DNA from: an uncultured Acidimicrobiales bacterium
GTDB taxonomy: Bacteria > Actinomycetota > Acidimicrobiia > Acidimicrobiales > SZUA-35
Length of the DNA: 35,703 bases
Assembly: GCA_937922045.1 (NCBI GenBank)
Contig: CAKZXA010000016.1
Location: 1-35,703, forward strand
Direction: 5' to 3'
Below, one piece after another: positions 1 through 35,703 of the stretch (the first letter of the stretch is position 1; each line of letters begins with the position of its first letter). The position numbers and the translations under genes are program-made. Below the pieces are notes generated by a model. The model did no database searches, was not told where the DNA came from, and worked only from the letters and a program-made list of their open reading frames with translations.

Positions 1-357
1 CAACAGATAGCAAGCTCCTTCTTCTTCGACATAATCCATTGGGGTCGAAGCGACCAACCCGAGAACCGCGCCATCCCAATCGGCTCCCAAGAATTCATCC
101 TGGTAAGAGAAACCCGACACCGACGCATCACCAACAGCCAGCGGCCGATCAAGGCTCGCCCCAGCTAGATCCAGATCGTCCTCCTCTAGATCACCGTCAG
201 CGCCCTCGGGTGTATCCGGTGAGGTCTCCGGCTCCCCATTTACTCCGCTAGTGGCTGTCTCATCGACAGCCTTGGGATTGGCCTCGATAGTCGAAGGGGA
301 ACAACCAACGCCTATCAGGAAGCCGAAAGTCAGTAAAGTCAGTTTTAGATTTGGCAC
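1..357 (-). CDS. Putative lipoprotein, C-terminus cut off by window edge
   Basis: A GTG-started open frame runs off the left edge (119 codons seen). The N-terminus is Met-Pro-Asn-Leu-Lys followed by a hydrophobic stretch (residues 6-18) and Cys19, preceded by Gly-Val-Gly, so a lipoprotein signal peptide with an imperfect lipobox is likely. After Cys19 comes an acidic Glu/Asp/Thr/Pro-rich linker (about residues 25-65), typical of surface lipoproteins, then the start of a folded part. An AGGGG motif 8 nt before the GTG supports this start; the frame stays open further upstream, so a longer product is not excluded. I do not recognise the family. It lies on the outer side of the tRNA-Thr remnant at 598, so it may belong to an integrated element. 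Confidence 0.6.
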   Translation of the reverse strand, partial: MPNLKLTLLTFGFLIGVGCSPSTIEANPKAVDETATSGVNGEPETSPDTPEGADGDLEEDDLDLAGASLDRPLAVGDASVSGFSYQDEFLGADWDGAVLGLVASTPMDYVEEEGACYLL

Positions 358-837
358 GCTAGTCGCCCCTATCAGTGGTGGTAGATTCGCCAGATCGGCA
401 GTCAGAGACTCTGCCTCTGCACCGAACAGCTGAAGATTACCGCAAAGTCGCCAACTTCTCACGAGAGAAGCCTCACACCAGGAATCTGCCCAGGAAACTC
501 CAGCCGACCATGCAGATTTGGGCTCACCAGACAGACAAGCTAGACACGAAACCCCAGAAAACAAGCCAATCAGCGACTAGCCAGACCAGCAGGTGCTCTC
601 TTGTAAAGCGAAGGTCAGGAGTTCGACCCTCCTCCCGGGCTCACAGTCTTTAAGCGGGTTCAGCGGATCCGGCTCAGGGCGCCATACTGACCCATCAGGG
701 CAGGTGCACCTCGAACCGGCGTCTGATCTACCGAGTCCACTAGCCCACGATCCCTCGACGTCGCTCCCGCTCAACTCGAGATCTTCGTCTAGGACCGGAC
801 CCCCTCTAGTCTCAGAGCGGGATATCGGTCGCCGCAA
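358..837. other. Gene-poor stretch around the tRNA-Thr remnant
   Basis: Apart from the tRNA 3' fragment at 598-643, I see no convincing gene here. The short open frames on both strands have no recognisable domain, ribosome site or family signature. The part left of 598 looks AT-richer than the housekeeping genes to the right, consistent with acquired DNA, but this was judged by eye and not computed. The part from 644 to 837 lies downstream of the nucleotidyltransferase-like gene (minus strand) and may hold its transcription end, although I see no clear hairpin followed by a T-run. Confidence 0.5.
598..643 (+). other. tRNA-Thr(UGU) 3' half, probable attachment-site scar
   Basis: From the anticodon loop onward this matches a tRNA. 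The loop CTTGTAA (600-606, anticodon TGT), a T-arm with five perfect pairs (617-621 with 629-633) around TTCGACC, the acceptor strand CCCGGGC (634-640) and TCA follow in order. The 5' half is absent: no GCCCGGG acceptor strand, no D-arm, and the 5' side of the anticodon stem mispairs. A tRNA cut at the anticodon loop with only its 3' part kept is the classic trace of a tyrosine-integrase element using the tRNA 3' end as attB. On this model the intact tRNA lies left of the window and the element covers the left edge. A decayed tRNA pseudogene is the alternative. Confidence 0.7.
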
Positions 838-1431
838 TCACTTTCGATGCTCAGTCCATGGATCGTTTGGCGGCAGCGCTGCGAACAGAAAGTCCGCCTG
901 CGCCTCGCTCAAGATCGGTATGACTTCGGCTGCATCGATGTCATCCTTGCGGCGTCGACCCTTCGCTTTGAAGAGAAGCTGTAGGTGGGGTGCGAGATAG
1001 GGGATCCCCGTCGGCTTCGAATGGAGAACAGCGTCGGACCATCGCTGACGAATCTCCGGATCTCGGCGAAATATCCATTCGCGCTCGTTCCCCTCGGAGA
1101 TCGTGAGGTCTAGACGCCACGACCCGTTCGTCCAGTCCCTCGCCCACAAGTTGTTTTGGTGTGCTGCGGCCGACAGGGTCTGCCCGAACCATGGCGAGAG
1201 AAGACCGGCGGCTGCGATATGGATGTCCCAGTCGGTCAGCAGCGATCGCACGAGTGGTGCATCCACACGGCAGAAACTGACGTCCAGATCGTCGTGATCT
1301 CGCCACGAACGGGCTGCGTGTAGCTCAAGGGCATGACCGCCGCTGACCCACCACCGAAAGGGTGCGTCGCGAAACAGGGCAACCGCCTGCTCAAGCGAGA
1401 GCGGTTGCCATAGTCCGTACCCGTCGGCCAC
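838..1431 (-). CDS. Nucleotidyltransferase-fold protein, aminoglycoside-2''-adenylyltransferase-like
   Basis: A 197-residue protein resembling the ANT(2'')/LinB-type nucleotidyltransferase family (PF10706-like). Visible signatures are WWVSGGHALELH near residues 27-38, then an RDHDDLDV motif (about 44-51) with the paired acidic residues expected to bind metal, and a C-terminal block with LLFKAKGRRRKDDIDA, where family members have a Lys/Asp-rich helix. In known members the fold transfers AMP to aminoglycosides or lincosamides, but many relatives are uncharacterised or act as toxin-like nucleotidyltransferases, so the substrate cannot be named and resistance should not be assumed. The GTG start lies 24 nt after the stop of the preceding minus-strand gene, so co-transcription is possible. 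It sits near the tRNA-Thr scar but on the chromosomal side. Confidence 0.7.
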   Translation of the reverse strand: MADGYGLWQPLSLEQAVALFRDAPFRWWVSGGHALELHAARSWRDHDDLDVSFCRVDAPLVRSLLTDWDIHIAAAGLLSPWFGQTLSAAAHQNNLWARDWTNGSWRLDLTISEGNEREWIFRRDPEIRQRWSDAVLHSKPTGIPYLAPHLQLLFKAKGRRRKDDIDAAEVIPILSEAQADFLFAALPPNDPWTEHRK

Positions 1432-1455
1432 GACGCGAATAGTGACCGACGTTAA

Positions 1456-3504
1456 CTAGGGCAAGAGGACGTGGATGGTTCCTGGAACCTCGGTGCTCTG
1501 AATGCCGAGCATGAGGCCGTCGACGGCATCGTTGGGCACAAGCCAGCACAGAACGCCTTCAGCCTGCTCGGTGAGCGCGACCTGGCCACTTGGAAGGGGT
1601 TGCCCGGCGGGGCAATCTACTGCCTCGTAGATGTCTCCGCTGTCGCTAACCGCGGAGAAGAGCAACTGATCCAACTCGGCGGCGTCGGAGCCTTCCTGGT
1701 TGAGCACGATCAAGCGACTAGCGGCGTAGCTCTCGCCATCGCCCGAGGCTGCCTCGGCTAGAGCCGTAGCCTCCTCGGTGGCTAGTGGTTCCGGCTTGAC
1801 GAGCCAACGCTGCTTATTGCCTTCATTGTCGATGTCCCAGAAGACGCTGACCGGCTGCGTGCTCGGATGCGGGTTGGCGGCCGAGCCAGGCCCAACCGCC
1901 GCCGTTGCGTCTTCTTCCACCGAAGCCGCCTCGCCGTCGCTCTGGTTCGTGAAGTAATCGTAGGCCAAGTAGGCGAGGCCGCAGGCCGCAGCCAAGACGA
2001 GCATGCCACCGAGTAGGGCCAACCATCGGCCACCAGACTTCTTCGGCATGTCGCTCCGCAGATCAACGTTGCCACCGTCGTAGTAGCCTCTGCCGCGGTC
2101 GTCGGTCGGGGCCCGCTGAGCCTGAGCCGACGGGGCCGCCGCGTACTGGTGTTGGTCGTGAGCCGCTGATGGCGATTGGATCGCATACGACGGACCAGCC
2201 GACGGTGCCTCCAATGCGCCAGGTGCGGCATACGCCTGCTGTTCGGCGTACTCACCGCCAGCGTGGGGAGCATGTACGACAACATCGTCATGGAATGCAT
2301 TCACGCCGACATCGTCGTGGTCGGCCTGAGAAGGAACCTCTCGAGTCGGCGTTCCCTGTTCCGTTTCGGCCAACGGCATCTCGTTAAGAACGCCGCTACG
2401 ACTGGCGGCCTCGAGGTCGACCGGAGGAATATCGAGCGTCGGCTTGTCCATGCCCGGAGCGTGGAGATCGATCGGAGCCTCACCAAGCGCCTCGGCGAGC
2501 GGTCCTTCGGGAATTTCACCCGTCGGCAGGATCGTCGCCGTGTCCGCGCCAGCGGGGAGGTCGGGCATGTCGACACCTGGTGTGTCGACCGATGGCATGC
2601 TCACATCCGGCGCATTGATATCGGGCATCTCACGATCCGGCACGTCGAGATCCGGCGCATCGAGATCGGGCACGGCAACATCAGGCACGGCAACATCAGG
2701 CGTGCCGAGACCGGAAACATCCAGATCGGGCGCGTCCAGATCGGGCAAATCGACATCAGGGGTGTCGACCGACGGCATGTTCACATCCGGCGCATTGATG
2801 TCGGGCATCTCACGATTCGACACATCGAGATCGGGCACGGCAACATCAGGCACGGCAACATCAGGCGTGCCGAGACCGGAAACATCCAGATCGGGGGCGT
2901 CCAGATCGGGCAAATCGACATCAGGAATATCGAGGCCGGCCACCTTCGAGTCGGCGAGGTCAATATCGGGACCACCGACCGTCGGGAGATCGGTGCTGCT
3001 CACATCGCCAACGACGGTGCCAGCAGAGTCCTTTGCACCCTTGAGGAGATCGGAAGCTTTCGAGCCGAGACCAGAGCCAGCCGCAGCCGCCGCTGCTCCT
3101 CCAAGGCCAAGGGCGCCCGCTGTCTTACCCAGGGATCCGCCGAGGACACCTCCGACTTTCTCCCTGCCTTGGCTGGTGGTCTCATCCAGACCATTGGCCA
3201 CCGTTCCCACCCGCTTGTCGGTGCCGCCGTCAAACAAGTCGTCTATGAGCCCACGTCGACCGTTGGAAGCTGCCAGGCCTTGTTCTCCGGCATCGGTGCC
3301 GCGGCTCGCCATGGCCTCTGCAGGGGCATCAGCAACCCTGGCCGTCGACGATAGGTCGACGGCATCTGAAGCCTCTTCTTGGGCCTCGGCTGGAGGGCCA
3401 TAACCCTCCGGCCACCACTTGTTGTCAAAAGCTAGGTACCAGCCATCGGGCGGCGGGCCCTGGTACTGGTTGTCGTCCCAGGCTGTGTAGACGTTGTTCT
3501 CCAC
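1456..3504 (-). CDS. Asp/Pro-repeat protein with one transmembrane helix
   Basis: About 682 residues, no known family recognised. The N-terminus is rich in Trp, Pro and Gly (motifs PPPDGWYLAFDNKWW and EGYGPP), like the short cytosolic Trp/Pro modules of some actinobacterial membrane proteins. A Gly/Ala-rich segment and then about 170 residues of Pro-Asp pentads (PDVDL, PDLDA, PDVAV, PDINA) follow, organised in two long duplicated blocks. After a Gln/Ala-rich linker a single membrane helix (near LALLGGMLVLAAACGLAYLA) precedes a C-terminal domain of about 150 residues, likely extracytoplasmic. The start at GTG 3504 is preferred because GGGA sits 9 nt upstream; a TTG at 3513 is in frame but overlaps that site. 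Role unknown; an extended spacer or scaffold is a reasonable guess. Confidence 0.75.
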   Translation of the reverse strand: MENNVYTAWDDNQYQGPPPDGWYLAFDNKWWPEGYGPPAEAQEEASDAVDLSSTARVADAPAEAMASRGTDAGEQGLAASNGRRGLIDDLFDGGTDKRVGTVANGLDETTSQGREKVGGVLGGSLGKTAGALGLGGAAAAAAGSGLGSKASDLLKGAKDSAGTVVGDVSSTDLPTVGGPDIDLADSKVAGLDIPDVDLPDLDAPDLDVSGLGTPDVAVPDVAVPDLDVSNREMPDINAPDVNMPSVDTPDVDLPDLDAPDLDVSGLGTPDVAVPDVAVPDLDAPDLDVPDREMPDINAPDVSMPSVDTPGVDMPDLPAGADTATILPTGEIPEGPLAEALGEAPIDLHAPGMDKPTLDIPPVDLEAASRSGVLNEMPLAETEQGTPTREVPSQADHDDVGVNAFHDDVVVHAPHAGGEYAEQQAYAAPGALEAPSAGPSYAIQSPSAAHDQHQYAAAPSAQAQRAPTDDRGRGYYDGGNVDLRSDMPKKSGGRWLALLGGMLVLAAACGLAYLAYDYFTNQSDGEAASVEEDATAAVGPGSAANPHPSTQPVSVFWDIDNEGNKQRWLVKPEPLATEEATALAEAASGDGESYAASRLIVLNQEGSDAAELDQLLFSAVSDSGDIYEAVDCPAGQPLPSGQVALTEQAEGVLCWLVPNDAVDGLMLGIQSTEVPGTIHVLLP
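2581..2925. repeat. Tandem long duplication within the Asp/Pro-repeat gene
   Basis: Positions 2581-2760 (180 bp) are repeated at 2761-2925 (165 bp) with few substitutions. The second copy lacks 15 bp, exactly one pentapeptide codon block, so the reading frame is kept. Each copy is itself made of 15-bp steps encoding Pro-Asp pentads. Recent duplication plus slippage in steps of one pentad explains the pattern. The repeat is coding and has no spacers, so it is not CRISPR. Confidence 0.9.
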
Positions 3505-3592
3505 GGCAAACAATCCCTACTGTCGATGTGCTCCGTACTACGGTAACCGCTCGCAACGCCACGAGCGACCACGGACGGCGCACCGCAGCCAC

Positions 3593-4519
3593 TCAGCGTG
3601 TTCGCGAGCGAACAACCTCGAAGCAGGCGACGGCCGAAGCCATCGCAACATTCAAACTGTTAAGGCGCCCACCCATAGGAATAGAGGCTAAAACATCGAC
3701 CCGCTGGCGCACAAGCCGCGACAGACCCTTGCCTTCAGCACCTAACACCAGGGCAACCGGCCGATCGTCTTGAGGCAGGTTAAATATTGACTCAGATCCG
3801 GCTTCATCCAGCCCTACGGTGAAAATCCCGCGATCCGACAGCGTCGAAACTGCGGTTGGGATGCCGCCGACCACCGCAATCGGAACATGCTCAACCGCTC
3901 CGGCCGCGGTTTTTGTCACCGCCGCGGTAACCCGCACCGAGCGGTGGCGGCCAAGAACCACCCCGGTAACACCAGCGCACTCGGCGGTACGCAGGATGGC
4001 CCCGAGATTGCCGGGATCAGTCACCCCGTCCAGAACCAGAAGGAAGGCCCGAGCATCGTCCAGCATGGCATCGAAGTCGGCCTCTTCCAGGGGCGAAGCC
4101 TTAGCCACAACACCCTGGTGCGATTCGGTGATCGCCTCCGAGGCCAGATGACGCCGTGACACCGGGCGATAGGACACACCGAGTTCGCCACACAGCTGTT
4201 GAATATCGTCAAGGATGTCGGCGGCAGCGAGGTCGTCGATCACGAGCACCTCATGGACACGTCGTTTACCGGCCAGCAACAGCTCACGCACAGCGTGACG
4301 GCCCTCGACCTGATCGCCACCCAAACCCTTGATCGGCTTGCGCGAGCGACCAGAGCGCTCGCTTCCCGAGCGTTCATTTCCCGAGCGCGGCTTGTCGCCC
4401 CGCTCGCCCGGACCTTGCCGAGACCGTTGAGGCGGCCGCGAACCGGATCCGCGTCGCGAGTCCGGACGCTTCGGAGAACGCCCTGCGCCTCCCGGTTTCT
4501 TCGACTTGCGACCACTCAT
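3593..4519 (-). CDS. rlmB: 23S rRNA (guanosine-2251-2'-O)-methyltransferase, SpoU family
   Basis: Uses S-adenosylmethionine to methylate a ribose in 23S rRNA. After a very basic Arg/Ser/Gly-rich tail (about 70 residues, probably disordered and RNA-binding) comes the substrate-binding domain (EGRHAVRELL) and then the knotted SpoU methyltransferase domain with its three usual motifs: the DPGNLGAILRTAE stretch, LVLGAEGKGLSRLV, and PMGGRLNSLNVAMASAVACFEV at the C-terminus. The length of 308 residues is normal for actinobacterial members with the basic tail. It overlaps the end of ispF by four bases (ATGA), indicating translational coupling in an ispD-ispF-rlmB operon. In mycobacteria cysS usually lies between ispF and rlmB; it is missing here. 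Confidence 0.93.
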   Translation of the reverse strand: MSGRKSKKPGGAGRSPKRPDSRRGSGSRPPQRSRQGPGERGDKPRSGNERSGSERSGRSRKPIKGLGGDQVEGRHAVRELLLAGKRRVHEVLVIDDLAAADILDDIQQLCGELGVSYRPVSRRHLASEAITESHQGVVAKASPLEEADFDAMLDDARAFLLVLDGVTDPGNLGAILRTAECAGVTGVVLGRHRSVRVTAAVTKTAAGAVEHVPIAVVGGIPTAVSTLSDRGIFTVGLDEAGSESIFNLPQDDRPVALVLGAEGKGLSRLVRQRVDVLASIPMGGRLNSLNVAMASAVACFEVVRSRTR

Positions 4520-5073
4520 CTGCTTCGACCTTCCTCAACCTGTCCAGCGATCTCACTGTTGCCTTGATCGAGGTTCTCCTGATCGAACCTGGTCAGGAGA
4601 GCTACGGCATGACATTGGATACCGCCGCCAAGACCGGCAACTCCTTCGGTCCGTTTGCCTTTCACGGCAACCGGAGCCTCGACCGTGGCCGAGAGACGCT
4701 GTTCCATCTCGGCCCGATGAGGCGCAATTTTCGGCTCGTCGGCGATCACGGTGCAATCGATATTGATCACTCGCCACCCGGCATCGTGCACCCGAGCTAC
4801 ACCGAGCGCCAGCAGGGCGATACTATCGGCACCGCCATAGGCAGGGTCGGTGTCGGGAAAAAGACCGCCGATGTCGCCTAAGCCAGCGGCGCCAAGCAAG
4901 GCGTCGATACAAGCGTGGGCGATCACATCGGCATCACTGTGGCCAACCAACGCCGGGCCCGACTCGAAGCGGACACCACCGAGCACGAGAACCCGATCCG
5001 ATCCCACCGGAGCGAACGGGTGCACATCGAAACCCTGGCCGATCCGGAGACTGTCGAACGGTGTCGACGTCAT
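4516..5073 (-). CDS. ispF: 2-C-methyl-D-erythritol 2,4-cyclodiphosphate synthase
   Basis: Cyclises CDP-ME 2-phosphate to MEcPP with release of CMP in the non-mevalonate isoprenoid pathway. The N-terminal metal-binding motif is visible (GFDVHPF, Asp16 and His18), then GHSDADV with the third metal-binding His, the FPDTDPAYGGADS block and the C-terminal GKRTEGVAGLGGGIQC region. The family is normally about 157-160 residues; this one has 185, with a polar, Gln/Glu-rich tail of roughly 22 residues after ALLTRF. The tail runs into the overlap with rlmB and may be an incidental extension. Its ATG overlaps the ispD stop by four bases, so the two consecutive MEP-pathway enzymes are translationally coupled. 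Confidence 0.95.
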   Translation of the reverse strand: MTSTPFDSLRIGQGFDVHPFAPVGSDRVLVLGGVRFESGPALVGHSDADVIAHACIDALLGAAGLGDIGGLFPDTDPAYGGADSIALLALGVARVHDAGWRVINIDCTVIADEPKIAPHRAEMEQRLSATVEAPVAVKGKRTEGVAGLGGGIQCHAVALLTRFDQENLDQGNSEIAGQVEEGRSR

Positions 5074-5693
5074 CGGTCCTCCATGAGGCGTTCAGCCACG
5101 AAGATGTCGTGAGCGAAGGTGATCTTCATATTCGTTGGATCCCCTTCGACATGTACGACCGGTCGGCCCAGACCTTCAATCAAGGTGGCATCATCGCTAG
5201 CGACCAGACCGGCCTCGTGAGCCTCCCGCAGCGTATCGAGCCGAAACCCTTGCGGCGTCTGTACAGCCACAAAGCGATCACGATCAACCGCCCTGCTCTC
5301 GACGCTTCTGAGCGTATCGGTCACCGCGACGACCGGAACCACCGCCTCAGCCCCGTCGACAAGCGCCGACACAACCGCATCGACCACGGTCTCAGCAACG
5401 AGCGGCCGGGCCGCATCATGAACCAGGACATGGGTGGCGGAGGCTGGCACCGCGGCCAGGCCGTTGCGCACAGAATCGGATCGGCTCGCACCCCCATCGA
5501 CGCGGACCAGACCATCGAGTGTCTCGACATCGTCCAAAACTGGCGGGCCGACGATCACAACTCCTCGAGAGACCCGACGCATTGCGTTCACCGACCAGTC
5601 GATCACCCGCCGTCCTCCAAGCAACTCAAGTTGCTTGAGACGACCAAACCGGCTGCCTGAACCGGCGGCGACGATTACCGCCCAGAGTTCCAT
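5070..5693 (-). CDS. ispD: 2-C-methyl-D-erythritol 4-phosphate cytidylyltransferase
   Basis: Transfers CMP from CTP to MEP, the MEP-pathway step two before ispF. The Rossmann-like nucleotidyltransferase signature AAGSGSRFG lies about ten residues from the start, followed by SVRNGL, VHDAARPL, TDTLR, VQTPQGFR and the C-terminal GDPTNMKIT, all typical of IspD. The ATG at 5693 (MELWAVIVAAG) is chosen because the motif then starts at the normal distance; the frame is open for 22 more codons upstream without similarity to the family. It is the first gene of the operon with ispF and rlmB, transcribed away from the CRP-family gene. In mycobacteria carD precedes ispD; it is not present at this position. 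Confidence 0.94.
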   Translation of the reverse strand: MELWAVIVAAGSGSRFGRLKQLELLGGRRVIDWSVNAMRRVSRGVVIVGPPVLDDVETLDGLVRVDGGASRSDSVRNGLAAVPASATHVLVHDAARPLVAETVVDAVVSALVDGAEAVVPVVAVTDTLRSVESRAVDRDRFVAVQTPQGFRLDTLREAHEAGLVASDDATLIEGLGRPVVHVEGDPTNMKITFAHDIFVAERLMEDR

Positions 5694-5787
5694 ACGGCGA
5701 CGGTAGCGCAGAACTGCAGAATCGGGGACCAAGGCAACCGGCCAAATCGTGACTACCATTCATTCGGTGGAGGTTCACTCGAATCGT

Positions 5788-5816
5788 TTGACAGCCTTCA
5801 ACGCCCGTCGAACATC
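5788..5816 (+). promoter_or_regulatory. Possible promoter of the CRP-family gene
   Basis: A consensus -35 hexamer TTGACA (5788-5793) is followed at 17 nt by AACATC, a weak -10. It lies about 70 nt upstream of the ATG at 5887. No TGTGA-N6-TCACA palindrome is visible to suggest autoregulation. Proposal from motif only. Confidence 0.3.
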
Positions 5817-5886
5817 CTTAACGTCGGACGGCCGTTGACCGCGGGTCCCTTGTCCGCCAAACCAGGAACGGCAGCACTCTAAGCGC

Positions 5887-6546
5887 ATGATCAGCATCGA
5901 AGCCCTACGATCCGTCGAGCTATTCCGAGATCTGGACGACGCTACGCTCGCCAATCTCGTCCAGCAAAGCGAACGGCGTCCCCTCCAACGAGGCGACGTA
6001 CTCTTCACCGAGGACGACGAACCCGATGAGCTCTATGTGGTCGTATCGGGACGTATCGCCATGGTGAACCGGTCTATCGACGGTCGTGAGTCGGTCGTAT
6101 CGCTGATGGAACGAGGAGACCTCTTCGGCGAGATGCCCCTGTTCGACGGTCAGCTCCGCTCCACCGACGCTCGGGCTCTCGAGAGTTCCGAGGTCTTGGC
6201 AATCGCCTACGACCCACTTCGAAACCTGTACTCAGAGCATCCTCGGCTGCTTTGGCGGGTCGTTGAACTACTGGCCCACCGATTGCGAGTTATGGACGGG
6301 GTCCTGGCCGACTCGGTCTTCCTCGACGTCACCGGTCGCACCGCTAAGCGCCTACTCGAAATCGCAGGCGACGCCGACGATTTCGTGCTTCCGGTCACCC
6401 AGGAAGAGCTGGCAGGCATGGTCGGGGCCAGCCGCGAAAGGGTGAACAAGGCGATCGCTTCGTTCATCAAGCTTGGCTGGCTCGAACAGCGTGACCGCCG
6501 CTATCACATCGTAAAGCGAGACCAGATGGAGCTGCGGGCCCGCTAA
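5887..6546 (+). CDS. CRP/FNR-family transcriptional regulator
   Basis: A 219-residue regulator with an N-terminal cyclic-nucleotide-binding beta-barrel (about 10-115, including GDVLFTEDDEPDELYVVVSGR and a GDLFGEMPLFDG phosphate-binding-cassette-like turn) and a C-terminal winged helix (about 165-205, VTQEELAGMVGASRERVNKAI). The Crp-type recognition helix SRERVNKA and the RxG/E pattern are retained, so cAMP binding as in actinobacterial Crp/GlxR is plausible, but the position matching the cAMP-contacting Arg reads as the start of RSTDARAL and I cannot confirm it. It is divergent from ispD and its stop codon overlaps that of the convergent hydrolase gene. Probably a global or redox/carbon regulator; targets unknown. 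Confidence 0.85.
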   Translation: MISIEALRSVELFRDLDDATLANLVQQSERRPLQRGDVLFTEDDEPDELYVVVSGRIAMVNRSIDGRESVVSLMERGDLFGEMPLFDGQLRSTDARALESSEVLAIAYDPLRNLYSEHPRLLWRVVELLAHRLRVMDGVLADSVFLDVTGRTAKRLLEIAGDADDFVLPVTQEELAGMVGASRERVNKAIASFIKLGWLEQRDRRYHIVKRDQMELRAR

Positions 6547-7226
6547 CGCTCGGTATCAGGCGTGAGGTGAGCAACCGCCTGAGCCCACGCATCCGAGGCG
6601 TCTTTAGGTCGAGCCTTGACGAGCGGTGTCTCGTGGGCGAACCCCGACGCGGCCCGTTCGAACCGAGCCACGCGGACGCCGAGCCGCACCAGTTCGTCGA
6701 CGTCGGCTGCTGGCGTGTACGGATCATCGGTTCCAACCAAGGCGAGCACATTCGATGGCTGCTCGACGTGGGCGAACAGATCGATCGGCTCGCGCTGCGC
6801 TCGGCCACGCCAGTGGGTGGGCAGTCTTATCGTGCCGTAGAAGCTCACGATGCGATCGAAGCGATGGGCGGCGGCCGCCTTGTAGGCGTACATGCCGCCA
6901 AAACCGAACCCGATAACAGCAACCGGCTCGATTTCAAGTCGATTGGCAGCGTCCACCAGGTCTGTGACGACTACATCGTCATCGAGCCGGCTCACGACCT
7001 GGTCTCGGTCGAGATCCTCGCCGTTTGGGCCCTGAAGGCCGACTTCGAAACCTTCGATCGGGTCGACAACGACCACGTTCCAGTTATGGGTGGCACAAAG
7101 GCCGCTCGCCATCTCAGCGAAAAGAGGCCGACGGCCTTCCAGATCGGGAACCAGAACCACACCTCGAGTGGCGCCGATCGTCGGATACAGATCGGCCAGT
7201 GCCCCTGATGAAAGTTCGATCTCCAC
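6543..7226 (-). CDS. Dienelactone-hydrolase-like alpha/beta protein lacking the nucleophile
   Basis: A 227-residue alpha/beta-hydrolase fold of the dienelactone hydrolase type. In active family members the nucleophile elbow reads G-x-C-x-G-G; here it reads GFGFGG (106-111), so Gly108 replaces the catalytic Cys or Ser. The other two triad positions appear intact: Asp in LVGTDDPYTP (about 167-168) and His in SGFAHE (about 198). The protein may therefore be catalytically dead, use a different mechanism, or bind a ligand. The GTG start has GAGG 5 nt upstream. Convergent with the CRP-family gene, with overlapping stops, and upstream of no obvious partner. Confidence 0.75.
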   Translation of the reverse strand: MEIELSSGALADLYPTIGATRGVVLVPDLEGRRPLFAEMASGLCATHNWNVVVVDPIEGFEVGLQGPNGEDLDRDQVVSRLDDDVVVTDLVDAANRLEIEPVAVIGFGFGGMYAYKAAAAHRFDRIVSFYGTIRLPTHWRGRAQREPIDLFAHVEQPSNVLALVGTDDPYTPAADVDELVRLGVRVARFERAASGFAHETPLVKARPKDASDAWAQAVAHLTPDTER

Positions 7227-7344
7227 GTCTACCTCACGCTGCGTATGCCCGCACTCGTCACGAATTGTTTCCTTGTCGGCACCACGGATACTGCCGACGC
7301 GCTGGGTTGGGCCAGCTGTTCGCAGACATCAAGCAAGAAGCAAC

Positions 7345-8415
7345 CTAATAGCTGTCGATGATGAGGTCCCCGGCAAGCCTAGCTGCGCCGTCCTTGAGCG
7401 CCTTGGCTCGTCCCAAGCCGATACCTTCGACCGCTTCCAGATCGGCGACCGTAGCGCCAAGGACCTTACGGAGTGAGCCGAAATGCTCAACCACGCGCAT
7501 GACGTGGACCTCGTTGACCTGCGGGATCTTCGAGAGCAGCCGGAAGCCTTTAGGCTCACGCGGTTCGTCGAGATCGCCGGCGGGGCCGATGAGGTGGATA
7601 GCACGAGCCAGCTGCTCGTCGTCAAAAAGTTGCGTGTCGTCGAGGGCGGCGAGCGCCTCCATGGCCTCCTCCGGCTGCATCTTTGACCCGGGATTCAGAT
7701 AATCGATGATGAGCAGGCGGCGATCGTCCTCGACGCCATCCATCAAGCCTTCGAGCTGAAGGCCGACCAGTCGGCCGTCGGTCCCGAGTTCGACCAGATT
7801 GTGTTCGATCTCGTTTGCGATCCTCAGCACCATCTCGGTTCGCTGAACAACTTCGATGACGTTTCGCAAGGCCACAAGGTCTTCGGCTTCGAGAGCTGAG
7901 AGCTTGCGGGTTACGGTGTCCATCCTGGCCCGGTAACGCTCCAGTGTTTGGAGCGCTTGGTTGGATCGGTCAAGCAGTCGGCTGGCCGACAGAACGGGCC
8001 GGGTTTGGTCGCCGACGTAGACCTGGATCTGCTGGCGAGACTCCGACACGGTCACAACGGTCACGTTCAACGAGCGCGCTACCCGTTCCGCTGTTCGATG
8101 CCGAGTGCCGGTCTCGGAGGCCGGCACGTTCGGATTGGGAACCAGGTGCACGTTGGCCCGCGCAATTCGAGTCAGATCGCTCTTGAGGATGATGGCGCCG
8201 TCCATCTTTGCCAGCTCGCTAAGTCGCTGGGGGGAGAAGGCAGCATCGAGCAGAAAGCCGCCGGAGGCAATGCCGAGCACGTCGTCACCATCGCCGAAGA
8301 CGATCAGCGCACCTCGACCCGACTGCAGGATCCGGTTCAGCCCTTCACGCAAAGGAGTTCCAGGCGCGACGAGCGACAGCGCTCGATACAAGGCGGCGTC
8401 AGATCGCAGATCCAT
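7345..8415 (-). CDS. disA: DNA integrity scanning diadenylate cyclase
   Basis: Makes cyclic di-AMP from two ATP and scans DNA for branched structures. The DAC domain (about 1-140) shows APGTPLREGL, the KMDGA active-site motif, the GTRHRTAERV nucleotide-binding motif and the NVHLVPNP block. A helical spine follows (about 145-290), and the C-terminal helix-hairpin-helix DNA-binding domain ends with LEAVEGIGLGRAKALKDG. The length of about 356 residues matches the family. The ATG at 8415 (MDLRSDAALY) is preferred; an in-frame GTG at 8433 would add six residues and neither start has a strong ribosome site. radA lies immediately upstream on the same strand with about 60 nt between, the usual partnership in actinobacteria; RadA is reported to bind DisA and restrain its synthase activity in some bacteria. 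Confidence 0.95.
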   Translation of the reverse strand: MDLRSDAALYRALSLVAPGTPLREGLNRILQSGRGALIVFGDGDDVLGIASGGFLLDAAFSPQRLSELAKMDGAIILKSDLTRIARANVHLVPNPNVPASETGTRHRTAERVARSLNVTVVTVSESRQQIQVYVGDQTRPVLSASRLLDRSNQALQTLERYRARMDTVTRKLSALEAEDLVALRNVIEVVQRTEMVLRIANEIEHNLVELGTDGRLVGLQLEGLMDGVEDDRRLLIIDYLNPGSKMQPEEAMEALAALDDTQLFDDEQLARAIHLIGPAGDLDEPREPKGFRLLSKIPQVNEVHVMRVVEHFGSLRKVLGATVADLEAVEGIGLGRAKALKDGAARLAGDLIIDSY

Positions 8416-8475
8416 GGCCCCATGGTAGACCACTATCCACAGAGATCTTGGACTAACAATGTTGGGTTTGGAAGC

Positions 8476-9837
8476 CTAGGTAGCGACGTATTGAGGGACG
8501 AGCGCAAGCGCCTCTGTGACCGTTTCTGCCCTCAGCAATCGGAGCCCAGTAGGACCATCCGGGGCCGATGCCGGAACCAGAGCGGTGCGAAAGCCCATGC
8601 GGTAGGCCTCCTGCAATCGATGCTCGATCCGAGGCACCGAACGAAGCTCGCCGCCAAGACCAACCTCGCCACAGACCACGACATCAGGAGCGACCGGCTG
8701 ACCGTCGGCCGACGACGCCACAGCGATGGCCAAGGCCAAATCGGCAGCCGGTTCTTCGACGACCGCCCCTCCAGCCGCCGACACGAAAAGATTCTGATTG
8801 GCCAGCCGATAACCGACACGGGTTGCCAGGACAGCAGACACGAGTGCGACCCGTCGGCTGCTGACCCCCTGGGTCGTGGTCGACCCGGTGGCCACCGCCG
8901 ACGGCGACAGCAAGGCCTGTACCTCGATGAGCACGGGACGTCTACCGTCCAGTGCGGGAACCACCACCGAGCCAGAAAGTGCTGGCTGACGATCCCGAAG
9001 GTAGCGATCAGACGGATCGGCTACCGCAACAAGACCCTCGGCCACCATCTCAAAGATGCCGACGTCGTTCGTGGGGCCAAAGCGATGCTTGACCGCCCGC
9101 AGAAACCTCAGCTCGCCATGACGTTCACCATCGAACGACAGAACCGTATCGACCACGTGCTCCAACACCCGAGGACCGGCGATAGTGCCCTCCTTCGTGA
9201 CGTGGCCAATCAAGAGAACCGAGACACCGTGTCGCTTGGCTGCCTCGACCAGGGCGGCCGCGCACGCCTTTACCTGGGTAACCGAACCGGCCTGATTCTC
9301 GAGATTGGGATCGACCAGCGTCTGGACGGAGTCGACGATGATCAGCTGGGGTTCGCTGGCCATGACCGAGACCACGGCTTCAATCGAGAGATCATCGACG
9401 ACCAGGAGAGACTCTGGCAACGTTCCGAGGCGAGCGGCGCGGGCCGCTACCTGGGCTGGCGCCTCCTCCCCCGCCACGATCACGACCGTAGCCCCCGCCC
9501 CCGCGACCGCCAATGCTATCTGTAGGGTGAGCGTCGATTTGCCGATGCCGGGCTCACCAGCCAGCAAGGTGACCGAACCCGGGGTCAGGCCGCCGCCAAG
9601 AACCCGATCGACCTCATCAACGCCTACCGGAAATGGCAGCACCAGATCAGCATCGACCGAGGCGAGCGGCATGGCGTTCATGGTGTCGGCCGCAGCTGCG
9701 ATCGACGGGACCTTCGGCTTCAGCTCAGATGCTTCCCCGACTGAAGCCCACGCCTGGCATTGGCTACAGCGACCCGTCCATGAGGGGTACTGGGCACCAC
9801 ATTCTCGACAGACGAAGACACGACGGGCTTTAGCCAT
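8476..9837 (-). CDS. radA: DNA repair protein RadA (branch-migration ATPase)
   Basis: A RecA-related ATPase that processes recombination intermediates. The N-terminal zinc finger is clear (CREC at 10-13 and CSQC at 24-27). A P-loop GEPGIGKST near residue 95 and a Walker B (LIIVDSVQTL) follow. The RadA-specific motif usually written KNRFG reads KHRFG here, a conservative departure. The C-terminal Lon-like domain contains GGAVVEEPAADLALAIAVAS and CGEVGLGGELR. The ATG at 9837 (MAKARRVFVC) puts the zinc finger at its usual place; an in-frame TTG at 9867 would add ten residues. The upstream MFS gene ends at 9868. Confidence 0.94.
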   Translation of the reverse strand: MAKARRVFVCRECGAQYPSWTGRCSQCQAWASVGEASELKPKVPSIAAAADTMNAMPLASVDADLVLPFPVGVDEVDRVLGGGLTPGSVTLLAGEPGIGKSTLTLQIALAVAGAGATVVIVAGEEAPAQVAARAARLGTLPESLLVVDDLSIEAVVSVMASEPQLIIVDSVQTLVDPNLENQAGSVTQVKACAAALVEAAKRHGVSVLLIGHVTKEGTIAGPRVLEHVVDTVLSFDGERHGELRFLRAVKHRFGPTNDVGIFEMVAEGLVAVADPSDRYLRDRQPALSGSVVVPALDGRRPVLIEVQALLSPSAVATGSTTTQGVSSRRVALVSAVLATRVGYRLANQNLFVSAAGGAVVEEPAADLALAIAVASSADGQPVAPDVVVCGEVGLGGELRSVPRIEHRLQEAYRMGFRTALVPASAPDGPTGLRLLRAETVTEALALVPQYVAT

Positions 9838-9867
9838 ACCGGCGAGGTTAAAGCGCCGGTGTGACAA

Positions 9868-11088
9868 CTAAGCCAGACGCCCCGATCGGCGTGGCGAGGT
9901 CAGCGTCGAGGCCACCACCATGAGCGCGGCGCCCACCCACCAGATCGGCTGATAGGTGCCGAATCGGTCGACCACATACCCAGCCACCGGTGACCCGAGG
10001 CTCAAGCCGACGAGAAAGCCCATCATCACGATGCCCGAGGCTCGCCCCGCCCGGTGAGCAGGCACAGCCACGATCACCGCCAGCATGGCGACCGCGTTCC
10101 AGGCCCCTATCCCGACCGCATTGAGCAAGGTGGCGGGCCAGAGAATCCAGTCCCCAACCGACAGCGTTATACCGAGCGACACACAGTAGACAGCACCGAT
10201 CAAGGCGAGCACCGACAGAAGACGAGGAGGCGCTATCTGCCGCTCTGCGACCCGACCGGCCATCACCCGCGCCCCCATGCCCAAAAAGCCGCCAAGAGCG
10301 ACCAGCAGCCCAGCTGTCCGACTGCTCAGGCCAACGGTTTCCTGAGCCCAAAGAGGAAAGAACCTGCTCACCGCGCCGCCAACGGTCCCGGCGCAAAGAG
10401 CGTAAACCGCAAGCCGAAGGATCCAGCGCTGGGCGGCGTCGTCGTCTTCGTCAGGCTCGAGCCCTGCCCCGCCGCCACTCGTTCCAGCCTCGCCGGTCAA
10501 AGCGTTCTGGCCGCTTGCGATCGCCGGCGATGGTCGCAAACCAATCCAAACGGCCAAGGCCAAGACCGCGAACAAGCCGGCGAAACCCCACATCGCGCCT
10601 CGCCATCCCATCCATAGCGCCAACGAAGGGAGCGTTAGGCCAGAAAGGAACACGCCGAACTGAACCCCCGACTGCTTCACCCCGGTGATCACACCCTTGC
10701 TGCCGTCGGCGACCCGTTCGGCGATCAGAGCATTCGTGGCCGGATTTCCCCAACCTTGTGGCACACCGAGCAGCACCGCAGACAAAGCCAGTACCAATGC
10801 TCCCGGCGCCATCGCCATCAAGGCCATACCGACGGCGCTAACCACGATGGCGGCGATAACGGCTCGGCGAGGCCCCATCCAATCGGTTATGCGGCCCGAG
10901 AAGGGGGCGGTCAAGCCGCCTACGAGCGTGTTGACCGAACCGATCAGCCCCAACTCCCCGCGGGTGAGGTCGAACTCGGCGATTATCTCTGGCGCCAGCA
11001 CAGCCAGCGCGAAGATTTGAAACGATGTGGCGGTCATCGCTCCGATCAGGGTCGCGCTGAGAATGCCCCGTCTTGTTTCGCCAACCAC
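9868..11088 (-). CDS. Major facilitator superfamily transporter
   Basis: A 406-residue inner-membrane protein with about twelve predicted hydrophobic helices in two halves. The loop after helix 2 carries the MFS signature in relaxed form (GRITDWMGPRRA), and the matching loop in the second half reads GRVAERQIAPPR. A hydrophilic central linker (about 210-240), rich in Gly, Glu and Asp, separates the halves. It resembles the nitrate/nitrite and cyanate-transporter-like drug/anion:cation branches only loosely, so the substrate is unknown. The GTG start lies 6 nt after the stop of the upstream lipoprotein-HAD gene, indicating co-transcription. Confidence 0.85.
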   Translation of the reverse strand: MVGETRRGILSATLIGAMTATSFQIFALAVLAPEIIAEFDLTRGELGLIGSVNTLVGGLTAPFSGRITDWMGPRRAVIAAIVVSAVGMALMAMAPGALVLALSAVLLGVPQGWGNPATNALIAERVADGSKGVITGVKQSGVQFGVFLSGLTLPSLALWMGWRGAMWGFAGLFAVLALAVWIGLRPSPAIASGQNALTGEAGTSGGGAGLEPDEDDDAAQRWILRLAVYALCAGTVGGAVSRFFPLWAQETVGLSSRTAGLLVALGGFLGMGARVMAGRVAERQIAPPRLLSVLALIGAVYCVSLGITLSVGDWILWPATLLNAVGIGAWNAVAMLAVIVAVPAHRAGRASGIVMMGFLVGLSLGSPVAGYVVDRFGTYQPIWWVGAALMVVASTLTSPRRSGRLA

Positions 11089-11094
11089 CGAGGC

Positions 11095-12741
11095 CTACGT
11101 GGCCTGTGTCGGTTGCGTCGGCTGGGTCGGCTGTGTCGGCGGTTGCGCTACTTGTGGATCAGCCGCTGCTACCGCCTCATCATCCTCAGCATCGAAGCGG
11201 CGGAAGACATCATGGCCGCGGGCATCTCCCCGTTCTGCCGCCGGCGCAAACCAGGCCGTGCCGAACCCAAGGCCGCGGGCAGCGTCGAGAACGTCGAGAT
11301 CATCATCGACGATAAGGATGGCGCTCGGCGGTTCGCCGGTGACCCTACGCAGGACCTCGAAGATCGGTGGCTCCGGTTTTCGTACGCCGACCGAGCCGGA
11401 GACCACCCACTGGTCGATCAGGTTTTCCAGGCTGTGGCTGGCCCGCAGCTTGGTGGCCCAACGCGCACCGTCGTTGGTGATGCAAGCCGCCCGCACCCCG
11501 CGGTCTCGAAGTTTCCGCAGGTACTTTACGACCCCGGGCATCAGCTGATGGTTTGCCAAGTAGGCGGCGTCGAGCTCGTTTGCGTCGCCACCGACACCGA
11601 TGGCCTCCCAGAAATCGGCTGACGTAATGCGACCCAAGCTTACGAGGCGGGCTTTGGCTGCGATATCGGCGGCTGGGGCCGTCGAGCCGGCATCGCGGGC
11701 GAAAGGAACGAGCAGATTGGCGATGTCGTTACCTTCCTTGTACAGCACACCCATGCCGTCGAGGGCGACAACACGGTAACGCATGGGCGCCTCACCACGA
11801 TCGGCGGCTAGATCGATCGCCTTGTGCTCCCCGGTGACCGATGGAGCTTTCGCCGCCTCGCTGGCTGCGATCTGTTCAGGGCTGCGACCAAGGGCATCGG
11901 CCGGGCGAACCTTTGGCGCCGTCGGACGATGACGCCTGCGTCCGCTGAGCCAACGAACCAATCGAGCAAAGACGATGAGCCCGGCCAGCACGCCAGCCAC
12001 GACAGCCAGACCTCGCAAGACCTGCGCCGAAATCGACCGTCGGGTTGTGTTGAGGGCCACGCTCACCCGGTCGGCGGTTCCCAGGTTTGACTCCCACAGT
12101 CCCACCACCGAGTCGACTTCAGAACCATCTACCCGCCCGGTCGAGGTGTCTTCCTGAAGCTCCCCAGGGAGTTTCACTTCGACGCTGACAGAAACATCGG
12201 AGGGCTGAGCGCCGTAGTGCTCGGCAATGGAGAGCAGCGAACGCCCAAGAGTCTGATCGAGCTCGGGATCCGAGAACGCCTCAAAACCGGCTGAGGTATC
12301 GAGAACACCCGAAACCGAATAGTCGAGCCGGCCAAAACTCTGATTGCGAACGAGCTGAAAATCCTGGAAAAGGCCGGAATCGGACGACAACTCGTCCATT
12401 ACCTCGCCGAACTGTCCAATGGTGCCAAAGCGTTTCTCAGCTCGAATCGTTGTGCCGGTCGACGAGACCGAGGGGCTCTGAACCACCCATCCGCCCTTGG
12501 CGAGATCAGAAAGGGGCAGACCTCCCGACTCGGGATCCAGGTCGAACAGCGCCTCGCTGGCCTCCGCATCGAGAAAAGCTTCGGCCACCACGACCCCGGA
12601 ACCATCATCGTTTACGTCGACAAAGACATTGAGGTCGGCGTTGCAGCCCGAAAGGGCAACCATGGCCACCAGCGCAAAGACATAGCCAATGAACCGTCGC
12701 TGGCGACGGCCACTGGATCGGCGCATGATTCTGTTGGCCAC
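11095..12741 (-). CDS. Fusion of LppM-like lipoprotein domain, TM helix and HAD-like domain
   Basis: A 548-residue protein with an unusual order. A basic n-region and hydrophobic core end in the lipobox LSGC (Cys33), followed by an LppM-type extracytoplasmic domain (about 34-235; NADLNVFVDVNDDGSG is typical of the DUF3153/LppM family). Then come a membrane helix (about 241-261) with an Arg-rich cytosolic flank and a HAD-superfamily domain (about 322-500). HAD motif I reads D328-G-M330-G-V, so the second Asp, normally the general acid/base, is Met. Motif II (ITND), the motif III Lys (RKPEPP, about 455) and motif IV (LIVDDD) remain. The tail is a QPT repeat. The start is GTG 12741 or ATG 12726. 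The protein would link an outside lipoprotein to an inside HAD fold; function unknown. Confidence 0.8.
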   Translation of the reverse strand: MANRIMRRSSGRRQRRFIGYVFALVAMVALSGCNADLNVFVDVNDDGSGVVVAEAFLDAEASEALFDLDPESGGLPLSDLAKGGWVVQSPSVSSTGTTIRAEKRFGTIGQFGEVMDELSSDSGLFQDFQLVRNQSFGRLDYSVSGVLDTSAGFEAFSDPELDQTLGRSLLSIAEHYGAQPSDVSVSVEVKLPGELQEDTSTGRVDGSEVDSVVGLWESNLGTADRVSVALNTTRRSISAQVLRGLAVVAGVLAGLIVFARLVRWLSGRRRHRPTAPKVRPADALGRSPEQIAASEAAKAPSVTGEHKAIDLAADRGEAPMRYRVVALDGMGVLYKEGNDIANLLVPFARDAGSTAPAADIAAKARLVSLGRITSADFWEAIGVGGDANELDAAYLANHQLMPGVVKYLRKLRDRGVRAACITNDGARWATKLRASHSLENLIDQWVVSGSVGVRKPEPPIFEVLRRVTGEPPSAILIVDDDLDVLDAARGLGFGTAWFAPAAERGDARGHDVFRRFDAEDDEAVAAADPQVAQPPTQPTQPTQPTQAT

Positions 12742-12797
12742 CGCTCTACGCTATCGGCCCGCACGGCACAGGCCATCGCGCAGAGGGTGGCGAAGAG

Positions 12798-15347
12798 TTA
12801 CTCGCCCGAACCTTCGGGTGACTCAGCCGTCTCGGCCAACTCTGGGGTTGGAGGCGGTTGAAAGCCATCGTGGGCGTTGAAGCTGAGCTGTCGCTCACCG
12901 TTTTCGTCGTTCTCGACATCGACCACGATGATCTGACCAGCGCGATACTCCTTGTACAGAAGCTTCTCCGACAGCACATCTTCGATCTGCCGCTGAATAG
13001 CACGCCGCAACGGACGTGCACCCATGGAGGGGTCGTAGCCGACCTCGCCCAGGAACTCCTTGGCGTCGACCGTGAGTTCCAGACCGATGCCTTGCCCTTC
13101 GAGCTGTTCGACGGTGCGGGCGATCATCAGATCGACGATTTGTACGACCTCGCTCTGCGAAAGCTCGTGGAACACGATCGTCTCGTCGATGCGGTTCAAG
13201 AACTCGGGGCGGAAATGCACCTTGAGAGCGTCGTTGACCTTGTCCTTCATCCGCTCGTAGGACACAGCCTCATCGTTCTTAGAGAAACCGAGGTTTGCCT
13301 TGCGCAGATCCTGGGTACCCAGGTTCGACGTCATGATCAGCACCGTGTTCCGGAAGTCGACGCTGCGGCCCTGTGCATCGGTGAGGCGACCTTCCTCCAG
13401 GATCTGGAGCAGGGTGTTGAACACATCGGGGTGAGCCTTCTCGATCTCATCAAACAACACGACGGAGAACGGCTTGCGACGCACCGCTTCGGTGAGCTGT
13501 CCGCCCTCCTCGTAACCGACGTAGCCGGGGGGCGAACCCACGAGGCGACTCACGGTGTGCTTCTCCATGTACTCGGACATGTCGAGGGTGATGAGAGCCT
13601 TGTCGTCGCCAAACAAGAACTCTGAGAGTGTCTTGGCCAGCTCGGTCTTGCCCACGCCGGTTGGGCCGAGGAAGATGAACGAACCCGAGGGTCGGTTCGG
13701 ATCTTTCAGGCCGGCCCGGGTGCGGCGGATCGATTGGGAGACAGCGTGGATGGCGTCTTCCTGGCCGATCACTCGCTTGTGGAGCTCGTCCTCCATGCGG
13801 AGGAGCTTGGCCGTCTCCTCTTCGGTAAGCTTGTAGACCGGGATTCCGGTCCAGATCGAGAGCACTTCGGCGATCGATTCCTCGTTGACTTCGTCGAACA
13901 GGTCGACACCGGAGGCCTTGATTTCGGCCTCCATCGTCTCCTTCTTGCCCAGGAGCTCTTTCTCCTGGTCACGAAGCCGACCGGCGGCCTCGAAGTCTTG
14001 CTGCTCAACCGCTTCCTTCTTCTGCGTTACCACATCGGACAGCTCGTTCTCGAGCTCCTTGAACGCTGGCGGTGTGCTCATGCGCTTGATGCGCAGGCGA
14101 GAACCGGCCTCATCGATGAGGTCGATGGCCTTGTCGGGAAGTTGACGATCGGAAATGTACCGGTCGGCCAGATTGGCTGAAGCCACGAGGGCTTGATCGG
14201 TGATCGTGACCCGGTGATGGCTCTCGTAGCGATCGCGTAGACCCTTGAGAATCTCGATGGTGTGCTCAACCGTCGGCTCTTCAACCTTGATCGGCTGGAA
14301 GCGTCGTTCGAGCGCTGCGTCCTTTTCCAGATGCTTGCGGTACTCCTCAAGCGTGGTGGCGCCGATGGTCTGCAGTTCACCACGAGCCAGCATCGGCTTG
14401 AGGATGCTGGCGGCGTCAATGGCACCTTCGGCTGCACCGGCGCCGACGAGGGTGTGTAGCTCGTCGATGAACAGGATGATGTCGCCTCGGGTCTTGATCT
14501 CCTTGAGCACCTTCTTGAGGCGCTCCTCGAAGTCACCGCGGTAGCGAGAGCCGGCGACGAGAGCGCCGAGATCAAGGGTGTAGAGCTGCTTGCCTCGAAG
14601 GGTGTCGGGCACCTCATCGTTGGCGATCTGTTGGGCTAGGCCTTCGACGATGGCGGTCTTACCGACACCGGGCTCACCGATGAGGACCGGGTTGTTCTTG
14701 GTACGACGACTCAGCACCTGCATGACGCGCTCGGCCTCACGGGTCCGGCCGATCACCGGGTCGAGCTTTTTCTCTCGAGCTAGCTGGGTGAGGTTGCGAC
14801 CGAATTGATCGAGGATCAGCGAACCGGAACCGGCTTCCTGACCACTGCCACCGCTGGTCGTCGACGACTTGCCGCCCTCCGGGGCCCCACCGGTCTGACC
14901 GGATGGACCCGAATAGCCGGACAGCAGTTGGATGACCTGCTGGCGCACTCGCGAGAGGTCGGCGCCAAGCTTGACCAGCACCTGAGCGGCAACGCCCTCG
15001 CCTTCGCGGATGAGACCGAGCAGGATGTGCTCGGTGCCGATGTAGTTGTGGCCGAGCTGCAGTGCTTCGCGCAGCGACAGCTCAAGGACCTTCTTAGCCC
15101 TCGGTGTGAACGGAATATGACCGCTCGGCGACGAACCGCCCTGACCGATGATGTCCTCGACCTGGCTTCGCACCGCCTCGAGCGAGATCGAGAGCGATTC
15201 GAGGGCCTTGGCGGCCACTCCTTCGCCCTCATGAATCAGACCGAGCAGGATGTGCTCGGTCCCGATGTAGTTGTGGTTGAGCAGACGAGCTTCCTCTTGG
15301 GCGAGGACCACAACTCGGCGGGCTCGGTCGGTAAAGCGTTCAAACAT
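12798..15347 (-). CDS. clpC: ATP-dependent Clp protease ATPase subunit ClpC
   Basis: Unfolds proteins and feeds them to ClpP. The 849-residue protein begins with the canonical [11 protein letters not shown], followed by two Clp-N repeats (about 2-145, each with [13 protein letters not shown]), the first AAA+ domain (P-loop GEPGVGKT at 224-231, Walker B ILFIDE near 291), a UVR-containing middle domain (about 430-475) and the second AAA+ domain (P-loop GPTGVGKT at 561-568). An LGF motif near residue 690 is the usual ClpP-docking loop. The ATG at 15347 has GGGAG about 6 nt upstream; a TTG directly before it is not needed. In mycobacteria lsr2 lies between clpC and lysS; there is no lsr2 here. 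Confidence 0.97.
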
Positions 15348-15828
15348 CAAGTACTCCCAGGATGCGGGTGTTAGACAAGCTTGTGGCGTCGGGTGGATCG
15401 GTTTGGTGTTGGCGGCTTAGCAGCAGTTCAGGTGAAACAGCTACGAAAAGCGAATTCAAAGAAAACGTAACATTTGAGTTTAGCGCTTGCGAAGTTGGAG
15501 AGCGTCGGATTTGGGGTTGGTTTCCTCAGCTGGGGGGTTTCACCTGGTTTCATCTGGGCGAAACAGACTCGTTGATTCGGTTGGGCCCGGTCAAATGGCC
15601 CTTCCAGGATACTGAGCCATCGGTTCGGTCCGGAACTTGGATCGGCATGAAGGCCGCAAATCGTGAGCGGTCGGCCGGAGCTATCTACCCTCGATCGCTG
15701 TGGAAGGTAATCGCGGGCTCTGAACTCTACGGCCGAAGGCCGAAACGGCGCCTAAAGCCAATCTCGGGAGATGCAGGGGGCATGACGGCCGCGGGCACGC
15801 CTGCCAATTCGGCCTCATTTCGCCTACC
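15348..15828. promoter_or_regulatory. Non-coding divergent region between clpC and polyprenyl synthase
   Basis: About 480 nt with no convincing gene. The section 15430-15490 is clearly AT-richer than its surroundings and probably holds the clpC promoter on the minus strand. I looked for known clpC controls. A ClgR operator (CGC-N5-GCG) is not present; the nearest candidate near 15483-15490 has only two bases between CGC and GCG. No good GGAA-N18-GTT SigH/SigR promoter is visible. A small GGCCG inverted repeat near 15731 lacks a T-run. One long plus-strand open frame crosses the region but has no family features. Confidence 0.45.
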
Positions 15829-16848
15829 GTGGGTGATGTGGCTGGTTCTTCCCTTTCGTCCCTTTCGTCCCTTCCAACATCCTCCGACGACAGCGCTCGC
15901 ATCGAATCGTGCCTCTTGGAAACGGTCCGGGTTGAAAATGATGAGTACCTAACCGAGATCGCCTCACACCTGATCAAGGCTGGCGGCAAGCGACAGCGCC
16001 CGATGTTCACCATCGCGTCGGCTGCATCTGGAATGCCTGACGGCACCTCGGTCGACTACGACCTCGTGAGGGGCGGGGTGGCGGTCGAGCTCGTTCAGGT
16101 CGGTTCGCTCTACCACGACGATGTCATGGACGAGGCCCAGATTCGCCGCCAGGTGTCGAGCGTAAATGCCCGATGGGGCAACCTACGAGCCATTCTGGCC
16201 GGAGACTTCCTCCTGGCCAAGGCGTCCGAAATCGCGGCAAGCCTCGGCACCGAGGTCGCCGGACTCCTGGCCAGCACTATCGGCGAGCTCTGCAAGGGGC
16301 AGGTCAGCGAGCTTCAAACCCTCTATGACCTCTCTCGCAACGAAGACCAGTACTTCGAGTCCATCACCGGCAAGACCGCCTCGCTCTTCGCCGCCGCTAC
16401 CCGCATCGGTGGCATTGTGGCCGACTACGACCGCGATCGTATCGAGGCGCTCACCTCCTTTGGCCGCCTTTACGGCATGGCCTTCCAGATCGTCGACGAC
16501 ATCCTGGATCTGATCGCCACCGATGAGCAGCTCGGCAAGCCGGCGGGCAAAGACATGGTGGAAGGCGTCTACTCGCTGCCCGTGCTGCGGACCCTAGCCT
16601 CCCCGGTCGGTGAGAAGCTGTCGTCCTACCTGATAGACGGGCTTACCGAAGCCGATCGCCACCTGGCTATCGAGGTCGTTCGCAACGGTCCTGGGATCGA
16701 CGAAGCCTTCGATCTCGCCAAGCAGTACGTCATACAGGCCGAGGAAACAATCCTCTCGGTGTCCACCAATGCGGCGGCCAAAGCCTTAGCCGACACCGCC
16801 CACTCGCTCCTGGTGACGGTAGAAGCGACCAGGCACGGCGACCAGTAG
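15829..16848 (+). CDS. Trans-polyprenyl diphosphate synthase (menaquinone side chain type)
   Basis: Condenses isopentenyl diphosphate units onto an allylic primer. The 339-residue all-helical prenyltransferase shows KAGGKRQRP (substrate-binding region), the first Asp-rich motif YHDDVMDEA, the GDFLLAKA block and the second Asp-rich motif FQIVDDILDL followed by GKPAGKDMVEG. The residues two and three places before the first DDxxD are Leu-Tyr with a small Gly further up, more like medium/long-chain enzymes (hepta- to decaprenyl, for menaquinone) than short-chain ones, but product length is only inferred. The GTG start gives a Ser-rich N-terminus; a later GTG at 15838 is also possible. Convergent with the FtsK-like gene. 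Confidence 0.85.
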   Translation: MGDVAGSSLSSLSSLPTSSDDSARIESCLLETVRVENDEYLTEIASHLIKAGGKRQRPMFTIASAASGMPDGTSVDYDLVRGGVAVELVQVGSLYHDDVMDEAQIRRQVSSVNARWGNLRAILAGDFLLAKASEIAASLGTEVAGLLASTIGELCKGQVSELQTLYDLSRNEDQYFESITGKTASLFAAATRIGGIVADYDRDRIEALTSFGRLYGMAFQIVDDILDLIATDEQLGKPAGKDMVEGVYSLPVLRTLASPVGEKLSSYLIDGLTEADRHLAIEVVRNGPGIDEAFDLAKQYVIQAEETILSVSTNAAAKALADTAHSLLVTVEATRHGDQ

Positions 16849-16892
16849 AGCCTTCCTCCCCAGCACAGCAGTGCAACGGGCTCGCTTGTTAC

Positions 16893-19800
16893 CTACGACG
16901 TCAGTGCAAACTGCACCAGCGTGATACGGCGATCGGCGAGCATCAGACCGCGACCGGGCACCATCGCTAGACCGGGGTGCCATGGCGGTGCCGCGTCGAA
17001 GACATCGTGGGCGTCGCGAGCGGCGGTCGGGGCGAGGAGCACCTGCGTCCGGGCCTTCTTGGCCTGCTGAAGGCTTTGATCAGCGATGTAGGCGTTGGCA
17101 GCCAGCGTAGGCCCGGCGACCGCCCAGCGGACCACTCGCAGGGCCTGAGCCAGAGCTTGCTCGACCTCGATCCGTCCGTCGATCAACCGATCGATGTCGT
17201 CCACGAGGAGAAGCCGCACCATGTCAGCCGCGCCTGGCCCCGACGCTGCCTCGCCAACAGCCACCAACTCGTTGAGCATCGTGACCATCTGACCACCGTC
17301 GCCCACCACTTTGCGGTGGGCGCCGTCGAAGGTGTTCAGCGGCGACGAAAGCGAAGCGGCCAGCCATACCTCGCCGCCAGCGTCGGCCACCCGCCGCCCG
17401 ATGGCGGCAAGCAGCGTGGATCGACCGGTCCGAGGATCACCCTGGACATAGACATCGTCGAAGGTCAGATCGAGGGTCACAGGGGCCAAGGTCAGATCGG
17501 CGAGCGCCAGTACCGGCGCCCACGGCTGGCCTTCGTCCTGGATCATGCCTAACTCGATGGTCGCCGGGAGCGGCGAGGTGCGCAGGCCCTCGCTGATCTC
17601 ACCCAAGAGGCTCGGCGCCAGTTTGGCCACCAGCTCGCGCTCAGCCTGCTCTCCTCCGTCGGTGAGCCGCGCCACCTGGATGGTGGCATTGGTGACGTCA
17701 GCCCCCGACCACAACCCTTGACCGGGAGCAAGATCCAAATCGGCTGCCAGCTGTGAGCCGACGCCCGCGTCCAGATAGTCGCTGCTGTCGGATTGCCGCA
17801 GCAAGATCCGTTCGGTGAAGGCCGCCGACAAGGCCATGCGTAAGCCAGCTCGCCGGTAGGCGGTAGCGACGGTAAGGATGCCGCTGTGGCGGCCGTTGGC
17901 CACGATTTCGACCAGCCGGTCGTAGTAGGGCAGGAGGCCGGATGCGTGAGAACTTTGTTCGAGGGCCTGGATCAGGTTGTCGAGCCCGTCGATGATCAGG
18001 AGGATCGTCGAGTCTCCTGCAGCGGTCGCCTCTTCCGAGCGCGAACGTCGCCGATCGAATTCGTTCCCGAGGACCGAGATCACCCGGGTAACCGCCTCGA
18101 TCTCATCCCCTGCCGCTACGGCCGCGCACTGGGGAAGGTCGGCCAGGATCGACATCTGCCGAGAACCGAAGTCCAGTCCGACGATGTCGAGGCCGCCACC
18201 GCCGGCGACCGAGTCGTCGAGAGCGGCTGCGACAGCCAAGGTTCGCAAGGTTGAGGATTTGCCCGAGCCGGGTGCTCCGAGCACCAGCAAGCCACCAGCC
18301 CGGCCTAGATTCACCACCGCCGGGTATTGATCTTGCGCTTCGGGTTCATCCACAAAGCCGATCACGAACTCCGAGCCGACTCGCCGGCCGGTGGTTGAGC
18401 GCTCATCGGCCTGGGCTAGAGCGTCACCCAGCAAGACCACATCGGGAAGCGCCTCAACCCAGGGGGCAGGGCCTTGAGAGAAACCGCCGACATCGGCCGC
18501 GTGAGCGATTGCGGCGAGCAGCGTTTCGAGCTGGGTCGAAGTGTCTTCAGACCCAAGGGCCGCATGAAGCTGAGCCGCCTCATCATGCTGGGATACCTCG
18601 CCCTTGAGGCGCCTCTCGGCGTGTTCGTCGGCGCTGGTTGCTGGCCGGTGGCCAAAGGGTTCGACGATGACTGGATGAGTTCCGGAACCGACAAGAAGAG
18701 GGGCTCCCGACCAGGCTGCCTGGAACGCTGAGAGACGCCCATCACCGCGAGCGATATAGCCCCGCCCCTTCAACGGGCCGGGGATGGTGGCTGCGTCGCC
18801 CGAGCCGATGATGGCCCGCGATTCACCATCATCCAGCATTCGTAGAGCGACCCTCAGGTTCGTGTTGGCCTTGATGTTGTCGTTCACCACACCCGAGGGG
18901 CGTTGGGTGGCCAACAGGAGATGAATGCCGAGGCTGCGGCCGCGTTGGGCAACATCGACAACTCCGTCGACAAAGCCGGGTACCTCGTTGACGAGCGTGG
19001 CGAACTCATCGATGACGATCACCAAGGATGGAGCGACATCGGCCGCGCCAGAGGCCCGCAGTTCTGCCATGTCCTTGGCCCGCCCCGACAACAACGTCAT
19101 ACGACGGTTCAGCTCAGCCCTTAGCGAGGTGAGCGCTCGATTGGCCAGCGCAGCATCGAGGTTGGTGACACAGCCAGCGGTGTGCGGGCATGCGGCAAAG
19201 ACCTCGCTGGAGGCGCCTCCCTTGTAGTCGATAAACAGGAAGTTCAGTTTGTCGGGCGGATGCAGGGCCATCATCGAAGCCACCATCGACATCAACAGCT
19301 CGCTCTTGCCCGCACCGCTCGTGCCACCGATGAGGCCATGGGGGCCATGCTCGACCAGGTCAACGATCAGAGCTCCGTGTTCGGTCACGCCAACGGGAGC
19401 GGCCAGGCTGGAGCCCGCCCCCTTGCTCTGCTGCCACTGTTGCGCCACCCATGCGGCGTCGACCCCAGCAATGCCTAGCGATCCGAACAAAGGAACAGAG
19501 GTGGGAATGGCGGTGGCAGCGTCGGCGGAGGAGGCATCGCGCAAAGGAGCGAGAGCCCGGGCTGTGAGCGCAGCCCGCTCGGCTGGAAGGTGTTCGACGA
19601 CGAAGGTCGCGTCGGGGCGCTCGGGGTCGGTGTAAACAATTGATGAGGCGGAGGATTCGACCGGTGACCGAGCATCGACCACCGCTCCGGCCTGGCGAGG
19701 CACCCGGGGCAATTCCTCAGACACCCACACCACCGAGATGCCAGCCGCTGGCGCCATATCGAGAAGCCGAGAGACGGCGGGAGCATCGAGGCCAAGAGCA

Positions 19801-21335
19801 TTGTCCAAGATGAGCAGAAGCCAGGGGAACTGGATCGGCGATGGCTGGATCTGAAGGCGACGTTCAGCTTCCAACAGGGCTGCCCCGATGAGGGCGTCGC
19901 CTTCTGCGCCATTCTCGACCAGATGCTGGCCCTCAAGGGGTGAGGCTCCCGATCGGGTGTGGGGTAACCATTTCATCCAACCGGTCAAACCGCGCCCTGG
20001 CCCCACCCCCGCCGCCACGATCAGATCCTCCGGGCTATGCCAGCAGCATGCCTGCACCACCAGCGAGGCGACGAGGGGCGTCGTGTTGGTTTCGCGACCG
20101 ACGACCCCCAGGGTGCCAAGGTCAGCGAGATCGGCGGTGACCGGCACATCGATGAGCTCATCGACCGACGGCAGCTGGCGCTCCATCTGATACCGGTACT
20201 CGTCGTCGCCGCCGGCTGGCACATGAAGCTGGGTCGTTGGCAGGATCGTTCCCAAACCGAGCCGAAGTTGGAGAAAATCCTGGGCGCTACGAGGCCGCAC
20301 CCAGAGCTCAGGCGATCCCGATGCAGCTCGACGATGAAGCTCCACCAGATCCGGGGCTGCTTCAAAGCGGCGTCGACGCTCCTCGACCAAGGCTGCGGTG
20401 AGAGCGGCGCTAGCCTCCACTAGTTCACGGTTGAAACGATCGACGGTGGCCGAGAACGCATCCCCGAAGCGGCGCTTGTTTTCGAGGAACGAAGCAATGG
20501 CCATGATCGGCGAGAACAAGCCGAACAGCAGATACTGGGGCGAGTCGAGCACAACGGCGAGGCCAACCGCTACGACCAAGGGGGCAAGTGCCGCCAGATA
20601 CGTAAAGCGGGGCCGTTCGGGGTTGGTGGGAACGGCGCTGAAGGGCCGTACGTTCACCTCCTCGACCGGTTTCGGGAAGTAGGGGGCACGGTGGAAGGGC
20701 AACCAGCCATGAACGTCGGGGATGGTGGCCCTCGCCGCGGGGCTAGCCCTCAGGCCAAAGGCAGTGGAACCGGTGGTGAGGCTGGTTCCAACCGCCATCC
20801 GCTCCCTGCCGAGAAGGGTTCGCCCATCGAGCCGCACCTGCCCGATAGCTTCGGTGGCCGGTTCAACCCACACGTCGCCCGCTTCATCTCGCCAGACCAT
20901 CAGCTGCTGGCGACCCATCTTTGGATCGACCAGGTCGAGGTCGCAGGTGGCGTCTCGCCCCGCGACGATGCTCGACGTTCCGAGCAAAGCGCTACGGCCG
21001 ATGTCGGGGCCAGCCACCACCGTGAGCAGCATCGAAGAAGGGGTCGTCACCACCATGGCGCTTGGTTCCTTTTGGAGGCCGTCACCGTTGGCTACGGCGA
21101 GGCTCTCCCCCGATACCAGGCCAGCCGCCGCTGGGCTCGACGCGGCATCGAGCAACCCGTCGGCCCGGGCCAGCGTGAGATTCGACCCCGGGTCGAGGCC
21201 AAGATGCGCGGCTACTGCCTCGGCCATCTCCCCAACGGTGTGGTCAGGTTCGACCGTGACCACAAGATCATCGGCGAGCGAACCGGCGTGACCGTCCACT
21301 CGTTTCTCGAAATGTAAGAGATACTCCACCGCCAC
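16893..21335 (-). CDS. FHA-domain FtsK/SpoIIIE ATPase, type VII secretion EccC/EssC-like
   Basis: At 1480 residues, this matches the motor ATPase of type VII (ESX/WXG100) secretion. In order: an N-terminal ubiquitin-like region (about 1-85), an FHA-like domain (about 103-195, with SIVAGRDATCDLDL), two adjacent membrane helices (about 244-286), then three ATPase domains. D1 has a full P-loop GGTSGAGKS (about 670) and Walker B LVIVIDE (about 772); D2 has GAPGSGKS (about 1020) and LLIIDG (about 1112); D3 has a degenerate GDPRTGRS (Lys to Arg, about 1299). Fused FHA and three ATPases resemble EssC of Bacillota more than the split EccCa/EccCb. No WXG100, EccB, EccD or YukD gene is in the window, so partners must lie elsewhere. 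GTG start; an in-frame GTG 6 nt later is possible. Confidence 0.85.
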   Translation of the reverse strand: MAVEYLLHFEKRVDGHAGSLADDLVVTVEPDHTVGEMAEAVAAHLGLDPGSNLTLARADGLLDAASSPAAAGLVSGESLAVANGDGLQKEPSAMVVTTPSSMLLTVVAGPDIGRSALLGTSSIVAGRDATCDLDLVDPKMGRQQLMVWRDEAGDVWVEPATEAIGQVRLDGRTLLGRERMAVGTSLTTGSTAFGLRASPAARATIPDVHGWLPFHRAPYFPKPVEEVNVRPFSAVPTNPERPRFTYLAALAPLVVAVGLAVVLDSPQYLLFGLFSPIMAIASFLENKRRFGDAFSATVDRFNRELVEASAALTAALVEERRRRFEAAPDLVELHRRAASGSPELWVRPRSAQDFLQLRLGLGTILPTTQLHVPAGGDDEYRYQMERQLPSVDELIDVPVTADLADLGTLGVVGRETNTTPLVASLVVQACCWHSPEDLIVAAGVGPGRGLTGWMKWLPHTRSGASPLEGQHLVENGAEGDALIGAALLEAERRLQIQPSPIQFPWLLLILDNALGLDAPAVSRLLDMAPAAGISVVWVSEELPRVPRQAGAVVDARSPVESSASSIVYTDPERPDATFVVEHLPAERAALTARALAPLRDASSADAATAIPTSVPLFGSLGIAGVDAAWVAQQWQQSKGAGSSLAAPVGVTEHGALIVDLVEHGPHGLIGGTSGAGKSELLMSMVASMMALHPPDKLNFLFIDYKGGASSEVFAACPHTAGCVTNLDAALANRALTSLRAELNRRMTLLSGRAKDMAELRASGAADVAPSLVIVIDEFATLVNEVPGFVDGVVDVAQRGRSLGIHLLLATQRPSGVVNDNIKANTNLRVALRMLDDGESRAIIGSGDAATIPGPLKGRGYIARGDGRLSAFQAAWSGAPLLVGSGTHPVIVEPFGHRPATSADEHAERRLKGEVSQHDEAAQLHAALGSEDTSTQLETLLAAIAHAADVGGFSQGPAPWVEALPDVVLLGDALAQADERSTTGRRVGSEFVIGFVDEPEAQDQYPAVVNLGRAGGLLVLGAPGSGKSSTLRTLAVAAALDDSVAGGGGLDIVGLDFGSRQMSILADLPQCAAVAAGDEIEAVTRVISVLGNEFDRRRSRSEEATAAGDSTILLIIDGLDNLIQALEQSSHASGLLPYYDRLVEIVANGRHSGILTVATAYRRAGLRMALSAAFTERILLRQSDSSDYLDAGVGSQLAADLDLAPGQGLWSGADVTNATIQVARLTDGGEQAERELVAKLAPSLLGEISEGLRTSPLPATIELGMIQDEGQPWAPVLALADLTLAPVTLDLTFDDVYVQGDPRTGRSTLLAAIGRRVADAGGEVWLAASLSSPLNTFDGAHRKVVGDGGQMVTMLNELVAVGEAASGPGAADMVRLLLVDDIDRLIDGRIEVEQALAQALRVVRWAVAGPTLAANAYIADQSLQQAKKARTQVLLAPTAARDAHDVFDAAPPWHPGLAMVPGRGLMLADRRITLVQFALTS

Positions 21336-21441
21336 CCCGCAAAAACGCTACCAACGAGGCCGTTCCAGCCCAAAATGTGACGCAAGCCCCCGTGACAAGA
21401 GTCCGGTTCGAGCGTATCGTCTGGCCTTACCTCCAACCGAC

Positions 21442-21469
21442 TTGTGGTAGGAGTGCCTGAAGGTAATAG
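21442..21469 (+). promoter_or_regulatory. Possible promoter of the selenoprotein gene
   Basis: TTGTGG (21442-21447) and TAATAG (21464-21469) are separated by 16 nt and lie about 40 nt upstream of the ATG at 21512, in the short divergent gap with the FtsK-like gene. An AGGAG ribosome site follows about 11 nt before the ATG. Motif-based only. Confidence 0.35.
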
Positions 21470-21511
21470 GCTCGCAAGAGGCCCGCACATGCCGCAGGAG
21501 CAGGCGCCACC

Positions 21512-22489
21512 ATGACCTCCGCAATCATCCAACCGAGAGCCGACGTTCAAGCCATCGTGGCCCAAACCGTCGCCGGACTCGCCCAGCCTGGTTCGTTCTT
21601 TACCGGTGCTGAACGGGTTGCCCTGGCCGAAACAGCCCGACTGGCCCTTGGACGCGGCCTCCAACTCGATTCGATTCCCGAGCCCTTTGACGAGGCCACC
21701 CGGCTGGTGAGTGCCGACGCCGCGAGCATTCGCCGTGAGCTCGTCGAACACTGGGCGATCGCCGACCTCGACCGGCTTTCCTACGTCGAACTCGTCTCGG
21801 TCGTAGCCCGCCTCAGCGCCGCCGACGCTTACAACTATGGGCTCGGGTTGGCCCTCATCGATCTTCCGGCGAAGGCGTCGTCCCAGCCGAGCTCAGTAGA
21901 TGCGCACCCCGAGGCCGCCATTCACAATTCATGGGTCCCGACGGTTGGTTCTGCCAGTGCGGTAAATGCCCTGTCTGCGGTGCCAGCCGAGGCCTCGGCT
22001 GTGCGAGAAATGCACACCTTCCTGTACTTGCCTTACGAACATGTTGGTGATCTGTCGAAATCGGGTAGTGGGCCTCTTACCCGTCCCCAGATGGAGTTGG
22101 TAGCGGCTCGTACTTCGTACCTCAACGAGTGCTTCTATTGACTGTTCGCCCATGGCTGGATGCTCCGTGCGAGCGCCGAACAACAAGCTCTAACGGTCGA
22201 CCTGTTGGCCGCTCGCGATCCTTTTGTCGCTGCGGGACTCGAACACGACTCGATCATCCTTGCCTTCGTCGACGCCATCGTGCTTCGCGACGACGACGAA
22301 CTGGAGCTCGCCCGTGAGCAGCTGGTAGACACCGCCGGCGCTGAGGTGGTGGAAGCGGTGGCAGCTATCACCGCAAACTTTGAGATGATGAACCGCATTC
22401 TGGACGCCACCGGAGTGCCGGTCGCGGCCCGGTATGCCACGGTTGGCGAAACACTTGGCCTCTCCATACCAGCCCATCTGCGGGCCTGA
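21512..22489 (+). CDS. AhpD-like peroxidase-fold selenoprotein (in-frame TGA read as Sec)
   Basis: Two open frames, 21512-22141 and from 22142 on, are in the same frame and separated only by TGA (22139-22141). Read through, they form one 325-residue protein. The TGA falls in Asn-Glu-Cys207-Phe-Tyr-TGA210-Leu-Phe-Ala-His214, exactly matching the AhpD active-site pattern CxxCxxxH with the second Cys replaced. Both sides look like one alkylhydroperoxidase/carboxymuconolactone-decarboxylase-type protein: RTSYLNEC before, HGWMLRASAEQQ with an Ala-rich helix and an ATVGETLGL C-terminus after. AhpD-like selenoproteins are known. Likely role: selenol-dependent peroxide or disulfide reduction. A GGDEF-like gene follows 60 nt downstream. 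A true stop or a frame-preserving nonsense mutation is the alternative; Sec machinery genes are not in the window. Confidence 0.82.
22143..22182 (+). promoter_or_regulatory. Candidate bacterial SECIS hairpin
   Basis: Immediately after the TGA, TGTTCG (22143-22148) pairs perfectly with CGAACA (22177-22182). Inside, an upper stem forms from GCTGGA (22155-22160) with TCCG and GC (22164-22170, one bulged T at 22168), closing a three-base loop TGC (22161-22163). A G in the first two loop positions and a loop about 19 nt from the TGA fit the published bacterial SECIS pattern. The structure was drawn by hand. Confidence 0.55.
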
Positions 22490-22549
22490 GCATCGCTGTT
22501 TCTGTAACGGCGCTAAGGCGAAACCAGAAGGCGTCCGATACCACTCGGC

Positions 22550-23083
22550 ATGACCCTGCCGTCATTGGAGCCTTCACAGTCGTTGCCCGCCGAACGCGAG
22601 GTGATGGCCCAAACAATTCAGCATCTGCTCGATACCACAGCCCCGACGGGCCCAACGGGGCTCCTGATGATCCATCTCGACGCGATCGATGCGGTAACGA
22701 TTCCGGTCGATGATCCCGGCGATCTCGGCGAACGTCTCCTAAAGGCTGCCTACAATCGCGTGACCTCCCTGCTCAAAGGGCCAGACCGCACGTTACGCGT
22801 CGGCCTCGACGAAATCGCCGTCATTCGCGCCGGGATGCAAGCGCCAGCCGAAGCAGAGGGACTTGCCTTGCATCTGAGCGAGGCGTTGAAGAAACCCTTC
22901 GAACTGGATGCGATTTCGGCCACCTGCCCGTTTGCCATCGGTGTGGCTGCCACCTTGCAGGGCGATGATGCTCGCGACCTGATCAGGTTCGCGGAGCACG
23001 CGCTCTCGAACGCCGTCGTACTCGGCCGAAACCAAATGGTGGCCTTCGACGACGCCGACCGCGAACTGCTCGCAGCCGACTGA
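22550..23083 (+). CDS. Degenerate GGDEF-domain protein
   Basis: A 177-residue protein that fits a single GGDEF domain with no sensor or membrane part. The signature loop reads R-V-G85-L-D-E-I89 instead of GGDEF, and the LxxFKxxND metal/substrate motif is replaced by a stretch around HLDAIDAVTIP. The typical ending of a GGDEF domain (ADxALxxAKxxGRNxxxxFD) is visible as AEHALSNAVVLGRNQMVAFDD. Loss of the second Gly and the Phe suggests no diguanylate cyclase activity; it could bind GTP or c-di-GMP, or act by protein contact. It lies 60 nt after the selenoprotein gene in the same direction and ends 9 nt from the convergent lysS. Confidence 0.75.
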   Translation: MTLPSLEPSQSLPAEREVMAQTIQHLLDTTAPTGPTGLLMIHLDAIDAVTIPVDDPGDLGERLLKAAYNRVTSLLKGPDRTLRVGLDEIAVIRAGMQAPAEAEGLALHLSEALKKPFELDAISATCPFAIGVAATLQGDDARDLIRFAEHALSNAVVLGRNQMVAFDDADRELLAAD

Positions 23084-23092
23084 AGGCCTCGT

Positions 23093-24532
23093 CTAGTCGA
23101 ATACCTCACGCCTCAGCGTGGGGAATAGGATCACATCGCGAATGTTCTGGGTGTTGGTCAGCAACATGACGAGCCGGTCCATGCCGATGCCGAGGCCGCC
23201 CGTTGGTGGCAAGCCGTACTCCAAAGCGCGCAGGTAGTCTTCGTCGACCCCCATGGCCTCATCGTCGCCCGCCTCCTTCTGTCGAACCTGGTCCTCGAAC
23301 CGGGCTCGCTGCTCATCGGGGTCGATGAGCTCACTGAAGGCGTTGCACAATTCGCCTCGGGCCGCGAATGCTTCAAACCGTTCGGTGTAGCCAGGCTTGT
23401 CGCGATGGTCACGCGACAGGGGCGACACTTCCTTGGGGTATTCGGTTACGAAGATCGGCTGCCAGAGATCGTTTTCGACCGTGACCTCGAAGATCTCAAG
23501 GATCAACTTGCCCGGGCCGTAGCCATCCTTAACCTCAACGCCATGGGTGCGAGCGTGAGACCGCAAGGTTTCGAGATCGTCGTCGACACTGAGCGCAAGA
23601 CCGGTCTTTTCTTCGATCAGTTCGAGCATGGTGGCTCGTCGCCACGGCGCAGCGACCTCGATGACGCGCTCCGGGTTGCCGTCCTCGTCGATCGGCCCGT
23701 AGGGCACCGAGGTCGTCCCGAGAAGCTCCATCGCTAGATACGACACCAGCTCCTCCACCAGTTCCATGATGTCGTTGTAGTCGGCGTAGGCCTGGTACAG
23801 CTCCAGCATGGTGAACTCTGGATTGTGGCGAATACTGATGCCCTCGTTGCGAAAGACCCTGGCGATCTCAAAGACCCGCTCATAGCCGCCGGCCACCAGC
23901 CGCTTGAGGTAGAGCTCAGGCGCGATGCGGAGGAAGAACTCCTGATCGAGGGCGTTGTGGTGGGTGGTGAAAGGACGGGCCGCTGCGCCACCGGGAATGG
24001 GGTGAAAGACCGGGGTCTCCACCTCCATGAAGCTGCGATCCTCCAACCAGCGGCGGGTGAGTGACATGATCCGCGAACGCTGGGTGAGGGCCTGACGGCT
24101 TTCGGGCGTAACCCACAGATCCATGTACCGCTGACGAAAGCGCACCTCGGTGTCGGTGATGCCGTGATACTTATCGGGGAACGAACGACGGGCCTCGGCC
24201 AACATGACCCACTGTTCGACCTTGACCGATAGCTCGCCCTTGCGGGTCTTCATGACCTCGCCGGTGATGCCAACCCAATCGCCGAGCGACAGGCCACAGA
24301 AGTCGTCAAAATCAGGGGTGACCTTGGCTGGGGCGAAGAGCTGCACCCGCTCGGTTGAATCTTGAAGGGTGCCGAACGCCAGCTTGCCCTGAACCCGACG
24401 CAGCATCAGGCGACCGGCGACCGTTACTGTCTTGCCTGTTTCCTCACCAGCTTCGATCTGACCGAAATCGGCCTTGAGCTGGGCGGCCGTGGCATTTGGC
24501 TCAAAACGGTAGGGAATCTCGTTGCTGGTCAT
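23093..24532 (-). CDS. lysS: Lysyl-tRNA synthetase, class II
   Basis: Charges tRNA-Lys. About 479 residues with an N-terminal OB-fold anticodon-binding domain (about 35-130, TVTVAGRLMLRRVQGKLAFGTLQD) and a class II catalytic core. Motif 2 is RVFRNEGISIRHNPEFTMLE and motif 3 is GLGIGMDRLVMLLT. Length and motifs are normal. The ATG at 24532 (MTSNEIPY) is chosen since it clears the nadC stop at 24552 by 19 nt, with GGAACC upstream; a longer start would overlap nadC. It is probably transcribed with nadC. The convergent GGDEF-like gene ends 9 nt away. Confidence 0.97.
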   Translation of the reverse strand: MTSNEIPYRFEPNATAAQLKADFGQIEAGEETGKTVTVAGRLMLRRVQGKLAFGTLQDSTERVQLFAPAKVTPDFDDFCGLSLGDWVGITGEVMKTRKGELSVKVEQWVMLAEARRSFPDKYHGITDTEVRFRQRYMDLWVTPESRQALTQRSRIMSLTRRWLEDRSFMEVETPVFHPIPGGAAARPFTTHHNALDQEFFLRIAPELYLKRLVAGGYERVFEIARVFRNEGISIRHNPEFTMLELYQAYADYNDIMELVEELVSYLAMELLGTTSVPYGPIDEDGNPERVIEVAAPWRRATMLELIEEKTGLALSVDDDLETLRSHARTHGVEVKDGYGPGKLILEIFEVTVENDLWQPIFVTEYPKEVSPLSRDHRDKPGYTERFEAFAARGELCNAFSELIDPDEQRARFEDQVRQKEAGDDEAMGVDEDYLRALEYGLPPTGGLGIGMDRLVMLLTNTQNIRDVILFPTLRREVFD

Positions 24533-24551
24533 GGTGCAGGTTCCAGATGGA

Positions 24552-25478
24552 CTAGGTGTTGGGCACGACATCGAGACCGATGTCGAGGACAGGAGCCGAA
24601 TTCGTTATCGAACCGGACGAAACCAGATCGACGCCGGTGTCAGCGTAGGCATCAAGCGTTTCGATAGTGATACCACCGGAGGCTTCGAGTAGCGAACGCT
24701 TTATGCCGTGACCTTGTTCTTCGGACCAGGCGTGGGCCTTCGGAACAAGCTCTTTCAACTCGTCGGGGGTGAAGTTGTCGAGCAGGATGATGTCGGCCCC
24801 GGCTTCGAGGGCTTCGAACATCTGCTCTTCTCGGTCGGCTTCCACGTGCACGGTGCGACCCGGCCAACGCTTGCGAGCGAGGGCGACGGCGTCGGTGATG
24901 TTCGTGCCGATCAGGTGGTTGTCTTTGAGCATCAACCAGTCCGATAGGTTGCCGCGGTGGTTCGCCGCTCCGCCGGCCCGCACGGCAGCCTTCTGTAGAG
25001 AGCGATAGCCTGGCGTGGTTTTGCGGGTGTCCCAAACCGTGAGTCGGCCTGCTGCCAGCTCGACCCACTGTGCCGCATGGCTGGCCACCCCGGAGAGATG
25101 GCTGAGGAAATTGAGCGCCGTACGCTCAGCGGTGAGCAGGGTGGCGTAGGGTCCGGTGGCCACACCGATGACATCACCGGCTTCGACCCGATCACCGTCG
25201 ACCTTGGTCCAGCGAAGCTCCAATGAAGGATCGATGGCCGCAAAGGTTTCTTCCACACAAGCACAGCCAGCAATCACGCCTGAGTGGCGGGCGTTGAAGT
25301 GGGCGGTGGCCATCAAGGTTGGGTCGAGCAGGGACGAGGTGAGATCGCCAAACGGTGTCAGATCTTCCGCAAGCGCTCGTTCTACCAGGAAACGAATGTC
25401 AGCCCGGGGGGCGACGAGGTCGGTAGGGATGGTCTTGTTCTCAGTACTATCGGCGGTGTTCGGTTTTTGACTGGCCAC
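24552..25478 (-). CDS. nadC: Nicotinate-nucleotide pyrophosphorylase (carboxylating)
   Basis: Converts quinolinate and PRPP to nicotinate mononucleotide with CO2 release, in de novo NAD synthesis. The 308-residue protein shows the N-terminal EDLTPFGDLTS motif, the WDTRKTTPGYRSLQKAAVRAGG active-site region with Arg and Lys, NLSDWLMLKDNHL, HVEAD, and the phosphate-binding LLEASGGI loop. The first 20 residues are polar and poorly conserved. nadA and nadB, often adjacent in actinobacteria, are absent here. lysS follows 19 nt downstream. Divergent from the small membrane-protein gene at 25534. Confidence 0.95.
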   Translation of the reverse strand: MASQKPNTADSTENKTIPTDLVAPRADIRFLVERALAEDLTPFGDLTSSLLDPTLMATAHFNARHSGVIAGCACVEETFAAIDPSLELRWTKVDGDRVEAGDVIGVATGPYATLLTAERTALNFLSHLSGVASHAAQWVELAAGRLTVWDTRKTTPGYRSLQKAAVRAGGAANHRGNLSDWLMLKDNHLIGTNITDAVALARKRWPGRTVHVEADREEQMFEALEAGADIILLDNFTPDELKELVPKAHAWSEEQGHGIKRSLLEASGGITIETLDAYADTGVDLVSSGSITNSAPVLDIGLDVVPNT

Positions 25479-25533
25479 AGCACCGAGGATATGGCGAAGC
25501 GGTCACGAACTACACGGAGACTATGCTGAGACC

Positions 25534-25920
25534 ATGCGAAAGCTACTGGGCTTCCTGCTCGTGTTGTCCTTGGGTCTGAGCGTTGCAGCATCGGTCGGCG
25601 TGGAAGGCCTGACCGTCCCGTTTTCGCTGTCGACCTTCGCTCTTGCCTGCCTGTATGCCTTCCTGCTGCGTCAACGGCGCCAGGCCAAGGCTTTGCCCCG
25701 GATCGACACCTGGGAGGTTTGGAAACTTGCTGGCTGCGCCGCCCTGGCCTTCGGTGGCCTCGCGTCGTTGCTCTCCGGCGAGCCCACGTTTGGACCAGTC
25801 GGCGCTCTCTTCATCCCCTACGCGGCCTGGGACACTTGGAAACATCCCGTCGATCGCCGAGAGCAGGCGCACGAGGCCGCCGATCTCCCCAAAGGCCACG
25901 TCGAGGCGGTTGATCGGTGA
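25534..25920 (+). CDS. Small multi-pass membrane protein, unknown
   Basis: A 128-residue protein with three to four hydrophobic helices (about 4-24, 29-46, 65-83, 86-98), a basic loop RQRRQAK between the second and third (cytosolic by the positive-inside rule) and an acidic, hydrophilic tail of about 25 residues. I do not recognise a family. The ATG at 25534 begins MRKLLGFLLV, and the gene is divergent from nadC across 55 nt. The ACT-domain and oxygenase genes follow on the same strand; the 60-nt gap to the ACT gene does not prove an operon. Confidence 0.6.
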   Translation: MRKLLGFLLVLSLGLSVAASVGVEGLTVPFSLSTFALACLYAFLLRQRRQAKALPRIDTWEVWKLAGCAALAFGGLASLLSGEPTFGPVGALFIPYAAWDTWKHPVDRREQAHEAADLPKGHVEAVDR

Positions 25921-25980
25921 TGACTAACCAGCGCACGCGCTCCGGTTAGCGACCGGCGCTGGGACCCTACACTCGGGTCC

Positions 25981-26355
25981 ATGGCTCCAACACCGAAGCT
26001 CTCCGTCACCCGCCGGCCGGGATCATATGTGTACCTCTGCCTGGAGCCATCGTCGGCGGCACCGCTGCTCGCTCATGCCCAGGCCACCGTCGTCGAAGAC
26101 GAAGGATTGACCATCGTGATCAGCGCTGAACAAGCGAGGGCGGCGGGCCTGCCGATCGACGGCGAGTTTGGCTGGCTGACGGTCGAAGCCCAAACCTCGC
26201 TCTTGGCGGTGGGCATCACCGCGACCCTGTCGGCGGTGCTGAGCGAGGCTGGCATCGCCTGCAACGTGCTGGCAGGCAACTTCCACGACCACCTGCTCGT
26301 ACCCCTCGACCGAGCGAAAGAAGCGGCACGGCTTCTGGCTGACCTCGCCGATTAG
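25981..26355 (+). CDS. ACT-domain protein
   Basis: A 124-residue protein of the small stand-alone ACT type (ACT_7/CASTOR-like). The C-terminal half is diagnostic: a VGITATLSAVLSEAGIACNV helix followed by LAGNFHDHLLVPLDRAKEAARLL. In relatives such domains bind amino acids and regulate enzymes or transporters, and some are encoded beside their target. The three-base gap (stop at 26353-26355, next start at 26359) couples it tightly with the Fe/2OG oxygenase gene, so the pair may act on, and sense, the same amino acid; that is inference. Confidence 0.8.
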   Translation: MAPTPKLSVTRRPGSYVYLCLEPSSAAPLLAHAQATVVEDEGLTIVISAEQARAAGLPIDGEFGWLTVEAQTSLLAVGITATLSAVLSEAGIACNVLAGNFHDHLLVPLDRAKEAARLLADLAD

Positions 26356-26358
26356 GCT

Positions 26359-27147
26359 GTGTACATGGGCGCAGTCGATCTTGACCGGTATCCGCTCGAC
26401 CAGCTTGGGAGCGATCGGTATCGCGCCCTCGCTGAGCAGAGCGCTTCGGGGTTTCGCGACGACGGTGTTGCCTTGCTACCTCGGTTTCTAACCGAAGACG
26501 GGTTGGGTCAGATCGTGGAGGAAGCAGAGCGGCTGGTAGCCCACGCATTCTTCTGTCGCAACGACCACAACGTGTACCTCGACGATGGCGACAGCTCTGC
26601 TTCAGCCGACTCGGCCCAGAACCGCCGTCTTCGCACCGACGTCGGGTCGATCGCGAACGACTTTCTCGATCCAGATGGGGCGTTGCAGCAGTTGTACGAC
26701 AGTGAATGGTTAGCGCCGTTCGTGGCCAAGGTGGTCGGGGCACCGGAGCTCTTCCAAAGTTCCGATCCTCTCGGTGCGCTCTCGATCAATGTGTTCGCAC
26801 CTGGCGACGCCCACGCATGGCACTTCGACGAATCACTGTTCACCATCACGCTGATGGTGCAAGAAGCCGAGTCCGGCGGGTACTTCGAGTACGTCACCGG
26901 TCTACGAACCGACGATGTCCGTAACCACGACGGCGTACAATCCGTTCTCGACGGAGATGAGAGCCACGTGAAACGACTCGCTTTCTCGGCTGGAACACTG
27001 TCGATCTTTCGCGGTCGCCACACCATGCATCGGGTGACCGAAGTGGAAGGCACCCGCCACCGTCTGGTGCCGGTGCTCACCTTTGGCACCGAGCCGGGGT
27101 ATCAAAACAGCCCGGAAGTGAGAGAGCTCTTCTGGGGCCGAACCTGA
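26359..27147 (+). CDS. Fe(II)/2-oxoglutarate-dependent oxygenase, PhyH/BesD-like
   Basis: A 262-residue double-stranded beta-helix enzyme. The metal triad is visible as H155-x-D157 (HAWHFDES) with the distal His224 (HTMHRVT), and R235 (TRHRLVPVL) is placed to hold 2-oxoglutarate. The FTITLMVQEAESGGYFEYV stretch resembles the free-amino-acid hydroxylase/halogenase group that includes BesD. Because the HxD Asp is kept, hydroxylation rather than halogenation is expected (halogenases have Gly or Ala there). The substrate is unknown; the adjacent ACT gene hints at an amino acid. GTG start at 26359, with an ATG at 26365 as alternative. Convergent with folK. Confidence 0.82.
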   Translation: MYMGAVDLDRYPLDQLGSDRYRALAEQSASGFRDDGVALLPRFLTEDGLGQIVEEAERLVAHAFFCRNDHNVYLDDGDSSASADSAQNRRLRTDVGSIANDFLDPDGALQQLYDSEWLAPFVAKVVGAPELFQSSDPLGALSINVFAPGDAHAWHFDESLFTITLMVQEAESGGYFEYVTGLRTDDVRNHDGVQSVLDGDESHVKRLAFSAGTLSIFRGRHTMHRVTEVEGTRHRLVPVLTFGTEPGYQNSPEVRELFWGRT

Positions 27148-27164
27148 TCCGTCAGCACCCTGCG

Positions 27165-27683
27165 TCAGTCGACAGCGCTGGACAGGCCGTCGTCGACCGG
27201 TAGTAGCGGTCCGATGTTCTCTACGTCGCCGAATGCGATGGCCGGATCGTAGCCCTCGACCACAACGTTCGGGTCGAGCTCCAACAAGGGAACCATCACG
27301 AAGTTCCGCTGAAACATGCGCGGGTGGGGAACCGTGAGATCCTCCTCGTCTACGGTCAGGTCACCTACGAGCAGAACGTCGACGTCGAGCGTGCGGGGCC
27401 CCCACCGTATGATGCGGCGCCGGTTGGCTGAACGCTCAAGGCTCCGACTCCATTCCAGCAGTTCCTGCGGACTGGCGGTCGTGTCGAGCCCGACGACCAG
27501 ATTGAGGAATGGGTCCTGTTCTGGCCCACCGACGGGTTCGGTTCGATACAGCGAGGACACGGCCACGACTTCGCCGCCGCTTCTCAGGGTCTCGACCGCG
27601 TCGACGAGGATCTGGCGGCTGTCGCCGAGGTTCGAACCCAATCCAAGGTAGGCGCGTCGCTTCATCGCTTCATCGCTGGTCAT
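27165..27683 (-). CDS. folK: 6-hydroxymethyl-7,8-dihydropterin pyrophosphokinase
   Basis: Transfers pyrophosphate from ATP to hydroxymethyl-dihydropterin in folate synthesis. The 172-residue protein has YLGLGSNLGD at the N-terminus, SSLYRTEPVGGPEQDPFLN, the RWGPRTLDVDVLL metal-binding block with two Asp, and VPHPRMFQRNFVMVPLLEL. All core HPPK motifs are intact. The ATG at 27683 has GGGG 7 nt upstream; a second ATG six codons later is possible. It is the last of the folP, phosphatase-like, folB, folK run and converges on the oxygenase gene. Confidence 0.95.
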   Translation of the reverse strand: MTSDEAMKRRAYLGLGSNLGDSRQILVDAVETLRSGGEVVAVSSLYRTEPVGGPEQDPFLNLVVGLDTTASPQELLEWSRSLERSANRRRIIRWGPRTLDVDVLLVGDLTVDEEDLTVPHPRMFQRNFVMVPLLELDPNVVVEGYDPAIAFGDVENIGPLLPVDDGLSSAVD

Positions 27684-27700
27684 CGTTTCGCCCCGATCTT

Positions 27701-28063
27701 TCAGCGCTTGCGGTGGATTCGCACACCGGTTGTCTCGACGTCGGCCTCGACCGGCGGCCGAAGCTTGCGAACCCGAACAGTGACCGCGTCGACCAGCTCG
27801 TAGCTGAGTGCAACGTCGGCGATGGCTTGAGCAAAGACTTCGAGCAGGCTGACACGAATTTCTTCGGCCAGCACTACCAGCTTGTCGATGAGATCGCCGT
27901 AGTTCACCGTCTTGGCAAGGTCATCTGAGCCACCAGCTGCCGAAAGGTCTAGCCAGAGATCGATATCGATACGAAACGGTTGACGTCGAGCCTTTTCCTC
28001 GGGCAGAACGCCACAGAAGGCGAGCACGTCGAGCGAACGAACCTCGATGCTGTCAGGCGTCAC
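27701..28063 (-). CDS. folB: 7,8-dihydroneopterin aldolase
   Basis: Cleaves dihydroneopterin to hydroxymethyl-dihydropterin and glycolaldehyde, the substrate step for FolK. The 120-residue tunnel-fold protein shows DVLAFCGVLPEEKARRQPFRIDIDL at the N-terminus (the family's GVxxxEKxxxQ region), the TVNYGDL motif and a C-terminal VRVRKLRPPV block with the expected Lys. The GTG start overlaps the end of the phosphatase-like gene by 11 nt, so the two are translationally coupled. folK follows after 17 nt. Confidence 0.92.
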   Translation of the reverse strand: MTPDSIEVRSLDVLAFCGVLPEEKARRQPFRIDIDLWLDLSAAGGSDDLAKTVNYGDLIDKLVVLAEEIRVSLLEVFAQAIADVALSYELVDAVTVRVRKLRPPVEADVETTGVRIHRKR

Positions 28064-28679
28064 AGGCGTGCTTGCCGATCAGGTCCGGACTGACGATTTC
28101 GAGTACGGCTCCCGACCCGATCGAGTCGGGACCGGTCACGGCCCCTTCGGTTGTGTCACCCGCCGATTCAGGCACATGATCGGGGGCGCGATGGGCGGCG
28201 GTAACGATGGCGCGTCCGGTAGGACCGAGTTTGCGGGCGAAGAGACGTTCGGCCACCGTGATGGCCTCGAAGGGCACAGGCACCATACCGGTCCAGCAGA
28301 GATAGCCAGCGATCAAGCCCAGGAGCCGGTCACCGACCTCTTCCATATGCAACAACAGCTTCTTGTCCTCGGCCAGCAAGCGTTGCAGCTCGGTGTAGAG
28401 CTGGGGCAAAGCCACGTCGAGATCGAGTGTCGGCGCAAAGGACCAATGTCGCCAGGGCATTCCCTGTTCGTCATAGGAGTGCAGGTTGTGGTCGGACGGG
28501 ATCAGGGAAACGATGAACGAGAAACCGTTTTCTCGGATCCAGATCACCTCTTCCTGCCGTCGAACCTTGCGATGGTTCGTTCCGTAACCACCAGGGCGCT
28601 CACAGATCGCCAATTTGTCTTGGATTACCCACTGGAAGGCGCGGGGCTTAATACCTTGAGCCCACTTTCCTTTGGCCAT
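28053..28679 (-). CDS. Tyrosine-phosphatase-like protein with Cys lost (pseudophosphatase) in folate operon
   Basis: A 208-residue protein with a dual-specificity-phosphatase look. A central strand FSFIVSLIP, then LPQLYTELQRLLAEDKKLLLH, then what should be the PTP loop HCx5R, written here H111-Met112-EEVGD-Arg118, followed by the LLGLIAGYLCWTGM helix typical after the P-loop. Met replaces the catalytic Cys, so phosphatase chemistry is unlikely; His and Arg remain. The last 60 residues are low-complexity. It has a strong ribosome site (AAGGAG 8 nt before ATG) and overlaps folB. The assignment rests on motif spacing, so an unrelated fold is possible. Placement in the folate run suggests a binding or regulatory role there. 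Confidence 0.6.
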   Translation of the reverse strand: MAKGKWAQGIKPRAFQWVIQDKLAICERPGGYGTNHRKVRRQEEVIWIRENGFSFIVSLIPSDHNLHSYDEQGMPWRHWSFAPTLDLDVALPQLYTELQRLLAEDKKLLLHMEEVGDRLLGLIAGYLCWTGMVPVPFEAITVAERLFARKLGPTGRAIVTAAHRAPDHVPESAGDTTEGAVTGPDSIGSGAVLEIVSPDLIGKHACDA

Positions 28680-28730
28680 AACACGTTCTCCTTACCCCTG
28701 CTAAGGCATACAGCCCGCGGAGCGTCTCGA

Positions 28731-29546
28731 TTAGCCAGCGCCTGCGACGACGGTAGCGGCCTGCTTGGCCGCTTTCACGTCATGGACGCGGATTAGGTCA
28801 ACTCCAGCCAGCATGGCATAGGTTGCGGTCGTAACCGAACCGACGAGACGGTCATCGACTGGCACTGACGCATCGGCCCCGTCCGAACGGGCCAAAAGTT
28901 GGCCCAACATTCCCTTGCGACTCAGGCCGACGGCGACCGGCCAGCCGGTATCGACGAATCGGTCGATATTGGCCAAGATCTTCACATTGTGTTCCAAGGT
29001 CTTTCCGAACCCGAATCCGGGATCGATCCAGATTTGGTCGACGCCAGCGGAGCGGGCGCTCTCGGCTCTGGTCAACAAGTAATCGCGCACCTCGCTTACG
29101 ACGTCGTCATAGGCCGGGTTGTGCTGCATTGTTTGAGGGCCGCCCTTCATATGCATGGCTATCCAGCCAACGCCGAGCTCTGCGGCCAGCTCACCCAGCG
29201 AGGCGCTCACGTCGTTGATGATGCTGGCGCCAGCCGCCACCGCGGCCCTGGCCACCGCCTCGTGGCGGGTATCGACCGCCACCCGGCAAAACGGGCTTAT
29301 GGCCTCAATCACGGGCAGCACTCGATCTATCTCGATCGCAGATGGCACCTCGGTTGCGCCTGGCCTCGTCGATTCGCCGCCAACATCGACGATGTCTACC
29401 CCTTCGGCCACCATGGCTTTGGCCTGGTCGACGGCTCGCTGAAGCACGTCGAATCGACCCCCATCGCTGAAAGAATCGGGGGTGACGTTGAGAACGCCCA
29501 TGACGTTCGCTTGTCTGCGCTGACGTACCGGCTCAGTTACGCTCAC
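28731..29546 (-). CDS. folP: Dihydropteroate synthase
   Basis: Joins hydroxymethyl-dihydropterin pyrophosphate and p-aminobenzoate, the target of sulfonamides. It shows VMGVLNVTPDSFSDGG, the VDVGGESTRPGA block, NDVSA, AMHMKGGPQTMQ, DPGFGFGKT, SRKGMLG and a C-terminal RVHDV. The GTG at 29546 (about 271 residues) is chosen since it places LNVTPDSF about 18 residues in, as in the family, and lies 10 nt after the tilS stop; the frame continues 42 codons upstream inside tilS, which is a shadow. folE and ftsH, usual neighbours in mycobacteria, are absent between folP and tilS. Confidence 0.95.
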   Translation of the reverse strand: MSVTEPVRQRRQANVMGVLNVTPDSFSDGGRFDVLQRAVDQAKAMVAEGVDIVDVGGESTRPGATEVPSAIEIDRVLPVIEAISPFCRVAVDTRHEAVARAAVAAGASIINDVSASLGELAAELGVGWIAMHMKGGPQTMQHNPAYDDVVSEVRDYLLTRAESARSAGVDQIWIDPGFGFGKTLEHNVKILANIDRFVDTGWPVAVGLSRKGMLGQLLARSDGADASVPVDDRLVGSVTTATYAMLAGVDLIRVHDVKAAKQAATVVAGAG

Positions 29547-29556
29547 TACCGCCAGT

Positions 29557-30453
29557 CTAGGGCGAAGGTGAGCCTGCTTCCGCTGTCGGTCCGCTCGTGG
29601 GCTCCACCCGCAGCACACCGTTGGTGCGGGCCACACGCCGAAAACCCGACACCTCGCAAGCGCTTGTCTCATGGCGGACGACGGCCATCACCCGTTCGAT
29701 ATCGGCCTTCGAAGGCGGATGACCACGCTCGTCAACAAGCCAACGCCTCAGCACGCGATGAGCAAGGGTGGCGGGCACCAGCGCCAGCGCCCTGGTGTCG
29801 GTGGGGTCTAGCTCAGCGGCCAGAGTGTCGAGGTCGGTAGCGATCGAACGGTTGACCAAGGCGGTCCGAGCAAGCAAGGGCACAGGGTCTCGGCGACCGA
29901 TGTCGGCCAGCAACGGCAAGAGTTCGTGGCGGATCCGATTCCGCTGGAAGCGCGGATCGGCGTTTGACGGATCTTCGACGACATCAAGATCCAACCCCCG
30001 ACAGACCGCCTCGGTCTCAGCCCGACGCAGATCGAGTATCGGATGGGTGGGGCCGGGCCTAATCCCAGCCAGGCCATCGATCCCAGCGCCTCGCAGCAAG
30101 TTGATGAGCACCGTCTCAGCCTGATCATCAGCCGTATGACCGGTCAAGGCTCCGGCGCCGAGAGCGCTATGCCGGGCCTCTCTCGCCCTCTGTTCAAGAT
30201 CGGAGCCATCCTCGATCGTGACGCTCAACGATTCGAATCCGGCGCCAAACCGATTGGCAGCTCGGGCCACGATCGCGGCCTCGTCGGCCGAACCCGGCCT
30301 CAACCCATGATCCACGTGCACGGCGGTCACCTTCAGCTCAGCGCGGCTAGCCAAGACCAGCAAGGCGAGTGAGTCGGCACCGCCCGACACGCCACAACGG
30401 ACCGGGGTGCCCGGGGCGGGAAAGGTGCATCGAGCCAGCAGGGCATCGAGCAT
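29557..30453 (-). CDS. tilS: tRNA(Ile)-lysidine synthetase
   Basis: Attaches lysine to C34 of tRNA-Ile(CAU), changing its decoding from AUG to AUA. The 298-residue protein has the PP-loop GVSGGADSLALL (about 21-32), HVDHGLRPGS, and TGHTADDQAETVLINLLRGAG, followed by DPSNADPRFQRNRIRHELLP. These are diagnostic. It is of the short actinobacterial type, with a reduced C-terminal domain compared with E. coli. It starts 12 nt after the Zincin_2 gene stop and is followed 10 nt later by folP, so the set is probably one transcript. Confidence 0.93.
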   Translation of the reverse strand: MLDALLARCTFPAPGTPVRCGVSGGADSLALLVLASRAELKVTAVHVDHGLRPGSADEAAIVARAANRFGAGFESLSVTIEDGSDLEQRAREARHSALGAGALTGHTADDQAETVLINLLRGAGIDGLAGIRPGPTHPILDLRRAETEAVCRGLDLDVVEDPSNADPRFQRNRIRHELLPLLADIGRRDPVPLLARTALVNRSIATDLDTLAAELDPTDTRALALVPATLAHRVLRRWLVDERGHPPSKADIERVMAVVRHETSACEVSGFRRVARTNGVLRVEPTSGPTAEAGSPSP

Positions 30454-30465
30454 GGCGGGCTTCGA

Positions 30466-31656
30466 TTAGACCCCGGTGGGGGCGCCGATGCGTGAGATCC
30501 ACAGGCTGGGCTCCCGGATCTCTTCGAGGGTGGGCAACGCTTCGGGAGCGGTCCACACCTGGTCGAAGAGGTCACGGCCACCAGCAGCCTCAACCGCGTG
30601 CACGAACTGCTCGCCCTCTTCATATTGGGCCAGCTTGGCTTCCATGCCGGTCAGTCGCTGAACCAGTTTTGTGAGGCCCGTCGAGTTCTTTCGACGCTCG
30701 CTCATAACCCGAGAGAAACGGGCCTGGTTCGGAATCAGGTCTTTGGCTGCTCGGTCCATGGTGATGTCGCCATGGCCTTCGAGCAGGCTCATCAGGCCGC
30801 TTACCTTGTTCATCGTCTCACGCTGAGCCGGTGACGCGAACAGGGCGGAGAGGCCGCCATCTTTCAACGATGGAGCGTTGCCGTCCTTGCGATCATCCAT
30901 CGTGTCGCGAATGGCGTCGACGAGACGCTTCGGATCGGGATCGACGGCGTCGAGCAACTCGTTGACCAGGGATAAGAAGTAGGGCCGTAGCCAGGGAACA
31001 CCGGTGAACTGGGCCCGGTGGGTGCACTCGTGCACCGCCACCCAGAGCCGGAACTCACGGGGCGGAAACCCGTAACGCTTCTCGAGCGACATCATGTTGG
31101 GCGCCACGTAGTAGACCCAGTCTTGGTCTTCGGGGCGGTCGTCTTCGATCAGCAGCAGATCGTACTGGCCGAGAACCCGACCAGACATCCAGCCGAGGAG
31201 GGCACCGACCTCAGCGCCAGCGACCTTCGGGGCGACATAGCCAGCCGTGGTCGACCAGGCGGTGCCAACGGTGCTCTCCATCCGGTTGCCGTAGGGGCGA
31301 AGGGTTTCGCCGACCGGGCCGAGATAGGCGGTGACCGTGTCGGTGAGAGACTTGTCGTCACCGGTCGAGTTCGCTTCGGTCTCCGCATCGAGACGGCCCA
31401 GCAGGGGCCGCAACAATCGATCGAAGCTGGCAAGGTTTGCGTCGATCCAACCGAGGCGGTCGGTGGCCCGTGCTCGGGCTGCGCCCGCAGTGGAAACCAA
31501 ACCGGTCTCGGCTTCGACAAGCGCCTCGGCCTTGGGGGTGAGTTCGAGCATGTCGGACTCAAAGGATCGGCGAAGATAGCTCTCGGCAAAAGGCTCTTCG
31601 CCCGCGACGCGCGAGGCGACCGAGCGGGCGAAATCCCAATCAACATTCGTGCTCAT
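30466..31656 (-). CDS. Zincin_2 (DUF2342) family putative metalloprotease
   Basis: A 396-residue protein of the actinobacterial zincin-like type (TIGR03624/PF10103, the neighbour of tilS in mycobacteria). A zinc-binding helix with HExxH appears as VAVHECTHRAQF near residue 209, and further down EGHGDITMDRA carries a likely third metal-binding Glu. Family signatures include DWVYYVAPNMMSLEKRYGFPP. Some members have been linked by phylogenetic pattern to F420-containing genomes, but no function is established. It is immediately upstream of tilS and downstream of the small membrane protein gene on the same strand. Confidence 0.9.
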   Translation of the reverse strand: MSTNVDWDFARSVASRVAGEEPFAESYLRRSFESDMLELTPKAEALVEAETGLVSTAGAARARATDRLGWIDANLASFDRLLRPLLGRLDAETEANSTGDDKSLTDTVTAYLGPVGETLRPYGNRMESTVGTAWSTTAGYVAPKVAGAEVGALLGWMSGRVLGQYDLLLIEDDRPEDQDWVYYVAPNMMSLEKRYGFPPREFRLWVAVHECTHRAQFTGVPWLRPYFLSLVNELLDAVDPDPKRLVDAIRDTMDDRKDGNAPSLKDGGLSALFASPAQRETMNKVSGLMSLLEGHGDITMDRAAKDLIPNQARFSRVMSERRKNSTGLTKLVQRLTGMEAKLAQYEEGEQFVHAVEAAGGRDLFDQVWTAPEALPTLEEIREPSLWISRIGAPTGV

Positions 31657-31695
31657 GTCAGAACTTCCGTCGCAGTGTCGCCATCGGGGTTGTAC

Positions 31696-31833
31696 CTAGC
31701 TGTCTTTCTTCGGGTAACGCGGACTCTCAACCTTCATGAGGTACCCAACGATGACGCCGAGAACGGCCAAGACAGCCCCGATCGCGAGAAAGAAACCGAT
31801 CCACCAATGCCAGACGACTGCGAGATGCAACAT
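31696..31833 (-). CDS. 45-residue single-pass membrane protein
   Basis: An ATG-initiated frame of 45 codons, found by reading the minus strand between the Zincin_2 and anti-sigma genes. The N-terminal MLHLAVVWHWW is aromatic, residues 11-33 form one strong hydrophobic helix (IGFFLAIGAVLAVLGVIVGY), and the tail is basic and short (MKVESPRYPKKDS). The codon use matches coding DNA of the region. The ribosome site is weak. Similar short membrane proteins occur in this neighbourhood in other actinobacteria, but I name no family. Confidence 0.65.
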   Translation of the reverse strand: MLHLAVVWHWWIGFFLAIGAVLAVLGVIVGYLMKVESPRYPKKDS

Positions 31834-31860
31834 GGTGACCCAGTGTAGGGGCATGTCGCC

Positions 31861-32115
31861 TTAGCAGGACTCCTCCAGCGCTTCGAGAATTCGCCGCCGG
31901 AGCTCATCGGGCAGCTCAGACCGACACTTCGTGCTGATCATGGCCACGAAGGTGGCCTGGAACCGATAGACGTCTTCGCACGAGGTGCAGGAATCCAGGT
32001 GTTGACGGATCGTCGACCTCGTCTCGCCGTCGAGCCAATCGTCGACGTACTGGTAGAGCTCCTCGAGTGAGCGCTGGCAGTCGGCATGCGGGTTGTGTGT
32101 TTCTGCAGAGGTCAT
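31861..32115 (-). CDS. Zinc-binding anti-sigma factor, RsrA/RshA-like
   Basis: An 84-residue protein (89 if the GTG at 32130 is used). Its zinc-associated anti-sigma motif is clear: HLDSCTSC (H-x3-C-x2-C) in the middle with an upstream Cys in NPHADCQRS. In RsrA-type proteins oxidation of these Cys residues releases zinc and frees the sigma factor, linking transcription to disulfide stress. It directly follows the sigma gene by 2 nt or by 17 nt, depending on the start. The ATG at 32115 is preferred, though neither start has an ideal ribosome site. Confidence 0.82.
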   Translation of the reverse strand: MTSAETHNPHADCQRSLEELYQYVDDWLDGETRSTIRQHLDSCTSCEDVYRFQATFVAMISTKCRSELPDELRRRILEALEESC

Positions 32116-32132
32116 GACCGTCTCGTGCACCC

Positions 32133-32732
32133 TTACGGCTCATCAGCGTCATCGCTGGTCTTCACGTTCTCACGGGGCTCTGAGGTGAGCCCTCGCTTCG
32201 TTGCATAGTCATACAACGCCTTCTGCAACGCTTTTCTTCCCCGGTGCAATCGACTCATCACCGTGCCGACAGGAATCTCGAGAATCTCGGCGATCTCCTT
32301 GTAGCTGAAACCCTCTACATCAGCCAGCAGAACCGCCATGCGGTAGGCCTCGGGTAGGTCTTCGACGGCGGCGACCACCTCGGCCTCGGAGAAGTACTCC
32401 ATCAACATGTCTTCGGCGCTCTTGCCCACGTCGCCCTGATTGCTCAGACGACGATAGAGATAGAGCTCCTCGACGTCGGCCAGATCGGTTTCCTCCGGCC
32501 GTCGCTTCCGCGCCCGATACCGATTGATGTGGGCGTTGGTCAGGATCCGAAAGAGCCAGGCCCGTAGGTTGGTTCCAGTTTGAAAGCTCTCGTACGAGCG
32601 AAAGGCTCGAAGGTACGTCTCCTGCAGAAGATCTTCTGCGTCGGCCCGATTGCTTGTCATCCGCAACGCCGTGGAGTACAGCGACTGCATGAAGGGTTCA
32701 GTATCCTCGACAAAAGTCGATTGGTTGGCCAT
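32133..32732 (-). CDS. ECF sigma factor, SigH/SigR (RpoE) type
   Basis: A 199-residue sigma-70 family protein with sigma2 (about 10-80, DAEDLLQETYLRAFRSYESFQTGTNLRAWLFRILTNAHINRYR) and sigma4 (about 115-175, SYKEIAEILEIPVGTVMSRLHRGRKAL). The first block is very close to SigH/SigR of the thiol-oxidative stress response. With the downstream ZAS anti-sigma gene it forms the usual pair. Oddly, the ATG at 32732 lies one nucleotide after the tRNA-Thr-like repeat (32734), so no ribosome site precedes it; either translation is leaderless-like or a later start (ATG at residue 15) is used. The N-terminal FVEDTEPFMQSLY matches the family, so the ATG at 32732 is kept. Confidence 0.9.
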   Translation of the reverse strand: MANQSTFVEDTEPFMQSLYSTALRMTSNRADAEDLLQETYLRAFRSYESFQTGTNLRAWLFRILTNAHINRYRARKRRPEETDLADVEELYLYRRLSNQGDVGKSAEDMLMEYFSEAEVVAAVEDLPEAYRMAVLLADVEGFSYKEIAEILEIPVGTVMSRLHRGRKALQKALYDYATKRGLTSEPRENVKTSDDADEP

Positions 32733-32733
32733 T

Positions 32734-32816
32734 TGGAGCCCGAACCGAGAGTCGAACTCGGGACCTACTCATTACGAAATGCAGCCACAAAGGGCTAATG
32801 GTGTGTAGGACACCTG
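32734..32816 (-). repeat. tRNA-Thr(CGU)-tail repeat, copy 1
   Basis: Read on the minus strand, the last part is a tRNA-Thr 3' half: ATTTCGTAATGAGTAGG, a perfect T-arm CCGAG-TTCGACT-CTCGG, the acceptor TTCGGGC, then TCCA. The 5' half of a tRNA is not there: no D-arm and the anticodon stem cannot pair. Instead a non-tRNA block follows (GTGTCCTACACACC, AGCCCTTTGTGGCT). It differs from copy 2 only by one extra A near 32778. Less similar flank continues to about 32849, including GCCCGTA (complementary to part of the acceptor) and TATCCT. Confidence 0.85.
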
Positions 32817-33043
32817 ATTTCTTACGGGCCGAAGCGGACAAGGATACCATACGTCTTCGCGACATCGCTCGATGGGGAGTACGCGGCGGGGCCCGGACAC
32901 GATCTCGCAGTTCTTCAGTCGGTTTCGAGGTCGGCTCGATCTCAACCATCTGGTGCTCAAATGCCTTCGCTGGTTCATGGATACCTACGGGCACCAGAAG
33001 CTTCGCACGACTCCTGACGGGGCAAGACACTATTGTCGATGGT

Positions 33044-33658
33044 ATGAGCTTCTTTCCCGAGCTACCTGAGCCCGAACCTGACCTCGAGCCTGAGCCGTTC
33101 GAGGAGCCGGAAAGGCCTGAATGGTTCGGTCCCACTCCCGGCGCCTTCTTGCCCGGGATCTCGAGCGAACGTATAGTGCTCTTTCATACCAGCGAAGCAG
33201 TCATGGTGATCGATCGCTTCCAAGGCTACCCGAATGGTCTCATGTGTGAGATCTCCACATTCGTTCGCCGGCCGATGGGCCCTGGAGGAATGCCGCCGTG
33301 GGGGTTTGAGCATCGCGACCCCTGGGATTCGTTTGAGCCCAACAACGCTCTACGGCTCGGTGTGCTGTTCAGCGATGGCTCCAAATGGAACAACATTGAT
33401 CAGGCCGATGTTGGGCTCTCGATCGATGACGCTGAGCCGCCAGGGATCGTCTTCACGGCTCAGGGTGGGAGCAGCAATCCGACAGGATGGCAATTCGACT
33501 ACTGGCTATGGCCACTTCCGCCGCCCGGTCTACTGACCTTCGTTGTCGCCTGGCCAGTTCACGGCATCGACGAGACCATGGTTTCGATAGACACCGCACC
33601 CCTGCTACAAGCTGCATCTGAGGCAACGCCTCTCTGGCCTAAACGGCTAGACGGCTAA
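33044..33658 (+). CDS. Conserved actinobacterial protein of unknown function
   Basis: A 204-residue protein between the two repeats. It begins MSFFPELPEPEPDLEPEP, a Glu/Pro-rich leader, then PEWFGPTPGAFLPG, a beta-rich middle (LRLGVLFSDGSKWNN) and the ending FDYWLWPLPPPGLLTFVVAWPVHGIDET. Small actinobacterial proteins of unknown function with this WPLPPPG-LTF-WP pattern are familiar to me, but have no assigned role. The frame is open upstream to 32798, but the ATG at 33044 gives the usual N-terminus. It stops 7 nt before repeat copy 2, like a cassette gene. Confidence 0.7.
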   Translation: MSFFPELPEPEPDLEPEPFEEPERPEWFGPTPGAFLPGISSERIVLFHTSEAVMVIDRFQGYPNGLMCEISTFVRRPMGPGGMPPWGFEHRDPWDSFEPNNALRLGVLFSDGSKWNNIDQADVGLSIDDAEPPGIVFTAQGGSSNPTGWQFDYWLWPLPPPGLLTFVVAWPVHGIDETMVSIDTAPLLQAASEATPLWPKRLDG

Positions 33659-33665
33659 TCACGGA

Positions 33666-33747
33666 TGGAGCCCGAACCGAGAGTCGAACTCGGGACCTAC
33701 TCATTACGAATGCAGCCACAAAGGGCTAATGGTGTGTAGGACACCTG
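33666..33747 (-). repeat. tRNA-Thr(CGU)-tail repeat, copy 2
   Basis: Same unit as copy 1 with one A missing, 932 bp away and in the same orientation. The anticodon-loop region reads ATTCGTAATGAG, identical to a normal tRNA-Thr(CGU) tail, with a perfect T-arm and acceptor plus TCCA at 33666-33669. On the minus strand it is preceded by GCCCGTA (33754-33760), so acceptor-like pairing with CGGGC (5 bp) closes an approximately 95-nt unit. As in copy 1, no D-arm exists, so it is not a normal tRNA gene. Confidence 0.85.
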
Positions 33748-33771
33748 GTTACATACGGGCTGAAGGCGACC

Positions 33772-33800
33772 AGCGTACCAATCGGGTCTGTGTGATCCAA
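33772..33800 (-). promoter_or_regulatory. Possible promoter upstream of repeat copy 2
   Basis: On the minus strand TTGGAT (33800-33795) and TACGCT (33777-33772) are separated by 17 nt, and the -10-like box lies 11 nt before the GCCCGTA start of the tRNA-like unit. Copy 1 has TATCCT (32846-32841) at the same distance from its GCCCGTA, but no clear -35. The shared spacing suggests the units may be transcribed. Confidence 0.35.
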
Positions 33801-33894
33801 TGAGTTCCAATGTGTTTCCGGGGTCGATTCCGGGGTTTGCCTAGTTCAAGACGGAGCAAGGCTGTCGCTCAGCGAACATATCCGTCTGATTGCT

Positions 33895-34878
33895 ATGGTC
33901 CAGTTGGTGAGCCACCAGGACGCAGTTGAAAAGATTGAAGCGGCACGTTCTGATGGCGCCACGAGATTGGACCTGTCCGGCAATCAGTTGACGACGGTTC
34001 CCGCCGAACTCGCCCAACTCACAAACCTCACCAGGCTGGTCCTGTCCGGCAATCAGCTTCCGTGGCTGCCTCATGAGCTATCGGCGCTGGTCGAGCTTCG
34101 GCGAATCGCTAACTCGTTTGAGACGGCACAGGGCTATCTGCGTATCGACGGCAATCGATTTGACGATGGCCCCATGGAGGCCGCAAACCGTGGAATCGAC
34201 GAATTCTGGGATTACCTCAGGACCAACGATCCTCCCGAAACCGTTCCGCCACCGCCAACCGACTTAACAGTTCACGACCTGGTCCCAGATGGCCTTGAGT
34301 GGAACCCGAAACCTGACCCGGACACGATTCTCGAACTACGTCCGGTCCTAGAACAGCTGGTCGGCGTAACAACCCACATGATTGAAGACAGTCGTTTCGC
34401 CGATGACCCGATGAAAGAACTGCGAATCACGCGTGACCGCAACTACCTGCGAGACGAGCTATTCGAGAACCCTGATGTATTTGATGCATCGATGATCGCT
34501 CTGCTCGGTGGCCGGGTGCTAGCGACGGTTGTCCCAGAGCTACCTGATGGCCCTGACAAGGAATTACTGCTGGCGATTGCTGGGAATCCGCACCAAAGAC
34601 CGGAGTCGGCCGAAGCCGCTAGCGCCGTCCTTGACAAAGCACAAGAGATTGCGGACAGGATTACCCCTGACCACGAGAATCTCCCTCCGGACACCACGCC
34701 TTCTCAGGCAGTTACAAACTCGCTCGGCTGGAGTCAGCTCGAACGTGACGCCGTCGGCCTCGCAAGTGGCGTCGCTACCTTGGTCGGACTTGTGGCGACG
34801 GCGGGTTTGGCGGGTTCGGCTGCGGCCGTGCTAGGAGCTGCGATCGGCCTTCTCTTCCTGTATCGCAGAAAGAGCTGA
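33895..34878 (+). CDS. Leucine-rich-repeat protein with C-terminal membrane helix
   Basis: A 327-residue protein. Residues about 20-75 hold two to three leucine-rich repeats (RLDLSGNQLTTVPAEL, RLVLSGNQLPWLPHEL), and a third, weaker, LRIDGNRF follows. The middle (about 110-270) is acidic, with ILELRPVLEQL and several Asp/Glu/Pro stretches, without a recognised domain. The end (about 293-322) is a Gly/Ala-rich hydrophobic helix followed by RRKS, so the LRR is likely to face the cytosol with the protein tail-anchored. Accessory gene just beyond repeat copy 2; LRR modules near ROCO-type domains bind partners, but no GTPase is present here. Confidence 0.75.
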   Translation: MVQLVSHQDAVEKIEAARSDGATRLDLSGNQLTTVPAELAQLTNLTRLVLSGNQLPWLPHELSALVELRRIANSFETAQGYLRIDGNRFDDGPMEAANRGIDEFWDYLRTNDPPETVPPPPTDLTVHDLVPDGLEWNPKPDPDTILELRPVLEQLVGVTTHMIEDSRFADDPMKELRITRDRNYLRDELFENPDVFDASMIALLGGRVLATVVPELPDGPDKELLLAIAGNPHQRPESAEAASAVLDKAQEIADRITPDHENLPPDTTPSQAVTNSLGWSQLERDAVGLASGVATLVGLVATAGLAGSAAAVLGAAIGLLFLYRRKS

Positions 34879-34946
34879 TGGAATGCATCTGCTATGCGCC
34901 GCCGATGCTCGCACTCAAGGCGGGCGCTAGAGCCAGGCGGCCAGCT

Positions 34947-35513
34947 TCAGCCTTCACGGAGATTTCGGGGCAACTGGTTCTGCTGGTAGGTAGCTGCGAG
35001 CACTTCCTTCATCGCAGGTCCGGCGACGTATGGCTCGATGATCACGCCCGCTTCTCGAAGAACTTCGATTGCGGGGTCGCCAGCCGGGTGGCCTTTGTAT
35101 GCCCCATTCAAGGTGATCTGTGCCGTGACAGGAATGCCCCTACTCCAGGTGGCTTCAGTCAACATGGACAAGGCCAGATTGTCAGGATGCCCACTGGCCC
35201 ACTTCGTTAGCGTGTTCAAGGTCACCGGAGAAGCAAGACAGCGATTGGCCATGGCTTCTTTCTTCGAGTCCCATGGATTCCTGAACACCGATTCAGGAGC
35301 CGCCCCGGTCAACTCCTCGATCGTCGCCGATAGTCCGCCAGCTTCAAGCCATCGGCCAGCAAGCGGTGTCGCTACTACCTGAACTCGCCAACCCGATTCC
35401 AGCTCCGCTCGAACTCGATCGAGAGTGTCGACCAGGCCGATGCCTGCTGTCACGACGAGACATGTTGTGCCCGTCTCTCCGTTCTCAGCTCCTAGAGGTT
35501 CAAAGCTTGCCAT
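34947..35513 (-). CDS. Flavoprotein of the HFCD/phosphopantothenoylcysteine decarboxylase-like family
   Basis: A 188-residue protein of the small FMN-binding HFCD family. The N-terminal strand CLVVTAGIGLVDTL starts the flavodoxin-like fold; the region CLASPVTLNTLTKWASGHPDNLALSML (about 108-135) matches the family's A-P-x-T-x-NT-x2-K-x-A-x-G-x2-DNL signature. The ATG at 35513 (MASFEPLG) overlaps the end of the upstream gene by 14 nt, so the two are coupled. Relatives catalyse decarboxylation of aminovinyl-cysteine or phosphopantothenoylcysteine, but the substrate here is unknown. Confidence 0.78.
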   Translation of the reverse strand: MASFEPLGAENGETGTTCLVVTAGIGLVDTLDRVRAELESGWRVQVVATPLAGRWLEAGGLSATIEELTGAAPESVFRNPWDSKKEAMANRCLASPVTLNTLTKWASGHPDNLALSMLTEATWSRGIPVTAQITLNGAYKGHPAGDPAIEVLREAGVIIEPYVAGPAMKEVLAATYQQNQLPRNLREG

Positions 35514-35703
35514 GGTCGACCTCCACCCAGTACCTCGACCATTCGCCTGCCCGATGCACTCCCGACCCGTAAACCATCGGGGTTTCATCCTCTGCGACCC
35601 ATAGATGATCGACCACCTTGATAGGTGAGCCTTCGTCAACTCCAAAGAACTCGGCCTGTTCGATCGATGCTGAGTCAGCCTTGACCCATTCCTCCAGGCG
35701 AGC
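35500..35703 (-). CDS. C-terminal end of an unknown protein, cut by window edge
   Basis: The last 67 codons of an open frame running in from the right edge. It ends YWVEVDHGKL and contains EQAEFFGVDEGSPIKVV and MVYGSGVHRAGEWSRY. The stop (TGA, 35502-35500) lies inside the start of the flavoprotein gene, giving a 14-nt overlap that implies one operon. No domain can be named from the fragment. Confidence 0.65.
   Translation of the reverse strand, partial: ARLEEWVKADSASIEQAEFFGVDEGSPIKVVDHLWVAEDETPMVYGSGVHRAGEWSRYWVEVDHGKL

What the first reader, a model, noticed from the sequence alone, without database searches (positions are those of the whole stretch)
21512..22489. Selenocysteine AhpD-like protein: TGA at the second Cys of CxxCxxxH
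Seen: two frames in the same phase, split by one TGA at 22139-22141, whose codon position corresponds to the resolving Cys of an AhpD-type motif (Cys207-x-x-TGA210-x-x-x-His214). The flanks complete the domain on both sides. Known: AhpD uses a CxxC dithiol backed by a His, and AhpD-like selenoproteins exist. Inference: this is a CxxU enzyme, likely a strong peroxide or disulfide reductase, normally annotated as two truncated proteins.
Basis: partly seen in the sequence, partly recalled or inferred. Interest (0 to 1): 0.92.

Follow-up and report, generated by a model that had tools for sequence, protein, structure and literature searches.

The report
Known AhpD-related selenoprotein, new member
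The gene that looks cut in two by a stop codon most likely encodes a selenium-containing redox protein whose internal TGA is read as selenocysteine; the evidence here is strong, but the protein family was already known.

Summary
One frame, 21512-22489 (+), has a TGA (22139-22141) at residue 210 of C207-F-Y-U210-x3-H214. Read through, it matches NCBIfam NF041238, 'alkylhydroperoxidase-related (seleno)protein' (221 bits, cut-off 175), listed as a CxxU selenoprotein in a 2026 review. The genome encodes tRNA-Sec, SelA, SelB and SelD. Of 51 genes read by codon, 50 have TGA here and one TGC. A SECIS-type hairpin, loop 24 nt after the TGA, fixes codons that vary elsewhere in these genes (CTC in 50 of 50 Leu against 38%; AGY in 49 of 49 Ser against 29%). 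So it is a new member of a known selenoprotein family, of untested activity. Correction: the second position need not be the resolving one; in M. tuberculosis AhpD it is the second Cys that cross-links to AhpC. Addition: the model looks like a fused pair of AhpD-like domains, the N-terminal one inactive, arranged like human Sestrin2 (Z 16.9), a build already described for bacterial Cys proteins.

The parts
21496..21500 (+). AGGAG, Shine-Dalgarno-like, 11 nt before the ATG
   Evidence: sequence; function inferred
21512..22489 (+). Whole selenoprotein gene, 325 residues with Sec210, stop TGA 22487-22489
21512..21958 (+). N-terminal half (residues 1-149): probably a degenerate AhpD-like domain, without Cys in the window protein; invariant Glu93, Asp105 where the first Cys would be
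   Evidence: folded alone, pLDDT 93.3; the nine best PDB rows are AhpD/CMD proteins, Z 7.9 to 6.4, the next 4.0 and 3.1 (Z under 8 is weak for helical folds by the tool's own note); pseudo-site residues
21959..22486 (+). C-terminal half: AhpD-like domain with Glu195, Cys207, Tyr209, Sec210, His214
22139..22141 (+). TGA read as selenocysteine 210
22158..22177 (+). Putative bacterial SECIS hairpin: core stem GCTC 22162-22165 with GAGC 22171-22174, loop CGTGC 22166-22170; 24 nt lie between the TGA and the loop

Best explanation
The gene encodes an AhpD-related selenoprotein of family NF041238. SelB with Sec-tRNA(Sec) decodes the internal UGA, helped by a hairpin whose loop starts 24 nt downstream (supported by sequence, not by experiment). 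The product is modelled as two fused AhpD-like domains, of which only the C-terminal one keeps the proton-relay set Glu195, Cys207, Tyr209, Sec210, His214 (alignment and model). Most likely mechanism, inferred and about 0.6 likely: the selenolate of Sec210, activated by the Glu/His relay, attacks a hydroperoxide or a protein disulfide such as that of a peroxiredoxin; Cys207 then closes a selenenyl-sulfide that a thiol reductant reopens. The confidence given is for the selenoprotein identity and family, not for the mechanism.
For: NF041238 221.1 bits, cut-off 175, over residues 9-311. tRNA-Sec 67.1 bits, cut-off 47, ARAGORN anticodon tca; selA 400.3 and selB 253.5 bits side by side on contig C103; selD 359.9 bits, itself with an in-frame TGA. 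Of 395 genomes of the class, 74 have a match over cut-off; in 73 the match holds exactly one TGA. By codon 50 of 51 TGA, 1 TGC. Leu codon U+8 is CTC in 50 of 50 and Ser codon U+11 is AGY in 49 of 49, against 38% and 29% elsewhere in the same frames; with one vote per cluster at 42% identity still 15 of 15 and 15 of 15, and control codons upstream behave otherwise (Leu U-14 is CTC in 9 of 43; Ser U-8 is TCN in 49 of 49). Among genomes of 90% completeness or more, 44 of 46 TGA carriers have a tRNA-Sec hit against 120 of 222 others. Glu195, Cys207, Sec/Cys210 and His214 are invariant in 35 of 35 aligned, spaced as Glu36, Cys48, Cys51, His55 of PA0269.
Against: No protein, 75Se or activity data. 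Folding of the window RNA is not clearly more stable than shuffles (z -0.26, -0.21, -0.89, -1.05); the three innermost stem pairs never vary in the 26 aligned, so covariation says little. 7 of 50 hairpins miss -7.5 kcal/mol in my local fold. 14 of 73 TGA carriers lack a tRNA-Sec hit; 12 of these are under 90% complete, G210 (94) and G245 (92) are not. One Cys homologue (L076, TGC) keeps the hairpin core. Pfam CMD is below its cut-off (17.5 whole protein, 22.0 fragment, cut-off 23). No conserved neighbour points to a partner. On mechanism: in Burkholderia thailandensis AhpD the first Cys mattered more than the second.
Confidence: 0.95

Rival explanations
1. Two separate genes or a pseudogene: the TGA is a true stop, and a second protein starts at ATG 22160.
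For: An ATG-led ORF 22160-22489 exists.
Against: That start lies after His214, so the product would lose the active site, and no Shine-Dalgarno-like stretch precedes it. The same codon is TGA in 50 of 51 genes read, with conservation on both sides, and the one alternative is TGC.
Confidence: 0.02
2. Sequencing error: the true codon is a sense codon.
For: Draft genome in 128 contigs; a relative has TGC here (L076).
Against: One TGA in the match in 73 of the 74 genomes over cut-off, at this very codon in 50 of 51 genes read; synonymous-codon constraint after it.
Confidence: 0.01
3. TGA is reassigned genome-wide to another residue such as Trp.
For: In-frame TGA.
Against: TGA ends this gene and the GGDEF ORF 22550-23083; the residue at this place in non-TGA relatives is Cys; Sec machinery is present.
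Confidence: 0.01
4. The selenoprotein is real but is not a peroxide or peroxiredoxin reductase: the AhpD fold also carries other chemistry, for example the debrominase Bmp8 (6ohi, 6ohj), so the Sec may serve as a dehalogenase or another disulfide reductase. This rivals only the mechanism, not the identity.
For: Bmp8 matches about as well as AhpD-like proteins do (Z 12.9, 2.6 A over 163 residues, against 13.2 for 2prr).
Against: Such ties in Z do not discriminate, and a fold gives no substrate. The Glu/Cys/Tyr/Cys/His set is that of AhpD-like peroxidases.
Confidence: 0.25

Closest known systems
NF041238 AhpD_rel_CFYUT, alkylhydroperoxidase-related (seleno)protein; 'hypothetical protein 1' of the Sargasso Sea selenoproteome (PMC1088965, PMC13188914; passages)
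   Same: Match over the curated cut-off across both halves, CxxU motif, SECIS-type hairpin
   Different: Motif CFYUL instead of CFYUT. In the genes read, U is followed by Leu, Thr, Val or Ala; the four genes from the three same-family genomes G223, G273 and G314 all have Leu
AhpD-like selenoproteins 1 and 2 of the GOS study (COG2128, pfam02627; CxxU) (PMC2398784, passages)
   Same: CxxU in an AhpD/CMD-type protein
   Different: Listed there under other domain families; not compared by sequence here
Peroxidase-related AhpD-like proteins 2prr, 2pfx, 6k40
   Same: C-terminal half: 23-25% identity, Z 12.2 to 13.2
   Different: Chains of 185-197 residues, one domain, Cys in place of Sec
Human Sestrin2 (5dj4, 5t0n)
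   Same: Two AhpD-like domains in one chain in the same order: Z 16.9, 3.2-3.3 A over 232 residues
   Different: 9-10% identity; Sestrin2 has its active Cys in the N-terminal domain and lacks the second one, here the active site is in the C-terminal domain
Bacterial fused AhpD proteins of Corynebacterium ureicelerivorans and Comamonas aquatica (PMC11429811, passages)
   Same: N-terminal AhpD-like domain without Cys, C-terminal domain with two redox Cys
   Different: Described with Cys; 'seleno' occurs once in that paper's main text, for selenomethionine

Membership tests
NF041238 AhpD-related selenoprotein | Score over the curated cut-off of 175 bits | tested here: met
   221.1 bits, residues 9-311 on model 2-342 of 357
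NF041238 AhpD-related selenoprotein | CFYU motif with in-frame TGA | tested here: met
   the next residue is Leu, not the Thr of the family name
Bacterial selenoprotein | tRNA-Sec, SelA, SelB, SelD in the genome | tested here: met
Bacterial selenoprotein | bSECIS: loop of 3-9 nt with G in its first two places, upper stem of at least 4 bp, 16-37 nt from UGA to loop, energy -7.5 or lower (rules read in PMC13188914) | tested here: met
   loop CGTGC, 24 nt after UGA, 5-pair upper stem, -10.1 kcal/mol with three core pairs enforced; not clearly more stable than shuffles
Bacterial selenoprotein | Selenium in the product | not testable with these tools
   needs mass spectrometry or 75Se
AhpD-like peroxidase family | Proton relay Glu, Cys, Tyr/His, Cys, His (PMC3141380) | tested here: met
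   Glu195, Cys207, Tyr209, Sec210, His214, same spacing as Glu36, Cys48, Tyr50, Cys51, His55; the last Cys is Sec
AhpD-like peroxidase family | Pfam CMD (PF02627) gathering score 23 | tested here: not met
   17.5 whole protein, 22.0 C-terminal fragment; so filed under NF041238, not under CMD proper
AhpD-like peroxidase family | Peroxidase activity or reduction of AhpC | not testable with these tools
   no assay
Sestrin | Two fused AhpD-like domains | tested here: met
   Z 16.9 over 232 residues; the N-terminal half alone finds AhpD/CMD folds first but with Z under 8
Sestrin | Redox Cys in the N-terminal domain | tested here: not met
   at the place of the first Cys: Asp in 31 of 35, Cys in 0 of 35; at the place of the second: Asn in the window, Cys in 4 of 35
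Sestrin | Sequence match to a sestrin family model | tested here: inconclusive
   only PF02627 was listed in Pfam at E up to 10, but HMMER's filters drop most weak matches

The most novel reading that the evidence does not exclude
NF041238 proteins are selenium-containing bacterial counterparts of the sestrin architecture: a fused AhpD pair whose N-terminal half has lost the first active-site Cys but kept the Glu, and whose C-terminal half carries CxxU. Sestrins have the mirror-image division of labour. That would be a second, independent route by which a fused AhpD pair freed one half for regulation or partner binding, here with Sec in the working half. A search for sestrin, selenocysteine and AhpD together gave one paper, on p53 (listing only).
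Probability: 0.35. Interest if true: 0.4.

Novelty: new member of a known kind. Interest (0 to 1): 0.22.

Why it matters
It supports, with codon-level evidence, that a widespread selenoprotein family is translated through its TGA in this lineage, so its genes should not be annotated as broken. I saw no experiment on the family in the passages read. The fused-domain reading gives a testable hint about what the extra half is for. It does not change what is known about selenocysteine.

Tried and rejected
Pseudogene, sequencing error and code reassignment were considered and rejected (see rivals). A hunt for further SECIS elements in the genome with an exact pattern found 5 places (the same pattern read backwards: 0); one is the window gene, the other 4 showed no frame that looked to me like a selenoprotein, judged by eye and not by homology. 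Viral contigs gave no relative (12 stretches matched a pattern, none confirmed) and plasmids none. Neighbourhood: none of 8 window neighbours was found by tblastn (E 1e-6) in 50 relative loci (flanks up to about 1.5 kb in 30 loci and up to about 4.5 kb in 20, less at contig ends), so no partner is implied within that reach. Rfam had no hit in the window. Covariation of the hairpin was sought and is nearly absent. A literature search on Acidimicrobiia with selenoproteins was swamped by unrelated papers. Foldseek gave no PDB match at E 0.001 or lower; its best was 2prr, E 0.0042, probability 1.00. The Sestrin2 match at Z 16.9 stands on VIA-align, which only re-ranks Foldseek's list, where Sestrin2 had E 0.24 and probability 0.18.

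Selection and dropped rows: the 51 genes read by codon are the window, the 30 best loci, and 20 that I picked (closest relatives, a spread of others, and on purpose the only stop-free match over cut-off, L062); one of the 20, L051 from G223, scores below the cut-off (158.4). My first motif expression missed 2 of them (L060, L070), added. Alignment A1 used 35 of the 51, A2 26. The codon background runs from stop to stop, so it includes some codons before the true start. The genome-contig scan used a pattern written with Cys, so it finds Cys forms only; 80 of 165 relatives were kept. In one search the expression gave 82 matches over those 80 loci, at least one spurious (second row of L086), mostly in distant shorter proteins; 1 of 82 has the hairpin core (L076). 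Of the four long Cys homologues, L062, L077 and L078 lack the core and L076 has it; L078 counts as long by its frame of 331 codons, its tblastn match covers residues 92-303 only. The handle lists and completeness classes for the co-occurrence count were copied by hand, with completeness as rounded there.

Full report
What is there. Reading 21512-22489 (+) with TGA as Sec gives 325 residues with C207-F-Y-U210-L-F-A-H214 and a second TGA as the stop. An AGGAG stands 11 nt before the ATG.

Which family. NCBIfam NF041238, 'alkylhydroperoxidase-related (seleno)protein', matches at 221.1 bits (cut-off 175) over residues 9-311; TIGR01926, TIGR00778 and TIGR04030 match below their cut-offs. Pfam CMD is below its cut-off (17.5 and 22.0 against 23). 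In passages of a 2026 review (PMC13188914) NF041238 is listed with motif CxxU as 'AhpD-related protein (hypothetical protein 1, Sargasso Sea metagenome)'; passages of the 2005 paper (PMC1088965) name hypothetical protein 1 with CXXU and a predicted SECIS. The accession occurs in one paper of the library, that review. So the kind of protein was known before.

Machinery. The window's genome (G000, 4.88 Mb, 128 contigs, 96.87% complete) has one tRNA-Sec over the Rfam cut-off, 67.1 bits, at the edge of contig C89, among 10 matches at E 0.001, confirmed by ARAGORN with anticodon tca; selB (253.5 bits) and selA (400.3 bits) side by side on C103; and selD (359.9 bits), which has its own in-frame TGA in HGAGU.

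Relatives. Of 395 genomes drawn from the class, 74 have an NF041238 match over cut-off, and in 73 the match holds exactly one TGA; the exception is G247. By codon I read 51 genes: 50 have TGA and one (L062, from G247) TGC at the same codon. G247 has no tRNA-Sec hit but another, weaker match with a TGA, so I draw no conclusion from it. Four long Cys homologues were seen (L062, L076, L077, L078); the nearest found in the named genomes, L076, is 43% identical and comes from an 'Acidimicrobiia bacterium' MAG. That the window's host is one of the Acidimicrobiia is my inference from this. Co-occurrence: 59 of 73 TGA carriers have a tRNA-Sec at E 1e-10 or lower, against 186 of 322 others; at 90% completeness or more, 44 of 46 against 120 of 222 (Fisher p 9.5e-9, not corrected for relatedness). 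Two carriers of at least 90% completeness, G210 and G245, lack the hit.

The hairpin. GCTC-CGTGC-GAGC lies at 22162-22174, with 24 nt between the TGA and the loop. Published bSECIS rules (read in PMC13188914) ask for a small loop with G in its first two places, a spacing of 16-37 nt and -7.5 kcal/mol or lower; the window meets them, at -10.1 kcal/mol with three core pairs enforced. Of the 50 TGA genes, 43 (window included) meet the loop-G and energy limits in that forced fold; 7 miss the energy limit (-4.9 to -7.4). Taken alone the window's folding is unremarkable (z -0.26, -0.21, -0.89, -1.05 for four pieces), and the innermost pairs are invariant, so covariation says little. What does speak is codon choice: the Leu codon at U+8 is CTC in 50 of 50 and the Ser codon at U+11 is AGY in 49 of 49 (the 50th gene has Asn), while elsewhere in the same frames CTC is 38% of Leu and AGY 29% of Ser. 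With one vote per cluster at 42% identity it is still 15 of 15 and 15 of 15; conserved control codons upstream do not show it (Leu U-14: CTC in 9 of 43; Ser U-8: TCN in 49 of 49). Of the four long Cys homologues three lack the core; L076 keeps it, and its genome has tRNA-Sec, as a recent Sec-to-Cys change would leave it (inference). The genome of L078 (Cys, no core) has tRNA-Sec too, that of L077 has none.

How it works. Glu195, Cys207, Sec/Cys210 and His214 are invariant in 35 of 35 aligned proteins; position 209 is Tyr in 29 and Phe in 6. The spacing equals Glu36, Cys48, Tyr50, Cys51, His55, the proton relay of PA0269 (passages of PMC3141380). In M. tuberculosis AhpD the second Cys (133), not the first, forms the cross-link with AhpC, while in Burkholderia thailandensis the first mattered more (a passage of PMC6626918). 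The substrate is unknown: peroxide, peroxiredoxin disulfide or something else, since the debrominase Bmp8 matches the fold about as well as AhpD-like proteins do.

Architecture. The model is confident (pLDDT 95.8, pTM 0.94). VIA-align puts human Sestrin2 first (Z 16.9, 3.2 A over 232 residues, model 7-303) and single-domain AhpD relatives next, mainly on the C-terminal half (2prr Z 13.2). Foldseek itself gave no match at E 0.001 or lower: 2prr E 0.0042, Sestrin2 E 0.24 with probability 0.18. The N-terminal half folded alone (pLDDT 93.3) finds nine AhpD/CMD entries first (Z 7.9 to 6.4), then 3bey, an archaeal protein, at 4.0 and others at 3.1 or less; by the tool's note a Z under 8 is weak for helical folds, so this half's kinship rests also on the sequence pattern. 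It keeps an invariant Glu93, has Asp at the place of the first Cys in 31 of 35, and Gly at the His place in 32 of 35. The window protein has no Cys in its first 180 residues; 12 of 35 relatives have one to three, 4 of them at the place of the second Cys. A 2024 review (PMC11429811, passages) already describes bacterial fused AhpD proteins with a Cys-free N-terminal half; in Sestrin2 the active Cys is in the N-terminal half (PMC4674687, passages). The new detail is that a selenoprotein family seems to have this build. Kinship with sestrins is not tested.

Verdict. A well-supported selenoprotein gene, correctly spotted; a new member of a known family whose function I saw tested nowhere in what I read. 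Interest is modest, because the family and the motif type were known.

Noticed in passing
window 16893-21335 (-): 1480-aa FtsK/SpoIIIE-type ATPase, divergent from the selenoprotein gene, resembling type VII secretion EssC/EccC (TIGR03928 482.8 bits against a cut-off of 778.4), with a second AAA/STAND-like ATPase region; below the family cut-offs.
   Followed up: partly
G000:C14:85125-86042 (L049): The genome's SelD is itself apparently a selenoprotein (in-frame TGA, motif HGAGU).
   Followed up: partly
L076, TGC codon at 1016: A long Cys homologue from an Acidimicrobiia MAG keeps the SECIS hairpin core after a TGC codon, and its genome has tRNA-Sec: possibly a recent Sec-to-Cys change with a leftover SECIS.
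   Followed up: partly
G314, G043, G094, G074 (two each) and G392 (three): Some genomes carry two or three TGA-containing NF041238 genes over cut-off, so the family has paralogues.
   Followed up: no
class scan, family f34 genus g89 (about 1 Mb genomes): At least 18 small genomes of one genus (rows shown of a capped list) carry a shorter AhpD-like gene with one in-frame TGA that scores below the NF041238 cut-off, and all 18 have a tRNA-Sec hit: perhaps a different AhpD-type selenoprotein in reduced genomes.
   Followed up: no
window 12798-15350 (-): ClpB-like disaggregase (1008.4 bits, below the cut-off of 1232.1).
   Followed up: no
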